NCBI RefSeq assembly: GCF_001514205.1
Contig: NZ_KQ948773.1
Location: 1-64,000 of the forward strand
DNA from: Streptomyces griseoruber
GTDB taxonomy: Bacteria; Actinomycetota; Actinomycetes; Streptomycetales; Streptomycetaceae
DNA length: 64,000 nt
Direction: 5' to 3'
Position numbers and translations under genes: made by a program. Positions 1 to 64,000 of the stretch are shown piece after piece (positions within the stretch are counted from its first letter, which is position 1; each line of letters opens with the position of its first letter). A model generated the notes under the pieces. It was not told the DNA's origin. It ran no database searches and saw nothing but the letters and a program-made list of their open reading frames with translations.

Positions 1-6
1 GGTACG

Positions 7-576
7 GTGACCCGCATGAGTGATTTTGTGGTGCGGGGCATACGGACCGACGAGTGGCGTCCGGCCAAGGCGTTGCGTCTGGAGGCTCTCAAGGATCCCG
101 CTGCGGCGATCGCCTTTCTCGAGACCTATAAGGATGCCGCTGCGCGGCCGGACTCCTTCTGGCAGGAGCGGGCCCTGAGGGCTGGTGGAGCGGCCGGCGG
201 GGTGCGGCAGTTCGTCGCCGAGGCGGCCGGTGGGGAGTGGATCGGGACCGTCACCGTGCTGGTGGAGGAGGCCGGGAGCGTCGACTGGGCCGGGCTGCCC
301 GTCGAGCGACGGCAAGGCCATGTGGTGGGCGTGTATGTACGGCCCGAATGGCGTGGGGGTGGGGTGACGCGGGAGTTGTTCGAGGCCGGGGTGGAGTGGG
401 CCTGGGGGGTCGGAGTGGAGCGGGTGCGGTTGCTGGTGCACCAGAAGAATCTGCGGGCGCAGCGGGCCTATCGGAAGGCGGGGTTCGCGCCGAGCGGGTT
501 GACGGTGCCCGTAGGGGAGGGTTTCGGGGACTTCTCGGGGGAGATCGAGATCGAGTTCGTGCGCGAGCGGGGGTAG
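7..576 (+). CDS. GNAT family N-acetyltransferase
   Basis: Predicted cytoplasmic acetyl-CoA-dependent N-acetyltransferase of 189 residues, a normal length for a single GNAT domain. The acetyl-CoA pyrophosphate-binding loop is visible as VYVRPEWRGGGVTRELFEAG (R-x-x-G-x-G/A type), followed by the motif B region with HQKNLRAQRAYRKAGF, where the N...A..Y...GF pattern is typical. The substrate cannot be deduced. The start is a GTG at 7; an ATG at 16 gives MSDFVVRG and is an equal alternative, and the frame is still open to the window edge, so the 5' end is uncertain. It converges on the cmd-like operon with only 7 bases between stop codons. Confidence 0.85.
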   Translation: MTRMSDFVVRGIRTDEWRPAKALRLEALKDPAAAIAFLETYKDAAARPDSFWQERALRAGGAAGGVRQFVAEAAGGEWIGTVTVLVEEAGSVDWAGLPVERRQGHVVGVYVRPEWRGGGVTRELFEAGVEWAWGVGVERVRLLVHQKNLRAQRAYRKAGFAPSGLTVPVGEGFGDFSGEIEIEFVRERG

Positions 577-583
577 AACTCCC

Positions 584-2047
584 TCAGACCGGTAGGTCGT
601 GGTGGGGCCAGCGGGCTCTGGCCTGTTCGCGGGAGCGCAGGAGAGCCAGGGTGGGCAGGCCGCGGTCCGTTCCGGTTGCCAGGAGGTCCGGGAGTTGGGG
701 GAGAGGTGCTACAGCGGCGATGTCGTCCAGGATCAGGGTCAGTGGTGGGTCGAGGCGACCGGAGGATGACCGTTCGGCCATGCGCCGGCCGCGCTCGACC
801 ACGCTGGAGACGAGGGCCGTGAGGAGAGGCATGGCGCCTGGGTTTGTCCTGGGGTCCTCGAGGGATTCGCCGACCACGTAAAGCGTTCCCCCTTCGTCCA
901 CGAAGGAATCCAAGGCGAGGGCATCAGTTCGGTTGGGAGTGCATGCCTCGCGGATGTTGATCGTGGAGAGCGCGGAGAGCGCGCGGGAAGTGAGTTCCTG
1001 GGCGATGTCGCGGCGCTCGGGGTGGGCGGTGAGGGCGGCCTCCAGTTCGCCGGCGGAGCCGGGGGCGGCCTTCGGGTTGGTGCGGAGGGTGCGGACCGCG
1101 TCCTGGATGCCGGTGCCCTGGGACCAGCGGTGGACATGGCGGATGGTGCGGCCGTCGATGGCGGCGGCGTGGAGGTAGCTGCGGAGGAGGGTTTCGGCGG
1201 TGTCGGTGACTGCTTGGTCGAGGCGGGCTGTGGGGCGTACGGGGGTGAGGAGGGCGGTGGCCCGGTGGGCCGCCGTCGCCTTGTCCTCGCAGCCGATGGT
1301 GGGGGACCAGTGGAGGCGGGCGGGGGTGTCGCAGAGGTGAGTGGGGTCGTAGAGGTGGACCGGGCCCAGTTTGGCTCTGGCGTCCTTGGTGTCCTGCCAG
1401 AGCGTGGGGTTGGAGGTGAGGACGAGGGCCGCGCCCTCGGCGTCACGGAGGGTTTGGGTCGCAGCGGCCTTGCGGGTGTCCGGCGGGGCGTAGCGGACGG
1501 TGCCTTCGGCGCGGGTGGTTTCCCAGCCGCCCGCCTGTTCACCCTTGGACAGCGAGGTGAGCGACGGGGGGTTCGGCTCCCGTTCTCCGTCGGGTTGAGG
1601 CTCAGGTGCCCGTTCGGTCCTGGGTGTCGGTACCTCGTACGGCTGTTCCTCGGGCTCGGGCGTCGCCCTTCGCCTGGCTCGTACCGTTCGCCAACGTGCC
1701 ACCGTCCCTATGGCGAACACCGTGAGGACGAAGAGGATCATCAGTTGGCCGATGAAGAGGCCCCAGAAGAGACCGTAGCCGGAGAGGGCGGTGGGGGTGG
1801 CGTCGGGCCAGGCGCCGGGGATGTCGTGGGGTTGGGCGATGAGGTGGCGCATGGCCAGAGGGGTGCGGGTGAAGGTGACGCCTGTGGGCCAGGATCCGCG
1901 GGTGAAGAGGGCGGCCAGGCCCGTGGCCGTCCAGACCAGGAGGGTCATGCCGAGGAGGAAGGCCAGCAGGCCCACCAGGAGGCCGTCGGGGATGCCGCCG
2001 GCCTGGCCGCCTTCGCGGCCGGGGGCGCGCTCGTCACCGGGTCTCAT
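584..2047 (-). CDS. VirD4/TraG-like membrane protein, last gene of the cmd (T4SS-like) operon
   Basis: A 487-residue protein with two N-terminal membrane segments (about residues 22-45 and 92-115) and a cytoplasmic domain resembling VirD4/TraG coupling proteins. The stretch ALVLTSNPTLWQ...GPVHLYDPT resembles the region that follows the P-loop in that family, and LTLILDDIAAVAPLPQLPDL resembles Walker B. No GxxGxGK[ST] P-loop is visible where one would be expected, and the protein stops soon after Walker B, so it may be a degenerate, non-hydrolysing relative. It is the distal gene of a six-gene minus-strand operon and starts 15 bases after the VirB4-like gene ends. By position it matches SCO4126 (cmdA); the letter is inferred from gene order. 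Confidence 0.8.
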   Translation of the reverse strand: MRPGDERAPGREGGQAGGIPDGLLVGLLAFLLGMTLLVWTATGLAALFTRGSWPTGVTFTRTPLAMRHLIAQPHDIPGAWPDATPTALSGYGLFWGLFIGQLMILFVLTVFAIGTVARWRTVRARRRATPEPEEQPYEVPTPRTERAPEPQPDGEREPNPPSLTSLSKGEQAGGWETTRAEGTVRYAPPDTRKAAATQTLRDAEGAALVLTSNPTLWQDTKDARAKLGPVHLYDPTHLCDTPARLHWSPTIGCEDKATAAHRATALLTPVRPTARLDQAVTDTAETLLRSYLHAAAIDGRTIRHVHRWSQGTGIQDAVRTLRTNPKAAPGSAGELEAALTAHPERRDIAQELTSRALSALSTINIREACTPNRTDALALDSFVDEGGTLYVVGESLEDPRTNPGAMPLLTALVSSVVERGRRMAERSSSGRLDPPLTLILDDIAAVAPLPQLPDLLATGTDRGLPTLALLRSREQARARWPHHDLPV

Positions 2048-2062
2048 GGCAACCCCCTGTCG

Positions 2063-3490
2063 CTAGGCCACCGTCGACTCGGACGAGTCGTCCAAGTCGG
2101 CCAGGTGCTGTTCCATGAAGGCCGCCGCCCGCCGTTCCTGTTCGAGTTCGGCGGCGTGCAGGGCGTCCTCGGCGGCCAGGTGGTCGGTGGAGGACTCCGT
2201 CATCGCCCGGTCGGTGAAGACCAGCGGGCGTTCTGTCTCCGTGACCAGGTGTTTGACGACCTGGACATTGCCGTTGACGTCCCAGACCGCGATACCGGGG
2301 GTGAGGGTGGGGATGATCTCCACCGCCCAGCGGGGGAGGCCCAGGACCCGGCCGGTGGCCCTCGCCTCGTCCGCTTTCTGGGCGTAGATCGTCCTGGTCG
2401 AGGCCATCTTGAGGATCGCCGCCGCTTCTTTCGCCGCCGCGCCGTCCACCACGTCGGACAGGTGGTGGACCACCGCGACGAAGGACAGGCCGAGGCGGCG
2501 GCCGAACTTCAGCAGGCGCTGGAAGAGCTGGGCCACGAAGGGGCTGTTGATGATGTGCCAGGCCTCCTCGACCAGGAAGATGCGCTTCTTCCGGTCGGGG
2601 CGGATCCAGGTGTGTTCCAGCCAGACGCCGACGATCGCCATCAGGATCGGCATGGCGATGGAGTTGCGGTCGATGTGGGAGAGGTCGAAGACGATCAGGG
2701 GGGCGTCCAGGTCGATGCCCACCGTCGTCGGGCCGTCGAACATGCCGCGCAGGTCGCCGTCGACCAGACGGTCCAGGACCAGGGCCACGTCCAGGCCCCA
2801 GGCGCGGACGTCGTCTATGGCGACGTTCATCGCCTCCGCGGATTCCGGTTCGGGGTGGCGGAGTTGTTCGACGATGTCGGTCAGGACCGGCTGGCGTTCG
2901 ACGATCGTCTCGTTGACGTAGGCGTGGGCGACCTTGAGGGCGAAGCCGGAGCGTTCGTCCAGGCCGTGGCCCATCGCCACCTCGATGATCGTGCGGAGCA
3001 GGGCCAGCTGGCCCGTTGTGGTGATCGAGGGGTCCAGGGGGTTCAGCCGGATGCCGTCGTTCAGGGCGGCCATCGGGTCCAGGCGGATGGGAGTTATGCC
3101 GAGGGCCTGGGCGATGAGGTTCCATTCGCCGACGCCGTCCTCGCCCTGGGCGTCCAGGACGACGACCTGGCGGTCGCGGAAGCGGAGCTGGCGCAGGACA
3201 TACGTCTTCTCCAGCGCCGACTTGCCGTTGCCGGACTCGCCGAGGACCAGCCAGTGCGGGGCGGGGAGCTGCTGGCCGTACAGCTGGAAGGGGTCGTAGA
3301 TGTAGCCCTTCCCGGAGTAGACCTCGCGGCCGATGATGACGCCGGAGTCGCCGAGACCGGGGGCGGCCGTGGGGAGGTAGACCGCCTGGGCCTGGCCGGT
3401 GGAGGTGCGGACGGGCAGGCGGGTGGTCTCGACCTTGCCGAAGAGGAAGGACGTGAAGGCGTCGGTGAGGACGGACAGCGGGTCCCGCAT
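2063..3490 (-). CDS. VirB4-like ATPase of the cmd operon
   Basis: A 475-residue ATPase with an intact P-loop GESGNGKS (residues 84-91) and Walker B IFLVEEAWHI (about 304-313), the arrangement seen in the C-terminal half of VirB4/TrbE conjugation ATPases. There is no N-terminal VirB4 half; that half seems to be carried by the next gene upstream, so the two products may form one functional ATPase. It probably acts at the inner face of the membrane to power assembly or export. It begins 9 bases after the upstream gene. It corresponds to S. coelicolor SCO4127 (cmdB) by order. In S. coelicolor mutants of this cluster are reported to sporulate abnormally and overproduce actinorhodin. Confidence 0.88.
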   Translation of the reverse strand: MRDPLSVLTDAFTSFLFGKVETTRLPVRTSTGQAQAVYLPTAAPGLGDSGVIIGREVYSGKGYIYDPFQLYGQQLPAPHWLVLGESGNGKSALEKTYVLRQLRFRDRQVVVLDAQGEDGVGEWNLIAQALGITPIRLDPMAALNDGIRLNPLDPSITTTGQLALLRTIIEVAMGHGLDERSGFALKVAHAYVNETIVERQPVLTDIVEQLRHPEPESAEAMNVAIDDVRAWGLDVALVLDRLVDGDLRGMFDGPTTVGIDLDAPLIVFDLSHIDRNSIAMPILMAIVGVWLEHTWIRPDRKKRIFLVEEAWHIINSPFVAQLFQRLLKFGRRLGLSFVAVVHHLSDVVDGAAAKEAAAILKMASTRTIYAQKADEARATGRVLGLPRWAVEIIPTLTPGIAVWDVNGNVQVVKHLVTETERPLVFTDRAMTESSTDHLAAEDALHAAELEQERRAAAFMEQHLADLDDSSESTVA

Positions 3491-3499
3491 GTGAAGCCC

Positions 3500-5068
3500 C
3501 TACCTTCGGATGCCGGTGGCGAACGGGAGTGTGTTCACGAACGCGCGGTGGTGCTCTCGGTCGCACCACTCCAGCTTCAGGTACGACTTGCCCGCGGACG
3601 CCCTTATCGTGCGCTTGTCGCGGGCCAGGGCCTCGGGGTTCCGGGAGGAGACGGTGATGTAGCCGACCAGGTTGACGCCGGCGGCGCCGGAGGCCAGGTC
3701 CTCGCCCCGCTGGTCGAGGCGGGAGTGGGCGGCGACGTCACGGGGGTCGACGGTGCGGTTCATCTTGGCGGCGCGGCTGGCCTCGGCCTCGTCGTTCGTC
3801 TTCTCGGTGAGCATGCGTTCGATGGCGACCTCGGTGGGTTCGAGGTCCATCGTGACGGCGACCGTGCGGATGACGTCCGGGGTGTGGACCAGGAGCGGCG
3901 CCAGGAAGTTGACGCCCACGGGGGTCATCGGCCATTCCTTCACCCAGGCGGTGGCGTGGCACCAGGGGGCGCGGGTGGTCGACTCGCGGGTCTTGGCCTG
4001 GAGGAACGTGGGCTCCATGGCGTCCAGCTCGGCCGGCCAGGCGTTGCGCCGGGTCATCGCCTGGATGTGGTCGATGGGGTGGTCCGGGTCGTACATGGAG
4101 TGGACCAGGGAGGACAGCCGGCCCTGGCCCAGGGGCTGGCGGACGCGGATGTCCGCCTCCTGGAGGCGGGAGCAGATGTCGGTCAGCTCGCGGGCCATGA
4201 CGACGGCGAGGCCGGCGTCGCGGTCGAGTTTGCGGCCGGACTGGGGGCGGGCGGCGCGGGCCATGGCGTGCGCCTCGGCGGCCAGCTCGCGGGTGTAATG
4301 CATACAGGCGACGAGGTAGGCGCGGTGCTGCTCGCTGCTGGTGGAGACCATGGACTGGAGCTGGTCGTAGGACTGGGCCAGCCAGCCCGGTGCCTTCTCG
4401 TCGCCGCGCTGGGTGACGTCCTTGGCGTGGGCGTCGGGGTCGGCGGGGAGGGTGCGGGCGAGCATCTGCAGGCGGGTGACGAAGCCGTCGCCGTTGGCCA
4501 CGTGCTTGAGGAGGGTGCCGAAGCGGTCGACGAGGGCTTCCTGGTCCTCGCTGTCGCGCAGGCCGACGCCGGGGCCCTCGATCTCGATGGCGGCGGTGAC
4601 GGTACGGCGGTCCGCGTGCAGGAGTACGGCGATCTCGTCGGGGCCGAAGGGGGCGGCGAGCCAGCTGATGCGGCCGATGCCCGGGGGCGGGCCGACCTCG
4701 ACCTCCTGGCCGTCGATGCGGGTGCCGGCCTCCATGGCGCCGGAGCGGTAGGTCGTGCCCTGGCGGAGGGTGCGCTTGTAGCTGCGGTTGATCTCGAACC
4801 ACTTGTAGAACGTGCGGTGCTTGTACGGCACGTAGACCGCGGCGAGCGCGATCATCGGGAAGCCGGTGAGCAGCACGATGCGCAGGGGGAGGAGGGGGAC
4901 GAGGAGTCCGCACATCATGCCGAGGAACGCGCCGACGACGATGAGCGCGATCTCGCCGGTTTCGCGGTTGCGGCCGACGATGGCGTTCGGCCGGGCGCGG
5001 CCGATCAGATATGTGCGGCGGGGCGAGACCACGTGGGACACGTGGGCCAGGTGGGAATCCGTCGTCAA
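3500..5068 (-). CDS. SCO6880-family (VirB3/VirB4 N-half-like) membrane protein
   Basis: A 522-residue protein with two closely spaced N-terminal membrane helices (about residues 38-80, including ALIVVGAFLGMMCGLLVPLL) and a large soluble domain. The layout fits the actinobacterial SCO6880 family, which looks like a VirB3-type membrane anchor joined to the N-terminal part of VirB4. No P-loop is present; the ATPase half is the next gene. The start used is a TTG overlapping the TGA of the preceding gene (TTGA), which indicates translational coupling; a GTG a few codons in cannot be excluded. It matches cmdC by order. Confidence 0.82.
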   Translation of the reverse strand: MTTDSHLAHVSHVVSPRRTYLIGRARPNAIVGRNRETGEIALIVVGAFLGMMCGLLVPLLPLRIVLLTGFPMIALAAVYVPYKHRTFYKWFEINRSYKRTLRQGTTYRSGAMEAGTRIDGQEVEVGPPPGIGRISWLAAPFGPDEIAVLLHADRRTVTAAIEIEGPGVGLRDSEDQEALVDRFGTLLKHVANGDGFVTRLQMLARTLPADPDAHAKDVTQRGDEKAPGWLAQSYDQLQSMVSTSSEQHRAYLVACMHYTRELAAEAHAMARAARPQSGRKLDRDAGLAVVMARELTDICSRLQEADIRVRQPLGQGRLSSLVHSMYDPDHPIDHIQAMTRRNAWPAELDAMEPTFLQAKTRESTTRAPWCHATAWVKEWPMTPVGVNFLAPLLVHTPDVIRTVAVTMDLEPTEVAIERMLTEKTNDEAEASRAAKMNRTVDPRDVAAHSRLDQRGEDLASGAAGVNLVGYITVSSRNPEALARDKRTIRASAGKSYLKLEWCDREHHRAFVNTLPFATGIRR

Positions 5069-6417
5069 CGCCCTTCACCTCCCGTGCGGTTGTTGCGGGT
5101 GTTGCCGGCGTGCGGGGTGTTCACCGCGCTGCTGGTGCGGGGTGCGGGTGCGGCGGAGGGGACAGATCCGCCGCCTCCGTTCGAGGGGCGTGAGCTGTGC
5201 GCGGCGACGCCGCCGGAGGCGGGGTTGGAGGGGCGGGGGCCGGAGGCGGACTGGCCGCCTCCGCCGTTGTTGTCGGCGCGGGTGCTGTGGGTCTTGATGC
5301 CCTGGGCGACGAGGGTCGCGGGGGAGCTGATGACGGCGGCGGCCTTGCCTTCGGCGCCCTGCATGATGCGGTTGCTGCGGGAGTTCGCGATCTCGTCGCC
5401 GAAGCCGGGGACGAAGCGGTAGATCATCGCGCTGGCGAAGATGGCGAGCAGGATGATGGCGAGGCCGGAGACGACGGCGGAGAAGGCGTCGGGGCCGTCG
5501 TCGGAGGAGAGGGCGCCGGCGAGGCCGAGGACTATCACGATGACCGGTTTGACCAGGATGACGGCGATCATGATGCCGGCCCAGCGGCGGACGTGGCTCC
5601 ACAGGTTCTTGTCGACGAGGCCGGCGTAGACGACGGTGCCGAGGAGGGCGCCGACGTAGAGGAGGGCGGCCCGGATGACGAGCTCCAGCCAGAGGACGCC
5701 GGCGGCGAGGATGGAGACGAGGGAGACGACGATCAGCATGATCGGGCCGCCGCCGATGTTCTCGCCCTTGGCGAGGGCGGCGGAGAAGGTGCCGAAGAAG
5801 GTGTCGGTCTGGTCGCCGGTGGTCTTCGCGAGGACCTCGGTGATGCCGTCCGTGGCCGAGACGACCGTGTAGAGGATCAGGGGGGTGAAGGCGGAGGCGA
5901 GGACGGTGAGCCAGAGGAAGCCGACGGCTTCGCCGATGGCGGTGGTGAGGGGGACGCCTCGGACGGCTCGCTTGGCGACGGCCAGGAGCCACAGGACGAG
6001 GGTGAGGACGGTGGAGGCGGCGAAGACGACGGCGTACTGCTGGAGGAACTTGGTGTTGGTGAAGTCGACGTTCGCGGTCTCCTTCACGGCTTCGCTGAGC
6101 TTGTCGACGGTCCAGGAGGCGGCGTCGGCACAGCCCTTGGCGAGGGAGGAGAGGGGGTCGAGGGTGTCGGAGACGCCGGGGTTGGTGGTGGTGCTGCCGG
6201 TGGAGTTGTTGCCGCGTTCGCAGTACTTCTTGGCCTCGCCGGAGATGAGGCTGCAGTCGAGGGAACTGCTGGGCGAGGGGGACGCCGAGCCCGACGGGGT
6301 GGGTGACGGGTCGGGTGTCGGGGCCGCGAAGGCGCGGCCGGCCAGCAGGACGGCGCTCGTCTGAACGGCCGTCACGACTCCGGCGAGCCTGAGCAGGCGG
6401 CGCGGGTTACCGGGCAT
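5065..6417 (-). CDS. VirB6/TrbL-like polytopic membrane protein
   Basis: A 450-residue protein with an N-terminal signal-like segment ending near AGRAFA, a Pro/Ser-rich linker, roughly six to seven membrane helices (for example WSHVRRWAGIMIAVILVKPV and the helices around it) and a Gly/Ser/Asn-rich tail. This layout fits VirB6/TrbL-type channel proteins of type IV secretion systems and matches cmdD by order. No enzymatic motif is seen. The start overlaps the end of the VirB8-like gene by 11 bases and its stop overlaps the next start, so the operon is tightly coupled. The VirB6 assignment rests on topology and neighbours. Confidence 0.8.
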   Translation of the reverse strand: MPGNPRRLLRLAGVVTAVQTSAVLLAGRAFAAPTPDPSPTPSGSASPSPSSSLDCSLISGEAKKYCERGNNSTGSTTTNPGVSDTLDPLSSLAKGCADAASWTVDKLSEAVKETANVDFTNTKFLQQYAVVFAASTVLTLVLWLLAVAKRAVRGVPLTTAIGEAVGFLWLTVLASAFTPLILYTVVSATDGITEVLAKTTGDQTDTFFGTFSAALAKGENIGGGPIMLIVVSLVSILAAGVLWLELVIRAALLYVGALLGTVVYAGLVDKNLWSHVRRWAGIMIAVILVKPVIVIVLGLAGALSSDDGPDAFSAVVSGLAIILLAIFASAMIYRFVPGFGDEIANSRSNRIMQGAEGKAAAVISSPATLVAQGIKTHSTRADNNGGGGQSASGPRPSNPASGGVAAHSSRPSNGGGGSVPSAAPAPRTSSAVNTPHAGNTRNNRTGGEGR

Positions 6418-7225
6418 AAGTGAACCCTCCGTACTCCTCGATGGCCTTGCTGATCTCGTCGGAGGCGGCGGCCTGGTCGTCGCCGGGGACCGGGGCGGGG
6501 CCGTCCTTCTGGCTGTCGGTGCTGATCTTCCAGTCGCCGTCGGCCCAGGTCAGGTCGAAGGTCCAGGTCTTCCACGACGAGGTGACGGGGTCGGTCGAGT
6601 CCGTGCCGGACATGCCGATCAGGCCCAGGTACCAGACGGCGACCTGGGTGGTGGTGTCCGAGTGGTTTTTGACCGTCGTGCCGACGGGGACCACGCGGGA
6701 GACGAAGGTGTTGCCCTTGGGGGCGTTTCCGTCCGCGTCGAGGCCCATCTTGGCGAGGAAGTCCGCCGAGTAGGCCTGGTCCATGGCGCTCTGCAGCTTG
6801 GCCGCGGCGTCCTTGGTGTAGACGGCGTCGACGAGGGTGTGTCTGGTGTCCTTCTGGAACATGCCGGTCGAGCCCAGGGCCACCGCGTAGTTGGCGCCGG
6901 CGGACTGGGCGCCCTGCTCGGTGTGCGCGAAGCCCGAGGGGATCCCGGCCGTCTTCGTGTCCACCGGCTTCGTCCCGCTGGCCGCTGTCGATGTCGTCTT
7001 CGGCTTGTTGGCGTCGGGGGTGGCTTCCGAGGTCGTGGAGTTGTCGTCTCCGCGGTTCGCGAAGGCGATGGCCGCGATGAGGAGGACGACGACGCCGACC
7101 ACCGTGACCAGGCTGCGGGAGGAGGAGCGGGCGGGGCGGCGGGCGCCGCCGTAGGGGTCGGCCTCGGGCAGGCGGACGCGGGTGCCCGCGGGCTCGCCGT
7201 AGTCGTGTTCGTCGCCGGGAGTCAT
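6407..7225 (-). CDS. VirB8-like single-pass membrane protein
   Basis: A 272-residue protein with a short cytoplasmic N-terminus, one membrane helix (about residues 38-58, SLVTVVGVVVLLIAAIAFAN), a Thr/Ala/Asp-rich linker and an extracytoplasmic domain ending in WTFDLTWADGDWKISTDS. A single-pass anchor followed by an NTF2-like domain of this kind is the layout of VirB8/TcpC-type conjugation proteins, though I assign it on topology and context rather than a clear motif. I chose the ATG at 7225 (MTPGDEHDYG); the longer open frame upstream has no good start. It matches cmdE by order. Confidence 0.75.
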   Translation of the reverse strand: MTPGDEHDYGEPAGTRVRLPEADPYGGARRPARSSSRSLVTVVGVVVLLIAAIAFANRGDDNSTTSEATPDANKPKTTSTAASGTKPVDTKTAGIPSGFAHTEQGAQSAGANYAVALGSTGMFQKDTRHTLVDAVYTKDAAAKLQSAMDQAYSADFLAKMGLDADGNAPKGNTFVSRVVPVGTTVKNHSDTTTQVAVWYLGLIGMSGTDSTDPVTSSWKTWTFDLTWADGDWKISTDSQKDGPAPVPGDDQAAASDEISKAIEEYGGFTYAR

Positions 7226-7444
7226 GCCGCGTTCGCCCCCTCGCTGCCGTACTGAAAAGCATAGAAGTACGACGGTAGCCGTGCTGGTTCCCGCGCGGGC
7301 GCGGTGTGGTGACTCGACATCAGGGAAACGCAACCTCAGCCGGTGGGCACGACGGGTGGGTGGGGGAGGAGGGGCACCACCGGGCGGGTCCGGACAGGGC
7401 CGGGACGGGGCCGGATGGGGCCGTGGCGGGGCCCGTACGGGCGG

Positions 7445-7762
7445 CTATACGGCCATGCCGTACACGATCGTGAACAGTGTGCCGAGGGAGCCGATGATGA
7501 AGACGCCCGTGAGTCCGGCGATGATGAGGCCCTTGCCCTGTTCCGCACTGAAGGTGTCCCTCAGGGCCGTGGCGCCGATGCGCTGTTTGGCCGCACCCCA
7601 GACGGCGATGCCGAGGCAGAGGAGGATGGCCACCGCCATCACGACCTCGATCATCACCTTCGCCTCGTTGCCCAGGCTGCCGAAGGGCCCCCAGTCCGGA
7701 GCGATTCCGCCGATGATGGTGTTGATGTCGCCCTTGTCGGCCGCGAACAGCATGTAAGTCAC
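7445..7762 (-). CDS. Small two-helix membrane protein, pilin-like, first gene of the cmd operon
   Basis: A 105-residue protein with two hydrophobic helices, about residues 36-55 (VMIEVVMAVAILLCLGIAVW) and 78-104, separated by a short polar loop. This two-helix layout resembles VirB2/TrbC-type pilins or small T4SS membrane subunits; no cleavable signal is obvious. The GTG at 7762 has AGGGG just upstream; an ATG three codons in (7753) is a good alternative. It is the promoter-proximal gene of the six-gene operon, some 220 bases before the VirB8-like gene, and matches cmdF by order. Function is inferred from context. Confidence 0.75.
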   Translation of the reverse strand: MTYMLFAADKGDINTIIGGIAPDWGPFGSLGNEAKVMIEVVMAVAILLCLGIAVWGAAKQRIGATALRDTFSAEQGKGLIIAGLTGVFIIGSLGTLFTIVYGMAV

Positions 7763-8051
7763 CGCCCCTGGTGGGTAGTTCCGCGTGTCCCCTGCGGAGT
7801 GCAGAGGTCAGGCCTCATTGTCGCCGACGATGCCGTCGTCGTATGTCGACTTGGCGTCATTGACGGGTGGGATTCGTATGAATGGTTGGTACGGTCACTC
7901 TGTGTATCACGGCAGGTCACGCCGGGCAATGAGGCCGGAACGGAACCTGGGTGTGGTTCCGTCGTTGACCCACTTCACGGCTCCGTGCCGTTTCTGACGG
8001 CTGGTCGGGTGAGTGCACGTTTCGATGGTCTCATGTCCGGCTGGAACGCAT
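7763..8051. other. Intergenic region upstream of the cmd operon
   Basis: No convincing gene is present. The region must hold the minus-strand promoter of the six-gene operon, but I see no clear -35/-10 pair or operator. Its far end meets the terminator of the S53 protease gene. It is also the left edge of the block that separates the cmd operon from the SLT/NlpC gene at 18.9 kb. Confidence 0.5.
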
Positions 8052-8090
8052 GGCGAACGGGCCGCGGCTGGATGCCGCGGCCCGTTCGCC
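8052..8090 (-). terminator. Strong hairpin terminator after the S53 protease gene
   Basis: A perfect inverted repeat with 16-bp arms (8052-8067 and 8075-8090), extendable to 17 bp, and a 5-base loop. It lies about 60 bases downstream of the minus-strand protease stop. There is no T-run, as is usual for GC-rich actinobacterial terminators. Confidence 0.8.
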
Positions 8091-8148
8091 CTTGCCACGG
8101 TGGCCCCCACGGTCCACTGCGGCTGTCCTTCGGGGTGGTGAGGGGATG

Positions 8149-9489
8149 TCAGCCGGTGAAGGCGTCGATGCCCTCCGGGGTGCCCACGCCGGTGGGGCCG
8201 TCGTAGCCCGACTTGGCGGTGCACAGGTAGCTCGCGCTGGAGGAGCAGGTGCCGTTGCTGCCGCTGGTGACGTCGTTCAGGGACGAGGTGCCGAGGTAGG
8301 CGTAGGGGTACGAGGCCGGGTAGTCGCTGCTGCCGGGGGTGCCGGCGAGGGCGTAGACCGCGGCGATGATGGGCGCGGAGGCGCTGGTGCCGCCGAAGGT
8401 GTACCAGCCGGCGGTGACGCCGTAGGAGTCGTAGACGGAGACCCCGGTGGCGGGGTCGGCGACGGCGGAGACGTCGGAGATGGTGCGCTTGGAGCAGCCG
8501 GTGTCGGTCTGCCAGCTGGGCTTGGCGTCGTAGGAGGAGCAGCCGGAGCCGGTGCCCTCGGTGGAGCTGGTGTTCCAGACCTTCTCGGTCCAGCCGCGGG
8601 TGGTGGAGGACGAGGACGACAGGGCGGTGCCGCCCACCGACGTCACGTACTTGGAAGCGGCCGGGTATTCGGCGCCGTAGCCCTCGTCGCCGGCGCTGAC
8701 GGTGATGGCGACGCCCGCGTGGTTGAAGTACGAGGAGTCGTACGAGGTGTCCGAGGAGGACTCGGAGCCGCCGTAGCTGTTGGAGACGTACTTCGCGCCG
8801 AGGGTGACGGCCCGGTTCACCGCGGTGCCGAGGTTGGCCATGGTGGCGGACTTGGCCTCGACGAGCAGGATGTTGCAGTTCGGGCAGGCGGCGCTGGCCA
8901 TGTCGAGGTCGAGGGACTCCTCCTCGGCCCAGCCGCTGTCGGCGGAGGGGAGCGAGGTGGTGGAGCCGGTCTGGCTGACCTTCTTGAAGCAGCCGTTGGC
9001 GGTGGTGCAGGCGGAGAGGCCGTAGTAGGAGCGGTACTTCGCGAGGTCGGCCTCGGCGTTCGGGTCGTCGTAGGCGTCGACGATCGCGATGGTCTCGCCG
9101 GAGCCGTTGTCGGCGGCGGCGTCGGTCAGGCCGTAGGCGTCCTGGAGGTCGGAGGGGCCGTAGCCGGTGGGGCTGGCGGCGGCGGCCTTGGGGGTGACCT
9201 GCGCGGTGTCGCCGGTCCGCCGGGCCTGCGCCTTCTGGAAGGCGGTGGTGCCGCCGGTGACGCGGAAGGAGTCGCAGGCGAGTTCGCCGTGGTGCTTGGG
9301 GGTGGCGCAGGGGGTTGCCGACCAGGTGACCTTCGAGGGTGTGGCGGTGGAGCCGGTGGGGGCCGCGTTCGCGTGGGCCGCGGTGCCGAGGCCGGCGAGC
9401 ACGAGGGCCGCGGTGCCGAGGAGGGAGGCACCGGCACGGCGCCATCTGCCGGGGGCGGCAGAGGGGTTGGGGGAAGTCGTCGTACGCAA
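8149..9489 (-). CDS. Secreted S53 (sedolisin) family serine-carboxyl protease
   Basis: A 446-residue exported protease. The N-terminus has a basic segment and hydrophobic core ending near HANA (about residue 42). Sedolisin catalytic residues are recognisable: Glu190 and Asp194 in AEEESLDLDM (E-x-x-L-D pattern), oxyanion Asp268 in SAGDEG, and nucleophile Ser369 in GGTSASAP. A C-terminal DGPTGVGTP segment resembles the calcium-binding end. The propeptide is short, about 100 residues against nearly 200 in classical sedolisins. The TTG start at 9489 is supported by AGGAG seven bases upstream. It probably degrades extracellular protein. It is monocistronic, with its own terminator. Confidence 0.88.
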   Translation of the reverse strand: MRTTTSPNPSAAPGRWRRAGASLLGTAALVLAGLGTAAHANAAPTGSTATPSKVTWSATPCATPKHHGELACDSFRVTGGTTAFQKAQARRTGDTAQVTPKAAAASPTGYGPSDLQDAYGLTDAAADNGSGETIAIVDAYDDPNAEADLAKYRSYYGLSACTTANGCFKKVSQTGSTTSLPSADSGWAEEESLDLDMASAACPNCNILLVEAKSATMANLGTAVNRAVTLGAKYVSNSYGGSESSSDTSYDSSYFNHAGVAITVSAGDEGYGAEYPAASKYVTSVGGTALSSSSSTTRGWTEKVWNTSSTEGTGSGCSSYDAKPSWQTDTGCSKRTISDVSAVADPATGVSVYDSYGVTAGWYTFGGTSASAPIIAAVYALAGTPGSSDYPASYPYAYLGTSSLNDVTSGSNGTCSSSASYLCTAKSGYDGPTGVGTPEGIDAFTG

Positions 9490-9859
9490 CGGACAGCTCC
9501 TGATGGTGGGTGACAGGGGCGGTGCGGGTGGGGGTGATGCGTTGCCGTCGGTACGTGGTCCCCGGCGGCGGGCGGCGGCCCGCGACGACTGTGCGCTTGT
9601 TGAGTACGCGACAACAAGGAGGGTTGCGGAGTTCTGACTTCCGCCTTACTGAAGGGGGTTGGAGGATTGCTGGGCGATGGTGGGACCATGGTGGGGGGAT
9701 GGGCGGGACTTGACTCGGGGCGCAGGAAGGTCACGGGGTGAAGGCAGCCTTGCCGTCCGACGGGGCGCCTGCCCGCCAGGTGACGGAACAGGGCGGTGTC
9801 GCCAGGGCTGCGTGCGAAGCGCCGTGGACAGTGCCGTACCCCCTTGGGATCATCCGTGC
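9490..9859. other. Intergenic region between the S53 protease and a small ORF
   Basis: About 370 bases without a gene I can support. It holds the AGGAG ribosome-binding site of the divergent protease gene and must contain its promoter. Several short open frames cross it but none has a plausible start, composition or family resemblance. I see no repeat or RNA motif. Confidence 0.5.
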
Positions 9860-10081
9860 ATGGATGAGAACGAAGCACGTGACATCGCTGTCGACTTTCT
9901 GTTGGCCAGCGCGTCGGACGCCGCTGAGTGGAAGATGCAGGGACCGTCCAGGCAGGTCCTGGTCCACTCGACTGGGCGCCGCGAATGCCTTGTCTTCGGC
10001 TTCTGGCCGCCCAGCGGTTCGTCGGAGGATCCCCTTCGGATCGGTGTTGATCCGGAAACGCGCGAGGCCTTCGTGGTGTGA
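9860..10081 (+). CDS. Small hypothetical protein (73 aa)
   Basis: A short acidic protein beginning MDENEARDIAVDFLL and ending GVDPETREAFVV. The pattern of an N-terminal helix, a V-H-S strand and a closing 'VDPETREAFVV' strand resembles small YrhB/Imm35-type proteins, but the match is by eye only and the function is unknown. The ATG at 9860 has no strong Shine-Dalgarno sequence. It stands alone between the protease and the secreted-protein/ABC unit. Confidence 0.45.
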   Translation: MDENEARDIAVDFLLASASDAAEWKMQGPSRQVLVHSTGRRECLVFGFWPPSGSSEDPLRIGVDPETREAFVV

Positions 10082-10268
10082 GGTTCCACCGATGACGTCG
10101 GGGCGCAGTGCGACGATTCGGGCCCCATGCTCAGATGTTGCTCAAGAGGTGGTGCGAGTGTGGCGATAACGCTGCTACGTTCTGGCACGACCACGGGGGT
10201 TACACGGCTCTTTCTGACCAGGTGAGCCTTGTTTTCCCCTGCTCGCAGTTCACAGGGGAGGAAACACA

Positions 10269-10787
10269 GTGCACAGCACTTTCGTCCGGCGTGCCGTTGC
10301 GGTGGCAGCCGGAGTGTTCATTTCTGCGGGAGTCGTGCCGAGCGCGGCATATGCCATCGACGAAGTACGTGAGTGGAATAGCAAGTCCGAGCCGCTTACG
10401 GAGAAGTCGTACGGCAGTACCGGCAAGGCCTACGGGAAGTGGAAGGTCACCCAGACCTCGGACGGCACCAAGTCCAAGGCCTACGGGTACAGCAAGTTGT
10501 CCTACCAGGCCGACAACCACAAGGTGTACTTCGACCTCGACACTCATCTGAACGCCGGGTACTGCACGCAGGTCAGCAAGTACATGTCGTGCAGCAAGGA
10601 GTACTACTACTACAAGAGTGACGAGGGGAAGCACCACGACAGCAGTGCCTGGACCTACAACACGGCTCAGACGGGTGTGACGGGGGCCGCCGACTACGCG
10701 CGTGCGGGAATGGCCACCTGCCTCGACATACCCGCCCGCCCCGACACCTGCTCGGGCCGGACGTACACCGCTGGCGGAAAGTACTAG
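10269..10787 (+). CDS. Small secreted Tyr/Lys-rich protein upstream of an ABC system
   Basis: A 172-residue protein with a clear Sec signal peptide (basic MHSTFVRR, hydrophobic core, AYA cleavage site near residue 29). The mature part of about 143 residues is rich in Tyr, Lys, Ser and Gly, with motifs such as KAYGKWKV and EYYYYKSDEG, and four Cys that could form two disulfides. I recognise no family. GGGGAGG lies five to eight bases before the GTG start. An ATPase and two membrane proteins follow, so it may be exported by, sensed by or protected against by that ABC unit, but this is inference. Its Cys and Tyr pattern does not fit lactococcin 972 bacteriocins well. Confidence 0.75.
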   Translation: MHSTFVRRAVAVAAGVFISAGVVPSAAYAIDEVREWNSKSEPLTEKSYGSTGKAYGKWKVTQTSDGTKSKAYGYSKLSYQADNHKVYFDLDTHLNAGYCTQVSKYMSCSKEYYYYKSDEGKHHDSSAWTYNTAQTGVTGAADYARAGMATCLDIPARPDTCSGRTYTAGGKY

Positions 10788-10908
10788 TCGATTTCGCCTG
10801 TGGCCCGCCCCGCTCCGGCCCGTCCGAGGTGCTCGGTACCGCCGAGTACATGGCGACGGACGGCCGGGGCGGGCCCGTCCGGGCGCCGGTGCCGGGAGGC
10901 ATTCCGTC

Positions 10909-11640
10909 ATGAGTGAGTTTGCACTGCACTGCGAAGAACTGGTCAGGCGTCACAGGAGCGGGTTCGAGCTGGGCCCGCTCTCCCTTGTGCTGACTCCCGG
11001 GGTGACCTGCCTCGTGGGTCCGAACGGAGCCGGAAAGTCGACCTTCTTCCGGCTTGCGGCAGGGATCGAGAAGCCGAACTCGGGGAAGGTCTTCCTGAAG
11101 ACGGCGGATGGTCCGGACCAGAAAACCACCCTTGGTTATCTCCCGCAGGACCCCGAACTTCCCAAGAAAGCGACCTGCGAGGAATTCCTGCAGTACGTGG
11201 CCTGGGTGCACCGAGTTCCCGCAGCCAACCGGAACGCACACATCACGGTGGCTCTTGAGCGCACCGGGCTGGCGGAGAGAAGGAAATCGCGAATAGGCAG
11301 CCTTTCGGGAGGAATGGCCCGACGGCTCGGCATCGCGGGCGCGCTTGTTCATGATCCCTCGGTTCTGTTCCTCGACGAGCCGACGGTGGGCCTCGACCCG
11401 CGCCAGCGCATAGCCCTGCGCGACACCGTCTCGACAATCAGCGGCGGCCGTATCGTGATCGTCTCGACGCATCTGGTCGAGGACATCCGTGGTCTCGCCG
11501 ACCGGGTGATCGTCCTCAACTCCGGTTCTGTCGTTTTCGACGGCGGTGTGGCCGAGCTGGAGAAGTCGGCGGATTCTGACGCTCCGGGTGACACCGATCT
11601 CGAGAAGGCGCTGGCCACTGTCATGGGGGAGGCGGAGTAG
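10909..11640 (+). CDS. ABC transporter ATP-binding protein
   Basis: A 243-residue nucleotide-binding subunit with Walker A GPNGAGKST, Q-loop GYLPQDPELP, signature LSGGMARRL, Walker B VLFLDEPTVGLD and H-loop STHLVED. It should energise the membrane proteins encoded just downstream. I chose the ATG at 10909, preceded by GGGAGG at the right distance, rather than the longer open frame from 10702. Its stop TAG overlaps the GTG of the next gene. The sequence, including YLPQ.P and DEPTVGLDP.QR, closely resembles the ATPase at 39.7-40.5 kb, so the two belong to one subfamily. Confidence 0.93.
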   Translation: MSEFALHCEELVRRHRSGFELGPLSLVLTPGVTCLVGPNGAGKSTFFRLAAGIEKPNSGKVFLKTADGPDQKTTLGYLPQDPELPKKATCEEFLQYVAWVHRVPAANRNAHITVALERTGLAERRKSRIGSLSGGMARRLGIAGALVHDPSVLFLDEPTVGLDPRQRIALRDTVSTISGGRIVIVSTHLVEDIRGLADRVIVLNSGSVVFDGGVAELEKSADSDAPGDTDLEKALATVMGEAE

Positions 11641-12890
11641 TGCTTTCCGTTCGCTACGTGCTGAAGACGCTGCTGGGGCCTTGGGCGCTCCTGGCGGTGA
11701 TTCCCCTTGAAGTGACGAACTTCGTCCTGCGCGGCATGCCATGGCGCGGTGAGACGCTGTGGACGACCGACTGGTTCGCCATCACGCTGTTCATCACGGG
11801 GCCGATCCTGTGCGGTGCGGCCGCCGTGGACGCAGCCCGTCTGTCCCGGGACGGGAACTTCCACCTCGTGTCGGCGGTACCGCGCCCCTACCGCCCGTAT
11901 CTGCGAGCCGCTGCCTGGGCCGCGCTGCCGGCGGTGGCCGTCCATGTGATCACCGTGTGCGTTGCCCTCGTCTTTGGAGGCTTCTACGGCGACTTCTCGG
12001 CGACCTGGACAGCCGTCGCGCTACTCGTGCAGTGCGCGGCCCTGTGCTGGTACGTGGCCATGGGATCCGCCGTGGGGCGGTTCGCCGGTCCGCTGGTCGC
12101 GGGCATTGCCGCAGCGGCGGGTTCGTTCGCCTTCTCCTACTTCTTCTCCTACCCGGAGGACTCGTTCGGCCTGCTCGATCTCGGCGGAGCGACCGTGTCC
12201 AGGCTGGGATATGAGTACCGGCCCGCCTATCTGCTCACGCAGCTGGTGCTGTTCACGGTGACCGCCGTGGTGGCACTGTTGGTTGTTCCCTCCATCAGTT
12301 CCGGGATCCGCGTCCCGTCCAGGGCCGGGACCGCAGCGCTGGGCGCCGTGCTGGCGGCCGTTGTGCTGAGCCCCCAGGTCCCCCTGACTGATCGGCTCTC
12401 CTCGCATCCCGTGCGTCCGACACAGTGCGTCGGCAAGGCACCGAAGATCTGCGTCTACCCGGAACACCACCGGGTCAACGATCGAACCGTCGAGTACGTC
12501 GAGACCCTGGTGCGGGCCGCGCGGTCGGCGGGCTACGCCGCTCTCGTTCCTGACCGTGTCGATGTCATGAGCCGGACGTATCGGCCGCAGAACCCCGGTG
12601 TGCAGGGCCTTGAGGTCGACCCCGACGGTTATGACAGCGGTGTCGTCGACATCCGGTCCATCGCGGACTCGTTGACGACTCCGTACCACTGCGACGCCCT
12701 CTACGACGACAGCCGGCCGCCCGGCGACAGATACTGGATCCGTCATCACTCGCTGACCAAGACCCTGCTCGACGCGGCAGACGTGCGGTTCGACGACGGT
12801 GAGTACATTCCCGGCTCGCAGGTGCTCACTCCGGAGGCGGCGGGCTCGGTCGTCGCCGACTTCAAGTCCTGCGCGCTGGAGACCCCGTGA
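11640..12890 (+). CDS. ABC transporter membrane protein with C-terminal extracytoplasmic domain
   Basis: A 416-residue protein with about six membrane helices in the first 260 residues, then a soluble domain of about 150 residues carrying four Cys (PTQCVGKAPKICVYPEHHRV, YHCDALYDD and a late Cys). Topology places the soluble domain outside. The GTG start overlaps the ATPase stop and its own stop overlaps the next start (GTGA), so all three are translationally coupled. Substrate is unknown. The layout of helices plus a Cys-containing outer domain is also found in the permease at 40.5-42.1 kb. Confidence 0.85.
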   Translation: MLSVRYVLKTLLGPWALLAVIPLEVTNFVLRGMPWRGETLWTTDWFAITLFITGPILCGAAAVDAARLSRDGNFHLVSAVPRPYRPYLRAAAWAALPAVAVHVITVCVALVFGGFYGDFSATWTAVALLVQCAALCWYVAMGSAVGRFAGPLVAGIAAAAGSFAFSYFFSYPEDSFGLLDLGGATVSRLGYEYRPAYLLTQLVLFTVTAVVALLVVPSISSGIRVPSRAGTAALGAVLAAVVLSPQVPLTDRLSSHPVRPTQCVGKAPKICVYPEHHRVNDRTVEYVETLVRAARSAGYAALVPDRVDVMSRTYRPQNPGVQGLEVDPDGYDSGVVDIRSIADSLTTPYHCDALYDDSRPPGDRYWIRHHSLTKTLLDAADVRFDDGEYIPGSQVLTPEAAGSVVADFKSCALETP

Positions 12891-13510
12891 CGACGGCCTG
12901 GAGCACGGTCCGGGCCTGGTGCGCGGTGCACGCCACGCGACAGGCTGCCCTGCTCCTCGGAGCGACCGCGCTCCTCTCGCTGCTGGGAGCGCGGTCGGCG
13001 CTGTCGGGCCTGGGTGTCTTTTTCTTCGAGACGCCGGTGCCGTTGCTGCTGCTGGTGCCGACTCTGAGCGGGGTGGCGGTCGGGATCGGTTGTCACCGGA
13101 TGGCGCGCGTTCCGCTCCCCGAACCGCCCCGGGTTCTGGCGGCCCGGTTCTTTTGGTGCCTTGGTCTCACCGCCGTGGGCGCGGTGTCGGTCACCGTGGC
13201 GCAGCTTGCTGGATCCCCGGTCGAGGCAGGGGCGAGCCTGCGTAATGTGCTGCTGCACGCGGGTCTCGCGGTTCTCACCACCCTGTTTCTTGGACCGGCC
13301 GTCGCCTGGCTGCCGTCCATGGCTCTGACGCTCGTCGCCATGCTGTACGGCCACTCGCAGTCGGGACCCGAGGTCTACTGGTGGGCAGGCCTCCTGGAGG
13401 ACCAGGTCACCGAAGGGCAGTGGTGGGTTGTCGGCGCGCTGTTCGTGGGTTCCGCGACGACCTACGCGATTGCGGCGCCCGTGCGTGACCGGCGGCTGCG
13501 GATCCGTTAG
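12887..13510 (+). CDS. Small polytopic membrane protein of the ABC unit
   Basis: A 207-residue protein with about five to six hydrophobic helices and no recognised motif. Its GTG start overlaps the TGA of the preceding permease, so it is the third gene of a coupled operon and probably a second membrane subunit. The counterpart in the second ABC unit of this window is the 250-residue membrane protein at 42.1-42.9 kb. It converges on a DUF397 gene, overlapping it by 4 bases at the stops. Confidence 0.8.
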   Translation: MTTAWSTVRAWCAVHATRQAALLLGATALLSLLGARSALSGLGVFFFETPVPLLLLVPTLSGVAVGIGCHRMARVPLPEPPRVLAARFFWCLGLTAVGAVSVTVAQLAGSPVEAGASLRNVLLHAGLAVLTTLFLGPAVAWLPSMALTLVAMLYGHSQSGPEVYWWAGLLEDQVTEGQWWVVGALFVGSATTYAIAAPVRDRRLRIR

Positions 13511-13770
13511 CCGTCGGTTTCCATGTCGGCCACGCCCTCCACGAAGTGGTCGAACTCGCCTGCCTGGACGCCGAGGACGAAGGCGTCCCACTTGCGGCGG
13601 TTCGTCGTGACGACGTTCTCCGGGGCGCTGGTCTCGCGGAGGTAGACGGGGGCCTCGCCGTCGTCGTCCCCGTCTACCTCGCCGAAGGCGATCTCGATCC
13701 ATGGTCCGGGGCCGGTCGCCTCCGGCGGGGCGGCGCGGATCCAGGTGAGGTCGGGGGGGATGTCAGACAT
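13507..13770 (-). CDS. DUF397 protein of a WhiJ-type locus
   Basis: An acidic 87-residue DUF397 protein with W-I-R-A near the N-terminus, a central VYLRETSAPENVV corresponding to the V-x-V-R-D-S-K strand, and the family's ending WDAFVLGVQAGEFDHF. DUF397 proteins are found next to XRE/DUF5753 regulators in Streptomyces and are thought to work with them as paired regulators. It overlaps the second DUF397 gene by 8 bases and is the last gene of the minus-strand WhiJ-like operon. Confidence 0.88.
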   Translation of the reverse strand: MSDIPPDLTWIRAAPPEATGPGPWIEIAFGEVDGDDDGEAPVYLRETSAPENVVTTNRRKWDAFVLGVQAGEFDHFVEGVADMETDG

Positions 13771-13948
13771 GGGGGGCGTCCTTCTTGAGGGCGGTGAGGA
13801 GGGAGAGGAAGGCGGCGGGGGTGGTGGTGAGTATCGCTTCGCGGGGGTCGGCGGATTCGGTGAGATGGATGGTGCGGGGGGTGGTGGCTATGTGGACGCA
13901 GGAGTTGCCTTCGGAGCAGTACGACGATTTCTGCCAGGTCGGGTTCAT
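13763..13948 (-). CDS. DUF397 protein of a WhiJ-type locus
   Basis: A 61-residue DUF397 protein with the N-terminal W-Q-K-S-S-Y-C and NSCVHIA (equivalent to the usual C-V-E-V-A) and a divergent second half (HLTESADPREAI in place of V-R-D-S-K). It lies 11 bases after the XRE/DUF5753 regulator, so co-transcription is likely. Two DUF397 genes behind one regulator is also the arrangement at 53-54.2 kb. Confidence 0.85.
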   Translation of the reverse strand: MNPTWQKSSYCSEGNSCVHIATTPRTIHLTESADPREAILTTTPAAFLSLLTALKKDAPHV

Positions 13949-13959
13949 GGGGGCTCCCT

Positions 13960-14805
13960 TCAGAGCTCGCGCATCACGTGCTGGATGAGGTCTCGGGTTT
14001 TCTCAGGTGAGAGGGCGACGGCCTCGATGCGGGTGAACAGCGTCCGGTACTTGTGCAGCTGCGCCTCGGCATCGAGGAACGCGATGCCGTGCGACTGATC
14101 GAGGTGGACGGTGTCCAGCTGGGCCACCGGACCGTGCGCGTAGTAGATCGACTGACCCGATCCGGGATACGCGCCGGCGTCGAAGGTGATGGCCCGCAGG
14201 GTGATGTGGTCGTGCTCGCTCATGTCCAGCAGGTAATGCAACTGCTCGCGAGCCACAGTGGGGCCGCCGACCTTCATGCGCAGGGCTGCCTCGTGGACGA
14301 TGGCCTCGTACGGGGTCGGGTTGTCCGTGCGGTAGAGGATCGTCTGCCGCTTGACGCGGAACGAGAGCCGGTGCTCGATGTCGGGTGGCGAGAGCTCGGT
14401 GACTGCCTGGCGGAAGATCTCCAGCGCGTAGGCGCGGGTCTGGAGGAGGCCAGGTACGCGGGCGGTCGTCGAGTCACGGATGGCCAGGGCGTGGTGTTCG
14501 AGCTCGGCCAGATCGAGGAGAGCGCCGGGGAGCAGGTCGCGGTACTGCTCCCACCAGCCGCGTGAGCGGTCGGAGGTCATGCCGCTGAGGGCTTCGATGA
14601 GCGGGGTGTCGGCGCAGCCGTAGTGCTGTGCGAGTGCGCGGACGCGCTCGGGGCTCACGCCTACCCGTCCGGCCTCCATGTTGCTGACCTGGGCTTGCTT
14701 GATGCCCATCAGTTGACCGGCCTCGGTCGCGGTCAGGCCCGCTTGCTCGCGGAGTTTGCGCAGCTCGGCGCCGAACCGTAGCTGGCGTCCCGTTGGGTTC
14801 CGCAC
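13960..14805 (-). CDS. XRE/DUF5753 transcriptional regulator, WhiJ-like
   Basis: A 281-residue regulator. Residues about 8-65 form an XRE helix-turn-helix (LRKLREQAGLTATEAGQLMG and QAQVSNMEAGRVG), and the rest is a DUF5753 domain marked by RVPGLLQTRAYALEIFRQAV. Relatives such as WhiJ influence development in Streptomyces and usually sit beside DUF397 genes and a histidine-kinase-like ATP-binding protein, as here. The GTG start at 14805 has AAGGAGG about nine bases upstream. It is divergent from the ATP-binding gene at 15005 across a 199-base gap that should hold both promoters. Confidence 0.92.
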   Translation of the reverse strand: MRNPTGRQLRFGAELRKLREQAGLTATEAGQLMGIKQAQVSNMEAGRVGVSPERVRALAQHYGCADTPLIEALSGMTSDRSRGWWEQYRDLLPGALLDLAELEHHALAIRDSTTARVPGLLQTRAYALEIFRQAVTELSPPDIEHRLSFRVKRQTILYRTDNPTPYEAIVHEAALRMKVGGPTVAREQLHYLLDMSEHDHITLRAITFDAGAYPGSGQSIYYAHGPVAQLDTVHLDQSHGIAFLDAEAQLHKYRTLFTRIEAVALSPEKTRDLIQHVMREL

Positions 14806-15004
14806 GGGCTTGCTGCCTCCTTGGTGTCACCCACACGGGTGCTAGTTAATGCAATCATCGAGATTCGGTGAATGTATAAACCGGATACCCGCTACCTTGC
14901 AACTGGGCCCCTCGCCCCAGAAGTACACCGCCCGACGGGGCGGCACCGTCACTGGGTCGCAACCATCCGCATGCTTCCAACTCCCCACAGTGATCGGATA
15001 TCCC

Positions 15005-15427
15005 ATGCCCACGGTAACCCCGCCCTGGACCTACAGCCTCCAACTCCCCCACGATCCACGGTCACCAGGCATCGCCCGGGCCACTCTCCGCACCATCCTC
15101 TCCGCCCGGCTCCTCGCCGAACTCACGCCCACGGCCGAACTCCTCGCTGCCGAACTTCTCGCCAACGCCCACCTTCACACCAGCGGTCCCTACGCCCTCC
15201 GGCTGCGTTCTGCGGAATCGGGAGGGGTTCGTGTCGGAGTCTGGGACACGGACCCTCACGTGCCGTCCGGGTTCGTCCTCGCGGAGGGGCTCTCCACCGT
15301 CGTACCGCCGGACCTCGGAGGGGAAAACGGGCGCGGGCTGCATCTCCTGCGGGCCTACGCCGACACATGGGGGGTCACCGAGCTGGGCGGGAGTGGCGGG
15401 AAGGTGCTGTGGGCCGAGTGCCAGTGA
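15005..15427 (+). CDS. ATP-binding (HATPase_c, anti-sigma-like) protein of the WhiJ-type locus
   Basis: A 140-residue GHKL-type ATPase domain without kinase dimerisation parts. The N box is AELLANAHLH, the G1 region is VWDTDPHVP (D-x-D-P rather than D-x-G-x-G) and the G2 lid is GENGRGLHLL. This is the small protein commonly found beside WhiJ-like XRE regulators in Streptomyces and may act like an anti-sigma or partner-switching kinase. I took the ATG at 15005; a longer frame exists from 14849 without a good start. It is divergent from the regulator gene. Confidence 0.87.
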   Translation: MPTVTPPWTYSLQLPHDPRSPGIARATLRTILSARLLAELTPTAELLAAELLANAHLHTSGPYALRLRSAESGGVRVGVWDTDPHVPSGFVLAEGLSTVVPPDLGGENGRGLHLLRAYADTWGVTELGGSGGKVLWAECQ

Positions 15428-15591
15428 TGCGCCCGGGAAACGTGAGCACATGCGCGCAGCGGACCACGGAGGCGGGAGCAGAGGCCGCACAGTACGGTGG
15501 ATGCGACGCCGAACGGGATGCCGGACCTCCTACCGAACCCGCTCGTGCGGCTGAGGACGCCGAAGGGATCGAGGGACGGAGGCAGCGAGTC

Positions 15592-16188
15592 ATGTCCGTG
15601 TCGCCGGGCGCCTGGCCCCCCCACCTGCGACCCCGTCCGGGGAACCTGCGCGAGATCGCCGAGAAGCTCGAGAGTGCGACGGGTCTGCGCGTGCAGATCG
15701 TGGGAGGAAAGCTCGTGATGTCCCCGACTCCGCGTGGGAAGCACGCGGGCGTGGTGAAACGGCTTCGGCGGCAGCTTGAGAGGGTGACTCTGCCTGACGG
15801 GCTGGACGTGTACGAGGTGTCCTCGATCGCCCTGCCGGAAGACCCGGAGGACTACGTGACACCCGACCTGATCGTCCTTCCCGTGGAATGGGAGGAGGAC
15901 GACGGCTGGCTGGCCGCCGCTGAGGATGCCGCGCTCGCCGTCGAGGTCATCTCCCAGTCCGAGAAGTCCCGGGATATTAGGGACAAGGCCGACTGGTACG
16001 CCGTCGCCCGTGTCCCCGTCCTTCTCGTGATGGACCCTCGCAAGGGCACCTGGGCCCTGCACACCCACCCGGACAACGGCTCCTACCGAGACGTACTGCC
16101 CGGCAAGTTCGGGGAGCCCGTGAAGCTGCCCGAGCCATTCGACATCGAGGTCGCCACCGACGGCTTCCCGGTGTACGGCACGCGGTAG
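15592..16188 (+). CDS. Uma2 family (DUF820) endonuclease-fold protein
   Basis: A 198-residue PD-(D/E)xK-fold protein of the Uma2 family, which is abundant in Streptomyces and cyanobacteria and whose role is unsettled. The catalytic pattern is visible: TPDLIVLP supplies the Asp, AVEVISQSEKSRDIRDKADW supplies Glu and Lys, and WYAVARVPVLLVMDP follows in family style. ACGGAGG precedes the ATG at a good distance. It sits alone between the ATP-binding gene and a trypsin-like protease gene. Confidence 0.9.
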   Translation: MSVSPGAWPPHLRPRPGNLREIAEKLESATGLRVQIVGGKLVMSPTPRGKHAGVVKRLRRQLERVTLPDGLDVYEVSSIALPEDPEDYVTPDLIVLPVEWEEDDGWLAAAEDAALAVEVISQSEKSRDIRDKADWYAVARVPVLLVMDPRKGTWALHTHPDNGSYRDVLPGKFGEPVKLPEPFDIEVATDGFPVYGTR

Positions 16189-16245
16189 CCCACGTCTCCC
16201 GTTGCGTCTGAGGTTCCTCTCACTTTGGTGGGACACAGTAGGCGG

Positions 16246-17040
16246 GTGAAGCGAAACGCTCTGCTCGGCGCGATCGTGCTGCTGGCCCTCACCTCCGCCT
16301 CCGAGGCGGCCGCCGACGGCGGGTCCGGGCCGCTCGGGGTGACCACAGTGGCCGCGGCGACGAGGGACGCCGCGCGGGTCGGGGCGCTGTTCCAGGCGGC
16401 CGACGCCGGCCATCTGGCCGGCGCCCACTTCTGTACGGCCTCCGTGGTGCACGCCGTGCACCACAACCTCCTCGTCACGGCCGCCCACTGCCTGAGCGGG
16501 AGCGGCGCGCTCGTCTTCGTACCGGGCTACCGGGACGGCAAGGCGCCCTACGGCGTCTGGAAGGTCGCCCGGGTCTTGCTGCCCGCAGGGTGGGCGAAGG
16601 CGCAGGACGAGGACAGTGACGTCGCGTTCGCGACCGTGGCGGCGTTGGACGGAAGGGAGATCGAGGACGTCGTCGGCGCCGACCGGCTCGCCACCCGCAC
16701 CAACACCACCGGCGCCACTGCTGTCACCGTCACCGGATACCCCAACTCCCATGAGGTCCCCATCCGTTGCACCAACCACCCCACCGCACACAGTGCCACC
16801 CAGCAGCGCATCACCTGCCCCGACTTCACGGGCGGTACGAGCGGCAGCCCCTGGATCAACGGCGAAAACCGCATCGTCGGCATCCTCGGCGGCCACGAAC
16901 AGGGCGGCAGTACGGCCGACATCTCCTACAGCGTGGTGCTGGGGGATGAGGCGGTGGAGCTCTATGAGGATGCGTCCTCTGCCCCTGAGACCTCGAACCC
17001 TCGGGTGATGCGGTGTGCGATCTGGACGGCCGGCCAGTAG
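16246..17040 (+). CDS. Secreted trypsin-like (S1) serine protease
   Basis: A protease of about 264 residues with a signal peptide (VKRNALLGAIVLLALTSASE) and the S1 catalytic triad: His in LVTAAHCL, Asp in DEDSDVAFATV and Ser in GGTSGSPW. The Cys-x-x-S before the His loop and a Cys pair near RCTNHP...RITCPD suggest disulfides. It lacks a PDZ or other extension. The GTG at 16246 was preferred because it starts a compact signal peptide; a TTG at 16225 is possible. It is followed by a kinase gene in the same direction, 86 bases away. Confidence 0.88.
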   Translation: MKRNALLGAIVLLALTSASEAAADGGSGPLGVTTVAAATRDAARVGALFQAADAGHLAGAHFCTASVVHAVHHNLLVTAAHCLSGSGALVFVPGYRDGKAPYGVWKVARVLLPAGWAKAQDEDSDVAFATVAALDGREIEDVVGADRLATRTNTTGATAVTVTGYPNSHEVPIRCTNHPTAHSATQQRITCPDFTGGTSGSPWINGENRIVGILGGHEQGGSTADISYSVVLGDEAVELYEDASSAPETSNPRVMRCAIWTAGQ

Positions 17041-17126
17041 CGGGCACCGCCTGCGGTTCTGGGAAGTTCGGCGATGGTAGGCGTGCAGAAATTCCGCCTG
17101 GGTCGGCCGCAACCGATCCATGTGGC

Positions 17127-18839
17127 ATGGTCGGTCCGGTGGACGTACTGAGGGCACAGGACCCTGGGCAGTTGGGCACGCATACACTTCTTGCCAGGCT
17201 CGGCGCGGGCGGCATGGGGCAGGTCTACCTCGGGCGGTCAGCCGGCGGCCGACTTGTGGCGCTCAAGGTGATTCGTGACGAGATCGTGGACCACCCCGAA
17301 GCGTTGGCACGGTTTCGGCGGGAGGTGGAGACCGCGCGAGCGGTACGCAGCGCGTACACGGCGAACCTGATTGACGCCTCACTGGACGCGGCCCCGTACT
17401 GGCTCGCGACCGAGTACGTCCCCGGACCCACGCTGAGCATAGCCGTGCACAAGAAGGGACCACTGCCATTCAGTACGTGCCGAGGGCTGCTCGCGGCGCT
17501 GGCCGAAGGCCTCGCGGCGGTCCACGCACACGGTGTCACCCATCGCGACCTCAAGCCGCAGAACGTCATCCTCGCCGCCCAGGGGCCACAGCTCATCGAC
17601 TTCGGCATCGCGCGTAGTGCGGCGCACACGGTGCTCACCGAGGCTGGGTTCGCGCCCGGCACGCCCGGTTTCACCGCTCCGGAGGTGCTGTTGCGCAATG
17701 ACGTCGGGCCTGCTGGAGACGTCTTCGCGCTCGGTGCGACCCTCGCCTACGCGGCGACCGGCCGACCGCCCTTCGGACACGGTGAACCGGCCGGTGTCAG
17801 TTACCGCGTCGTGCACGAACCGATCGACCTCGCCGACGTGGACCCGGGTTTGGCCGCCCTCATCGAGGCATGCGTGGCCAAGGACCCGGCGGCGCGGCCC
17901 GGACTTGACGAGGTGATCGCCCGTTGCGGGGTACGCACCGCACTCGTCGAGGACCCCTTCTACGGCGGCCTCGCCGCGCTGGGCGAGGCGGTGCCGACCA
18001 CGCCGACGGTTCAGACCGAGAAGCCGCCGCCTTCCCCTCCGGCCCATGCACCGGCCGGGCTCCACGACCTGCCGACGGCGGCGCCGCAAGTCCCTTACGG
18101 CCCTGGTTACACCCCTACCCAGATCGGACGGCCGGGAACGGCTCCCAGGGTGGACAGGAAGCCTTGGCTGATTGGCGCGGCTGCCGGTGCGGCCGTGCTC
18201 GTCGGCGCAGTCGCCGCACTCACCTTGCTGCCGGGCGGGAGCGACGACTCCGGCAAGGGCAATGACGACACGACGGCCGCGGACGCCACCTCTGTGGCAC
18301 CGACAGGTAACGACGAGCCCGAGCTGAAACCGCCCGCCTACGTCGAGCAGACGAACCCCTCCCGCGACTTCTGGGTTGCCGACGCCACGTCAGCAGGTGG
18401 TCCCGGGGCCTGCAACCTGCCAGCGGAGGAGTCGAATCCCCGGTTCCAGTGGTCGGTGTCGGCCGCGGACGGCAACGCCCCCTACACGTCTGGCAAGGGC
18501 CGTATCGGTTTCCGGCTCACGACCTCTGCTTCGCAGCCCTACTACGTCTCCGTAGCTGTGAAACCCCCGCACGCGATCGACCAGGACACGGGCACACCCA
18601 TCGAGGGCGCTCTGCAGGCCAATCTGGACCTGGGATACACCAGCAAGCCCATGGCGGCGAGCAGCGAGTGGACGTATCTGACGTACCCCAACGACTTCCG
18701 GCAGATTGTGCAGGGCAAGGAGGCAGGCGGGGCGATCCCCGTCGCGAACGACCCCGGCGACTGGACGACGCTCTTCCTCCATGTCCAGGGAGTGAAGAAG
18801 TACGCGAACATTGTCTGCGCCGGTTTCGTCGCGCAGTAG
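17127..18839 (+). CDS. Membrane Ser/Thr protein kinase with novel outer domain
   Basis: A 571-residue kinase. The N-terminal kinase domain has the glycine loop LGAGGMGQVYLG (25-36), ATP-binding Lys47 in ALKVI, catalytic HRDLKPQN (139-146) and DFG (158-160), so it should be active. A Pro-rich juxtamembrane linker leads to one membrane helix (LIGAAAGAAVLVGAVAALTL), then about 200 extracytoplasmic residues. This outer domain has no PASTA repeats and I do not recognise it; it contains a FWVADATSAGGPGACNL segment and a late Cys. Start choice is uncertain because no good Shine-Dalgarno sequence is seen. Upstream neighbour is a secreted protease. Confidence 0.9.
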   Translation: MVGPVDVLRAQDPGQLGTHTLLARLGAGGMGQVYLGRSAGGRLVALKVIRDEIVDHPEALARFRREVETARAVRSAYTANLIDASLDAAPYWLATEYVPGPTLSIAVHKKGPLPFSTCRGLLAALAEGLAAVHAHGVTHRDLKPQNVILAAQGPQLIDFGIARSAAHTVLTEAGFAPGTPGFTAPEVLLRNDVGPAGDVFALGATLAYAATGRPPFGHGEPAGVSYRVVHEPIDLADVDPGLAALIEACVAKDPAARPGLDEVIARCGVRTALVEDPFYGGLAALGEAVPTTPTVQTEKPPPSPPAHAPAGLHDLPTAAPQVPYGPGYTPTQIGRPGTAPRVDRKPWLIGAAAGAAVLVGAVAALTLLPGGSDDSGKGNDDTTAADATSVAPTGNDEPELKPPAYVEQTNPSRDFWVADATSAGGPGACNLPAEESNPRFQWSVSAADGNAPYTSGKGRIGFRLTTSASQPYYVSVAVKPPHAIDQDTGTPIEGALQANLDLGYTSKPMAASSEWTYLTYPNDFRQIVQGKEAGGAIPVANDPGDWTTLFLHVQGVKKYANIVCAGFVAQ

Positions 18840-18847
18840 CGCACATG

Positions 18848-18888
18848 GCACGGACGGGTTCGGGAAAGCCCGGTAAACAGGGCCGTGC
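18848..18888 (+). terminator. Possible hairpin between kinase and SLT/NlpC genes
   Basis: Outer arms GCACGG (18848-18853) and CCGTGC (18883-18888) enclose a small CGGG/CCCG stem. It lies just after the kinase stop and ends before the GGAGGG of the next gene. The stem is short, so a terminator role is tentative. Confidence 0.35.
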
Positions 18889-18905
18889 TGGGGGAGGGTT
18901 AAGGC

Positions 18906-19907
18906 GTGCGAAAAGTTTGGGTGGTCGGCGGAGCCGCGGTCGGGCTCGGGCTGAGTTTCGTGATGCTGCTCGTCGTCGGGGTGTACGTGGTGGCCGGGAA
19001 TCTGGTCAACGGCGTCGGCGCGGGCAGTGTCGGTCTGGCCAAGGGCGCTGTCCCGACCGCCTACACCGCGCTGGTGCAGAAGTGGGGCAACCTCTGCTCC
19101 GCCATCAACCCCGCCTTGTTGGCCGCCCAGTTGTACCAGGAGAGCGGGTTCGACCCGGACGTCGTCAGTCCCGCTGACGCACGCGGCATCGCACAGTTCA
19201 TTCCCAGCACCTGGGCCACACACGGCATCGACGGCGACGGCGACGGCGACCGCGACATCTGGGACCCGAATGACGCGATTCCGTCGGCCGCCTCCTATGA
19301 CTGCGACCTCGCCAAGTACGTCAGGACCGTGCCGGGTGACATCACCAACAACCTGCTCGCTGCCTACAACGCGGGCCCCGACCGCGTCATCAGGGCGGGC
19401 GGGGTTCCGGCGATCAGGGAGACACAGAACTACGTCAAGACGATCCGCACCCTGGAGAAGAGCTTCGCCGCCCCCGTCACCCGCGTCGACCCCTCGAAGC
19501 AGGCCGCCGGGGCCATCTACTTCGCTCAGAAGAAGCTCGGCACGCCCTATCTGTGGGGCGGTAACGGGACGGCTGACCAGGGGGGACGGTTCGACTGCTC
19601 CGGACTGACCAAGGCTGCCTACGAGAGTGTCGGGATCACCCTGCCCCGGGTCGCCAACGACCAGTACAACGCCGGGCCGCACCCCAAGCGCAGTGAACTG
19701 CTGCCGGGGGACCTGGTGTTCTTCTCGACCGATCCCGGGAACTCCCGGGCCATCCATCACGTGGGTATCTACGTGGGCGGCGGATACATGATCGACGCGC
19801 CCTACACGGGGGCCGTGATCCGGTTTGATCCCATCGACACGGCTGAGTACTTTGGTGCCACCCGGGTGACCGAAGATGGCGCGAAAGCGCTCCCGACGAA
19901 CGTCTGA
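18906..19907 (+). CDS. Membrane-anchored SLT transglycosylase / NlpC-P60 peptidoglycan hydrolase
   Basis: A 333-residue bifunctional wall hydrolase. One N-terminal helix (about 7-31) anchors or exports it. Residues about 55-190 form a lytic transglycosylase domain with catalytic Glu79 in QLYQESGFDP and the GIAQFIPSTW and AAYNAGP motifs. Residues about 198-325 form an NlpC/P60 endopeptidase with Cys231 in FDCSGL and His285 in HHVGIY. GGAGGG precedes the GTG start. The same two-domain layout is used by VirB1-like enzymes of Gram-positive type IV systems, and in S. coelicolor the equivalent gene (SCO4132, from memory) directly follows the cmd cluster. Here about 11 kb separates them. Confidence 0.92.
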   Translation: MRKVWVVGGAAVGLGLSFVMLLVVGVYVVAGNLVNGVGAGSVGLAKGAVPTAYTALVQKWGNLCSAINPALLAAQLYQESGFDPDVVSPADARGIAQFIPSTWATHGIDGDGDGDRDIWDPNDAIPSAASYDCDLAKYVRTVPGDITNNLLAAYNAGPDRVIRAGGVPAIRETQNYVKTIRTLEKSFAAPVTRVDPSKQAAGAIYFAQKKLGTPYLWGGNGTADQGGRFDCSGLTKAAYESVGITLPRVANDQYNAGPHPKRSELLPGDLVFFSTDPGNSRAIHHVGIYVGGGYMIDAPYTGAVIRFDPIDTAEYFGATRVTEDGAKALPTNV

Positions 19908-20075
19908 GACAGTCCGGGAAAATCCCCCTGAGCTGCGGCTTTGTATCTCTCTTCGATAACGTCTGAGTGATCATTCAGTGGAGAGTGGAACGTATCAACC
20001 GGGGCCGTGCGTTCCTGTTGAGGCGTGCGCATGAGAGATGCGCTGGGCAGAACATGACGAAGGGGCCGCAGCACC

Positions 20076-20786
20076 ATGGCTGGACTCGCCGATTCCGGGT
20101 CGAACCCCGACGTCGACCTGCTCTACGACATCAACGGTCTTGCCAAGGACGCTCCCCACTGGTTCGACCGGATCGTCGAGTTCGTGGGGGAGTACGGGCT
20201 GCTCCTCGCCATGGTCCTGCTGATTCTGTGGTGCTGGGCCAGTGGGCGGCGCAAGGTGCGGGGGGCCGAGGAGGCCTCGGCCTCGGTCGCCGCGCTGGTG
20301 TGGGCGCCGCTGGCCGCCGCCGTCGCGGTGCTGGTGAACGTGCCGATACGGGGATTCGTGGAGAGGCCCCGGCCGTTCCTCGATCACCAGGGGCTCGAGG
20401 TACTCGTTTCCGGCAAGACCGACTACTCGTTCGTGAGTGATCACGCGACGCTGACCATGGCCATGGCCGTCGCCCTGTTCGTCGCCCACCGGACGTTCGG
20501 GCTCGTCGGGCTCGCGATCGCGCTGCTCGAAGGGTTCTGCCGGGTCTACATGGGCGTGCACTACCCGACCGACGTGGTGGGCGGGTTCGCGCTCGGTACC
20601 GCCGTCGCGCTGCTGCTGTCGCCGCTCGCCTCGCTGGCGCTCACCCCGCTGATGAAGGCCGTCGAGCGGTCGCCCCGGGGGGGATGGATCGTGCGGAGCA
20701 AGAGCGCGCGGGAGCGGGCCCGGGACGCCTTCGTCCCGGGGGCCCGCTCCGGGGCCGTCGCCGAGGAGCGGGATCTCGCCGCCTGA
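20076..20786 (+). CDS. PAP2 superfamily membrane phosphatase
   Basis: A 236-residue integral membrane phosphatase with about five helices. The three-part PAP2 active site is present: RGFVERPRP, SFVSDHAT (S-x-x-H variant, S-D-H) and CRVYMGVHYPTDV with Arg, His and Asp. Such enzymes dephosphorylate lipid phosphates, for example phosphatidate or undecaprenyl pyrophosphate, on the outer side; the substrate here is unknown. AAGGGG precedes the ATG. It converges on the FAD oxidoreductase gene with two bases between stops. Confidence 0.9.
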   Translation: MAGLADSGSNPDVDLLYDINGLAKDAPHWFDRIVEFVGEYGLLLAMVLLILWCWASGRRKVRGAEEASASVAALVWAPLAAAVAVLVNVPIRGFVERPRPFLDHQGLEVLVSGKTDYSFVSDHATLTMAMAVALFVAHRTFGLVGLAIALLEGFCRVYMGVHYPTDVVGGFALGTAVALLLSPLASLALTPLMKAVERSPRGGWIVRSKSARERARDAFVPGARSGAVAEERDLAA

Positions 20787-20788
20787 GG

Positions 20789-22369
20789 TCAGAGCGCCTG
20801 CGGGTAGGTGAAGAAGCCCGTCGGGTCGTACTGCTTCTTCAGCTGGGTCAGGCGTGGGAGCGCGTCGCCGTAGTAGGCCTTGCGCCAGTTCGTGAGGGTG
20901 GGGTCGGCGTAGTTCTGGTAGGCGGCGCCCGAGGCGTACGGCTGCATCGCCTTGTGGGCCGTGTTCAGCCAGGACTGGGCCGTCGAGCCCGTCGTACCCG
21001 CCCGCCAGGACACGATGTACTGGGCCAGCATGCGCGAGCGGCGGTGCACGAAGGCCGTGGCCGTGGGGGAGACGCGGTTGATCGCGCCGCCGAGGGCGGT
21101 GAGGGCGATGCTGCCGGCGCCGCCCTGGACCGTCTTGATCTGCTTCAGCAGGGTCTGGATGCCCGCCGAGGACAGGGAGCGGTCGAAGAAGTCGCTGCGG
21201 GCCGTGTACGTCTCCCGGCCCAGCTTGCCCTGCGGGGAGCGGCCCGGGGTGGAGCCGGGCAGATGGCACTGGGCGTCGGCGCTGAAGGAGGAGCAGCCCG
21301 CGTAGGCCTCCATGGCCTCCTCGTAGCCCTTGCGGCGCAGGGACACCGAGGACGCGGGGGCGCCCACCGTGTCGGCCAGGCGGTCGACCGCGTTCTGGAG
21401 CTGGCCGTAGGTGCCGATGCAGAAGGCGGCGACGGCGACCCGGGGGGTGCCGCCCGCCGAGTTCTCCAGGTGCAGGGAGGACCAGATCTCGTCCGGCTGG
21501 GAGGGGCCCCACTCCTGCCAGGCCTTCACCACCGCGGCCGCCTTCGCCCAGGGCCAGGTGAGATAGCCGGTCACGGCCTGCGGGGCGGCGTGGGTTGTGA
21601 AGTGCAGCTCGGTGACGATGCCGAAGTTTCCGTTGCCCGCGCCGCGCAGCGCCCAGAACAGGTCCTTGTTCTGGGTGGCGCTGGTGACGAGCTGCTTGCC
21701 GTCGGCCGTGATGATCGTGGCCTGGGTGAGGCTGTCGCAGGTCAGGCCGTAGGCGCGGGAGACCACGCCGTGGCCGCCGCCGAGGACCAGACCGGAGACG
21801 CCGACCGTCGGGCAGGATCCGGCCGGGATCGTGACGCCCTTCGCGGCGAGGGCGCGGTAGACGTCGATCAGCTTGGCGCCCGCTCCGACGACGGCCGAGC
21901 TTCCGCTCGCGCGGACCGTCCTCAGCTTCGAGACGTCGACGATCAGCCGGCCGTCGCCGGAGGACCAGCCGCCGTAGGAGTGGCCGCCGTTGCGGATCGC
22001 GACCTTGGTGCGGTGCGCGCGGGCGTAGGAGAGGACGGTGCGGATGTCGTCGGCATGGGCGACGTACGCCACCGCCGCCGGCTTCAGGTTGTCGAAGCGG
22101 GTGTTGTAGAGCTGGCGGGCCGTCGTCCAGGAGGCGTCGCCGGGGCGGACCAGGGTGCCGTCCAGGTCGCGGGCGAGCGCCGCCCAGTTCGCGGGGGTGG
22201 CACCGCCGGCGGTCGTGGTGAGGGAGGTGAGGCCGGTGGCGCTCTCACCGGCGGAGGCGCTCTCACCGGCGGAGGCGCTCGCTCCGCTGCCCTTCGAGGT
22301 GCTGCACGCCGCCGTCGTGACCGCCGCGACCGCGGCCGTTCCCGCTGCGATGAACGTACGCCGTTCCAT
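20789..22369 (-). CDS. Tat-exported FAD-linked oxidoreductase (berberine-bridge-enzyme type)
   Basis: A 526-residue oxidase. The N-terminus MERRTFIAAGTAAVAAVT is a Tat-type signal, ending in a Cys (TAACST) that could also be lipidated. An FAD_binding_4 domain contains NGGHSYGGWS, whose His is the usual covalent FAD ligand, and PAGSCPTVGVSG with the Cys that forms the second FAD bond in bicovalent enzymes. The C-terminal BBE motif is YQNYADPTL. The ATG at 22369 has GGAAGG eight bases upstream; the longer frame lacks this. A Ser/Ala/Gly linker with a repeated ASAGESASAGES follows the signal. Substrate unknown, possibly a carbohydrate or alcohol. Confidence 0.92.
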   Translation of the reverse strand: MERRTFIAAGTAAVAAVTTAACSTSKGSGASASAGESASAGESATGLTSLTTTAGGATPANWAALARDLDGTLVRPGDASWTTARQLYNTRFDNLKPAAVAYVAHADDIRTVLSYARAHRTKVAIRNGGHSYGGWSSGDGRLIVDVSKLRTVRASGSSAVVGAGAKLIDVYRALAAKGVTIPAGSCPTVGVSGLVLGGGHGVVSRAYGLTCDSLTQATIITADGKQLVTSATQNKDLFWALRGAGNGNFGIVTELHFTTHAAPQAVTGYLTWPWAKAAAVVKAWQEWGPSQPDEIWSSLHLENSAGGTPRVAVAAFCIGTYGQLQNAVDRLADTVGAPASSVSLRRKGYEEAMEAYAGCSSFSADAQCHLPGSTPGRSPQGKLGRETYTARSDFFDRSLSSAGIQTLLKQIKTVQGGAGSIALTALGGAINRVSPTATAFVHRRSRMLAQYIVSWRAGTTGSTAQSWLNTAHKAMQPYASGAAYQNYADPTLTNWRKAYYGDALPRLTQLKKQYDPTGFFTYPQAL

Positions 22370-22466
22370 GTTCTGCGCCTTCCGTCGGCCTGTCGGCTTC
22401 ATCGTGCGAGACGGGACCCCGGGTCCACGGGTTCCCGCGGGCGGCGGCGGTGACGGAACGGTGACG

Positions 22467-22637
22467 TCAGCCGCGGGCGTGTCCCTCGGCGTCCGATCTG
22501 GCCAGGCTTCTCGCTCTGCGGGCCGGACCGCGCCAGCCACAGGTGCACCGGGCCAGGCAGAACCGGCCCTGCTCGACGGTCGTGGTGGAGTGTTCCCCGT
22601 CGGTGCGGGGAGGGGCCGAGCCGTCCTGCTGCGTCAC
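22467..22637 (-). CDS. Small conserved Cys-containing protein (56 aa)
   Basis: Starts GTG at 22637 and reads MTQQDGSAPPRTDGEHS..., ending with RFCLARCTCGWRGPARRARS and a polar tail. The C-x-x-x-C-x-C-G-W-R-G-P-A-R pattern is one I associate with small conserved Streptomyces proteins of unknown function and could bind a metal. The ribosome-binding site is weak, so translation is uncertain. It lies between the FAD oxidase and the divergent lipoprotein gene. Confidence 0.45.
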   Translation of the reverse strand: MTQQDGSAPPRTDGEHSTTTVEQGRFCLARCTCGWRGPARRARSLARSDAEGHARG

Positions 22638-22814
22638 GCAGACAACGTTACCCAGGAAACGTAAAAGGCACGTATGCCAGGTGCGGGGCCCGGCCGGAAC
22701 GACCCGTTCGGCGGTCGCGCGGGGGGTGGGGCGCGTGACGGGCGGCACATGACCGTCGTTAGGCGGGGCGACAGGGGACCCGTGACGGACGTACCGGCTG
22801 GGGGTAGGCAGACG

Positions 22815-23678
22815 ATGGCGGAGCGGTGGTACAGGCGGCGCGGGTGGGGTGGTGCGGTGGTCGTGGCCGCCGGGCTGGTGGCCGGGGGGTGCGTGGGGGC
22901 GACCGGGTGTTCGGGGGCGGGGGCCGCCGGCGGGGCGGCGGGGGAGGCGGACGCACGGGGCGGTGACGCGGTACGGCTGCTGCGCGGGGCCGCCGACGCG
23001 CTGCGGGAGGCGGGCAGTTCGAAGGCGCGTACGTCCATGGAGATGGCCACCGGTGGGACCCGGGTGACCATCCGGGGCGAGGGGGTCTACGACTACCGCC
23101 GGCAGCAGGGGCGGTTGAAGGTGATGCTGCCGCAGGATCCGGCGGGGACGAGCGAGCACCGGCCGATCACCGAACTGCTCGCGCCGGGCGCGCTGTTCAT
23201 GAAGCACCGCGGGGCCGGGGTACCGGACGACAAATGGGTCCGGGTGGAGACGTCGACGCTGTCCGACGGGAACCTGGTGACGGGCGGGGCCACGGATCCG
23301 TTCGCCGCGGCGGAGGTGCTGCGGGGGGCGCGTACCGCGGTGTACGTGGGGCGCACCGAGGTCGCCGGGACGACGGTGCGGCACTACCGGGGGACCGCGG
23401 ATCTGGCGGTGGCGGCCGAGGGGGCGTCGGCGGGGAGCAGGGGTGCGCTGGCGGCGGCGGCGAAAGGGTTCGCCACGGCCCGGGTGCCGTTCGACGTGTA
23501 TCTGGACGAGGCGGGGCGGATCCGGAAGGTCAGGCACCGGTTCAGCTTCGTCAACGGGCGGCAGGCGGAGGCCGTGGCGGTGGCGTCGACGACACTGCTG
23601 TACGACTTCGGGGCCCCCGCCGACGTACGGCTGCCGGCGGCTCGGGACATCTTCGCGGGGCGGATCGCGGAGGACTGA
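22815..23678 (+). CDS. Lipoprotein of LppX/LprG-like type
   Basis: A 287-residue exported protein with a basic N-terminus, hydrophobic core and a lipobox-like GLVAGGCVG, so it is probably lipid-anchored outside. The mature domain opens with LLRGAADALREAGSSKARTS and contains beta-rich segments such as TRVTIRGEGVYDYRRQQGRL and VPFDVYLDEAGRIRKVRHRF, which fit the LppX/LprG fold proposed to carry lipids. I took the ATG at 22815, which gives a standard signal; upstream starts at 22674 and 22749 would bury it. Role unknown. Confidence 0.82.
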   Translation: MAERWYRRRGWGGAVVVAAGLVAGGCVGATGCSGAGAAGGAAGEADARGGDAVRLLRGAADALREAGSSKARTSMEMATGGTRVTIRGEGVYDYRRQQGRLKVMLPQDPAGTSEHRPITELLAPGALFMKHRGAGVPDDKWVRVETSTLSDGNLVTGGATDPFAAAEVLRGARTAVYVGRTEVAGTTVRHYRGTADLAVAAEGASAGSRGALAAAAKGFATARVPFDVYLDEAGRIRKVRHRFSFVNGRQAEAVAVASTTLLYDFGAPADVRLPAARDIFAGRIAED

Positions 23679-23799
23679 GCCACGGGCCGACGCAAGGGGC
23701 GCGGGCCGGGGGCGGGCACAAGGACTAGCCCGTCCGTGCCATGCGCGCCGTGTGCACCGCTCCCTACTCTAGGAAGCCGGTGACGGCAGAGACGAGGTG

Positions 23800-23991
23800 A
23801 TGCGCGTGGCTCCGGTCGGCGGTACGGCAGTTCAGGACCACGTGGCCCTCGCCGAGATCGAGCTGTGCGGGGAGCTGATCATCGCGGCTTCGGCGGCCGG
23901 GGAGGAACGGCTCAGCCTGGAGAGCATCGACCAGGTGCTGCGCGTGCGGGAGGAGCCGGACGGGAGCGGGGCCGCGTCAGGTCCGCAGTAG
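23800..23991 (+). CDS. Small conserved hypothetical protein (63 aa)
   Basis: Reads MRVAPVGGTAVQDHVALAEIELCGELIIAASAAGEERLS... and ends in an acidic helix LESIDQVLRVREEPDG. It resembles a short conserved Streptomyces protein of unknown role found beside csoR. GAGG precedes the ATG; the GTG at 23797 is an alternative. The 3' end overlaps the csoR gene on the other strand by 15 bases. Confidence 0.7.
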   Translation: MRVAPVGGTAVQDHVALAEIELCGELIIAASAAGEERLSLESIDQVLRVREEPDGSGAASGPQ

Positions 23992-24321
23992 GCGGCCGAT
24001 CGCCTTGGTCGCTTCCTCCACCTTCGCGTCGATCTCGTCGCCGCCCTTGAGGGCCGCGTCGGCGACACAGTGGCGCAGGTGTTCCTCCAGCAGTTGCAGG
24101 GCGAAGGACTGCAGGGCCTTGGTGGAGGCGGACACCTGGGTGAGTATGTCGATGCAGTAGGTGTCCTCGTCGACCATGCGCTGGAGACCGCGGATCTGGC
24201 CCTCGATCCGGCGCAGGCGCTTGAGGTGCTCGTCCTTCTGCTTGTGGTAGCCGTGCGTGACGTGCGGCACGGTCTCGGCGGGTGCCGGGTCGGTGGGCTC
24301 GGCGGCCTGTGTCGTCGTCAT
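23977..24321 (-). CDS. csoR: CsoR copper-sensing transcriptional repressor
   Basis: A 114-residue all-helical DUF156/CsoR repressor. The Cu(I) ligands are present with exact family spacing: Cys56 in DTYCIDIL, His81 and Cys85 in EEHLRHCVAD (25 and 4 residues apart, as in the Streptomyces lividans protein). Copper binding releases such repressors from their operator and derepresses copper efflux genes. A strong operator lies just upstream, so it should regulate itself. No copA/copZ efflux genes are adjacent, so its targets probably lie elsewhere on the chromosome. Confidence 0.93.
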   Translation of the reverse strand: MTTTQAAEPTDPAPAETVPHVTHGYHKQKDEHLKRLRRIEGQIRGLQRMVDEDTYCIDILTQVSASTKALQSFALQLLEEHLRHCVADAALKGGDEIDAKVEEATKAIGRLLRT

Positions 24322-24331
24322 CGCGTCCTCC

Positions 24332-24369
24332 CGTTACGGACATATACCCCTGCCGGGTATATCGTAACG
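24332..24369. promoter_or_regulatory. CsoR operator upstream of csoR
   Basis: A perfect inverted repeat ATATACCC (24342-24349) and GGGTATAT (24355-24362) with a 5-base spacer, flanked by CGTTACG and CGTAACG. The ATACCC...GGGTAT core is the known CsoR operator type. It sits 10-48 bases before the csoR start and is AT-rich compared with its surroundings. Confidence 0.85.
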
Positions 24370-24525
24370 AACTTTGCCGGGTACAGGACCCTGGAAGCCC
24401 CTGTGCTGATCACGTTGTCCGATGGGTGACACTGGGGGACGGCTCGATAGCCATGTCCGGATGGTGCGCTTAGCATCACCCTGGCCCCTAGCCCGACCGA
24501 AACCGATGCATCCTGAGGACCCCAA

Positions 24526-25146
24526 GTGCGCTTTCGTCTGACCCCCAGGGAGACGAGCTTCTACGACATGTTCGCCGCATCCGCGGACAACATCGTCACC
24601 GGCTCGAAACTCCTGATGGAACTGCTCGGGGCGGACACCGCCGGCCGGGCCGAGATCGCAGAGCGTATGCGGGCCGCGGAACACGCCGGTGACGACGCGA
24701 CGCACGCCATCTTCCACCAGCTGAACTCCTCGTTCATCACGCCGTTCGACCGGGAGGACATCTACTCCCTCGCGTCCTCCCTCGACGACATCATGGACTT
24801 CATGGAGGAGGCCGTCGACCTGGTCGTCCTCTACAACGTCGAGGATCTGCCCAAGGGGGTCGAGCAGCAGATCGAGGTGCTGGCGCGGGCGGCCGAGCTG
24901 ACGGCGGAGGCCATGCCGAATCTGCGGACCATGGAGAACCTGACGGAGTACTGGATCGAGGTCAACCGGTTGGAGAACCAGGCGGACCAGATCCACCGGA
25001 AGCTGCTGGCCCACCTGTTCAACGGCAAGTACGACGCGATCGAGGTGCTGAAGCTCAAGCAGATCGTGGACGTGCTGGAGGAAGCCGCCGACGCGTTCGA
25101 GCATGTGGCGAACACGGTGGAGACCATCGCCGTCAAGGAGTCCTGA
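24526..25146 (+). CDS. DUF47 (PhoU-like) Pit accessory protein
   Basis: A 206-residue helical DUF47 protein, related to PhoU, with MRFRLTPRETSFYDMF at the N-terminus, TPFDREDIYSLASSLDDIMD and a C-terminal helix ending VANTVETIAVKES. Such proteins are encoded next to Pit transporters and are thought to control or assist them. GAGGA precedes the GTG start. The pit gene begins 7 bases after its stop, so they form an operon. Confidence 0.93.
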   Translation: MRFRLTPRETSFYDMFAASADNIVTGSKLLMELLGADTAGRAEIAERMRAAEHAGDDATHAIFHQLNSSFITPFDREDIYSLASSLDDIMDFMEEAVDLVVLYNVEDLPKGVEQQIEVLARAAELTAEAMPNLRTMENLTEYWIEVNRLENQADQIHRKLLAHLFNGKYDAIEVLKLKQIVDVLEEAADAFEHVANTVETIAVKES

Positions 25147-25153
25147 GCTTCTC

Positions 25154-26152
25154 ATGGACACCTTTGCTCTGGTCGTGACCATTTGTGTCGCGCTCGGTTT
25201 CACGTATACGAACGGTTTCCACGACTCGGCGAACGCGATCGCGACGTCGGTGTCGACGCGGGCGCTCACTCCGCGCGCCGCGCTGGCGATGGCCGCGGTG
25301 ATGAATCTCGCCGGGGCCTTTCTGGGGAGTGGGGTCGCTCACACCGTCAGCAGCGGGCTGATCGAGACGCCCGAGGGCTCGAAGGGAATGGGGATCCTCT
25401 TCGCCGCGCTGGTGGGGGCGATCGTCTGGAATCTGGTGACCTGGTACTTCGGGCTTCCCTCGTCCTCCTCGCACGCGCTGTTCGGTGGCATGGTGGGGGC
25501 GGCGCTGGCCGGAGGGACGGAGGTCATCTGGTCGGGCGTGCTCGACAAGGTCGTCATCCCGATGTTCCTGTCGCCCGTCGTGGGGCTGGTCGGCGGGTAT
25601 CTCGTGATGTGCCTCATCCTGTGGATCTTCCGGCGGGCCAATCCGCACAAGGCCAAGCGGGGGTTCCGGATAGCGCAGACGGTTTCCGCGGCGGGGATGG
25701 CGCTCGGGCACGGTCTGCAGGATGCGCAGAAGACGATGGGCATCGTGGTGATGGCGCTGGTCATCGGGGATGTGCAGGGGGCCGATGATCCGATTCCGGT
25801 GTGGGTGAAGGTCGCTTGTGCGGTGATGCTGTCGCTGGGGACGTACGCCGGTGGGTGGCGCATCATGCGGACGCTCGGGCGGAAGATCATCGAGTTGGAT
25901 CCGCCGCAGGGGTTTGCCGCGGAGACCACGGGGGCGTCGATCATGTTCACTACGGCGTTCTTGTTCAAGGCGCCCATTTCCACGACGCATGTGATTACGT
26001 CCGCGATCATGGGCGTGGGGGCTACCAAGCGGGTCAATGCGGTGCGGTGGGGTGTCGCGAAGAACATTGTGCTGGGGTGGTTCATCACGATGCCGGCTGC
26101 GGCTCTTGTTGCTGCGGGGGCGTTTTGGGTGGTGAACCTGGCGTTTCTGTAG
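25154..26152 (+). CDS. pit: Low-affinity inorganic phosphate transporter (Pit family)
   Basis: A 332-residue membrane protein of the PiT family. The duplicated signature is visible as GFHDSANAIATSVSTRALTP near the N-terminus and as TTAFLFKAPISTTHVITSAI in the second half, with GLPSSSSHALFGG between. It should import metal-phosphate using the proton motive force. The ATG at 25154 directly follows the DUF47 gene. A bidirectional terminator separates it from the convergent high-affinity pst operon, placing both phosphate uptake systems side by side. Confidence 0.93.
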   Translation: MDTFALVVTICVALGFTYTNGFHDSANAIATSVSTRALTPRAALAMAAVMNLAGAFLGSGVAHTVSSGLIETPEGSKGMGILFAALVGAIVWNLVTWYFGLPSSSSHALFGGMVGAALAGGTEVIWSGVLDKVVIPMFLSPVVGLVGGYLVMCLILWIFRRANPHKAKRGFRIAQTVSAAGMALGHGLQDAQKTMGIVVMALVIGDVQGADDPIPVWVKVACAVMLSLGTYAGGWRIMRTLGRKIIELDPPQGFAAETTGASIMFTTAFLFKAPISTTHVITSAIMGVGATKRVNAVRWGVAKNIVLGWFITMPAAALVAAGAFWVVNLAFL

Positions 26153-26284
26153 GCGCCGGTTTCCGGGCGCCACCGCGGGGCTCCGCCCCTGCACCCCTCG
26201 CCCCCGCCCCACCGCTGTTGCGTTCCCGCCTGTACCCCCGGCCGCTGTCGTTGGCGGGCGGGGTTCTGGGAGGGGAACGTATGT

Positions 26285-26319
26285 GGGCCCGCCCCCCGAG
26301 GCAGTCGGGGGGCGGGCCC
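26285..26319. terminator. Bidirectional terminator between pit and pstB
   Basis: A perfect inverted repeat with 15-bp arms (26285-26299 and 26305-26319) and a 5-base loop, followed by TTTG on the plus strand. It lies between the convergent pit and pstB stops. The surrounding 250 bases hold no gene. Confidence 0.85.
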
Positions 26320-26404
26320 TTTGTGGCCTCGCGGTGGCACCGCCATGCAGCACCGCGAGGGGTTCGAACGGCGGCCTCGGTCGGGGTGAGGCGGCCGGTG
26401 TCGG

Positions 26405-27181
26405 TCAGCCGAAGCGGCCCGAGATGTAGTCCTCGGTGGCCTGGACGGACGGGTTGGAGAAGATGCGCTCCGTGTCGTCGATCTCGATCAGCTTGCCGGG
26501 CTGGCCGACGGCGGCGAGGTTGAAGAAGGCCGTGCGGTCGGAGACGCGCGCCGCCTGCTGCATGTTGTGCGTCACGATGACGATCGTGAAGCGTTCCTTC
26601 AGTTCGCCGATCAGGTCCTCGATCGCCAACGTCGAAATCGGGTCCAGGGCCGAGCAGGGCTCGTCCATGAGGAGGACCTTCGGCTCCACCGCGATCGCCC
26701 GGGCGATGCAGAGGCGCTGCTGCTGGCCGCCGGAGAGGCCGGAACCCGGCTTGTTGAGGCGGTCCTTCACCTCGTTCCAGAGGTTCGCGCCCTTGAGGGA
26801 CTTCTCGACGATGTCCGAGAGCTGCGACTTCTTGTAGTTGCCGTTGAGGCGCAGGCCCGCGGCCACGTTGTCGAAGATGGACATCGTGGGGAACGGGTTC
26901 GGGCGCTGGAAGACCATGCCGATCTCGCGGCGGACGGCCACGGGGTCGACGCCCGCGCCGTACAGGTCCTCGTCGTCCAGCAGGACCTTGCCCTCGACCC
27001 GGCCGCCCGACGTCACCTCGTGCATACGGTTCAGCGTGCGCAGGAACGTCGACTTGCCGCAGCCGGACGGGCCGATGAAGGCCGTCACCGTGCGCGGCTC
27101 GACCGTCATCGAGATGTCCTCGATCGCCTTGTGGGTGCCGTAGTAGGCGGTGAGCCCGCTTACATCGATTCGCTTGGACAT
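26405..27181 (-). CDS. pstB: Phosphate ABC transporter ATP-binding protein
   Basis: A 258-residue ATPase with Walker [10 protein letters not shown], signature LSGGQQQRL, Walker [14 protein letters not shown] and H-loop [13 protein letters not shown], all typical of PstB, including the PCSALDP variant. It energises high-affinity phosphate import with PstS, PstC and PstA. It is the last gene of the minus-strand pstSCAB operon, 46 bases after pstA. Confidence 0.97.
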
Positions 27182-27227
27182 GGTTACTACTTCACTTCCG
27201 TCTCGGTCGCTGAGCTGAGGGGCCGCG

Positions 27228-28292
27228 TCAGCGACCGGTCTTCGGGGCCTTCCAGCGGGCGATGGCCCGGGCCACGAGGTTGAGGATCATCACGAAGGCG
27301 ATCAGCGTGAGCGAGGCCGCCCAGGCACGGTCGTACGCCGCCGTGGAACCGGCGCTCTGCGAGTACTGCTGGTAGATGTACAGCGGCAGAGACGCCTGCG
27401 CGCCCTCGAAGGGGTTGTTGTTGATGAACGGGTTGCCGAAGACGAGGAGCAGGACGGGGGCCGTCTCACCCGCGATACGGGCGATCGCCAGCATGACGCC
27501 GGTGATGATGCCGCCGATCGAGGTCGGGACGACCACCTTCAGAATTGTGCGCCACTTCGGGACGCCGAGCGCCAGGCTCGCCTCACGCAGTTCGTTCGGG
27601 ACGAGCTTCAGCATCTCCTCGGTCGAGCGCACGACCACCGGCATCATCAGGATCGCCAGCGCGAGGGAGCCCGCGAAGCCGAAGGGCTGCATGTCGAACA
27701 TCAGCATGAGGCTGAGGATGAACAGGCCGGCGACGATGGACGGGATGCCCGTCATGACGTCCACGAAGAACGTGACCGCCTTGGCCAGGCCGCCGCGGCC
27801 GTACTCGACCAGGTAGATCGCCGTGAGGATGCCGATCGGGGCGCCGATCAGGGTGGCGAGGCCGACCTGCTCCAGGGTGCCGATGATGGCGTGGTAGATA
27901 CCGCCGCCCGGCTCGGAGTCGGCGACGACTCCCATGGAGTGGGTCAGGAAGTAGATGTCCAGGACCTTCACGCCGCGTGCGATGGTGGTCCAGAGGAGGG
28001 AGACCAGGGGGACCACGGCCAGGATGAACGCCACCCAGACCAGGGAGGTCGCGATGCGGTCCTTCGCCTGGCGGCGGCCCTCGACCTTGGCGGCGATGCC
28101 GTAGGTGCCGGCGACGAACAGGAGGCCGGCGATCAGGCCCCACTGGACCTTGCTGTCCAGGCCGGCGGCCAGGCCGATCCCGACGGCGACGACGACCGAA
28201 CCGGCGGCGATCGCGTACGGGGACCAGCTCGGCAGGCTCGCGCCGCGCAGCGTGCTGGGGCGCTTGTCGGCGACTGCGGTTGCGTGGCTCAT
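27228..28292 (-). CDS. pstA: Phosphate ABC transporter permease PstA
   Basis: A 354-residue permease with about six to eight membrane helices and the binding-protein-dependent transport loop [20 protein letters not shown], which contacts PstB. The N-terminal 90 residues add two extra helices, as in other actinobacterial PstA. Its ATG overlaps the pstC stop by four bases. Confidence 0.95.
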
Positions 28293-29320
28293 GCGTTGGC
28301 CCCCGAGTACTCCTTGCGGCGGGCGATGATCATGCGTGCCGCGCCGTTGACCAGCAGGGTGATGACGAAGAGGACGAGACCGGAGGCGATCAGCGCGTCA
28401 CGGCCGTACTCCGTCGCCTCGTTGAACTTGCTGGCGATGTTCTGGGCGAAGGTGCCGCCGCCGGGGTTCAGCAGGCTGGCGTGGATGTCGAAGTCGGGAG
28501 AGAGCACCGTGGCCACGGCCATCGTCTCGCCGAGCGCGCGGCCGAGGCCGAGCATGGAGGCCGAGATGACACCGGAGCGGCCGAAGGGGATCACCGCCAT
28601 GCGGATGACCTCCCAGCGGGTGGCGCCGAGCGCCAGGGCCGCCTCCTCGTGCATCTGCGGGACCTGGCGGAAGACCTCGCGGCTCACGTTGGTGATGATC
28701 GGCAGGATCATGATCGCCAGGAGGATGCCGACCGTCAGCATGGAGCGCGGCGCGCCCTCGTCCCAGGAGAAGATCCCGGTCCAGCCGAAGTAGTCGTTGA
28801 GCCAGCCGAACAGTCCGTCCATGTGCGGCACGAGGACGAGGGCGCCCCAGAGGCCGTACACGATGGAGGGGACCGCGGCGAGCAGGTCCACCACGTACGC
28901 GATGGGGCCGCTCAGGCGGCGCGGGGCGTAGTGCGTGATGAACAGGGCGATCGCCACGGCGATCGGGACCGCGATCGCCATGGCGATGATCGACGACACG
29001 ACCGTGCCGAAGGCGAGGACCGCGATGCCGAACTTCGGCGGAACGAGGCCGGTGTTCCACTCGAAGGTGGTGAGGAAGTTTGCTTCGTCCTTGCTGATGG
29101 CGAGGTAGGCGCGGTAGGCCAGGAAGACCGCGATCGCCGCCATGATCACCAGCAGCAGGATGCCCGACCCACGGGAGAGAGCGAGGAAGATCCGGTCACC
29201 GGGTCGGGTGGTGCCGCGGGCCGCGCGCTTCTGGGGGCCGTTGGCGGAGGTCGTGGGGGGAACGCCGTCGTGGGGCGGGGGTGCGCCGTCGGCGCCTGTC
29301 TTCTGCGTTGATATGTCCAT
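28289..29320 (-). CDS. pstC: Phosphate ABC transporter permease PstC
   Basis: A 343-residue permease with six membrane helices and the coupling loop ALALGATRWEVIRMAVIPFG. I chose the ATG at 29320 (MDISTQKTGADG) because GGAGA precedes it; the longer frame to 29404 runs into the pstS-pstC hairpin. It forms the membrane channel with PstA. Confidence 0.95.
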   Translation of the reverse strand: MDISTQKTGADGAPPPHDGVPPTTSANGPQKRAARGTTRPGDRIFLALSRGSGILLLVIMAAIAVFLAYRAYLAISKDEANFLTTFEWNTGLVPPKFGIAVLAFGTVVSSIIAMAIAVPIAVAIALFITHYAPRRLSGPIAYVVDLLAAVPSIVYGLWGALVLVPHMDGLFGWLNDYFGWTGIFSWDEGAPRSMLTVGILLAIMILPIITNVSREVFRQVPQMHEEAALALGATRWEVIRMAVIPFGRSGVISASMLGLGRALGETMAVATVLSPDFDIHASLLNPGGGTFAQNIASKFNEATEYGRDALIASGLVLFVITLLVNGAARMIIARRKEYSGANA

Positions 29321-29410
29321 CGGGGTCTCCGGTCTGCGGAGCCGCTGCGGGAGTGGGCGGCTCGGACGGGGCCGACCCTCGGGCGGCCCCTGGCGGCGGT
29401 GCACCGGACG

Positions 29411-29451
29411 GGTGCGGTCCGGTCCGGGTCTCCCCGGTGCCGGACCGCACC
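29411..29451 (-). terminator. Hairpin between pstS and pstC
   Basis: Perfect 12-bp arms (29411-29422 and 29440-29451) with an inner CCGGG/CCCGG stem, 7 bases after the pstS stop. A partial terminator or RNA-stabilising hairpin here would let pstS transcript outnumber pstCAB, as expected for a binding protein. Confidence 0.75.
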
Positions 29452-29457
29452 TTCAGA

Positions 29458-30591
29458 TCAGCTCAGGCCGTCGATCGTGGTACGGACCTTGGAGATGATC
29501 GCGTCGGGGATCGGCGCGTAGTCGATGCCCGAGAGGATGCCCTGGCCCTCGGTGGAGGCGATGTAGGTCAGGAACGCCTTCGTGGCGGGCAGGGTGGCGG
29601 CCTTGTTGCCCTTGTCGCAGACGATCTCGTACGTCACCAGGGTGATCGGGTACGCGCCCTCGGCCTTGGTGGTGTAGTCGAGCTGGAGCGACAGGTCGCT
29701 GCCGGTGCCGACGACCTTGGCGGCGGCGACGGCCTTGGTGGCACCGTCGGAGGACGCCTTGACCGGGGCGGCGGCGCCGGTGTTGATGGAGACGACACCG
29801 AGGCCGTCCTTGGCGTACGACAGCTCCATGTAGCCGATCGCGCCGTTGGTCTGCTTCACGCCCTGGGCGACACCGGAGGAACCGGCGGCGGACTGACCGC
29901 CCTTGGCCTGCCAGGCCTTGCCGCCGGAGTACTTCCAGTCGCTCGGGGCGGCGGCGATCAGGTACTTGGTGAAGTTGTCCGTCGTACCGGACTCGTCGGA
30001 GCGGTGGTACGGCTGGATCTTCAGGTCGGGAAGCTTCGCGTCGGGGTTCAGCTTCTTGATCGCGGCGTCGTTCCAGTTGGTGATCTTGCCGTCGAAGATC
30101 TTGGCGATCGTCGAGGCGTCGAGCACCAGGTCGTCCACGCCGGAGACGTTGAACGCGACGGCGATCGGGCCGGCGACCATCGGCAGGTCGATGCCCTGGC
30201 CGCTGGAGCAGACCGACTTCGAGGCGGTGACCTCTTCGGGCTTCAGCGCGGAGTCCGAACCGGCGAAGGCGACCTGGCCCTGGGTGAAGGCGGTGACGCC
30301 CGCGCCCGAGCCGGAGCCCTTGTAGTTCACCTGGACACCGGAGCAGGCCTGCGTGAAGTTCTTCACCCAGGCGTCGATCGCGTTCTTCTGCGCGGAGGAG
30401 CCGTCGGCCAGGAGCTGGCCCTTGGCGTCGTCACACTTGATCGAGCCGGCGGCGGCGGTCGCGGACGAGCTGCTGCTGCTCTTGCCGCTCGAGCCCGTGT
30501 CGTCGGAGCCGCACGCCGTGAGGGCCAGGGCGCCGGAGACGGCGAGAGCACCGAGGGTGAGGGCCCGCCGGTTCATGCGCTGAAGCTTCAC
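29458..30591 (-). CDS. pstS: Phosphate-binding lipoprotein PstS
   Basis: A 377-residue lipoprotein with signal and lipobox ending LALTACGSD, a Ser-rich linker, then the PstS fold: GSGSGAGVTAFTQGQVAFAG and YHRSDESGTTDNFTKYL carry the phosphate-contacting Ser, Arg, Asp and Thr residues. It captures phosphate outside and delivers it to PstCAB. I used the GTG at 30591 because GGAAGGA lies about ten bases upstream. Two GTTCAC-type repeats about 150 bases upstream mark it as a PhoP target. Confidence 0.96.
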   Translation of the reverse strand: MKLQRMNRRALTLGALAVSGALALTACGSDDTGSSGKSSSSSSATAAAGSIKCDDAKGQLLADGSSAQKNAIDAWVKNFTQACSGVQVNYKGSGSGAGVTAFTQGQVAFAGSDSALKPEEVTASKSVCSSGQGIDLPMVAGPIAVAFNVSGVDDLVLDASTIAKIFDGKITNWNDAAIKKLNPDAKLPDLKIQPYHRSDESGTTDNFTKYLIAAAPSDWKYSGGKAWQAKGGQSAAGSSGVAQGVKQTNGAIGYMELSYAKDGLGVVSINTGAAAPVKASSDGATKAVAAAKVVGTGSDLSLQLDYTTKAEGAYPITLVTYEIVCDKGNKAATLPATKAFLTYIASTEGQGILSGIDYAPIPDAIISKVRTTIDGLS

Positions 30592-30736
30592 TTGAGGGAG
30601 ATCCTTCCAGTAGCCGCCGTCCTGAATTCGGCGGCGTGCGAAAGTCATGGGTGGCATGGACGCGTCCGTCTGGTCGCGCACCGCACCGGGTAAGGCCGAA
30701 ATTAGGCAGATCAGGTGAAGGCGCCTACGGGCACGA

Positions 30737-30757
30737 GTGAACGGCGGGTGAACCCAT
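30737..30757 (-). promoter_or_regulatory. PHO boxes upstream of pstS
   Basis: Read on the minus strand, two adjacent 11-base units begin GTTCACCCGCC and GTTCACTCGTG; the first is close to the Streptomyces PhoP consensus GTTCACC. They lie about 150-165 bases before the pstS start, a usual position for PhoP activation under phosphate limitation. Confidence 0.8.
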
Positions 30758-30815
30758 GGGGAAGGCCCGGTTAGGTCACGGAACGCTTACGCTGAGGACA
30801 CGGTGGGGTCCCGGG

Positions 30816-31289
30816 TCAGGCGAGGCGCAGGGTGTTCAGGAGGGCGTCCACCAGGTCCCGGTCCCGGGGCTGGGTGAGGCGGGTGCGGGCCGCCGACGGG
30901 GGCAGCCACAGGAGGCGGTCTACCTCGTCGTTCGGGCTGAAACCGCCGGAAACGGCCTCCGCCGCCCAGTAGCGGACCTGCTTGGGCCGGCCGTTCGCGT
31001 AGTAGCTCACGGTCGGCAGCACCGCTCCGGGCGCCGCCCGGTACCCGGTCTCCTCCGCGACCTCGCGCAGGGCGCCGGTCAGCGGGTCCTCCCCCCGCTT
31101 GAGCTTGCCCTTCGGGTGTGACCAGTCGTCGTACTTCGGTCGGTGGACGAGGCACACCTCCAGTTGACCGCCACTCGCCGAGCGCCGCCACAGGACGCAG
31201 CCCGCGGCCTGCACGGGGGTGGTCTGCAAGGGGGGCTGGTCCGGGGTCCGGTCCGGGGTCCGGTTCGGGGTCCGGTTCGGGGAACTCAC
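30816..31289 (-). CDS. Nudix hydrolase (MutT-like)
   Basis: A 157-residue Nudix protein with a complete Nudix box, GKLKRGEDPLTGALREVAEE followed by TGY (G-x5-E-x7-REVAEETG), so it should hydrolyse a nucleoside diphosphate linked to another group. The N-terminus is a repetitive RTPN/RTPD tract encoded by a 12-bp tandem repeat, which probably adds a flexible tail. GAGGA precedes the GTG at 31289. It lies between pstS and the CHAD-ppk pair on the same strand. Substrate, possibly a polyphosphorylated nucleotide, is unknown. Confidence 0.93.
   Translation of the reverse strand: MSSPNRTPNRTPDRTPDQPPLQTTPVQAAGCVLWRRSASGGQLEVCLVHRPKYDDWSHPKGKLKRGEDPLTGALREVAEETGYRAAPGAVLPTVSYYANGRPKQVRYWAAEAVSGGFSPNDEVDRLLWLPPSAARTRLTQPRDRDLVDALLNTLRLA
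31240..31282. repeat. 12-bp in-frame tandem repeat at the 5' end of the Nudix gene
   Basis: About 3.6 copies of a dodecamer (TCCGGGGTCCGG and variants) at 31240-31251, 31252-31263, 31264-31275 and 31276-31282. On the minus strand it encodes repeated Arg-Thr-Pro-Asp/Asn. Copy number may vary between strains. Confidence 0.85.
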
Positions 31290-31310
31290 TTCGTCCTCAC
31301 CGCCTGGCTC

Positions 31311-31345
31311 TTCCGACTTCCGACTTCCGACTTCTGACGTCCGAC
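31311..31345. repeat. 7-bp tandem repeat upstream of the Nudix gene
   Basis: Five consecutive heptamers: TTCCGAC three times, then TTCTGAC and GTCCGAC. They lie outside genes in the 187-base gap between the Nudix start and the CHAD stop. Confidence 0.85.
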
Positions 31346-31476
31346 GTCCGGTCCTGATCTCTTCCCGACGTCCTGTCCTGATGTCTTCCCGGTTGCCTGT
31401 CTCTGTGTTGACGCGGTGTTGTCCTGCGGCTTACGGCACGGTGTCCGCGGGGTGTGCCCCGCCGCGCGGGCGAGGC

Positions 31477-32718
31477 CTACGGCCGGCCGGCGGTCTGGCC
31501 GGCGGTCTGTTTCTGCCAGCAGTGCTGGAACGCGTACCGCGCCGCCTCCACCTCGTGCCGCTGATCCGCGTGCAGCACGCCGAGCGCGTACGCGGTGGCC
31601 GGCGCGATCCGGGGCGTGCGGGCCGCCTGGGCCGCGGCGGCCGCCGCCTCCGAGGCGTCCCGGTGCCGGTCGAGGGCCTGGCCCGCGGTCAGCAGCCGCA
31701 CGTCCAGGGGGGCGCCGGGGCCGTGCATGACCTCGCAGGCGTAGCGGTGCAGCCGCAGCAGCAGGCGGACCTGGTGCCACGGGGCGTCCTGGGGGTGCGG
31801 GGCCGGGTCGGGGGAGAGGCCGTGGATCAGGGCCTCCGCGTTGTACGGGCTGCCCGCGGTGAGGAGGGGAAGGGTGGCGACGGCGTCCGCGAGGCGTTCC
31901 TCGGCCGCCGCGGCGAGGGGGTGCAGGTCGGTGGTGGGGGCGGCCGGGGTGAGCCGGACCTCGCTGGCGAGGACCGCGACCTGGTCGGCGACCGCGTGGA
32001 AGCGGGAGGAGCCGAGGGCCTGGAGGGCGGTGCTGTGGGCGCGCGTGCGGGCGAGGGTGAGCTGGCGGTCCAGGAGGGCGCCTGCCTTGGCGGCGCCGAC
32101 CGTGAGGTTGCCGCGGTCGGGGGTCGCCGCGGTGCGGGTGCCGGCCGTGCCGGGCGCCGCTCTGTGCGGGACGGGTGCCGTCCCGACGGTACGACCGCCC
32201 GCGGCTACGCCGGTCGCAGCGGCGCCCGCGGCAGGAGCGCCCGCCTTGGCGGGATCCCCCGTGCCCGGTGTCGGGGCTGGGACCGGCGTCGAGCCCGACA
32301 GGCGGTGGAGGGCGAGGAGGAGGCGTTCCAGGCGGGCCTCGTAGGCGTGTTCAAGGGCGAGCGTGCCCGAGAGCCAGGCCAGTTCCGGGCGGATCTGCTC
32401 CGACCACTCGGGGTCGAGGAGCGGGCGGAAGGTGTGCAGGCTGCCGGAGATGCGGCGGGCCGTACGGCGCAGGGCGCGCGCCGCGTCGACGGCGTCCGCC
32501 GCGCCGCCCGGCGCACCGGGGGACGCGGCGGGGCCGGCGGCGGCCGGCGTGCCGCCCGCCGCCGTACCGCCTCCCGTCTCTCGGTGCAGCCGCAGCGCGC
32601 GGAGGAAGTCCGTGGCCTGGGCCCGCAGATAGCCCGCCAGGGCGTCCCCGGTCACGGGCCCGGGGACGACACCGGGCCCGGCCGCGGGGTCCGTCAGGTC
32701 ATGGTGTTGCTGTGCCAC
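31477..32718 (-). CDS. CHAD domain protein
   Basis: A 413-residue helical protein rich in His and Arg, with [37 protein letters not shown] and [17 protein letters not shown], the pattern of conserved His and basic residues that defines the CHAD domain. CHAD domains bind inorganic polyphosphate. An Ala/Pro/Gly/Thr-rich insert (about residues 140-205) splits the domain. Its GTG start lies inside the 3' end of ppk with a 20-base overlap, so it is translationally coupled to polyphosphate kinase, and a role in polyphosphate granules is likely. Confidence 0.9.
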
Positions 32719-34933
32719 GCCGGCGCCTCCGGGCGTCTATGAGCATCTCCTGGACGTTGCGCAGGGGTTGGCCGTCCGGGTCGGTCGCGTGCCGGGTCCA
32801 CTCGCCGTCCGGGCCGAGGTGCCAGGAGGAGGTGGCGTCGGACATGCCGGTCTCCAGCAGCCGGTTCAGGGCGGCCCGGTGGGCCGGGTCCACGACCCTG
32901 ACCATGGCCTCGATACGGCGGTCGAGGTTGCGGTGCATCATGTCGGCGCTGCCGATCCACACCTCGGGCTCGCCGCCGTTGCCGAAGGCGAAGACCCGGG
33001 AGTGCTCCAGGAAGCGGCCGAGTATGGAGCGGACCTTGACGTTCTCCGACAGGCCGGGCACGCCCGGGCGCACCGCGCAGATGCCGCGCACCCACACCTC
33101 GACGGGCACGCCCGCCTGGGAGGCCCGGTAGAGGGAGTCGATCAGGGCCTCGTCGACGATCGAGTTGACCTTGACGCGGACGTACGCCGGACGCCCCGCG
33201 CGGTGGTGCTGGATCTCCTTCTCCACCCGGGAGATCAGTCCGTCCCGCAGCGACTTGGGGGCGACGAGGAGACGGCGGTAGGTCTCGCGGCGCGAGTAGC
33301 CGGAGAGCCGGTTGAACAGGTCGGAGAGGTCGGCTCCGACCTGCGGGTCCGCGGTGAGCAGCCCGAGGTCCTCGTAGAGCCGGGCCGTCTTCGGGTGGTA
33401 GTTGCCGGTGCCGACGTGGCTGTAACGCCGTAGCGTCTCGCCCTCCTGACGGACCACCAGGGACAGCTTGCAGTGCGTCTTCAGGCCGACGAGGCCGTAG
33501 ACGACATGGCAGCCGGCCTCCTCCAGCTTGCGCGCCCACTTGATGTTGGCGTGCTCGTCGAAGCGGGCCTTGATCTCGACCAGTACCAGGACCTGCTTGC
33601 CGGACTCGGCCGCGTCGATCAGCGCGTCCACGATCGGCGAGTCGCCGGAGGTCCGGTACAGGGTCTGCTTGATCGCGAGGACGTCCGGGTCGGCGGCCGC
33701 CTGCTCCAGGAAGGCCTGGACGGAGGTGGAGAAGCTGTCGTACGGGTGGTGCAGCAGCACGTCGCGGCTGCGCAGCGCGCCGAAGATGTCGGGAGGGGAG
33801 GCGGACTCCACCTCGGCGAGGTCGCGGTGCGTGCCGGCGATGAACTTCTTGTACTTCAGCTCGGGCCGGTCGAGGCCGTGGATGCGGAAGAGACCCGTGA
33901 GGTCGAGCGGGCCGGGCAGCGGGTAGACCTCCGCCTCGGAGATCTTCAGCTCGCGCACCAGCAGGTCGAGCACCTTGCGGTCGATGGACTCCTCGACCTC
34001 CAGGCGCACCGGCGGGCCGAACCGGCGCCGCATGAGCTCCTTCTCCAGGGCCTGGAGCAGGTTCTCGGCGTCGTCCTCCTCGACCTCCAGGTCCTCGTTC
34101 CGGGTGAGCCGGAAGGCGTGGTGCTCCAGCACCTCCATGCCCGGGAACAGCTCCTCCAGGTGCGCGCCGATGACGTCCTCGATGGGGACGTACCGGCCCG
34201 GGGAGGCCTCCAGGAAACGGGAGAGCAGCGGCGGCACCTTGACGCGCGCGAAGTGGTCGTGGCCGCTCACCGGGTTGCGGACGACGACCGCGAGGTTCAG
34301 CGAGAGACCCGAGATGTACGGGAAGGGGTGCGCGGGATCGACGGCCAGCGGGGTGAGGACCGGGAAGATCTGGTGCCGGAAGAGCGTGAAGAGCCGGGCC
34401 TGCTCCTTCTCGGTCAGCTCGTTCCAGCGGACGAGGTGGATGCCCTCCTCCGCGAGCGCGGGGGCGATGTCCTCGTGGTAGGTCGCGGCGTGCCGGGCCA
34501 TGAGCTCGCGCGAGCGGGCCCAGATCATCTCCAGCACCTCGCGGGGCTGGAGCCCGGAGGCGGAACGGGTCGCCACGCCGGTCGCGATGCGGCGCTTCAG
34601 TCCGGCCACCCGGACCATGAAGAACTCGTCCAGGTTGCTGGCGAAGATGGCGAGGAAGTTCGCTCGTTCGAGCAGGGGGGTGTTCGGGTCCTCGGCGAGT
34701 TCGAGCACCCGCTCGTTGAACGCGAGCCAGCTGCGCTCCCGGTCGAGGAAGCGGCCCTGCGGGAGCCGGGCCCCGTCGGCCTGCGACTCCTCGTACGCGT
34801 CGAGGTCGGCGTCGATGTCGGGTTCCAGATCGGAGACCGCCGCCGCGACGGTGTGCGGGCGGTGCGCGGCTATGGAGCCCACGGAGGGCTGCGCGTGCTG
34901 GACATCGGCCTGAGGGGCATGTGACTGGCTCAT
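32699..34933 (-). CDS. ppk: Polyphosphate kinase 1
   Basis: A 744-residue PPK1. It shows the N-terminal helical domain ([20 protein letters not shown]), the catalytic phospho-accepting His in [19 protein letters not shown] and the second conserved His in [12 protein letters not shown]. It reversibly moves the terminal phosphate of ATP to polyphosphate. An in-frame ATG at 35059 would add 42 Pro-rich residues; both starts have a usable Shine-Dalgarno (GGAAG at 34933, GAGG at 35059), and I prefer 34933 because homologous sequence begins near there. It is upstream of and overlaps the CHAD gene. Confidence 0.95.
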
Positions 34934-35154
34934 GTACCCATTCTTCCGCGCCAGCAGTGATACGGGCGCGTCAGAACGTGCAGGCGGGAGGATGACGGGC
35001 TGTCCGTCGGGGTCGTTCCCCTCGGGGGGCGGCGAGGCCTCGGGCACGGCGGGCTTCATTCGCCGAGCCTCGCAAGGCCGTCTGAACCGGTGGTTACGGA
35101 GACATGGCGTGCGGGATATCGGGGAGCGGCTCGCGGGGGTCGGCGCCGGGGGGC

Positions 35155-35199
35155 GGGGTGCGTACGGCCGTCTCCCCCGCGGAGGGACGTACGCACCCC
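35155..35199 (-). terminator. Terminator after the GntR/ABC operon
   Basis: Perfect 12-bp arms (35155-35166 and 35188-35199) with a short inner stem in the 21-base loop, 25 bases past the permease stop. The 290-base gap to ppk otherwise holds the ppk promoter region. Confidence 0.8.
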
Positions 35200-35223
35200 T
35201 GGCTCACCCCGGCCGCCGCCGGT

Positions 35224-36225
35224 TCAGGCCGTGCGGCGGCGCACCAGCCAGTAGACGGCTGCGGTGGCGAGGGCGGTGACGGTGAGGAGGATGCCGGTCT
35301 CCACGAGCTGGATCGGCCAGTAGTGGGACTCGGGATGGTAGGTGGCGTAGTAGCCGGTGACGCCGAGGTCGTCGAGGCAGCGGCGGATCTCGGCGTCACC
35401 GCCCTCGCACCGCGAGTAGTCCAGGTCCGGGACGGGCCGGCCGTGGACCAGCGCGCCGCTCGCCACCTGCCACGCGGTGCCGGGGAGATAGGGGTCCCCG
35501 CTCGTCGGCGAGGTGCTGGTCACCGTGGGCCACAGGTGATCGCGGTACAGCGTCAGGACGAAGGAGAGTGCCCAGGTCGTGGCCGTGGCGGCGCCGAGGG
35601 CGGGCAGCGGGCGGCGCAGCAGCACCCCGGCGAGCGCGCCGACCGCGAGGGCGCAGAGGACGTACGCGACGGCCGCCGGGCCCCGGGAGGGGAACGCCTC
35701 GCCCACCCACTCGAAGGAGAGGAGGTCCCGGTTGCCGTCCCAGGCCCAGCGGTAGACGAGGACCAGGGCGGTGGTGCTCGCGGTCAGGACCAGCGCGGGG
35801 ACGGCGAGCTTGGCGGTGAGCCAGCGGACGGGACTGATGCCCTGGGTCCACGCGAGGTGCGCGGTGCCGTTCTCCATCTCGCGGCCGATCAGCGAGCCGC
35901 CGGCGAAGGCGGCCACCGCGAGGAAGGAGTAGACGAGGAACAGGCCGATCAGGCCCATGCCGCTCGCGAAGTCGGACACCGTCGTGTCGCAGAAGTCCTG
36001 GCCCGCGCGGTCGCAGGCCTCCAGCGTGGCGCGCTCGTCGTCGGCGGTGACCGTGGCGAGCCGCACCAGACAGCCGCTCAGGCACGCGACGGCGAGCGTC
36101 CAGAAGACGAGCGCGGTGCGGTGCAGCCGCAGGACCGTACGGACGGTGCCCCAGGAGGCACCGGAGGGCAGGGCCTCGGCGGCGGACTGCGGGGCGCCGG
36201 TGCGCGGGTGGGCGACGGCGGTCAT
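35224..36225 (-). CDS. ABC-2 type permease of the GntR-controlled unit
   Basis: A 333-residue membrane protein with six helices. After the second helix it carries EMENGTAHLAWTQGISPVRW, a motif commonly seen in ABC-2 permeases. Two Cys pairs, one in a loop between helices and one before the last helix (SRCEGGDAEIRRCLDD), may form disulfides outside. It is the last gene of a GntR-ATPase-permease operon, the typical YtrA-type arrangement used for antibiotic or envelope-stress exporters. Confidence 0.88.
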   Translation of the reverse strand: MTAVAHPRTGAPQSAAEALPSGASWGTVRTVLRLHRTALVFWTLAVACLSGCLVRLATVTADDERATLEACDRAGQDFCDTTVSDFASGMGLIGLFLVYSFLAVAAFAGGSLIGREMENGTAHLAWTQGISPVRWLTAKLAVPALVLTASTTALVLVYRWAWDGNRDLLSFEWVGEAFPSRGPAAVAYVLCALAVGALAGVLLRRPLPALGAATATTWALSFVLTLYRDHLWPTVTSTSPTSGDPYLPGTAWQVASGALVHGRPVPDLDYSRCEGGDAEIRRCLDDLGVTGYYATYHPESHYWPIQLVETGILLTVTALATAAVYWLVRRRTA

Positions 36226-36307
36226 ACGGCGGCCTCCTGGACGGGGGACGGGCAGAGGGCGGAAGGGGTGGGGCGCCTGAGCGGGGAGGTGGTGCCCGGG
36301 GCCGGGG

Positions 36308-37237
36308 TCACGCCAGGGCCTCCTCGGGGGCGGCGGGGGTGAGGGAGGCGGCCTCGGGGTTGCGCAGATAGGCGAGGATGAGTTCCTCCAGGGAGGGCGC
36401 CGAGGTGCGCCAGTCGTCGGCGAGGCGGCCGGCGGGGCGGATCAGCGCGGTGAGCTGGCGGCCGGTGACCCGGGACTCGACGACCGTGTGCGCGCGGAGG
36501 TCGGGGAGCTCGGCCACCGCCTCCGCCGCGCCCGCCCTCTCCGCCGCCTGCGTCGTCGTGCTCACGCGCGTGTGCGCGGCCAGCAGGTCGTCGATCTCCC
36601 CGGCCAGCCGGATCCGGCCGCGGCCGACCAGCAGCAGATGGTCGCAGGAGTCCTCCAGCTCGGCGACCACGTGCGACGACATCACGATCGTCGTCCCGTG
36701 CTGTGCCGCCTGGGACATGAGGGCGCCCATCAGCTCGTGCCGGGCGAGCGGGTCCAGGTCGGCCATCGGCTCGTCCAGGAGCAGCAGCTCGGGCCGCTTG
36801 GCGAGGGCGAGCGCGAGGGCGACCCGGGTGCGCTGGCCGCCGGAGAGCGCGCGGATCCTGCGCCTGGGGTCGAGCTCTCCCGCGGCGACGATCCGCTCGG
36901 CGGCCGTGGCCTCCCAGCGGCCCGGGTTGAGGTGGGCGCCCATGCGCAGCGTCTCGGCGATCGTGAGCTGCGGGTGCAGCGGCTTGTCCTGGGCGACGTA
37001 GCCGACACGCGCGCGTGCGGACGCGGGGTCCGTGCCGAGGACGGTGATGGTGCCCTCGGTGGGGGCCAGCAGCCCGGCGGCGAGGGAGAGGAGCGTGGAC
37101 TTCCCGGCCCCGTTCGGTCCGACGACGGCGCAGACCCGCCCGGCCGGGAGCCGGAACGCGCAGTCCCGCAGCGCCCAGCCCCTGCGCCGGCCGAATCGCT
37201 TGCCGAGCGCGGTGGCCGCCATGGCGAGATCGGTCAT
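36308..37237 (-). CDS. ABC transporter ATP-binding protein of the GntR-controlled unit
   Basis: A 309-residue ATPase with Walker A GPNGAGKST, signature LSGGQRTRV, Walker B LLLLDEPMADLD and H-loop SSHVVAEL, plus a C-terminal regulatory extension. Its ATG overlaps the GntR gene stop by four bases. It pairs with the permease 82 bases downstream. Confidence 0.93.
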   Translation of the reverse strand: MTDLAMAATALGKRFGRRRGWALRDCAFRLPAGRVCAVVGPNGAGKSTLLSLAAGLLAPTEGTITVLGTDPASARARVGYVAQDKPLHPQLTIAETLRMGAHLNPGRWEATAAERIVAAGELDPRRRIRALSGGQRTRVALALALAKRPELLLLDEPMADLDPLARHELMGALMSQAAQHGTTIVMSSHVVAELEDSCDHLLLVGRGRIRLAGEIDDLLAAHTRVSTTTQAAERAGAAEAVAELPDLRAHTVVESRVTGRQLTALIRPAGRLADDWRTSAPSLEELILAYLRNPEAASLTPAAPEEALA

Positions 37238-37701
37238 GAGGGGTCTCCCTGGGGGTGGGCGGGCTCTGCGTGAGCGGGGGGCCGGGGGGCGGGGGCCGCG
37301 GGGGATGTGCCGGGTGGTCCACCCGGTGGGGCGAAGTGTTCTTCGAGTACGGCGGTGAAGAGCGCGGCCACGTCCTCGCGGTCCAGGCCGGTGTCCCGGG
37401 CCCGTACGGCCCAGGCGTCCAGCTCGGTGCGCAGGGGCGAGTCGGCCGGGGCGGTGCTCAGGCCGCGCCGCACGAACGTGCCGAGCCCGCGCCGCGCCTC
37501 CACCAGCCCCTCGCGCTCCAGTTCGCGGTACGCCTTCAGCACGGTGTTCGGGTTGATGGCGGTCGCCTCGACGACCTCGCGGGCGGTGGGCAGCTTGTCC
37601 CCGGGCCGCAACACGCCCAGCCGCAGGGCCTGTTTGGTCTGCTGGACGATCTGGACGTAGGTGGCCACGCCGCTGTGCCGGTCGATGCGGTACTCGACCA
37701 C
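37234..37701 (-). CDS. GntR family (YtrA subfamily) repressor
   Basis: A 155-residue regulator: N-terminal winged helix (IVQQTKQALRLGVLRPGDKL, LPTAREVVEATAINPNTVLK) and a short helical tail instead of a large effector domain, which defines the YtrA group. The tail ends in a Pro/Ala-rich stretch. I used the GTG at 37701 because GGGGG lies nine bases upstream; a TTG at 37710 is too close to it. It should repress its own operon through the palindrome overlapping its ribosome-binding site. Confidence 0.9.
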   Translation of the reverse strand: MVEYRIDRHSGVATYVQIVQQTKQALRLGVLRPGDKLPTAREVVEATAINPNTVLKAYRELEREGLVEARRGLGTFVRRGLSTAPADSPLRTELDAWAVRARDTGLDREDVAALFTAVLEEHFAPPGGPPGTSPAAPAPRPPAHAEPAHPQGDPS

Positions 37702-37712
37702 TCGGATCAACC

Positions 37713-37740
37713 CCCTTTCACTAATTGAGTAGTGAAAGGG
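37713..37740. promoter_or_regulatory. Operator palindrome of the YtrA-type repressor
   Basis: Perfect 11-bp arms, CCCTTTCACTA (37713-37723) and TAGTGAAAGGG (37730-37740), around a 6-base centre. On the minus strand one arm contains the Shine-Dalgarno of the gntR gene. Position and symmetry fit an autorepressor site. Confidence 0.85.
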
Positions 37741-37946
37741 TGGTGGATCGGAGGGAGGGAAGTCAAGATCGAGAAGGCCGCCGGCCGGATCGGGACGCCC
37801 CCGCCGAGGCCCAACTGCCCTGATTCCGGCCGGGGATCGGGGCGAAAGGCCAGGTCGAGGGGGGTGGGCCCCGGGGCGGTACGGCTCACGGAAAATTCGT
37901 GGGCCGGATCGTGAACCGATCGGCGGGGCCGGACCGATGAGGGGTT

Positions 37947-38489
37947 GTGAGCGAAACGAGAAGCGACGGGGAGCTGCTGCGGGCCATCGCGGCAGACGCG
38001 GACCGTCACGCCTTCGAGGAGCTGTACCGGCGGTTCGCGCCGTGGCTGACCGCGCGGATGCGCGGCCGCTGCGCCGACGCCGGGATAGTCGACGACGTCG
38101 TGCAGGAGACGTTCCTCGCGGTGTGGCGGGGCAGCGCCCGCTATCGCGAGGAGGGCGACGTGGCGGGCTGGCTGTGGCGCATCGCCGCGCGCCGGCTGGT
38201 CGACGCCCTGCGCGGCGACGGCGCGCGCGGCCGCTTGCGCCAGGCCCTGTCGCGTCTGCGCCACCGGGACGAGGTCTCGGCGGAGGAACGCGTGCTCGCG
38301 GGGGTGGAGCACGGGGACCTCGCCGGGGCCCTCACCCGCCTCTCGCCGGAGCTGCGGGCCGTCCTCCAGGCGACCGTCATCGACGGGCTCACCACCAGGG
38401 AGGCCGCGGTTCTGCTCGGCATCCCGCCCGGCACGGTCAAGACGCGGGCCCTGCGCGCCCGCAAGCAACTGCGGGAGGCGCTGGCATGA
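37947..38489 (+). CDS. ECF-type RNA polymerase sigma factor
   Basis: A 180-residue sigma factor with region 2 (FEELYRRFAPWLTARM, GIVDDVVQETFLAVWRG) and region 4 (LTTREAAVLLGIPPGTVKTR). It should direct RNA polymerase to its own regulon, held in check by the zinc-finger membrane protein encoded just downstream. The GTG start at 37947 has AGGGG only two bases away, so initiation may be weak or another start used. Its stop overlaps the next ATG. Confidence 0.93.
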   Translation: MSETRSDGELLRAIAADADRHAFEELYRRFAPWLTARMRGRCADAGIVDDVVQETFLAVWRGSARYREEGDVAGWLWRIAARRLVDALRGDGARGRLRQALSRLRHRDEVSAEERVLAGVEHGDLAGALTRLSPELRAVLQATVIDGLTTREAAVLLGIPPGTVKTRALRARKQLREALA

Positions 38490-38722
38490 GGCGGATCGTG
38501 GACGGGGCGCGCGCAAGCCGCGCACCCCGGCGGCGCACCGGCCGCACGGGCGGAGCCGCCCTGCGCTGGTACGCGCAGGCGGAGGCCGCGGCCCGCGCGG
38601 GAGAGCGCGCGAGAGGGCACCGGGCCGAGCGCCCGGGCCCGGTGGACGGCGTGCACGACGGCTCGTACGACCGCTCAGACGACGGTGCCGACCGGCACCA
38701 GCCGAGGGAGGCACAGGCATGA
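38486..38722 (+). CDS. Small basic protein between sigma factor and anti-sigma genes
   Basis: A 78-residue Arg-rich reading frame (MRRIVDGARASRAPRRRTGR...) whose ATG overlaps the sigma stop and whose TGA overlaps the next ATG, so it is coupled on both sides. The C-terminal half is acidic and polar (DGSYDRSDDGAD). I recognise no family and it may be a linker frame without function, but the double overlap favours translation. Confidence 0.5.
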   Translation: MRRIVDGARASRAPRRRTGRTGGAALRWYAQAEAAARAGERARGHRAERPGPVDGVHDGSYDRSDDGADRHQPREAQA

Positions 38723-38743
38723 CCGAGGGAGGCACAGGCATGA
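38702..38743 (+). repeat. 21-bp direct duplication of ribosome-binding site plus start codon
   Basis: Two perfect tandem copies (38702-38722 and 38723-38743), each containing GAGGGAGG followed by GCACAGGC and ATG. Both ATGs (38719 and 38740) are in the same frame, so the anti-sigma gene has two complete start signals 21 bases apart. Confidence 0.95.
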
Positions 38744-39582
38744 CATGGCATGTGGCGGAGGACGATCTGCGGGCCTACGCCCTCGGCGAGTTGGCACCGC
38801 CCCTGCTGTGGTCCACCGACACACACCTCACCCGGTGCGCGGAGTGCCGGGCCCGGCTCGCGGCCGGCGTCGACCCCGTGGCGCTGGACACCGCCTGGCA
38901 GCGGCTGGACGCCGAACTGGACGCGCCCCGGCCGAGCCTGACCGAGCGGCTGCTGGTGCGGATCGGCGTGGCCGACCACACCGCGCGGCTTCTGACGGCG
39001 ACGCCGGTGCTGCGCCGCTCCTGGCTGCTGTCGGTGCTGTTCCTCCTGGTCATGACGGTGCTGGCGGTGCGCGTGGCGGACCTGCCCGGGCTGTTCCTCG
39101 CGCTCGCCCCGCTGCTTCCGCTGGCCGGTGTCGCGCTGTCCTACGGCCCTGGCCTCGACCCGACGTACGAGATGGCGGTCGTCGCCCCGCTGCACGGCTT
39201 CCGTCTGCTGATGATCCGCACGGTCGCGGTCCTCACCGCGGGCCTCGCGCTCAACGGCCTGGCGACCCTCGCCCTGCCGGGGTACGGACTGATGGCCCTG
39301 GCCTGGCTGCTGCCCGCCCTCGCCCTCACCACCACGGGCCTCGCCCTCTCCGCCCGGCTCGGCCCGGTCCTCGCGCCCGCCCTGGTCGGCGGCGCCTGGC
39401 TGACCCTGCTGGTCGTGTTGCAGACCCAGCCGCACACCGCCGGCACCCTCGCCCCCTTCACCGCGGTCGGGCAGTCCGCCGCCGCCGGGGTGACGGTCGT
39501 CGCCGCCCTGCTGCTCTACCAGGCCCGGGACCGCTTCGACGCCCGCCCGCTGCGGGGCTTCGCGGACGGGGGCCCGGCATGA
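38719..39582 (+). CDS. Zinc-finger anti-sigma factor, membrane bound
   Basis: A 287-residue protein: N-terminal anti-sigma zinc-binding motif His36-x3-Cys40-x2-Cys43 (HLTRCAECRARL), then about six membrane helices with little outside the membrane. It should hold the ECF sigma factor at the membrane until a signal frees it. Two start codons are available (38719 and 38740) because of a 21-bp duplication. Many helices are unusual for an anti-sigma; it may also sense or be part of the downstream ABC system. Confidence 0.87.
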   Translation: MTEGGTGMTWHVAEDDLRAYALGELAPPLLWSTDTHLTRCAECRARLAAGVDPVALDTAWQRLDAELDAPRPSLTERLLVRIGVADHTARLLTATPVLRRSWLLSVLFLLVMTVLAVRVADLPGLFLALAPLLPLAGVALSYGPGLDPTYEMAVVAPLHGFRLLMIRTVAVLTAGLALNGLATLALPGYGLMALAWLLPALALTTTGLALSARLGPVLAPALVGGAWLTLLVVLQTQPHTAGTLAPFTAVGQSAAAGVTVVAALLLYQARDRFDARPLRGFADGGPA

Positions 39583-39621
39583 CCCCGACCCGCCCCGCAC
39601 CCGCCTCCCCGTCTTCTCGCC

Positions 39622-39648
39622 CTTTCAGGACTTTCAGGACTTTCAGGA
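39622..39648 (+). repeat. Triple 9-bp repeat containing Shine-Dalgarno sequences
   Basis: Three perfect tandem copies of CTTTCAGGA (39622-39630, 39631-39639, 39640-39648), each with AGGA; the last sits eight bases before the GTG of the ABC ATPase. The 73-base gap holds nothing else. Confidence 0.9.
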
Positions 39649-39655
39649 GCCCCGC

Positions 39656-40537
39656 GTGACCATCGACCCTCTCACCGAGCCCAGCACGCTGCGGGCCGAC
39701 GGGCTGGCCCTGCGTTTCGGCGGCACCCGTGCCCTCGACGGCGTCTCCCTCCGGCTGACGCGCGGTGTCACCGGGCTGCTCGGTCCCAACGGCGCCGGGA
39801 AGACCACCCTGCTGCGGGTGCTGGCCACGGCCGTACCGGCCGACGACGGCCGGTTCACCGCCCTCGGCCACGACCCCCGCACCGCCGCCGGCCGCCTGGC
39901 CCTGCGCCGCGAGCTCGGCTATCTGCCCCAGACCCCCGGCTTCCACCCGGACTTCACGGCCTTCGAGTTCGTCGACTACGTGGCGATCCTCAAGGAGCTG
40001 ACCGACCGGGGGGCCCGCCACCGCGAGGTGCGCCGCGTCCTGGACGCCGTCGACCTCTCCGATGTGCGCGGCAAGCGTCTCAAGCGGCTCTCCGGCGGGA
40101 TGCGCCAGCGTGTCGCCCTGGCCGCCGCGCTGGTCGGCGACCCCGGTTTCCTCGTCCTGGACGAGCCGACCGTCGGCCTGGACCCCGAGCAGCGCATGCG
40201 CTTCCGGGACCTGATCGCCCAGGCCGGCGAGGGCCGCACGGTCCTGCTGTCCACGCACCAGACCGAGGACGTGGCGATGCTCTGCCACCGTGTCGTCGTC
40301 CTCGCCGGTGGCCGGGTCCGCTTCGAGGGCACCCCCGCCGAGCTCACCGCCCGCGCGGCGGGCCGGGTCTGGAGCAGCGCGGAACGCGCCCCGGGCGCAC
40401 TGGCGGGCTGGCGCACCGGCATGGGCACCTTCCGCAACATCGGCGCCCCGCCCGCAGGCGCCGATCTGCTCGAACCCACCCTGGAGGACGGCTATCTGCT
40501 GGCCCTGGACGGCGAGAGCGCGGAGGTGACGGCATGA
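39656..40537 (+). CDS. ABC transporter ATP-binding protein of the sigma/anti-sigma operon
   Basis: A 293-residue ATPase with Walker A GPNGAGKTT, Q-loop GYLPQTPGFHP, signature LSGGMRQRV, Walker B FLVLDEPTVGLD and H-loop STHQTED, with a C-terminal extension. AGGAG precedes the GTG. Its stop overlaps the permease ATG. It is closely similar to the ATPase at 10.9-11.6 kb. Confidence 0.93.
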   Translation: MTIDPLTEPSTLRADGLALRFGGTRALDGVSLRLTRGVTGLLGPNGAGKTTLLRVLATAVPADDGRFTALGHDPRTAAGRLALRRELGYLPQTPGFHPDFTAFEFVDYVAILKELTDRGARHREVRRVLDAVDLSDVRGKRLKRLSGGMRQRVALAAALVGDPGFLVLDEPTVGLDPEQRMRFRDLIAQAGEGRTVLLSTHQTEDVAMLCHRVVVLAGGRVRFEGTPAELTARAAGRVWSSAERAPGALAGWRTGMGTFRNIGAPPAGADLLEPTLEDGYLLALDGESAEVTA

Positions 40538-42135
40538 GCCCCACCCCGGCCACGCCCGACGCCCCGGTCACCCCGGCCGGCCCTCCGGCCACACCGCTCG
40601 ACGAGGCGCCCGCCACCGGCTCCGGGCAGCCCGGCGAGCGCCGCCGCTTCCGCGCGGTCCTCGCCCTGGCCCGCTTCGAGACGCACGATCTGCTGACGCA
40701 GATCCAGATCCTCTTCTTCTTCGCCCTCTGCCTCGGCCTCGTCGTTCTGCAGATGGTGCGTCAGGAGGGCATGGACGACTACCCGATCCTCAACATGGTG
40801 GACCGGGACACCCAGACGGTGCCCCCGCTGTTCGCCCTCGCCGTGCTCGTCTGCGCCAACGCGGCCGCACTGCGTTCCCGGAAGTACGGCACGGTCCATC
40901 AGTTCGACGTCCTGGCCATGGACTCCTGGCGGCGCACCCTCGCCCACATCCTGTCCGTGGTGCCCTTCGCGGCGCTCACCGCGCTCCTCGTCCTCGCGCG
41001 GTACACCCGGGAGGCGCTCAAGCCGGGCGCGATCGGCCACGGCTCGCTCGGCGAACTGGTGGTGGGGCCCCTGACGGTCCTGCTGGCCGGGGTCGTGGGT
41101 GTGCTGCTGGCCCGTCTGCTGCCCTCGTCCTTCACGCCCATACTGTTCGTCATCGTCTTCTACCTGGCCGTGGTCGTCGCCTCCGAGCTCGCCGGCCAGG
41201 GCAAGGGCTGGGCCTGGCAGTGGCTCAGCCCGGTCTCCCTGGACTCCGTACCCAGCGGCGACCCGGTCCCCTCCGACCTGCTCGGCCGCCCCGCCGCCTG
41301 GCACGCCCTCTACCTCCTCGGTCTGTGCGCCGTGGTGGCCTGCGCGGCCCTGCTTCTGTCCGGCGGCCGCACCCGCGCCGTCAAGGCGGCCACGGCCCTC
41401 GCCCTGGCGACCACCATGGCCGGTGTGATCGGCCAGGTGCCCCGGGACACGGCGGCTCTGGAGGAGGCCCGCAAGGTGGCGTCCGAGACCCCGCTGAAGG
41501 TGCAGTCCTGCACCAAGTACGACGGCTCGACGTACTGCTCCTTCCCCGAGTGGAACGGCGTACGGGACGACTGGTCCGGTGTGGTCCGGCGGGCGCGGTC
41601 CCTGGCGGGCGGCACGGCCGCGACCAGGCCGCTGACGATCCGCCAGCGCATCGACGTCACCGGCGGAGTGGAGCAGGACAGCTCCCTCACCGCCCTGACC
41701 ACGCCCGGCGAGGTCACGGTCGGCACACACTGGGGCGGCAACCGCGTCCCCGAGTTCGCGGTCGGCGTCGCCACCGTCCTCGTGACGGGTACGGAGGAGG
41801 CGACGACCGGGGAACTCTGCGGCGACGCCCGCGCGGTGACGATCATGTGGCTGGCCCTGGGCGCCGACCCCACCCCGCTGGCCACCTTCCGTGACGTCCG
41901 GCTGGACGACAGCGACAAGGGCTCCGCCGTGATCCTCGCGCCCACCAGCGGGTTCTCCCTGGGGGCGGATCAGACGACGGTTGTCCGGGAGCTCCTGGAC
42001 CGCCCGCGAGCCGAGATCACCGAACGGGTCAAGACCCACTGGACGGAGCTGACCTCCGCGTCGACGACGACGGCCCAGGCCGCGAAGCTGCTGGGCGTCC
42101 CGGTTCCGAAGGAGGCGGAGAAGTGCGAGGAGTAG
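40534..42135 (+). CDS. ABC transporter membrane protein with large outer domain
   Basis: A 533-residue protein: Pro/Ala/Thr-rich cytoplasmic N-terminus, about six helices up to residue 310, then about 220 extracytoplasmic residues with Cys residues (VQSCTKYDGSTYCSFPEWNG, TGELCGD, and a terminal Cys). The ATG overlaps the ATPase stop and its own end overlaps the next gene by 13 bases. The helix-plus-outer-domain plan mirrors the 416-residue permease at 11.6-12.9 kb. Substrate is unknown. Confidence 0.85.
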   Translation: MSPTPATPDAPVTPAGPPATPLDEAPATGSGQPGERRRFRAVLALARFETHDLLTQIQILFFFALCLGLVVLQMVRQEGMDDYPILNMVDRDTQTVPPLFALAVLVCANAAALRSRKYGTVHQFDVLAMDSWRRTLAHILSVVPFAALTALLVLARYTREALKPGAIGHGSLGELVVGPLTVLLAGVVGVLLARLLPSSFTPILFVIVFYLAVVVASELAGQGKGWAWQWLSPVSLDSVPSGDPVPSDLLGRPAAWHALYLLGLCAVVACAALLLSGGRTRAVKAATALALATTMAGVIGQVPRDTAALEEARKVASETPLKVQSCTKYDGSTYCSFPEWNGVRDDWSGVVRRARSLAGGTAATRPLTIRQRIDVTGGVEQDSSLTALTTPGEVTVGTHWGGNRVPEFAVGVATVLVTGTEEATTGELCGDARAVTIMWLALGADPTPLATFRDVRLDDSDKGSAVILAPTSGFSLGADQTTVVRELLDRPRAEITERVKTHWTELTSASTTTAQAAKLLGVPVPKEAEKCEE

Positions 42136-42875
42136 AGGAGACCGGGGGAGTGAGGGACGACGGAGTGGAGGCCAAGGAGATGGAGGCCGCCCAGGTGACG
42201 GCGGACGCGAGGAGAGACACCGCGACCCTGCTGCGCCCGCTGCTGGTGCCGGTCTGGCGCACCCTGCCCCGGCGGGCCCTGACGATCGCCGGCGCGGTGG
42301 GCCTGCTGCTCGCGGCGAGCACCCGCCTCCCCGACCATGCCCCGGGCGCCGGGCCGGGCCTGTTCGTCCTGCGGCTCACGGCACTCTCCGGCGCCCTGGG
42401 CCTGGCCTTCCTCCTGGACGACCCGGCCCGCAACACCAGCGCGACCACCCCGGTCGCCCGCCCGCTGCGGACGGTCCTGCGCCTGGCGATGGCGCTCCCG
42501 CTGACCGCCCTGTGGTGGACGACGGCCCTCCTCCTCGTACCGTCGCCGACCCGCCCCCCGCTCCTCCCGGTCACCCTTCAGGCGGCGGCGACGACCGCGG
42601 CCGCCCTGGCCCTCGCCACGGTCGCCGTCCGTTTCACGGACTCCCCGGAGGTGGGCAGGAGCACGGCGATATGCCTGCTCACGGGGGCCGCGGTGGCCGT
42701 CCTGACCCCCAACCGCTGGGGCCTGCTGGCCACACCGGCCGACCCCTGGTGGGAGCCGACGCAGCTGCGATGGGCGGCGGTCCTGGGGGTGACGCTGGCG
42801 GTGTGCGCGCTGTGGACTCCGGAGCCCCTCGGACAGGGTCTGCTGCGGCGGACGGCGACGACGAGCGGCCGCTGA
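42123..42875 (+). CDS. Polytopic membrane protein, second membrane subunit
   Basis: A 250-residue protein with a charged N-terminus of about 45 residues followed by five to six helices. It is the last gene of the sigma-factor operon and the positional equivalent of the 207-residue membrane protein at 12.9-13.5 kb. The start at 42123 (GTG) is one of several; in-frame GTG 42150 or ATG 42180 would shorten the tail. Confidence 0.78.
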   Translation: MRGVEETGGVRDDGVEAKEMEAAQVTADARRDTATLLRPLLVPVWRTLPRRALTIAGAVGLLLAASTRLPDHAPGAGPGLFVLRLTALSGALGLAFLLDDPARNTSATTPVARPLRTVLRLAMALPLTALWWTTALLLVPSPTRPPLLPVTLQAAATTAAALALATVAVRFTDSPEVGRSTAICLLTGAAVAVLTPNRWGLLATPADPWWEPTQLRWAAVLGVTLAVCALWTPEPLGQGLLRRTATTSGR

Positions 42876-42883
42876 TCTGTCAG

Positions 42884-42906
42884 CCCGTCCGGCGTTCGAG
42901 GACGGG
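42884..42906 (+). terminator. Common Streptomyces intergenic hairpin
   Basis: CCCGTCC (42884-42890) and GGACGGG (42900-42906) around GGCGTTCGA. This hairpin sequence is widespread between Streptomyces genes and lies 8 bases after the operon's last stop, so it probably ends transcription. Confidence 0.75.
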
Positions 42907-42940
42907 GCCCGTTCAGGGCCGAAGCGGCCAGGGCCTGGGG

Positions 42941-42974
42941 CCGGGGGCCGGGGGCCGGGGGCCGGGGCCGGGGG
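42941..42974. repeat. G-rich 7-bp tandem repeat
   Basis: About five copies of CCGGGGG (one shortened to six bases) between the ABC operon and the convergent mshD gene. On the plus strand the G-runs could form a quadruplex. Confidence 0.8.
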
Positions 42975-43028
42975 TGGCGGCCCCCGGAGACGCTCACCCC
43001 GACGAACGGCCACCGCACGAGCAGAGGC

Positions 43029-43955
43029 TCACGTCTCCGTCCGATACATCAGGTCCGTCTCGTGCGTGACGAACCCCAGGCCCTCGTACACCGCCACCGC
43101 CGCCTTGTTGTCGGCGTCGACGTAGAGCATCGCCGTGGGCAGTCCCTGCCCCGCGAGGTGCCGCAGACCGATCGTGGTCAGGGACTTGCCGAGGCCGCCG
43201 CCCTGGGCGCCGGGGGCGACGCCGAGGACGTACACCTCGCCGAGCTGTTCCTCGGCGTGGACCTTGGTCCAGTGGAAGCCGATGAGTTCCTCGCCCCGGA
43301 AGGCGAGGAAGAAGCCGGCCGGGTCGAACCAGGGCTGGGCCTTGCGGTCGTCGAGGTCGCGCTGCACCAGGGATCCCTGCTCGGGGTGGTGGGCGAAGGC
43401 CGCGGAGTTGACGGCGAGCCAGGTCGCGTCGTCCCGGCCGGGCTCGAAGGTGCGGACGGTGACTCCCTCGGGCAGCACCGGGTCGGGCAGCGAGAGGCCG
43501 GTCAACGGCCGCCGCAGCTGGCGCAGTTCGCGGAACAGGGTCAGCCCGAGGACCTGGGCGAGATGGCGGGCCGCGGAGTGGCCGCCGTGGGCCCACACCC
43601 GCAGCCGTTTGCCGGAGGCGGCGAGCAGCGCGGCGCCGAGGGCGCGGCCGTGCCCATGGCCGCGGTGGGAGGGGTGGACGACCAGTTCGGCGGCCGGCGC
43701 CTCGATCGGGTCGGTGTCCTCCAGCTGGGCGTAGCCGACGAGTTCACCGCCGACGGTCAGGACCAGATGGGAGACACCTTCGCGGGGACCCCCGCGCAGT
43801 TGCAGCCGGCCCTGCTCGGACACCGCCTGCTGCCCGTCCGTGCGCAGGGCCTCCGCGAGCAGGTCGAGGACGGCATCGGTCTGTTCGGGGGAGAGCTCGG
43901 TGAGGGTCTCGATGGATCGGGAGCCGTGGGGCCGTGCGATGTCGTCGCTGGTCAT
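43029..43955 (-). CDS. mshD: Mycothiol synthase
   Basis: A 308-residue protein with two tandem GNAT domains: the first has the motif SHRGHGHGRALGAALLA, the second LGVAPGAQGGGLGKSLT. MshD uses the second domain to acetylate Cys-GlcN-inositol, the last step in making mycothiol, the actinobacterial low-molecular-weight thiol. Length matches known MshD. I chose the ATG at 43955; a TTG ten codons upstream is unlikely. Confidence 0.93.
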   Translation of the reverse strand: MTSDDIARPHGSRSIETLTELSPEQTDAVLDLLAEALRTDGQQAVSEQGRLQLRGGPREGVSHLVLTVGGELVGYAQLEDTDPIEAPAAELVVHPSHRGHGHGRALGAALLAASGKRLRVWAHGGHSAARHLAQVLGLTLFRELRQLRRPLTGLSLPDPVLPEGVTVRTFEPGRDDATWLAVNSAAFAHHPEQGSLVQRDLDDRKAQPWFDPAGFFLAFRGEELIGFHWTKVHAEEQLGEVYVLGVAPGAQGGGLGKSLTTIGLRHLAGQGLPTAMLYVDADNKAAVAVYEGLGFVTHETDLMYRTET

Positions 43956-44112
43956 GCGTACGAGGGTAAGGGGAGGGCGCCGCAAAGTGGGGGCAAAGGG
44001 GAGGGCAAAGGGAAACCAGGATGTAACCCGGAACCCCCTGTCGCGCTACGCGCGTTGACCTTAGGCTGCGCCGGACGGGGCCACCTACCTCAGCCGATTC
44101 ACAGGGGGGCGC

Positions 44113-45915
44113 ATGCCAGCCACTTCCCAGCCGGACCCGGGCCGCAGACGTCGTACGTACCGTCTGCTCGCGGCCGCCGCCACGCTCGCCACCACGGGTG
44201 CGCTGGCCGCGGCTCTTCCGGCGGACGCCCACGACGCGCACCACGGCAAGCCGCTGCCGAGCCGCTACCAGGACGTGCAGTTGCTGTCGTTCAACGATCT
44301 GCACGGCAACCTGGAACCGCCGTCGGGCTCGTCCGGCCGGGTGACGGAGCTTCAGGCGGACGGCACGACGAAGACCATCGACGCGGGCGGTGTCGAGTAC
44401 CTCGCCACGCATCTGCGCGAGGCCCGCCAGGGCAACGCGTACTCCATCACCGCGGCCGGCGGTGACATGGTCGGCGCCTCCCCGCTGATCTCGGGCCTGT
44501 TCCACGACGAGCCCACCATCGAGGCGCTCAACAAGCTGGACCTGGACGTCACCTCCGTCGGCAACCACGAGTTCGACGAGGGCGCGAAGGAACTGGCCCG
44601 TCTGCAGAACGGCGGCTGCCACCCGACGGCCGGCTGCTACACGGACAAGAGGTTCAAGGGCGCCGACTTCCCGTACCTGGCGGCCAACGTGCTCAGCGAG
44701 AAGACCGGCAAGCCGATCCTCGCGCCGTACTGGGTCTGGAAGAAGAAGGACGTCAAGATCGGCTTCATCGGGGTGACCCTGGAGGACACCCCGGGCGTCG
44801 TCTCCGCCGAGGGCGTCAAGGGCCTGAAGTTCAAGGACGAGGTCGAGACGATCAACAAGTACGCCAAGGTGCTCCAGCGCCAGGGCGTGAAGTCGATCGT
44901 GGCCCTGATCCACGAGGGCGGACTGCCGGCGTCGGGCGCGTACAACTACAACTGCGACTCCCCGGGCGCCGGTGGCGGCATCTCCGGCCCGATCGTGGAC
45001 ATCGCGAAGAACATCTCGCCGTCGGTCGACGCGCTGGTGACGGGTCACACCCACGCCGCGTACGTGTGCACCATCCCGGACCCGGCGGGCAACCCGCGCA
45101 TGGTCACCTCGGCCGCGTCCTTCGGCCGCCTCTACACGGACACCACGCTGACGTACGACCGCTTCACCGGCGACATCGCGCGCACGTCCGTGAAGTCGGC
45201 GAACCACGTGGTCACCCGGACCGTCGCCAAGGCGCCGGACATGACCGAGCTGATCAGCAAGTGGAACACGCTCGCCGCGCCGATCGGCAACCGCGCCATC
45301 GGCTACATCGCGGCCGACGTGCCCAACACGGGCACCGAGTCGCCGATGGGTGACCTGATCGCGGACGCGCAGCTGGCGTACGGCAGGACGCTCGACGCCG
45401 GGACCGACCTCGCGCTGATGAACCCGGGCGGTGTCCGGGCCGGCCTCACCTACGCGGCCAAGGGCAGCGAGGGCGACGGCGTGGTGACGTATGCAGAGGG
45501 CTTCACGGTCCAGCCGTTCTCCAACACCGTGAACCTCCAGGACTTCACCGGCGCCCAGCTGATCCAGGTCCTCAAGGAGCAGGTCAGCGGGACGAACACG
45601 AGCGCGCCGAAGATCCTCCAGCCGTCCGCGAACCTGACGTACACGCTGGACCTGACGAAGACCGGCGCCGACCGGGTCGTCACCGACTCCATCAGGCTGA
45701 ACGGCGCGGCCGTCGACCCGTCGGCCACCTACCGCATCGCCACCAACAGCTTCCTCGCGGGCGGCGGCGACGGCTTCACCACCCTCGGCCAGGGCACGGG
45801 TGACCTCGTCGGCACGGACGACCTCACGGCCCTCGAGCAGTACCTGACCGCCAACTCCTCGGCGACCAGCCCGATCGCGCCGCCGGTGGCGAACCGGATC
45901 ACGATCGTGCAGTAG
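44113..45915 (+). CDS. Secreted 5'-nucleotidase / bifunctional metallophosphatase
   Basis: A 600-residue exported enzyme with a signal peptide ending near PADAHD. The metallophosphatase domain carries the metal ligands in SFNDLHGNLEP, GGDMVGAS, GNHEFDEG and GHTHAAY; the C-terminal 5'-nucleotidase domain has MNPGGVRAGL and the substrate loop SNTVNLQDFTG. It should release phosphate from nucleotides outside the cell. There is no sortase motif or membrane helix at the C-terminus. The S. coelicolor counterpart (SCO4152) is a reported phosphate-regulated gene, but I see no clear PHO box here. Confidence 0.93.
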   Translation: MPATSQPDPGRRRRTYRLLAAAATLATTGALAAALPADAHDAHHGKPLPSRYQDVQLLSFNDLHGNLEPPSGSSGRVTELQADGTTKTIDAGGVEYLATHLREARQGNAYSITAAGGDMVGASPLISGLFHDEPTIEALNKLDLDVTSVGNHEFDEGAKELARLQNGGCHPTAGCYTDKRFKGADFPYLAANVLSEKTGKPILAPYWVWKKKDVKIGFIGVTLEDTPGVVSAEGVKGLKFKDEVETINKYAKVLQRQGVKSIVALIHEGGLPASGAYNYNCDSPGAGGGISGPIVDIAKNISPSVDALVTGHTHAAYVCTIPDPAGNPRMVTSAASFGRLYTDTTLTYDRFTGDIARTSVKSANHVVTRTVAKAPDMTELISKWNTLAAPIGNRAIGYIAADVPNTGTESPMGDLIADAQLAYGRTLDAGTDLALMNPGGVRAGLTYAAKGSEGDGVVTYAEGFTVQPFSNTVNLQDFTGAQLIQVLKEQVSGTNTSAPKILQPSANLTYTLDLTKTGADRVVTDSIRLNGAAVDPSATYRIATNSFLAGGGDGFTTLGQGTGDLVGTDDLTALEQYLTANSSATSPIAPPVANRITIVQ

Positions 45916-45934
45916 CCCACGGCTCGTCCCTCAG

Positions 45935-45967
45935 CGAGGCCGTCGCGTCACCGACGCGGCGGCCTCG
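45935..45967 (+). terminator. Terminator after the 5'-nucleotidase gene
   Basis: Arms of 15 bp with one G-U/mismatch position (45935-45949 and 45953-45967) and a 3-base loop, 20 bases past the stop. Confidence 0.8.
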
Positions 45968-46154
45968 TCGTGTTCTCCAACCTGTGTGAGTCCCGGATGG
46001 GTTCCCGTATCCGCCTGAAAATTTGTCTCAGCCGTAATTCATTGAGGTCTCAGCGGAATTGGCTTTTCCCCCGCCGGACGTCCCGTAGTGTTTTCCATGT
46101 CGAAAGCGAACGACGCGAAAGCGAAGATCGCGAACACCATGAATGGAGAACGCC

Positions 46155-46289
46155 ATGAGCTTCCACAAGATCACCCCGGTCAAGAAGGCCCGCAAGACCA
46201 CCCCGGTCCCCGCTCCGAAGCCCGCCGCCAAGAAGAAGGAGGCGCCGAAGCCGGCTCAGCAGCGCCGCCCCGTCTCCCATAAGAACTGA
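46155..46289 (+). CDS. Tiny basic peptide, first of a paralogous pair
   Basis: A 44-residue peptide starting MSFHKITPVKKARKT and ending QQRRPVSHKN, with a Lys/Ala/Pro-rich middle like histone H1 tails. GGAGAA precedes the ATG. It shares its first nine and last eight positions with the peptide at 46369-46518, so the ends are conserved while the middle varies. Strong positive charge suggests nucleic-acid or polyanion binding; an exported or processed peptide is another option because an ABC exporter gene follows. Family not recognised. Confidence 0.7.
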   Translation: MSFHKITPVKKARKTTPVPAPKPAAKKKEAPKPAQQRRPVSHKN

Positions 46290-46290
46290 G

Positions 46291-46311
46291 TTGCAACAGA
46301 AACTGTTGCAA
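46291..46311. promoter_or_regulatory. AT-rich perfect palindrome between the two peptide genes
   Basis: TTGCAACAG (46291-46299) and CTGTTGCAA (46303-46311) around AAA, starting two bases after the first peptide's stop. It could be an operator, or a weak hairpin in the transcript. Its AT content is well above the surroundings. Confidence 0.6.
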
Positions 46312-46368
46312 ACCTGCGACACATAAAAACCACGTAATCGCCACCTGTTAAAGCGAGAGGTAATTCCC

Positions 46369-46518
46369 ATGAGCTTCCACAAGATTGCCCCGGTCGTGAA
46401 GTCCACGCAGGCCACGAAGGCCACGAAGGACGCGAAGAAGGACTGCAAGGGCGCCGCCAGGAAGAAGGCCGCCGCCCAGCCCGCGCCGAAGCGCCGCCCG
46501 GTCTCGCACCAGGGCTGA
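46369..46518 (+). CDS. Tiny basic peptide, second of a paralogous pair
   Basis: A 49-residue peptide starting MSFHKIAPVVKSTQAT and ending PKRRPVSHQG with one Cys (KKDCKGAA). GAGAGG sits eight bases before the ATG. It is a diverged copy of the 44-residue peptide just upstream. A stable hairpin separates it from the ABC exporter gene. Role unknown. Confidence 0.7.
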   Translation: MSFHKIAPVVKSTQATKATKDAKKDCKGAARKKAAAQPAPKRRPVSHQG

Positions 46519-46529
46519 CGGGACGCCAC

Positions 46530-46561
46530 GAGGCGGGGTCACCTCCGGGTGGCCCCGCCTC
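46530..46561 (+). terminator. Hairpin between the peptide genes and the ABC exporter
   Basis: Arms of 14 bp with one G-T pair (46530-46543 and 46548-46561) and a TCCG loop, 12 bases after the second peptide's stop. It may limit read-through into the exporter. Confidence 0.75.
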
Positions 46562-46585
46562 GGCCATGTACGGAAGGAACCGACG

Positions 46586-48370
46586 ATGAGGGAAGCCCGT
46601 GAGGCCTTCCGCCGCTTCTGGCCGCTGACCCGCGGCGACCGCGGCTGGATGCTGGTGATCGTGGCCTGCGTGGTGGTCTCCGCGCTCGCCGAGACCGCCG
46701 CCATCCTGCTGTTCGCGCAGCTCACCGACAACGCCCTGAAGGAGGGCTCGCTCTCCGCGTTCTGGGGACCCGCCGGCGCCTGGCTGGGCGTCGCCGTGCT
46801 GGGCGCGCTCGTCGGCTACCTGGGCAACTCGCTCGCCACCTGGACCGCCGAGCGTTTCGTGCTGCGCCTGCGCGCGCGGACGTTCGCCCATGTCCAGGGC
46901 CTGCCACCGCACTTCTTCCAGCAGCACCGCCAGGGCGACCTGGTGGAGCGCCTGACGGGAGACGTGGAGGCGATCGAACAACTGGTGGTGTCGGGCGTGG
47001 TGGGCACGGTCTCCGCCGCCTTCTCCGCCGTCTTCTACTCGGCCGCCGCCCTGTACCTGCGCTGGGACCTGGCCCTGGCCACCTTCCTCCTCGCCCCCCT
47101 CTTCCTCCTGGCGGCCCGCCGCTTCTCCGGCCGTATCAAGCAGGCCTCGCGCGACGAACGGGTCGCGGACGGCGCGATCACCTCGGTGGTGGAGGAGTCC
47201 CTCGGCAACGTCGTGCTGACCCAGGCGTACAACCGCCGCGCCGACGAGGAGCGGCGCCTGGACCGCGAGGCACGCGCCTGGATGCGGGCGAGCGTGCGCG
47301 GAGCGCGGCTGAGCGAGATGTACGAGCAGTTCGTCGAGGTCGTCGAGACCCTCTGCGTCCTCGCGGTGGTCGGCCTGGGCGTCTGGGAGATCTCCGCCGG
47401 CCGGATGACCCTCGGCACCCTCCTCGCCTTCGCCGCCTTCATCGGCTACCTCTACCCGCCGGTCCGCAGCCTCGGCCAGCTCGGTCTGACGGTCACCGCG
47501 GCCACCGCGGGCGCGGACCGCATCACCGAGATCCTGGACGCCCGCCCGGCCGTGGCGGACCCGGCCGCCCCCGTCCCCAGCTGGCCGGTCCACGGTCACA
47601 TCGCCTTCCACGGCGTCGGCTTCACCTACCCCGACACCCCCCGCCCCTCCCTCACGGACCTGACCCTCACCGCCTCCCCCGGCGAACTGATCCTGGTCAC
47701 GGGCGCGAGCGGAGCCGGCAAGTCCACCCTCGCCAAGCTCCTCACCCGCTTCTACGACCCCGACGCGGGCGTGATCACCCTGGACGGCGTCCCCCTCACC
47801 GACGTCCCCCTGGAGTTCCTGCGCGAGAACGTGGCCCTGCTGCCCCAGCAGACCCTCGTCCTCAACGGCACGATCCACGAGAACATCGCCTGCGGCCGGC
47901 CGGGCGCGACGGACCGGGAGATCGAGGACGCGGCCCGGGCGGCGGCGGCCCACGCCTTCATCAGCGCCCTCCCCGAGGGGTACGCCACCCCCATCGCCCC
48001 CGGCACCGCCGCCCTCTCCGGCGGCCAGCTCCAGCGGATCGCCATCGCCCGCGCCATGCTCCGCGCGGCCCCGGTCCTCGTCCTCGACGAGCCCACCGCC
48101 GGCCTCGACTCGGTGGCCGCCCGCCAGATCGTCCAGCCCCTGCGCCGTCTGATGTCCGGCCGTACGACGATCATGATCACCCATGACCTGAGCCTCGCCG
48201 CCGAGGCCGACCGCATCCTCCTGATCGACGAGGGCCGGCTCCTGGCCACGGGCACCCACGACACCCTGATGAGGACCTGCCCGGCCTACACCCGCCTCAC
48301 CGAACCCTGGTCCACCGCCCCCGCCGCAAGGCGGCACTGGGCGGAGGACACCCTGGTCCTGCGACGGTAG
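46586..48370 (+). CDS. ABC exporter with fused membrane and ATPase domains
   Basis: A 594-residue half-transporter: six membrane helices (about 25-300) then an ATPase domain with Walker A TGASGAGKST, signature LSGGQLQRI, Walker B VLVLDEPTAGLD and H-loop ITHDLSLA. It would work as a homodimer and export a drug, lipid or peptide. It has no N-terminal C39 peptidase, so it would not cleave a leader itself. GGAAGGAA precedes the ATG. The two MSFHKI peptides lie just upstream. Confidence 0.9.
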   Translation: MREAREAFRRFWPLTRGDRGWMLVIVACVVVSALAETAAILLFAQLTDNALKEGSLSAFWGPAGAWLGVAVLGALVGYLGNSLATWTAERFVLRLRARTFAHVQGLPPHFFQQHRQGDLVERLTGDVEAIEQLVVSGVVGTVSAAFSAVFYSAAALYLRWDLALATFLLAPLFLLAARRFSGRIKQASRDERVADGAITSVVEESLGNVVLTQAYNRRADEERRLDREARAWMRASVRGARLSEMYEQFVEVVETLCVLAVVGLGVWEISAGRMTLGTLLAFAAFIGYLYPPVRSLGQLGLTVTAATAGADRITEILDARPAVADPAAPVPSWPVHGHIAFHGVGFTYPDTPRPSLTDLTLTASPGELILVTGASGAGKSTLAKLLTRFYDPDAGVITLDGVPLTDVPLEFLRENVALLPQQTLVLNGTIHENIACGRPGATDREIEDAARAAAAHAFISALPEGYATPIAPGTAALSGGQLQRIAIARAMLRAAPVLVLDEPTAGLDSVAARQIVQPLRRLMSGRTTIMITHDLSLAAEADRILLIDEGRLLATGTHDTLMRTCPAYTRLTEPWSTAPAARRHWAEDTLVLRR

Positions 48371-48383
48371 GAACCCGGGCGGC

Positions 48384-49139
48384 TCAGCCCTCCCGGAGCA
48401 TGTACCCCAGCCCCCGCACCGTCTGGATCAGGCGGGGGCGGCCGCCGGTCTCCAGTTTCCGGCGGAGGTACATGACGTAGACGTCGAGGGTGTTGGAGGT
48501 GGGTTCGAAGTCGAAGCCCCAGACGTCGTGGAGGATCTGGGCGCGGCTGAGGACCTTCGCGGGGTGGCGCAGGAGGTACTCGAGGAGTGTGTACTCCGTG
48601 CGGGTGAGGTCGACGGGGTGGCCGGCCCGGGTGACCGTGCGGGTGGAGTGGGTCATGACGACGTCGAGGAAGCGGAGGCTGTCGGGGGCCGCGGGCGGCG
48701 GGGGCGGCGGTGTGCGGCGGGTGGCGCGGCGCAGCAGGGCGCGGACCCGGGCGAGGAGTTCCTCGACGGCGAAGGGTTTCATCAGGTAGTCGTCGGCGCC
48801 GTTGTCCAGGGCGACGATTCGGTCGCCGACCGCGCCCCGGCCGGTGATCATGAGGATCGGGACCGTGGAGCCGGAGGCGCGGATGCGGCGGGTGGCGGCC
48901 AGGCCGTCGAGGCCCGGCATGGTGACGTCCATCAGGACCAGGTCGGGTGCGCCGCCGGGGGCCGCGATCAGGTCGAGGGCGAGCCGTCCGTCACCGGCCA
49001 GGACGGTCTCGTAGCCCTCGAACCTGAGCAGTCTGCCGATGCCTTCCCTGATGTCCGCGTCGTCGTCGGCGAGCAGGATCCTGCCCGCCGCGTTCGTCGT
49101 GGTGCCCGTTTCCGTTCCCCTCACCGTGTGATTCACCAT
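48384..49139 (-). CDS. Orphan OmpR-family response regulator
   Basis: A 251-residue regulator: receiver domain with phospho-acceptor Asp71 in LVLMDVTMPGLDG, a Pro-rich linker (TPPPPPPAAPD) and a winged-helix domain with [20 protein letters not shown]. It strongly resembles the response regulator at 56203-56940 but has no kinase gene next to it. It lies divergent from nothing obvious and converges on the ABC exporter, 13 bases between stops. Its kinase partner, possibly the one at 54.7-56.2 kb, is unknown. Confidence 0.9.
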   Translation of the reverse strand: MVNHTVRGTETGTTTNAAGRILLADDDADIREGIGRLLRFEGYETVLAGDGRLALDLIAAPGGAPDLVLMDVTMPGLDGLAATRRIRASGSTVPILMITGRGAVGDRIVALDNGADDYLMKPFAVEELLARVRALLRRATRRTPPPPPPAAPDSLRFLDVVMTHSTRTVTRAGHPVDLTRTEYTLLEYLLRHPAKVLSRAQILHDVWGFDFEPTSNTLDVYVMYLRRKLETGGRPRLIQTVRGLGYMLREG

Positions 49140-49200
49140 TCCTTCACGGTGGGGCGGAGGGCTGTGGCTGAGCTGGCAGAGGGGTGTGGCTGGGCTGGGA

Positions 49201-51300
49201 TCAGGAGGCCGACGGCGTCCAGTCGCCGAGCCAGTCCGCGACCTCCTGGCCGGCGGCCTGGGTGTCGGTCAGCTGCGGGCGGTCGCTGCTCGCGGCCCCC
49301 GAGCCGGCGCCGGTGTTCCTGTACTCGGCGAAGCGGTCGTCCTTCCAGGAGAAGCCGCCCATGTCGGACCAGGGGGTCGACTTGATCGCCGCGCCGAGCG
49401 AGCTGTCGCGGACCGTGGTCTGCGGGTCGACGGTCGTGTCGCCGCCCGGGTGCCAGTTGCGGCCGAGGAAGAAGGAGGCGGAGCTGACGTCCCCGTTGAC
49501 CGTCGAGCGGTTGATCAGGATGCCCTTGCGGCCCGCGGCGGTGCTGGGGGCGGTGACATAGCCGGCGCTCGTGCCGTTCCAGCGCTTCTTCAGCGTGATG
49601 ACGGACTTGTCGACGACGGCCGTGGCCCGGCCGAAGATGAAGTCGACGTTGCCGGTGATGTAGGAGTTGCTGATGTAGACGCGGCCGAGCTTGTCCTTGG
49701 CCGCGGTCTCCATCTCCAGGGTGTCCTGGTCGCCGTTGACGATGACCCCGTCGAGCACGATCCGGTCGGCCTGCGTCAGCAGCGCCACCGCCTGGCCCGC
49801 GATGTCCTGGTGCCTGGACTCGTCGAAGTCGTTGGTGACGGTGAGATTGCGGACCTGGGAGTCGTCCGAGAGGACGGACACGGTCGCGCTGCCCGGGGTG
49901 CCGTACGTCCCCGACCCGTCGGGCTTGGTCATGCCCGCCGCGTTGCCGTAGACGATCGTCGTGTCCTTGCGGCTGCCGCCGCTGCCCTGGAGGGTGACGT
50001 GCGGCTTGTTCGCGGGGACCTTCACGACCTCGCGGTACGTCCCCGGCTTCACGGAGATGACGACCCGGGCGGTGTTGTTCGCGGGTACGGCGTCCACGGC
50101 GGCCTGGACCGTCCGGTACTGCCCGGTGCCGTCGGCGGCGACGGTGATCGTCGTCGTGGCCGCCTTGGTGGTGTCCGTGCTCGTGCCGGTGGCCGTCCCG
50201 AGGGTGCTGCGGGGACCCGCACCGGACTTGAGGAGGGACGGGACGTCGGCCGTCTTGTCCAGGCTGTACGCGTAGTACTTCTTCGGGTCCCAGGCCGCGC
50301 CCGAGCCGCCGCTCTCGTTCTTTCCGGTCGTCCCGGAGAACACGTTGCCGCGCTGGACCAGGGTGGCGGTGGTGTCGCGGACGACGGGGTTGGTCAGCCC
50401 CTGGAAGTACGAGTTCTCCAGGACCATGCTGGTCCGGCCGCGCGCGTAGTTGCCGTACGACGACTTGATCTCGGTGCCCGCCACGTCCTCCAGGAAGTTG
50501 TTGTAGAGGTGCGCGTGGGCGACGTTGTCCGTGGAGGGGTTGCGCTGCTCGGTCTCGCGGATCCAGTTGTGGTGGATGGTGATGTCCGCGGTGACGTTGT
50601 CGGTCCAGCCGATGCCGAAGGCCTTGTTCTCCTGGCTGAGCCTGTTCCAGGAGACCGTCAGATAGGTGGTGTCCTTGCGGCTGTCGATCAGACCGTCGGC
50701 CATGTGCCGGATGTCGTTGTGGTCGATCCACACATGATGGGCGCCGTCCATCTGGATGCCGTCGTAGTCGTGCTCCTTGTCGTTCCAGACGCCCTGGTAC
50801 GCGTCCCGGATCGTCAGATTCCGGATGATCACGTTGTGCACGCCCTGGCCGAGGAAGAAGCCACCGCCGACGATCTGCCCGGACGTCCCGGACCCGATGA
50901 TCGTCTTGTTCGACTGGACCTTGATCTCCTTGCCGACCGGATCCATGGTGATGGTCGCCGCGACGACGATGACGTACGGCTCACCGGCCGTCGCGTACTT
51001 CTCCAGATCGGCGAGGGTCTTCACGGTGACGGTCTTGCCGTCCCGGCCGCCGTACGTCCCGTTCTGGCCCAGCGCGTCGACGGAGGCGAAACCGTCGGCG
51101 GAGGCGGTGGCCCAGGCGGGCGCGGCGGTGGCCGCCGACGCCTTGTGCTGCGCGTCCGCCCCGAAGAGGCCCAGGTCCGTGCCGTACGCGAGGGTGCCGG
51201 CGGCGGTCAGGGCGAGGGGGATGCCTGCGGCGAGTGCGGTCCGGCGCTTGCGGTGCCGGGGCTTGCCCGTGGCCGTGCCCGTGCTTCTGCGCGCGCTCAT
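49201..51300 (-). CDS. Secreted pectate lyase (PL1) - pectinesterase (CE8) fusion
   Basis: A 699-residue exported two-domain enzyme. After an Arg-rich signal segment, residues about 60-330 form a PL1 pectate lyase beta-helix (GVHNVIIRNLTIRD, VWIDHNDI, ITIHHNWI). A linker leads to a CE8 pectinesterase domain (about 345-690) with its catalytic set: Gln in AGQAVALL, Asp in GDQDTLEM, Asp in GNVDFIFGRA and Arg/Trp in LGRNWHPGG. One chain can thus demethylate pectin and cut it. The ATG at 51300 (MSARRSTG) is preferred to the longer frame. Confidence 0.92.
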   Translation of the reverse strand: MSARRSTGTATGKPRHRKRRTALAAGIPLALTAAGTLAYGTDLGLFGADAQHKASAATAAPAWATASADGFASVDALGQNGTYGGRDGKTVTVKTLADLEKYATAGEPYVIVVAATITMDPVGKEIKVQSNKTIIGSGTSGQIVGGGFFLGQGVHNVIIRNLTIRDAYQGVWNDKEHDYDGIQMDGAHHVWIDHNDIRHMADGLIDSRKDTTYLTVSWNRLSQENKAFGIGWTDNVTADITIHHNWIRETEQRNPSTDNVAHAHLYNNFLEDVAGTEIKSSYGNYARGRTSMVLENSYFQGLTNPVVRDTTATLVQRGNVFSGTTGKNESGGSGAAWDPKKYYAYSLDKTADVPSLLKSGAGPRSTLGTATGTSTDTTKAATTTITVAADGTGQYRTVQAAVDAVPANNTARVVISVKPGTYREVVKVPANKPHVTLQGSGGSRKDTTIVYGNAAGMTKPDGSGTYGTPGSATVSVLSDDSQVRNLTVTNDFDESRHQDIAGQAVALLTQADRIVLDGVIVNGDQDTLEMETAAKDKLGRVYISNSYITGNVDFIFGRATAVVDKSVITLKKRWNGTSAGYVTAPSTAAGRKGILINRSTVNGDVSSASFFLGRNWHPGGDTTVDPQTTVRDSSLGAAIKSTPWSDMGGFSWKDDRFAEYRNTGAGSGAASSDRPQLTDTQAAGQEVADWLGDWTPSAS

Positions 51301-51466
51301 ACGATGTTCCGTTCCGTGCGGGGAGTGGGACCGCGGGTATGTCGCCGCACGGAACCCAGAGGTTGCCGGACTCACGGAAATTTCGACGAGGGGTGCTGGA
51401 ACACGATCGGGTGAAGTGGGAACCAAGGCCGGACAAGGTCGACTGCAGTGTGGCTATGGTGGAGCC

Positions 51467-51757
51467 ATGGCAGATCACACGACCATCCAGGTGTCCCGGC
51501 AGGCCCGGGACCACCTTGCCCAGGTCGCCAAGGACCGGGGGATGACTTTGGGGCAGCTTGTCGAGGAACTTGCGGCTCAGCAGCTCACGGCGGAGCAGAT
51601 CGCGGAGCGGGTGGCCGCGACTCGCAAGGTGCTGCGCGAGCGGATGAGCTGCACGCTCACGGACGAGGAGTTCGATCAGGGGCCCAACGTTCTGGCCAAC
51701 GTGTACGCGATGGCCGCCGAGAAGATGCACGCCCTGCGGAATCAGGCCGCAGCATGA
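51467..51757 (+). CDS. VapB-like antitoxin (ribbon-helix-helix type)
   Basis: A 96-residue protein whose N-terminal MADHTTIQVSRQARDHLAQV is a short strand plus helix of ribbon-helix-helix type, followed by DRGMTLGQLVEELAAQ and a helical tail expected to bind the toxin. GGTGGAG precedes the ATG. Its stop overlaps the PIN-domain gene start (ATGA), the usual toxin-antitoxin arrangement. Confidence 0.8.
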   Translation: MADHTTIQVSRQARDHLAQVAKDRGMTLGQLVEELAAQQLTAEQIAERVAATRKVLRERMSCTLTDEEFDQGPNVLANVYAMAAEKMHALRNQAAA

Positions 51758-52152
51758 TCCTTCTCGACACCACCGCGGTGGTGTCGCTTGCCGGGGGACA
51801 TCGCGCGCTCCACCACCTCGCGGAGAATGTGGCGCATACGCCCGGTGACTGGTTGCACATTCCCGCGCTGTGCCTCATGTACGCGGAGTCGCAGGAGAAG
51901 GGCATCGCGAGCGATGTTCTTGCTCTCCCTGGCGTAACGGTGGACCCCCTGACGCAAACAGCGGCAGCCACGGTCGGAGCGATGCACCGGGACGGCTGGG
52001 GCGGCACCGACATCTGCCACACCCTGTACATCGCTACCCCGCACCAGGAGACAGGCGGTATGTCGATCATCCTGACCGGCCGCGAGAACGACTACCCGCC
52101 GGGCATCCTCACCGTCGACATCGACTCCCCGGGCATGCTCGGCTTCCACTGA
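51754..52152 (+). CDS. PIN-domain (VapC-like) toxin
   Basis: A 132-residue PIN-like protein: first acidic residue in MILLDTTAVVSL, then Glu in LCLMYAESQ, Asp in GGTDICHTLYIA and a final acidic cluster in TGRENDYPPG, the spacing expected for an RNA-cleaving VapC. Paired with the upstream antitoxin. The first motif and the A-x-x-A segment are somewhat divergent, so activity is not certain. Confidence 0.75.
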   Translation: MILLDTTAVVSLAGGHRALHHLAENVAHTPGDWLHIPALCLMYAESQEKGIASDVLALPGVTVDPLTQTAAATVGAMHRDGWGGTDICHTLYIATPHQETGGMSIILTGRENDYPPGILTVDIDSPGMLGFH

Positions 52153-52156
52153 GACA

Positions 52157-52191
52157 CGGCGGGACGACCACATGCCGTGGCCGTCCCGCCG
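52157..52191. terminator. Terminator between VapC-like gene and convergent small gene
   Basis: A 10-bp outer stem (52157-52166 with 52182-52191) plus a 4-bp inner CCAC/GTGG stem. It lies between two convergent genes and could serve both strands. Confidence 0.8.
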
Positions 52192-52196
52192 CGCTG

Positions 52197-52496
52197 TCAC
52201 TCGTCGTGGTTGGTGAGGCGCTCACCCCGGCTCACCGCGACGCGGAGGGCGTCCGCCAGGCACTCCGTCGTCCTGCGGAGCGCGAAGCGCAGTGCCCGCT
52301 CCCCGGCCACGGGGTCGGCGAGTACGGCCCTCGCTCCGCCGAGTACCTGTTCTCCCGAATCCAGTTGGGCCGCCTCCATGTCGTCGGCGAGCAGGGAGAG
52401 CCTGCTGGCGTCGCTGTCGGTGCTGAGGTAGCAGGGTTTGCCCTCGGGGGTGGTCCAGGGCAGGAGGCGGAGCCTGCGCTCTTCTGCGGTGTTCAC
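52197..52496 (-). CDS. Small conserved hypothetical protein (99 aa)
   Basis: Starts GTG at 52496, overlapping the TGA of the upstream gene (GTGA). It reads MNTAEERRLRLLPWTTPEGK and later DMEAAQLDSGEQVLGGARAV, a helical acidic protein of a type common near WhiJ-like loci in Streptomyces. Function unknown. The longer frame from 52814 is judged to be a shadow of the neighbouring gene. Confidence 0.65.
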   Translation of the reverse strand: MNTAEERRLRLLPWTTPEGKPCYLSTDSDASRLSLLADDMEAAQLDSGEQVLGGARAVLADPVAGERALRFALRRTTECLADALRVAVSRGERLTNHDE

Positions 52497-52834
52497 GCGG
52501 CGACCTCCCCTCCGTGGATGCGGCGCGGGCCGACGCCGATACCGTGCGCTGCGAGCCAGAGGGCGCGGCGGCGCTGCCGTTGCAGCCTCCGTTCGTGGCG
52601 CTCGTCGGGGGTGAGGAGGTAGGGGCGCACGAGGGGGGTGTCGTACACGAAGGGGCAGGCCGCGTTGTGCGGGCGGTACGGGGGTGGGGGCAACGGCTGG
52701 TTGCCGGCGGCTGGTTGGTCCGGGACCGCTCGGTGGCGCCCCCCGGGCGGGCAGCAGGGCCCGTACGAGCAGGAGCAGTAGCGATTCGATGAATCCGGCG
52801 GTACGTTCGCGCATGTCGGCGCTCCCTCAGGCAA
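52493..52834 (-). CDS. Small conserved hypothetical protein (113 aa)
   Basis: The C-terminal half, VRPYLLTPDERHERRLQRQR followed by RRALWLAAHGIGVGPRRIHG, matches a conserved Streptomyces family of unknown role. The N-terminus is Cys/Pro-rich and its start is uncertain: the only upstream start is a TTG at 52834; a GTG near VYDTPLV would give a shorter protein. It is coupled to the 99-residue gene downstream and divergent from the XRE regulator at 53002. Confidence 0.55.
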   Translation of the reverse strand: MPEGAPTCANVPPDSSNRYCSCSYGPCCPPGGRHRAVPDQPAAGNQPLPPPPYRPHNAACPFVYDTPLVRPYLLTPDERHERRLQRQRRRALWLAAHGIGVGPRRIHGGEVAA

Positions 52835-53001
52835 GCGTCGGCCACGCCCCCGGACCGAGCAGCATCGGTCGCGGGGGTTTGTCGTGGCAGGGGTGGTGAC
52901 GAGCGGTGATTACCGTTCGTGACCTGATCGTCACAGGTGCGGCGTGCGCTGCGGAAGAGGTTCGGTGTTGTCTGGAGCGCCAGGCAACGGGGAGGGGTGA
53001 C

Positions 53002-53835
53002 GTGGGCGAATCGAATGAGGGGGAACGGGAGTCGGGGCGGGCGGCACTGGGCCGAACGCTGAAGTTGCTCAGGGAGAAGGCGGGGAAGTCACTGGGGCAG
53101 CTTGCCGACGACACCGGGTACGACAAGAGCTATCTGAGCCGGCTGGAGTCCGGTGTCCGGCTGTCCAAAATGACGGTCATGGAGGACCTGGACAGCTATC
53201 ACGGCTCCGGTGACCTGCTGGTTCGCCTGTGGCGTGACGCGCGTAAGGAGGTCGTCAAGGACAAGTACAAGAAGTTCATGGAACTGGAAGCGACGGCGCG
53301 GGTCATGTGGATGTTCCAACTGCGGGTGCCGGGCCTGTTGCAGACCGAGGACTATGCACGTGCGGTGTTGTCAGGGTTGTCTGGAGCTCGGACAACAGCT
53401 GGCAACGGCGAGGAAGTCGAAGAGCAGGTCGCGTTGCGCATGGGCCGCCAGGAGTTGCTGTACCGCGAACCGGCGCCGATTGTCCGCGTGATCCTGGATG
53501 AGGGGGCACTGCGGCGCCCGGTTCCCCACGCCAAGGTATGGGCAGACCAGTTGTCCCACCTGGTGAAGGCAGCGGAACTGCCGTCGGTAGCAATTCAGGT
53601 GCTGCCGTTCGCCGCCGGAGTGCACGACCTCATGGACAGCCATCTCTGGCTGTTGTGGCAGCGAGTAGGAGAACCCGTTGCCTACGTGGAAGGCAACGGC
53701 ATCGGTGAGTTGTTCGACGATCCGGACAGGGTTTTGGCTTTTCGCCTGTCCTACGATCTGGTCAGGGAAGCGGCTCTGACTCCGGCGGAGTCGACGGCGT
53801 TCATCAAACGCCTTCTGGAGGAGCACAGATCATGA
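53002..53835 (+). CDS. XRE/DUF5753 transcriptional regulator, WhiJ-like
   Basis: A 277-residue regulator with an XRE helix-turn-helix (LREKAGKSLGQLADDTGYDK, SYLSRLESGVRLS) and a DUF5753 domain (LRVPGLLQTEDYARAVLSGL, VAIQVLPFAAGVHDLMDS). GGAGGGG precedes the GTG at 53002. It is followed without gaps by two DUF397 genes. Only about 25-30% resemblance by eye to the regulator at 13.9-14.8 kb, so the two loci are not a recent duplication. Confidence 0.92.
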   Translation: MGESNEGERESGRAALGRTLKLLREKAGKSLGQLADDTGYDKSYLSRLESGVRLSKMTVMEDLDSYHGSGDLLVRLWRDARKEVVKDKYKKFMELEATARVMWMFQLRVPGLLQTEDYARAVLSGLSGARTTAGNGEEVEEQVALRMGRQELLYREPAPIVRVILDEGALRRPVPHAKVWADQLSHLVKAAELPSVAIQVLPFAAGVHDLMDSHLWLLWQRVGEPVAYVEGNGIGELFDDPDRVLAFRLSYDLVREAALTPAESTAFIKRLLEEHRS

Positions 53836-54032
53836 ACCGAACCCCCGACCTGACCTCCGCGGTGTGGCGCAAGTCGTCCTACAGCGACGGGGGCGGCACG
53901 AACTGCGTCGAGGTCGCCGACGGCTACCCCGGCATAGTCCCCGTTCGCGACAGCAAGACCCCGACGGCCGCTCCGATCGTCTTCGCTGCTGCTTCCTGGG
54001 CGGAGTTCCTGCAGGGGATCAAGGGATCATGA
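53832..54032 (+). CDS. DUF397 protein
   Basis: A 66-residue DUF397 protein with the full family pattern: VWRKSSYSDGGGTNCVEVAD, PGIVPVRDSK and WAEFLQGIKG. Its ATG overlaps the regulator stop and its stop overlaps the next ATG, so three genes are coupled. Confidence 0.9.
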   Translation: MNRTPDLTSAVWRKSSYSDGGGTNCVEVADGYPGIVPVRDSKTPTAAPIVFAAASWAEFLQGIKGS

Positions 54033-54247
54033 ACCATGCCCCCGATCTCGGCACCGCCGTCTGGCGCAAGTCGAGTTACAGCGAAGGGGGAGCCAACGAC
54101 TGCGTCGAGGTCGCCGACGGCTACCCGGGCATAGTCCCCGTCCGCGACAGCAAGGCTTCGGCGGCCCGTCCGCTGGTCTTCCCGGCCACGCCCTTGGCAG
54201 ATGAACTGGCGGCTCGATGCCCTCACTGCCTTCGACGCACTGCCTGA
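54029..54247 (+). CDS. DUF397 protein with altered C-terminus
   Basis: A 72-residue copy of DUF397: the first 50 residues (AVWRKSSYSEGGANDCVEVA, PGIVPVRDSK, PLVFPAT) nearly repeat its neighbour, but the expected W-x-x-F-x-x-G-x-K ending is replaced by LADELAARCPHCLRRTA. It looks like a tandem duplicate whose end was swapped by a rearrangement; debris follows. Confidence 0.8.
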   Translation: MNHAPDLGTAVWRKSSYSEGGANDCVEVADGYPGIVPVRDSKASAARPLVFPATPLADELAARCPHCLRRTA

Positions 54248-54309
54248 CCGCGTTCGTGAGATCGTCCTCGAAGCCCGTGGCGAGGTGGCGTCCCGCCGAG
54301 TGGTGTAGC
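54199..54309 (+). pseudogene. Possible gene remnant after the DUF397 pair
   Basis: A short frame MNWRLDALTAFDALPDRVRE... ending ARGEVASRRVV overlaps the altered end of the DUF397 gene in another frame. It may be the stub of a lost small gene. No ribosome-binding site or family match. Confidence 0.3.
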
Positions 54310-54489
54310 CGATCAAGCTGGTGGAATCCGCAGGTCGCGGCCCGAATCGCCCTCGCTGGAGGCTCTGTTGGGGCTCGCCGCGCCAGTACCAGCGGCGATC
54401 GCACGACGGACCTCAGCGGCACGTAGCGGACGGCTCCGAAGCGGAGACAACGGACCGTGATCGCCTACACCACGAAGCGGGACACAACC
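54284..54489. repeat. Imperfect inverted repeat flanking the debris region
   Basis: The 32 bases 54458-54489 match the reverse complement of 54284-54315 at 26 positions. Both copies begin the phrase Met-Ile-Gly/Ala-Tyr-Thr-Thr-Lys/Arg-Arg-Asp when translated outward, suggesting two copies of one gene start in opposite orientation. Confidence 0.6.
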
Positions 54490-54741
54490 CGTGGCGAACT
54501 GGTCACAGCGAAGGACCCGTACTTCCGAGGCATCGAAACCGATACGTACCTGCCGGACGGCATGTGGGTCGAGCCGGCACGGTTCAGCCGGCCAAAGAGG
54601 CCTCGCGTGTGCTACTTCGACCAGGGAAACGGTTGGCTTACCCATACCTTCGTGCCGCGCGCAGAAGATCCGCAGATCACCGTGGAACAGGGTTTCTGGC
54701 AGGAGTACGAACCTCCTACGGTGCCTCCGGCGGAGCTGTAG
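54457..54741 (+). CDS. Hypothetical protein (94 aa)
   Basis: A GTG-started frame, MIAYTTKRDTTRGELVTAKD, with aromatic-rich RPRVCYFDQGNGWLTHTFVP at the centre. The composition looks like a real protein, but I recognise no family. The 3' end overlaps the convergent histidine kinase gene by 26 bases. It lies in the debris after the second WhiJ-type locus. Confidence 0.45.
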   Translation: MIAYTTKRDTTRGELVTAKDPYFRGIETDTYLPDGMWVEPARFSRPKRPRVCYFDQGNGWLTHTFVPRAEDPQITVEQGFWQEYEPPTVPPAEL

Positions 54742-56206
54742 GCGCCCCCGGCAGGCGGACCGTCGCCACCGTGCCGCCGCCGTGGGCGCGGGCCAGGTTC
54801 ACCTGGCCGCCCGCCTGTTCCACCGTACGGGCCACGATGGACAGGCCGAGGCCGGAGCCGGGGAGGGCGCGGGCGCTGGGGGAGCGCCAGAAGCGGTCGA
54901 AGACGTGCGGGAGTTCGTCCTCGGGGATACCGGGGCCGTGGTCGCGGACGGTCAGGACGCCGTTCGTCAGCTGGACGTCGATCGTGCCGCCCTCGGGGCT
55001 GAACTTCACCGCGTTGTCCAGGATGTTGACGACCGCGCGCTCCAGGGCGGCGGGCTCCGCCCGGGTGAACCAGGGCTCCAGGTGGGCGTTGATCGTCAGC
55101 TCTGGTCCGCGCAGCCGGGCCCGGCGCAGGGCAGCCTGGACCGTGTCCTCCAGGTCGACCACCTGGACGCGTTCGCCGCGCTGGCCCTCCGAGCGGGAGA
55201 GCTCCTGGAGGTCGCCGATGAGCGAGGCCAGCTCCGTCATCTGCGCCTTCACCGAGGCGAGGAGGGCCTTGCGGTCGGCGGCCGGGATGGGGCGGCCGGT
55301 CTCCTCGCTGCGGGTGAGCAGCTCGATGTTGGTGCGGAGGGAGGTGAGGGGGGTGCGGAGTTCATGACCGGCGTCCGCGATCAGCTGCTGCTGGAGCTCG
55401 CGGGAGTTGGCGAGGGAGGCGGTCATCGAGTTGAAGGAGCGGGAGAGGCGGGCGATCTCGTCGTCGCTCTCGTCCTTCACCGGGATACGAATGCCCAGGT
55501 CCTCGGTGCGAGCGACGTGCTCGACCGCCTCGGTGAGCTTGTCGACGGGGCGGAGACCGGCTCGGGCGACGGCGAGACCTGCGGCACCAGCGCCGATGAC
55601 TCCGATGCCGGAGACGAGAAGGAGGATGAGGGCGAGTTCGTTGAGAGTGGACTGGGTGTTCTTGAGGGGCACCGCGATGAGGAGTGCGGTGTCGGGGTAG
55701 AGCTGCGGCGGGCTGCCCATGCCCTGGCTGACCACGAGGGGGACGGTGAGCACCCGTACGGCGTTGCCGTCCGTGTCGGTGCCGTTGCGGATGAACCCGC
55801 TGTCGATTGCGCTCTTGCTGCTGTTCGCGTTCTTGATGACGTTCTTGTCGGAGCCGACGACCTTGACGGTGCCTGCCGAGTCCGAGGAGACGCAGGGGGT
55901 GCCGTCCGCCTTGACCAGCTGAAGGTAGACGTTCTGGGCCCGCAGGCCGTTGAAGCCCGTCTGGTTGGTCTGGTCGGTTGGGACGGTCTGGGGGCAGGCC
56001 TCGAGCAACTGCACGACCTGGCTGTAGCGCTGCGGCTGCGACATCTTCTCCAGGTCCGCGTTGACCTGTTTGTACAACTGCTTCTGCACGATGAACCAAC
56101 ACGTCACCGACACCGCCGCCACCGCGAACGCCACAGCGGCAGCGACCAGCATCGACAGCCGAGCCCGGATCGGCAGTGTCCGGAAGCGGCGGACCAGCTT
56201 GTTCAC
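54716..56206 (-). CDS. Sensor histidine kinase, MprB-like
   Basis: A 496-residue kinase: helix 1 (about 18-40), extracytoplasmic sensor (about 41-185), helix 2 (about 189-213), HAMP, phospho-accepting His281 in [15 protein letters not shown] box [15 protein letters not shown]1 DHGPGIP and G2 GSGLGLSIV. It should phosphorylate the regulator whose gene it overlaps by four bases. Together with the adjacent HtrA-like protease this resembles the mycobacterial mprAB-pepD envelope-stress locus. Confidence 0.93.
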
Positions 56207-56940
56207 TCCGCGCCGCCCTGGCGCAGCACGTACCCCACACCCCGCACGGTGTGCACGAGGCGCGGTTCGCCGGCCGCCTCGGTCTTGCGGCGCAGATACA
56301 TCACGTACACGTCCAGGGAGTTGGAGGACGGCTCGAAGTCGAAGCCCCAGACCGCCTTCAGGATCTGCTCACGCGTGAGGACCTGGCGCGGGTGTGCCAT
56401 GAACATCTCCAGGAGGGTGAACTCCGTGCGGGTCAGTTCGACGGGCCGGCCGGCCCGGGTGACCTCGCGGGTCGCGAGGTCCATGCGCAGGTCGGCGAAG
56501 GTGAGCGCCTCGTCCTCCTCCACGGCGGCCGCGCCGGCCGCCGCCGCGTAGGAACTGCGCCGCAGCAGCGCGCGGACCCGGGCGAACAGCTCGTCCAGTT
56601 CGAACGGCTTGACCAGGTAGTCGTCGGCGCCCGCGTCGAGCCCGGTGACCCGGTCGCCGACCGTGTCGCGGGCCGTGAGCATGAGGATGGGGGTCGTGTC
56701 GCCCGCGCCCCGGATGCGGCGCGCGGCCGTCAGGCCGTCCATGCGGGGCATCTGGATGTCGAGGACGACCAGGTCGGGGCGGTAGGCCGTGGCCTTCTCC
56801 AAGGCGTCGGCGCCGTCGACGGCGACCTCCGTGTCGTAGCCCTCGAAGGCGAGGCTGCGCTGGAGTGCTTCCCGCACCGCCGGCTCGTCGTCGACGATCA
56901 GGATGCGCTGGGTGTCACGGTCGCCTTCGGCGGGGCTCAT
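56203..56940 (-). CDS. OmpR-family response regulator, MprA-like
   Basis: A 245-residue regulator with receiver Asp61 ([13 protein letters not shown]), Lys in [10 protein letters not shown] and a winged helix ending in [18 protein letters not shown]. First gene of the regulator-kinase operon (ATGA overlap). Likely controls the nearby protease, given repeated 11-bp elements before that gene. Confidence 0.94.
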
Positions 56941-57037
56941 GGGCGTGGATCCTCGGGTGCGGTGGGACGGACGGGGGACGAGACCTTCAGCCTCGCATGC
57001 TTCCCGGTCCGTTCGTAGAGAGAGGGGCTGCGGGAGA

Positions 57038-57253
57038 TCAGCCGCGCATCGCCGTGAGACGGTTCAGCGGGACCTTGCGGCGGTGCGGGCGGGTGGCGGG
57101 GGTGCGCAGGCCCATCAGCTGCGGCGCCGCCACCTCCGGGGCCCGCACGACCAGCTGCTTCACCGGCTCGTGCAGCTCGTACGCCACGTCGAGGGCCAGG
57201 GCGAGGTCGGCCGCGCCGACGCCGGTCACCGTGTGCGAAACCTGCTTGATCAT
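57038..57253 (-). CDS. Small conserved protein downstream of the HtrA-like protease (71 aa)
   Basis: Starts ATG at 57253 with GGGAG seven bases upstream and reads [20 protein letters not shown]..., ending [14 protein letters not shown]. It follows the protease gene by 32 bases on the same strand and precedes the regulator gene, so it may be part of the same stress operon. No family recognised; no membrane helix. Confidence 0.6.
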
Positions 57254-57285
57254 GACGTACTCCCTGAGTGACGAGGAAAGGTCGT

Positions 57286-58482
57286 TCAGCTGTCGGAACC
57301 GCCGGCCCGCAGGGTCGCGAGGTCGGACTTGACGGTGTTGATCGGGATGGCGAAGCCGAGGCCGACGCTGCCGGCGTCCGAGGAGGAGGACGAGGACGCG
57401 GAGTACATCGCGGAGTTGATGCCGATGATGTTGCCGCTCGCGTCGATGAGCGCGCCGCCGGAGTTGCCGGGGTTGAGGGAGGCGTCCGTCTGGAGCGCCT
57501 TGTAGGTGGTGGTCGAGGTGCCGGTGTCGCCGTTGAACTGCTGGCCGCCGAACTCGAACGGCCACCCGCCGCTGCCGCCCTGCTGTTGCTGTTGCTGCTG
57601 GCTCTCGTCCGTCGAGACCGTCACATCGCGGTTCAGGGCCGAGACGATGCCACTGGTCACCGTGCCGGTGAGGCCCTCGGGGGAGCCGATCGCCACGACC
57701 TCGTCGCCGACCTGGACACCGTCGGAGTTGCCGAGGGTCGCCGCCTTCAGACCGGAGGCGTTCTCCAGCTTGATCAGCGCGAGGTCCTTCTTGCTGTCGG
57801 TGCCGACGACCTTCGCGGTGTAGCTCTTGCCGTCGCTGGTCGTCACCTTGATCGAGGAGGCGCCCGAGATGACGTGGTTGTTGGTGATGATCTCGCCGTC
57901 GCTGGTGATGATCACACCGGAGCCGGTGGAGGAGCCGTTGCTGAGGGTGGCGTTGATCTCGACGACGCTCGGGCTGACCGCGGCGGCGATCGAGGCGACG
58001 TCACCGGTCTTGCTGGACGGCACCACGCTGGTCGTGGTGGAGGAGGAGACCACCTGGTCCTTGCCGGTCAGCTCCTGTATCCCGTACGCCGTGCCGCCTC
58101 CGATGGCCGCGGCGACGATCGCCACGGCGGCGAGCAGGGCCAGCGGGCCGCGGGTGCGCTTCTTCTTGGGCTCCGGGGCTCCGGGCTCGGCCGCCACGGG
58201 GGTGAGGAGAGCGGTTCCGCCGCCGTTGCCGTCCCCGCCGGCCGGCGCGGCCTGCGTCTGCCACACCGCGGTGGGCTCGACCACCGGCTGCTGGTACGGC
58301 CCCTGCTGCACGGCCTGCTGCATCGTCTGCTGCGGGGCCTGCTGCGCGGTCTGCTGTACCGGCTGGTACGCCGGCGGGGGCGGCCACTCCGGGTTGACGG
58401 GGGAGGAAGCGTGCTGCTGGGCGCCCTGGTGAGGGGTGTCGAAGTTCTCGTACTCGCCGCTGCGGCGGAAGCTCTCGGTCAT
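57286..58482 (-). CDS. Membrane-anchored HtrA/DegP-like serine protease without PDZ domain
   Basis: A 398-residue protease. The cytoplasmic N-terminus (about 110 residues) is Gln/Pro-rich; one membrane helix follows (about 112-134). The trypsin-like domain has His in ITNNHVISG, Asp in KKDLALIKL and Ser in NPGNSGGAL. The chain ends soon after GLGFAIPINTVKSDL, where HtrA proteins usually continue into a PDZ domain, so substrate control must differ. A Gln-run loop (ESQQQQQQQGG) interrupts the protease fold. It probably degrades or senses misfolded proteins outside the membrane. Confidence 0.93.
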   Translation of the reverse strand: MTESFRRSGEYENFDTPHQGAQQHASSPVNPEWPPPPAYQPVQQTAQQAPQQTMQQAVQQGPYQQPVVEPTAVWQTQAAPAGGDGNGGGTALLTPVAAEPGAPEPKKKRTRGPLALLAAVAIVAAAIGGGTAYGIQELTGKDQVVSSSTTTSVVPSSKTGDVASIAAAVSPSVVEINATLSNGSSTGSGVIITSDGEIITNNHVISGASSIKVTTSDGKSYTAKVVGTDSKKDLALIKLENASGLKAATLGNSDGVQVGDEVVAIGSPEGLTGTVTSGIVSALNRDVTVSTDESQQQQQQQGGSGGWPFEFGGQQFNGDTGTSTTTYKALQTDASLNPGNSGGALIDASGNIIGINSAMYSASSSSSSDAGSVGLGFAIPINTVKSDLATLRAGGSDS

Positions 58483-58501
58483 GGAAAGAAGCTTGTCCCG
58501 T

Positions 58502-58534
58502 GACCATGAGAGCTCCCTGAGTGCTCCCTGAGAA
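58502..58534 (-). promoter_or_regulatory. 11-bp direct repeats upstream of the HtrA-like gene
   Basis: On the minus strand three consecutive 11-mers: TTCTCAGGGAG, CACTCAGGGAG and CTCTCATGGTC, 20-52 bases before the protease start. OmpR-type regulators bind such one-turn direct repeats, and the MprA-like regulator is encoded next door. Confidence 0.6.
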
Positions 58535-58587
58535 CGCCGCCAGAACCTCGTATGCCCGATATAAAGCCGGAACAGGCAACGGGCCCG

Positions 58588-58607
58588 GGTCTCTCAGAGA
58601 CCTCTCA
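58588..58607. promoter_or_regulatory. Palindrome and TCTCA repeat upstream of the HtrA-like gene
   Basis: A 15-base palindrome (GGTCTCT-C-AGAGACC) is followed by CTCTCATG; the two TCTCA cores (58592 and 58603) are 11 bases apart on the plus strand. This may be a second regulator site or the end of the LacI-type gene's transcript. Confidence 0.45.
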
Positions 58608-58624
58608 TGCGACGTCTCGTGCGG

Positions 58625-59647
58625 TCAGGCGCAGCCGCAGGAGCGGCGGGTCACCAGGCGGGACGGGAACTGCTTGAGGCGTTCCCGGCGGGAGCCCGCG
58701 ATCCGTACCCCGTCGTCCAGGACCAGGTCCACCGCCGCGCGGGCCATCGCCGAGCGGTCCGATGCGATCGTTGTCATGGGCGGGTCAGCGAGGGCGGCTT
58801 CCTTGATGTCGTCGAAGCCGATGACGGCCAGCTCGCCCGGTACGTCGATGCGCAGCTCGCGGGCCGCGCGCAGCAGGCCGATCGCCTGGTCGTCGGTGGA
58901 GCAGAAGATCGCGGGCGGCCGGTCGGGGCCGGAGAGCAGGTCGAGGGCGACGCGATAGGCGTCGTAGCGGTTGTACGGCGCCTCGAAGAGCCGGCCCTCG
59001 GTGCTGAGCCCGGCCTCGGCCATGGCCTGCCGCCAGCCCTCGACGTGGTCGGAGACCGGGTCGCCGACGGAGGGGGTCTCGGCGGTGCCGCCCATACAGG
59101 CGACGTAGGCGCAGCCGTGCTCCAGCAGGTGGCGGACGGCGAGCCGGGCGCCGCCCAGGTCGTCGGTGACGACGGCGACGTCGTCGATGGCCTCGGGCCG
59201 CTCGTGCAGCAGCACCACCCGGGCGTCCCAGGCCTCGATCTCGGCGGCGGCCAGGTCGTTGAGCGCGTGGCTGACGAGGATCAGGCCGGAGACCCGCATC
59301 CCGAGGAACGCCCGCAGATAGTGGACCTCGCGCTCGGCGACGTAGTCGGTGTTGCCGACGAGGACCATCTTCCCGCGTTCGGAGGCGGCCTGCTCGACCG
59401 CGTGCGCCATCTCGCCGAAGAAGGGCTGACGGGCGTCCGGGATGATCAGGCCTATGAGATCCGTGCGCCGGGACGCCATCGCCTGGGCGACCCGGTCGGG
59501 CCGGTACCCCAGTTCCTTGATCGCGGCGAGGACGCGCTCGCGCGTTGCCGGGGCGACCGGCCGGGGTCCGTTGTTGATGACGTAGCTGACGACGGCGGTG
59601 GAGGTCCCCGCCAGTCGTGCAACGTCGTCCCGAGTCACCTTGGCCAC
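58625..59647 (-). CDS. LacI family transcriptional regulator
   Basis: A 340-residue regulator: N-terminal helix-turn-helix [20 protein letters not shown] with hinge region, then a periplasmic-binding-like effector domain with [20 protein letters not shown] and [20 protein letters not shown]. The effector, probably a sugar, is unknown; no sugar gene is adjacent. It lies between glnR and the protease gene on the same strand. A pair of Cys ends the chain (RRSCGCA). Confidence 0.92.
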
Positions 59648-59773
59648 GCGCGGAGTCTACGCGGATGGACCCGCTCTGGGCAGGGCGTACGTCACGTCCC
59701 TGTGCGGAAGCAATGCCTCCGCCGAGCGGATCCCGGCCGGTACCGGTGGGTAACCGAGAGGTACCGGCGAGTA

Positions 59774-60553
59774 CTACGCGTCCGCCGCGACCTCTTCGGC
59801 GCCCACGGCGACCGCGTTGTCCGAATCCTCCGCGTTTACCCGCCCGGCCTTGGCCTTCGCGTCGTCACTGCCGCGCTCCGCCTTCTCAGGCGTAACGAAT
59901 CGATAACCCACGTTCCGGACGGTGCCGATCAGCGACTCGTGCTCCGGGCCGAGCTTGGCGCGCAGCCGTCGTACGTGCACATCGACGGTACGGGTGCCGC
60001 CGAAGTAGTCGTAGCCCCACACCTCCTGGAGGAGCTGTGCGCGGGTGAACACCCGGCCGGGGTGCTGGGCCAGGTATTTCAGCAGCTCGAACTCCTTGAA
60101 GGTGAGGTCGAGGACCCGGCCCTTCAGCTTCGCGCTGTACGTCGCCTCGTCCACCGACAGATCGCCGTTGCGGATCTCCATCGGGGAGTCGTCGTTGACG
60201 ATCTGCTGCCGGCCCATGGCGAGCCGCAGCCGCGCCTCCACCTCCGCCGGACCGGCGGTGTCGAGGAGGACGTCGTCGATGCCCCAGTCGGCGGTGACGG
60301 CGGCCAGGCCGCCCTCGGTGACGACGAGGATCAGCGGACAGCCGGGGCCGGTCGAGCGCAGCAGCTGGCACAGGCTGCGCACCTGCGGGAGGTCGCGGCG
60401 GCCGTCGATCAGGATGACGTCGGCACCTGGGGTGTCGACGAGTGCGGGTCCTTCCGCCGGAGCGACGCGCACGTTGTGCAGCAGCAGGCCGAGGGCGGGC
60501 AGCACCTCGGTCGACGGCTGGAGGGCATTGGTCAGGAGCAGCAGAGAACTCAT
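59774..60553 (-). CDS. glnR: Global nitrogen regulator GlnR
   Basis: A 259-residue OmpR-type orphan regulator. The N-terminus [20 protein letters not shown], the atypical receiver with Asp50 in [12 protein letters not shown], and the winged helix ([20 protein letters not shown]) match Streptomyces GlnR. It controls glutamine synthetase, ammonium uptake and nitrate assimilation genes. It has no partner kinase. GGAGGA precedes the ATG. The tail is Asp/Glu/Ala-rich and varies between species. Confidence 0.96.
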
Positions 60554-60590
60554 ATGTCTGGTTCCTCCTCGGTCCCTGCGAGGACGTTTG

Positions 60591-60614
60591 CGGCACTACG
60601 GCACTACGGCACTG
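60591..60614. repeat. 8-bp tandem repeat upstream of glnR
   Basis: Three copies of CGGCACTA/G (60591-60598, 60599-60606, 60607-60614), 38-61 bases before the glnR start, so in its 5' leader or promoter. Confidence 0.85.
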
Positions 60615-60742
60615 CACGTTCCCGAAGGCCCCGTACACCTGCGGTCACCTGGAGTTTCCCGCTTCGTATACAACGCTTCCGAAAGCACAAAAGGACCCGG
60701 GGGCTACGCTGCCCGAGTCCTCTGCCCAGCAGAATAGCCCAC

Positions 60743-61579
60743 ATGAGCAACAGCCGGGCAGGTCATGTGGCGCGTTCCACCGTTCGTCCGAACTGCGAGA
60801 CGGGCACCCGCACACCTTTGCGGACGTTTCTGCCCACTGTCGACGGGATTCCGATCGATTCCGTATACAACCCGGGTGCGGTCGTATACGACGGTTCGCC
60901 GCCATCCACCGTTCACCCGGTGTTCGTGATCGCGCACGGGTTCACCGGCGACGCCGACCGCCCCCATGTCCGCCGGGTCGCGGAGGCCTTCGCGCGGCAC
61001 GGGGCCGTCGTCACCTTCTCCTTCCGGGGCCACGGACGGTCCGGCGGGCGCTCGACGGTCGGCGACAAGGAGGTCCTCGACCTGGAGGCCGCCGTCGCCT
61101 GGGCCCGCTCGCTCGGACACCCGCGCGTGGTGACCGTCGGCTTCTCGATGGGCGGCTCGGTCGTGCTCCGGCACGCGGCCCTGCACCGGGGCGTGGACGC
61201 CGTCGTCTCCGTCAGCGCGCCCGCCCGCTGGTACTACCGGGGCACCGTCCCGATGCGCAGGGTGCACTGGCTGATCACCCGCCCCGAGGGCCGGCTGCTC
61301 GGCCGCTGGGGCTTCCGCACCCGTATCCATCACCGCGACTGGGACCCCGTCCCCCTCTCCCCGACCGAGTCGGTCCCGAGGATCGCGCCCGCCCCGCTGC
61401 TGATCGTCCACGGCGACCGCGACGGCTACTTCCCCCTCGACCACCCCCGGATGCTCGCCGCGGCGGCGGGCGAGCACGGCGAACTCTGGCTGGAACCCGG
61501 CATGGGTCATGCCGAGCACGCGGCCGACGACGCCCTGCTGGCCCGGATCGGGGACTGGGCGGTGGCCCGGGCGGGCTAG
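60743..61579 (+). CDS. Alpha/beta hydrolase
   Basis: A 278-residue alpha/beta hydrolase: oxyanion region IAHGFTGDAD, nucleophile in VGFSMGGSV, acid in HGDRDGYF and His in GMGHAEHA complete a catalytic triad. It has no signal peptide, so it should be cytoplasmic; substrate unknown. The ATG at 60743 lacks a good Shine-Dalgarno and may be a leaderless or weak start. Divergent from glnR across 189 bases. Confidence 0.9.
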   Translation: MSNSRAGHVARSTVRPNCETGTRTPLRTFLPTVDGIPIDSVYNPGAVVYDGSPPSTVHPVFVIAHGFTGDADRPHVRRVAEAFARHGAVVTFSFRGHGRSGGRSTVGDKEVLDLEAAVAWARSLGHPRVVTVGFSMGGSVVLRHAALHRGVDAVVSVSAPARWYYRGTVPMRRVHWLITRPEGRLLGRWGFRTRIHHRDWDPVPLSPTESVPRIAPAPLLIVHGDRDGYFPLDHPRMLAAAAGEHGELWLEPGMGHAEHAADDALLARIGDWAVARAG

Positions 61580-61638
61580 CCTGAACCCTGTCGAAGAACG
61601 GAAGATCCGAGAGACGAACCGATCCGAGAAGGAACGCG

Positions 61639-61893
61639 ATGCCCAAGGTCACCGTGCGCTACTGGGCGGCCGCCAAGGCCGCGGCCGGGATCGACGAGGA
61701 GCCGTACGACGCGGACACCCTCGCCGAGGCCCTCGATGCCGCGCGTGCGCGACACCCCGGCGAACTCACGCGTGTGCTGCGGCGATGCTCGTTCCTGATC
61801 GACGGTGACCCCGTGGGCACCCGCGCACATGAGACGGTACGGCTGGCCGACGGCGGCACGGTCGAGGTGCTCCCGCCGTTCGCAGGAGGGTGA
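61639..61893 (+). CDS. MoaD/ThiS family sulfur-carrier protein
   Basis: An 84-residue ubiquitin-fold protein ending in Gly-Gly (LPPFAGG), the site that is thiocarboxylated. It resembles MoaD more than ThiS (VTVRYWAAAKAAAG and TVEVLPPFAGG), so it may supply sulfur for molybdopterin synthesis. No moaE or E1-like gene is nearby. Its stop lies two bases before the next gene's start. Confidence 0.9.
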   Translation: MPKVTVRYWAAAKAAAGIDEEPYDADTLAEALDAARARHPGELTRVLRRCSFLIDGDPVGTRAHETVRLADGGTVEVLPPFAGG

Positions 61894-61895
61894 GG

Positions 61896-63008
61896 ATGAC
61901 CGACCAGCAGCCGTATCAGCAGTACCAGGGGTACCAGGGGTACGACCAGCAGAACTGGCCCGCACAGCAGCAGGGACACGACGACCCGCAGGCGCACCTT
62001 CAGTACACCCAGCAGTGGCAGGGGCAGACCTGGGAGACCAGCGTCCAGCCACCGGTCACCGCGGACCCGGCCCACATGCCGGCGCAGGGGTACGAGGGCG
62101 GGTACGCGGCGCCCGCCGTCGCCGGGGCTGCCGTGGACCCGGGCCCCTTGGGTCACCCGGGTCACCCGGGCCACCCGGACCAGGCCGGTGCGCCCGCCCG
62201 GACGGAGGCGGCCGCGGCCTACGGCCCCGCCACCCTCGCCGGCAACTCCCGGGTCACCGACGCCCAGCGGGCCCGGCTCGAAGGGCGTTCGCCGATCATC
62301 GAGCCCGGGATGCAGCCCGCCGCGCTCACCGCGCTGCTGGGGCTGCTGCTGTCCGGCGCGGCGGCCGTGGGGACGTACGCCCTGCTGGTGCCGCTCGTCG
62401 TGCTCCAGGCCGTGACGGCGGCCGGCTGGTTCCGGCTGAACGGCATGTGGCCGGCCCGGCAGGGCATCGCGCTCGCCTTCCTCGGCGCGCTGGTCTCGGA
62501 CGTGGCGCTGCTCGCCGCCGGCCGGGAGAACGCGCCCGCCGCGATCCTCGGCACCCTGGGCGTGTGGGTGCTGCTCTGCCTGGTCCTCCAGCTTCGTTCG
62601 CACGCCGACCCCGACGAGCGGATGTACGGCCTGATGGCGACCGTCGTCTCCGCCGCGCTGGCGATCCTCGCGACCGGGCACCTCGGCGCGGACCCGGAGG
62701 CGGTGACCGTGGGTACCGCGGCCGTCGCGGTCGCCGTCCTGGCCCGCGCGCTGCCGCTGCCGACCCCGGCCTCCGTCGTCGTGTCGCTGCTCGCCGCCGC
62801 CGGCGCGGGCATCGCGGTCGGCGGGATGACCGGAATGGGCGCGCAGGGCGCGCTGCTCGGCGCGGGCGCCGCGGCGTGCGCCCTGATCGGTCACCGGGTC
62901 GCGAGCTACGACTACCCCTCCCGCTTCGTCCACTTCACGGCGGGCGTGGCCCTGCCCCTCGCGGCCGCCGCACCCGCGGTGTATGTGCTGGGGCGGGTGC
63001 TCGGCTAG
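61896..63008 (+). CDS. Polytopic membrane protein with Gln-rich N-terminus
   Basis: A 370-residue protein: residues 1-120 are disordered and rich in Gln, Tyr, Pro and Gly (QQYQGYQGYDQQNW), followed by about eight to nine membrane helices. No transport or enzyme motif is recognised; it is conserved in Streptomyces by my recollection of this region. AGGAGG precedes the ATG at 61896 and lies too close to a GTG at 61890, which settles the start. Coupled to the MoaD-like gene. Confidence 0.8.
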   Translation: MTDQQPYQQYQGYQGYDQQNWPAQQQGHDDPQAHLQYTQQWQGQTWETSVQPPVTADPAHMPAQGYEGGYAAPAVAGAAVDPGPLGHPGHPGHPDQAGAPARTEAAAAYGPATLAGNSRVTDAQRARLEGRSPIIEPGMQPAALTALLGLLLSGAAAVGTYALLVPLVVLQAVTAAGWFRLNGMWPARQGIALAFLGALVSDVALLAAGRENAPAAILGTLGVWVLLCLVLQLRSHADPDERMYGLMATVVSAALAILATGHLGADPEAVTVGTAAVAVAVLARALPLPTPASVVVSLLAAAGAGIAVGGMTGMGAQGALLGAGAAACALIGHRVASYDYPSRFVHFTAGVALPLAAAAPAVYVLGRVLG

Positions 63009-63163
63009 CGTTCCAGCGGGCCCGGGCGGGCTCTGTCACAGCTGATCGACAATTCCCCGGGGGTCCTTGCCCCCGGGGTTACGGTGGTCGGCGAGCCAAG
63101 CGAAAGTGCACACAGGGCAGACAGAGCAGACCGACCGTCAGGCCATCCGGGGGATCAACGGCA

Positions 63164-63901
63164 ATGCGCGCGCTTCGAATACTGCTGATCATCGTCGTGG
63201 TCCTGGGGGGCCTCTTCGTCCTCGCGGACCGTCTCGCCGTCCACTTCGCCGAGGGCGAGGTCGCGGACAAGCTGAAGACCACCGAGGGCCTCACCACCAC
63301 CCCCGACGTGTCCATCAGGGGCTTCCCCTTCCTCACCCAGATGGCCGGCGGCTCGCTGGACGACGTCGAGGTCGGCATCAAGGACTACGAGGCGGACACC
63401 GGCGTCAACGGGCAGAGCCTCCGCATCGACGACCTCCGGGCCGACATGAAGGGCGTCGAGTTCTCCGGCGACTACAGCTCCGCCACCGCCACCACGGCCT
63501 CCGGTACGGCGACCGTCGCCTACGACGAGCTGCTGAAGACCGCCAAGTCCGAGGAGACCCGGGTCGCGCCCGGACTCACCGCCGAGGTCGTCGGCCTCTC
63601 CGACGGCGGCGACGGCAAGATCAAGGTCACCGTCGAGGCGACCGTCCTGGGCGTGAAGCTCAAGGAGCCCGTCTCCGTGCTGAGCACGGTCAGCGTCGAG
63701 GGCGACACCGTCCGGGTGCACGCCGACTCGCTTCCCGACTTCCGCGGGGTGACGGCCGCCGAGAACGAGGTCCGCTCCGTCACCGACTTCCAGCAGAAGA
63801 TCGAGGGGCTGCCCGGCGGCATCCGGCTCGACAAGGTGCAGGCGGGGAAGAACGGTGTGGAGATCACGGTGAAGGGTTCGAACGTCCGGCTCGCCGGGTA
63901 G
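63164..63901 (+). CDS. DUF2993 (LmeA-like) exported protein
   Basis: A 245-residue protein with an N-terminal signal anchor (ALRILLIIVVVLGGLFVLAD) and a DUF2993 domain: GFPFLTQMAGGSLDDVEVGI and the closing beta strands VQAGKNGVEITVKGSNVRLA. DUF2993 proteins such as LmeA bind lipids and help build cell-envelope glycolipids in mycobacteria; the role in Streptomyces is not established. The ATG at 63164 has GGGGGA upstream. The remaining 99 bases of the window hold no gene. Confidence 0.88.
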   Translation: MRALRILLIIVVVLGGLFVLADRLAVHFAEGEVADKLKTTEGLTTTPDVSIRGFPFLTQMAGGSLDDVEVGIKDYEADTGVNGQSLRIDDLRADMKGVEFSGDYSSATATTASGTATVAYDELLKTAKSEETRVAPGLTAEVVGLSDGGDGKIKVTVEATVLGVKLKEPVSVLSTVSVEGDTVRVHADSLPDFRGVTAAENEVRSVTDFQQKIEGLPGGIRLDKVQAGKNGVEITVKGSNVRLAG

Positions 63902-64000
63902 GACCCCCTGGCGCCGGCCCCGGCGACATCCAGGACATTCGGACGGCCGACGTCCGACAGGCGAGACGCCGCCGTCCGAACCGTAGATGTGACGACGGAT

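What the first reader, a model, noticed from the sequence alone, without database searches (positions are those of the whole stretch)
10269..13510. Small secreted Tyr/Lys-rich protein with its own three-gene ABC unit
A signal-peptide protein of unknown family with four Cys precedes an ATPase, a permease with an outer Cys-containing domain and a second membrane protein; the three ABC genes are translationally coupled. The secreted protein may be a toxin, a signal or a substrate, with the ABC unit giving immunity, sensing or export.
Basis: inference. Interest (0 to 1): 0.55.

Follow-up and report, generated by a model that had tools for sequence, protein, structure and literature searches.

The report
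Secreted protein paired with ABC transporter
A small exported protein of an unnamed family is encoded next to its own three-part membrane pump, and the same pairing recurs in related bacteria with several unrelated exported proteins, which suggests toxin-and-protection or signal-and-sensor pairs.

Summary
A 172-aa protein with a Sec-type signal (10269-10787) is followed by an ATPase, a permease with an outer four-Cys domain and a second membrane protein; the three ABC genes overlap stop to start. I found 16 relatives of the secreted protein elsewhere, down to about 20% identity, most of them in two other families of the class. Thirteen lie directly upstream of an ATPase-permease pair, one has the ATPase and then its contig ends, one stands beside a decayed ABC unit, one is cut off. 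The pairing is wider than one family: in the window's genus the same permease family accompanies at least four further secreted-protein groups. For one group, searched without any ABC sequence, 23 of 29 copies sit directly upstream of such ABC genes and 2 have none nearby. Sister ABC units, one in this window, carry a sigma-factor/zinc-finger pair instead. No Pfam or NCBIfam family covers P0001 or P0003. Best reading: an extracellular bacteriocin-like effector with ABC self-protection, working like lactococcin 972 but not a member of it. The main rival is ligand plus ABC sensor. Function is untested, and decayed loci point both ways.

The parts
10269..10787 (+). Small secreted protein P0001, 172 aa (stop included in the coordinates); likely disulfides C99-C108 and C151-C161
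   Evidence: family alignment; disulfide pairing is inferred from which Cys are gained or lost together
10269..10355 (+). Sec-type signal peptide, residues 1-29, cleavage after AYA
   Evidence: By eye and by a hydropathy rule; A29 invariant and A27 nearly so in 12 members
10795..10885 (+). GC-rich hairpin between secreted gene and ATPase gene, without a T run; possible attenuator or transcript stabiliser
   Evidence: Fold of 10780-10915: -74.4 kcal/mol, z -2.11, 9 of 200 shuffles as good
10909..11640 (+). ABC ATPase P0002
   Evidence: Pfam ABC_tran 6.6e-26; 41-42% identical to the ATPases of L046 and L047, 38% to P0005
11640..12890 (+). ABC-2-like permease P0003, membrane part followed by an outer four-Cys domain (about 12402-12887)
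   Evidence: no Pfam family
12887..13510 (+). Second membrane protein P0004
   Evidence: counterpart seen in 11 of 12 complete relatives looked at
37947..42875 (+). Related unit in the same window: sigma factor, zinc-finger membrane protein, ATPase P0005, permease P0006, membrane protein P0007; not part of the cassette, sister branch of its ABC family
   Evidence: zf-HC2 is only a sub-threshold Pfam match (E 0.026)

Best explanation
A two-part extracellular effector and self-protection module. Shown: a small protein with its own Sec-type signal is encoded immediately upstream of a dedicated ABC unit, and the pairing is kept while the sequences diverge to about 20% identity. Inferred: the secreted, disulfide-bearing protein acts outside the cell as a narrow-range bacteriocin-like agent on related bacteria, probably at the membrane or wall. 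Inferred: the ATPase-permease pair recognises it through the outer four-Cys domain and removes it from the producer's membrane, giving immunity. The ABC platform stays and the effector is exchanged, which would explain several unrelated secreted groups on one ABC type.
For: Pairing in 13 of 16 relatives, the other three cut or decayed. At least four further secreted groups beside the same permease family; the window family and F3 share no similarity beyond the signal region. F3 searched on its own: 23 of 29 directly upstream of the ABC genes. Patchy spread: 1 of 246 genus genomes with P0001 itself, 2 of 121 with the family profile. Lower GC3 (0.76-0.84) than 43 of 50 other genes called in the window (median 0.93). 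Tandem secreted genes (L135, L149). Secreted gene lost or broken with the ABC unit kept in L106, L109 and L114. Four outer Cys in 13 of 13.
Against: No killing or protection was tested. ABC unit broken while the secreted ORF is open in L079 and L087, probably also L105, which an active toxin should not allow. Two F3 genes have no such ABC gene within about 5 kb. No match to known bacteriocin families. One of 12 members matches the rodlin (surface protein) model at 8.5e-4. The sister units with sigma factors suggest signalling.
Confidence: 0.5

Rival explanations
1. Ligand and sensor: the secreted protein is a signal or a probe of the envelope, and the ABC unit senses it through the outer domain and changes gene expression or envelope state without killing.
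For: 28 of 62 related ABC units have a multi-membrane-span gene before the ATPase, 25 of them with a zinc-finger-like motif, and sigma-factor-like ORFs precede several. The permease groups are homologous (hhalign probability 98, E 2.5e-13). Loss of the ABC unit with the secreted ORF kept (L079, L087) is harmless under this reading.
Against: No sigma or anti-sigma gene was seen inside the secreted-type cassettes examined; exchange of unrelated secreted groups on one platform fits effector exchange better.
Confidence: 0.27
2. Handling unit: the ABC unit helps folding, disulfide formation, release or surface assembly of the secreted protein, or exports something it needs.
For: Strict adjacency; conserved Cys on both sides; one of 12 members weakly matches rodlin, a surface protein.
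Against: The secreted proteins have Sec-type signals of their own; two F3 genes exist without the ABC genes, and ABC units exist without an intact secreted gene (L106, L109, L114).
Confidence: 0.15
3. Chance neighbours: the secreted gene and the ABC unit are unrelated in function.
For: A loose secreted-like filter passes 8 of 55 genes called in the window, so one such neighbour is not rare.
Against: The adjacency persists at about 20% identity in different surroundings and recurs with unrelated secreted groups.
Confidence: 0.03

Closest known systems
Lactococcin 972 cluster (lcn972-orf2-orf3)
   Different: None of 12 members of the window family matches the bacteriocin family in Pfam or NCBIfam; P0003 and P0004 match no family of its membrane protein. 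Here there are two membrane proteins and an outer four-Cys domain.
Lantibiotic protection transporters (LanFEG type)
   Same: One ATPase and two membrane proteins; P0002 matches the lantibiotic-protection ATPase model TIGR03740 at 6.9e-31, far below its cut-off, as one of 201 ABC models.
   Different: P0003 and P0004 match no such permease model; no modification enzyme genes beside the cassette in the ORF lists; the partner is a 143-residue mature protein.
Sigma-factor/zinc-finger ABC units of the same genus
   Same: Homologous ATPase (42% over 226 residues) and permease with outer Cys domain.
   Different: Sigma factor and zinc-finger membrane protein in place of the secreted gene.

Membership tests
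Lactococcin 972 systems | Secreted protein matches the lactococcin 972 family model | tested here: not met
   No match at E up to 1 in Pfam or NCBIfam for any of 12 members of the window family
Lactococcin 972 systems | Membrane protein of the lactococcin 972-associated type | tested here: not met
   P0003 and P0004 have no Pfam match and no NCBIfam match apart from a chance-level one, E 0.014
Lactococcin 972 systems | ATPase of the lactococcin 972-associated type | tested here: inconclusive
   No such model among the best 25 of 201 NCBIfam families listed for P0002; the rest are not shown
Lactococcin 972 systems | Antibacterial activity with ABC-dependent immunity | not testable with these tools
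   Needs an experiment
Lantibiotic protection (LanFEG) systems | Permeases match lantibiotic-protection models | tested here: not met
   P0003 and P0004
Lantibiotic protection (LanFEG) systems | Adjacent lanthipeptide modification genes | tested here: inconclusive
   None recognised by eye in the ORF lists; no model search of the flanks was run
ABC-2 type transporters | ABC ATPase gene coupled to multi-span permease genes | tested here: met
ABC-2 type transporters | Permease matches an ABC-2 membrane model | tested here: inconclusive
   P0003 none; its relative P0010 only ABC2_membrane_3 at E 0.13, below cut-off
Anti-phage defence systems in PADLOC | Specific match of cassette proteins to PADLOC models | tested here: not met
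   Six proteins scanned: only the ATPase P0002 matches, 23 ATPase-containing models, best mad3 6.8e-29; P0001, P0003, P0004, P0012, P0014 none

The most novel reading that the evidence does not exclude
A large undescribed class of actinomycete effector cassettes: one ABC platform with an outer four-Cys domain has been coupled in evolution both to many unrelated Sec-secreted small proteins (as immunity or receptor) and to sigma-factor/zinc-finger pairs. Each cassette would be a self-contained toxin-immunity or ligand-receptor pair, and the platform a handle for finding protein antimicrobials that homology searches miss.
Probability: 0.4. Interest if true: 0.78.

Novelty: new variant of a known kind. 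Interest (0 to 1): 0.62.

Why it matters
If the toxin-immunity reading is right, the permease profile is a search key for protein bacteriocins whose secreted partners belong to no named family; 23 of 121 genomes searched in the window's genus already carry at least one such cassette by the permease route. If the sensor reading is right, it gives paired ligands and receptors and a link to sigma-factor signalling that gene removal can test.

Tried and rejected
Close-relative pattern scans of the 84,980-species collection with P0001 and with P0003 gave 413 and 26 pattern matches and no confirmed relative. That shows only that short exact peptides are not shared, since full-length relatives at 38-43% were found later. 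Of the 22 of 394 genomes with a match at E 0.1 or better, only the window's own and two others are significant; the rest (best E 0.002) were not followed. Phage and plasmid collections gave no relative of P0001 and plasmids none of P0012; P0003 in plasmids gave one 54-residue match at E 0.02, not followed. AlphaFold of P0001 alone (mean pLDDT 38.1) and of P0003 with P0006 (37.7) was unusable, so no fold search was run. Weak PDB matches (ParE-1 toxin, E 0.2; antibody and photosystem chains) and single weak Pfam matches (for instance Leukocidin, E 0.037, one of 12) were treated as chance; the rodlin match (8.5e-4, one of 12) was noted and not followed. The 73-aa ORF upstream (9860-10081, P0011) has no Pfam match and was not pursued. 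One candidate promoter was found (9825-9853; 0.3 expected) and not pursued.

Rows dropped: the loose filter also flagged L116, L133 and L147 as secreted, but they match none of the secreted-group profiles or queries. In one search, 8 of 78 loci gave no permease match and 8 had no ATPase within 400 bases upstream of the permease; 5 of the latter have the order secreted-permease-ATPase. L161 and L162 were not analysed. The 78 loci are a part of the 48 places and the 84. The printed downstream counts of 13 of 29 used a wrong strand rule; one search repeats the count with the right one (23 of 29).

Literature: nine searches returned 8, 0, 12, 0, 0, 0, 0, 2 and 0 papers, and none of the listings described this pairing. 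Only open-licence PubMed Central papers are held, and other wording may exist. I read passages of PMC4055356 and only listings of the others.

Full report
Setting. The window is contig C11:1-64000 of a 10.2-Mb genome, 70% GC. From gene content it is probably Streptomyces; the tools give only a genus code, so the name is my inference. The four genes have GC3 0.76-0.84, against 0.845 or more in 43 of 50 other genes called in the window, median 0.93.

The observation. Secreted protein (10269-10787), ATPase (10909-11640), permease (11640-12890) and second membrane protein (12887-13510) are all present, the ABC genes overlapping. The secreted gene is not coupled: 121 bases separate it from the ATPase gene and can form a hairpin of -74.4 kcal/mol in a 136-nt stretch (z -2.11, 9 of 200 shuffles as good). 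It has no T run, so it may be an attenuator or a stabiliser.

Named families. P0001, P0003 and P0004 have no Pfam match and P0002 is an ordinary ABC ATPase. NCBIfam gives nothing for P0001 and P0004 and one chance-level match for P0003. Profiles find no solved structure beyond chance. Of 12 members of the secreted family one matches the NCBIfam rodlin model at 8.5e-4.

Relatives of the secreted protein. With P0001 as query the window's genome is the only one of 246 in its genus. A class-wide search of 394 genomes found two full-length relatives (43% and 38%, E about 1e-23), in another family of the class. Both are directly followed by ATPase, permease and second membrane protein. A profile of the three found 11 places, these two included, in 9 of 245 genomes of that family. 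A 12-sequence profile in the 394 class genomes added four: two in a third family (L076, L077), a third place in G572 (L078) and a second place in the window's own genome (L079). L111, in a second genome of the window's genus, joins at 6.1e-14; with the enlarged profile the family is in 2 of 121 genomes of the genus. That makes 16 relatives outside the window in 13 genomes. Thirteen have ATPase and permease directly downstream (L046, L047, L059-L063, L065-L067, L076, L077, L111). L078 has the ATPase and then its contig ends. L064 is cut off by the contig end. L079 has the start of an ATPase run into the outer part of a permease by an internal deletion, with a second membrane protein after it. 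The weakest relatives by sequence (E about 3e-4) also have the ABC genes. The second membrane protein was seen in 11 of the 12 complete cassettes looked at; it was not found in L076 and not sought in L111. By eye, small HTH-like ORFs precede the cassettes of L061, L064 and L067.

Conservation. A29, W36, P42, L43, G49, G56, V86, G97, W128, R145, D159 and S162 are invariant in 12 members. The first Cys pair of P0001 (99, 108) is shared with P0012, P0013 and L059, which lack the second. The second pair (151, 161) is shared with all eight other rows. I infer disulfides 99-108 and 151-161; some rows have further Cys in the first region. The permease outer domain has four Cys in 13 of 13 cassettes, the third offset in L077. 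Over these 13, pairwise distances of mature secreted protein, ATPase, permease membrane part and outer part correlate (Mantel r 0.74-0.85, p 0.0001 each). This shows shared inheritance and does not separate contact from common descent.

The ABC family is larger. The window holds a second unit (37947-42875: sigma factor, zinc-finger membrane protein, ATPase, permease, membrane protein). Profiles of the two permease groups match at probability 98, E 2.5e-13, over 400 columns. A profile of four permeases hits 37 of 101 genus genomes (48 places), one of 14 permeases 58 of 121 (84 places). I analysed 78 loci drawn from these places. In 62 an ATPase lies within 400 bases upstream of the permease. 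In 28 of the 62 the gene before it has three or more membrane segments (25 with a zinc-finger-like motif; one lies further off). In 28 of the 78 loci a secreted gene of one of the groups defined here is found: the window's family (L111); F2, about 110 aa, motif GCRGYWYTT (L087, L088, L103, L105, and related L107); F3 with F6, about 140 aa, motif G.ES.RW and YYF (18 loci); F4 (L114, L115); F5 (L112, L113). Counting the window, these lie in 23 of the 121 genomes. In five loci the order is secreted-permease-ATPase. The window family and F3 share only the signal region (hhalign probability 48, 25 columns). F3 has no Pfam, NCBIfam or PDB family, and seven proteins of the other groups have no Pfam family.

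Test from the secreted side. A profile of F3, which contains no ABC sequence, finds 29 places in 23 of 121 genomes. Its members were first met beside ABC genes, so the profile is not wholly independent. In 23 of 29 an ATPase or permease of this type starts downstream on the same strand, 60-301 bases away, or 686 where a second secreted gene intervenes. Of the six others, three (L178, L189, L190) lie in a cluster of four F3 genes around one permease and one ATPase in G049, one (L186) lies on the opposite strand beside the cassette of G083, and two (L182 and L184, seen further in L193 and L194) have no such ABC gene within about 5 kb.

Decay in both directions. The secreted gene is lost or broken and the ABC unit kept in L106 (by eye the last residues of an F3 protein remain), L109 (a transposase-like ORF abuts) and L114 (signal region out of frame). 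The ABC unit is broken and the secreted ORF open in L079, L087 and probably L105. Orphan protection genes are usual around bacteriocins (recalled), but an unprotected open toxin gene is not, so this evidence cuts both ways.

How it most likely works. The Sec-type signals mean that the ABC unit is not needed for export. [quoted passage not shown] The cassette is not a member: its secreted and membrane proteins match neither that family nor lantibiotic protection. The sigma-linked sister units keep a ligand-sensor reading open at about one chance in four. No step of function is shown here.

Novelty. The kind (secreted effector plus ABC partner) is known. These secreted groups and this permease family were unnamed in the libraries scanned, and nine literature searches listed no description of the pairing. 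I rate it a new variant of a known kind, with the wider platform as the more novel case.

Noticed in passing
37947-42875: Sigma factor, zinc-finger membrane protein, ATPase, permease with outer Cys domain and membrane protein: a sister unit of the cassette's ABC genes in the same window.
   Followed up: partly
L079:5355-7696 (G000:C2, window's own genome): A second cassette of the same secreted family whose ATPase and permease are run together by an internal deletion while the secreted ORF is open.
   Followed up: partly
L143, L153, L155, L156, L158: A different gene order, secreted gene then permease then ATPase, with the same kinds of parts.
   Followed up: partly
L195 (G049:C1:6104000-6121000): Four F3 secreted genes on both strands clustered around one permease and one ATPase.
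   Followed up: partly
L059:1465-9943: The cassette of G810 sits among genes that look like flagellin, CsrA and CheA, so it seems to have been inserted into a flagellar region (names by eye).
   Followed up: no
L047:11961-13991: Transposase-like ORFs directly downstream of the cassette of G332 (by eye).
   Followed up: no
8149-9489 (-): Large secreted protein that looks like a sedolisin-type peptidase (by eye), divergent from the cassette.
   Followed up: no
9860-10081 (+): 73-aa ORF P0011 just upstream of the secreted gene; no Pfam match.
   Followed up: partly
13507-14805 (-): Two small ORFs and an HTH regulator, looking like the common DUF397/XRE set of this genus (recalled).
   Followed up: no
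16225-17040 (+): Signal-peptide protein that looks like a trypsin-type peptidase (by eye).
   Followed up: no
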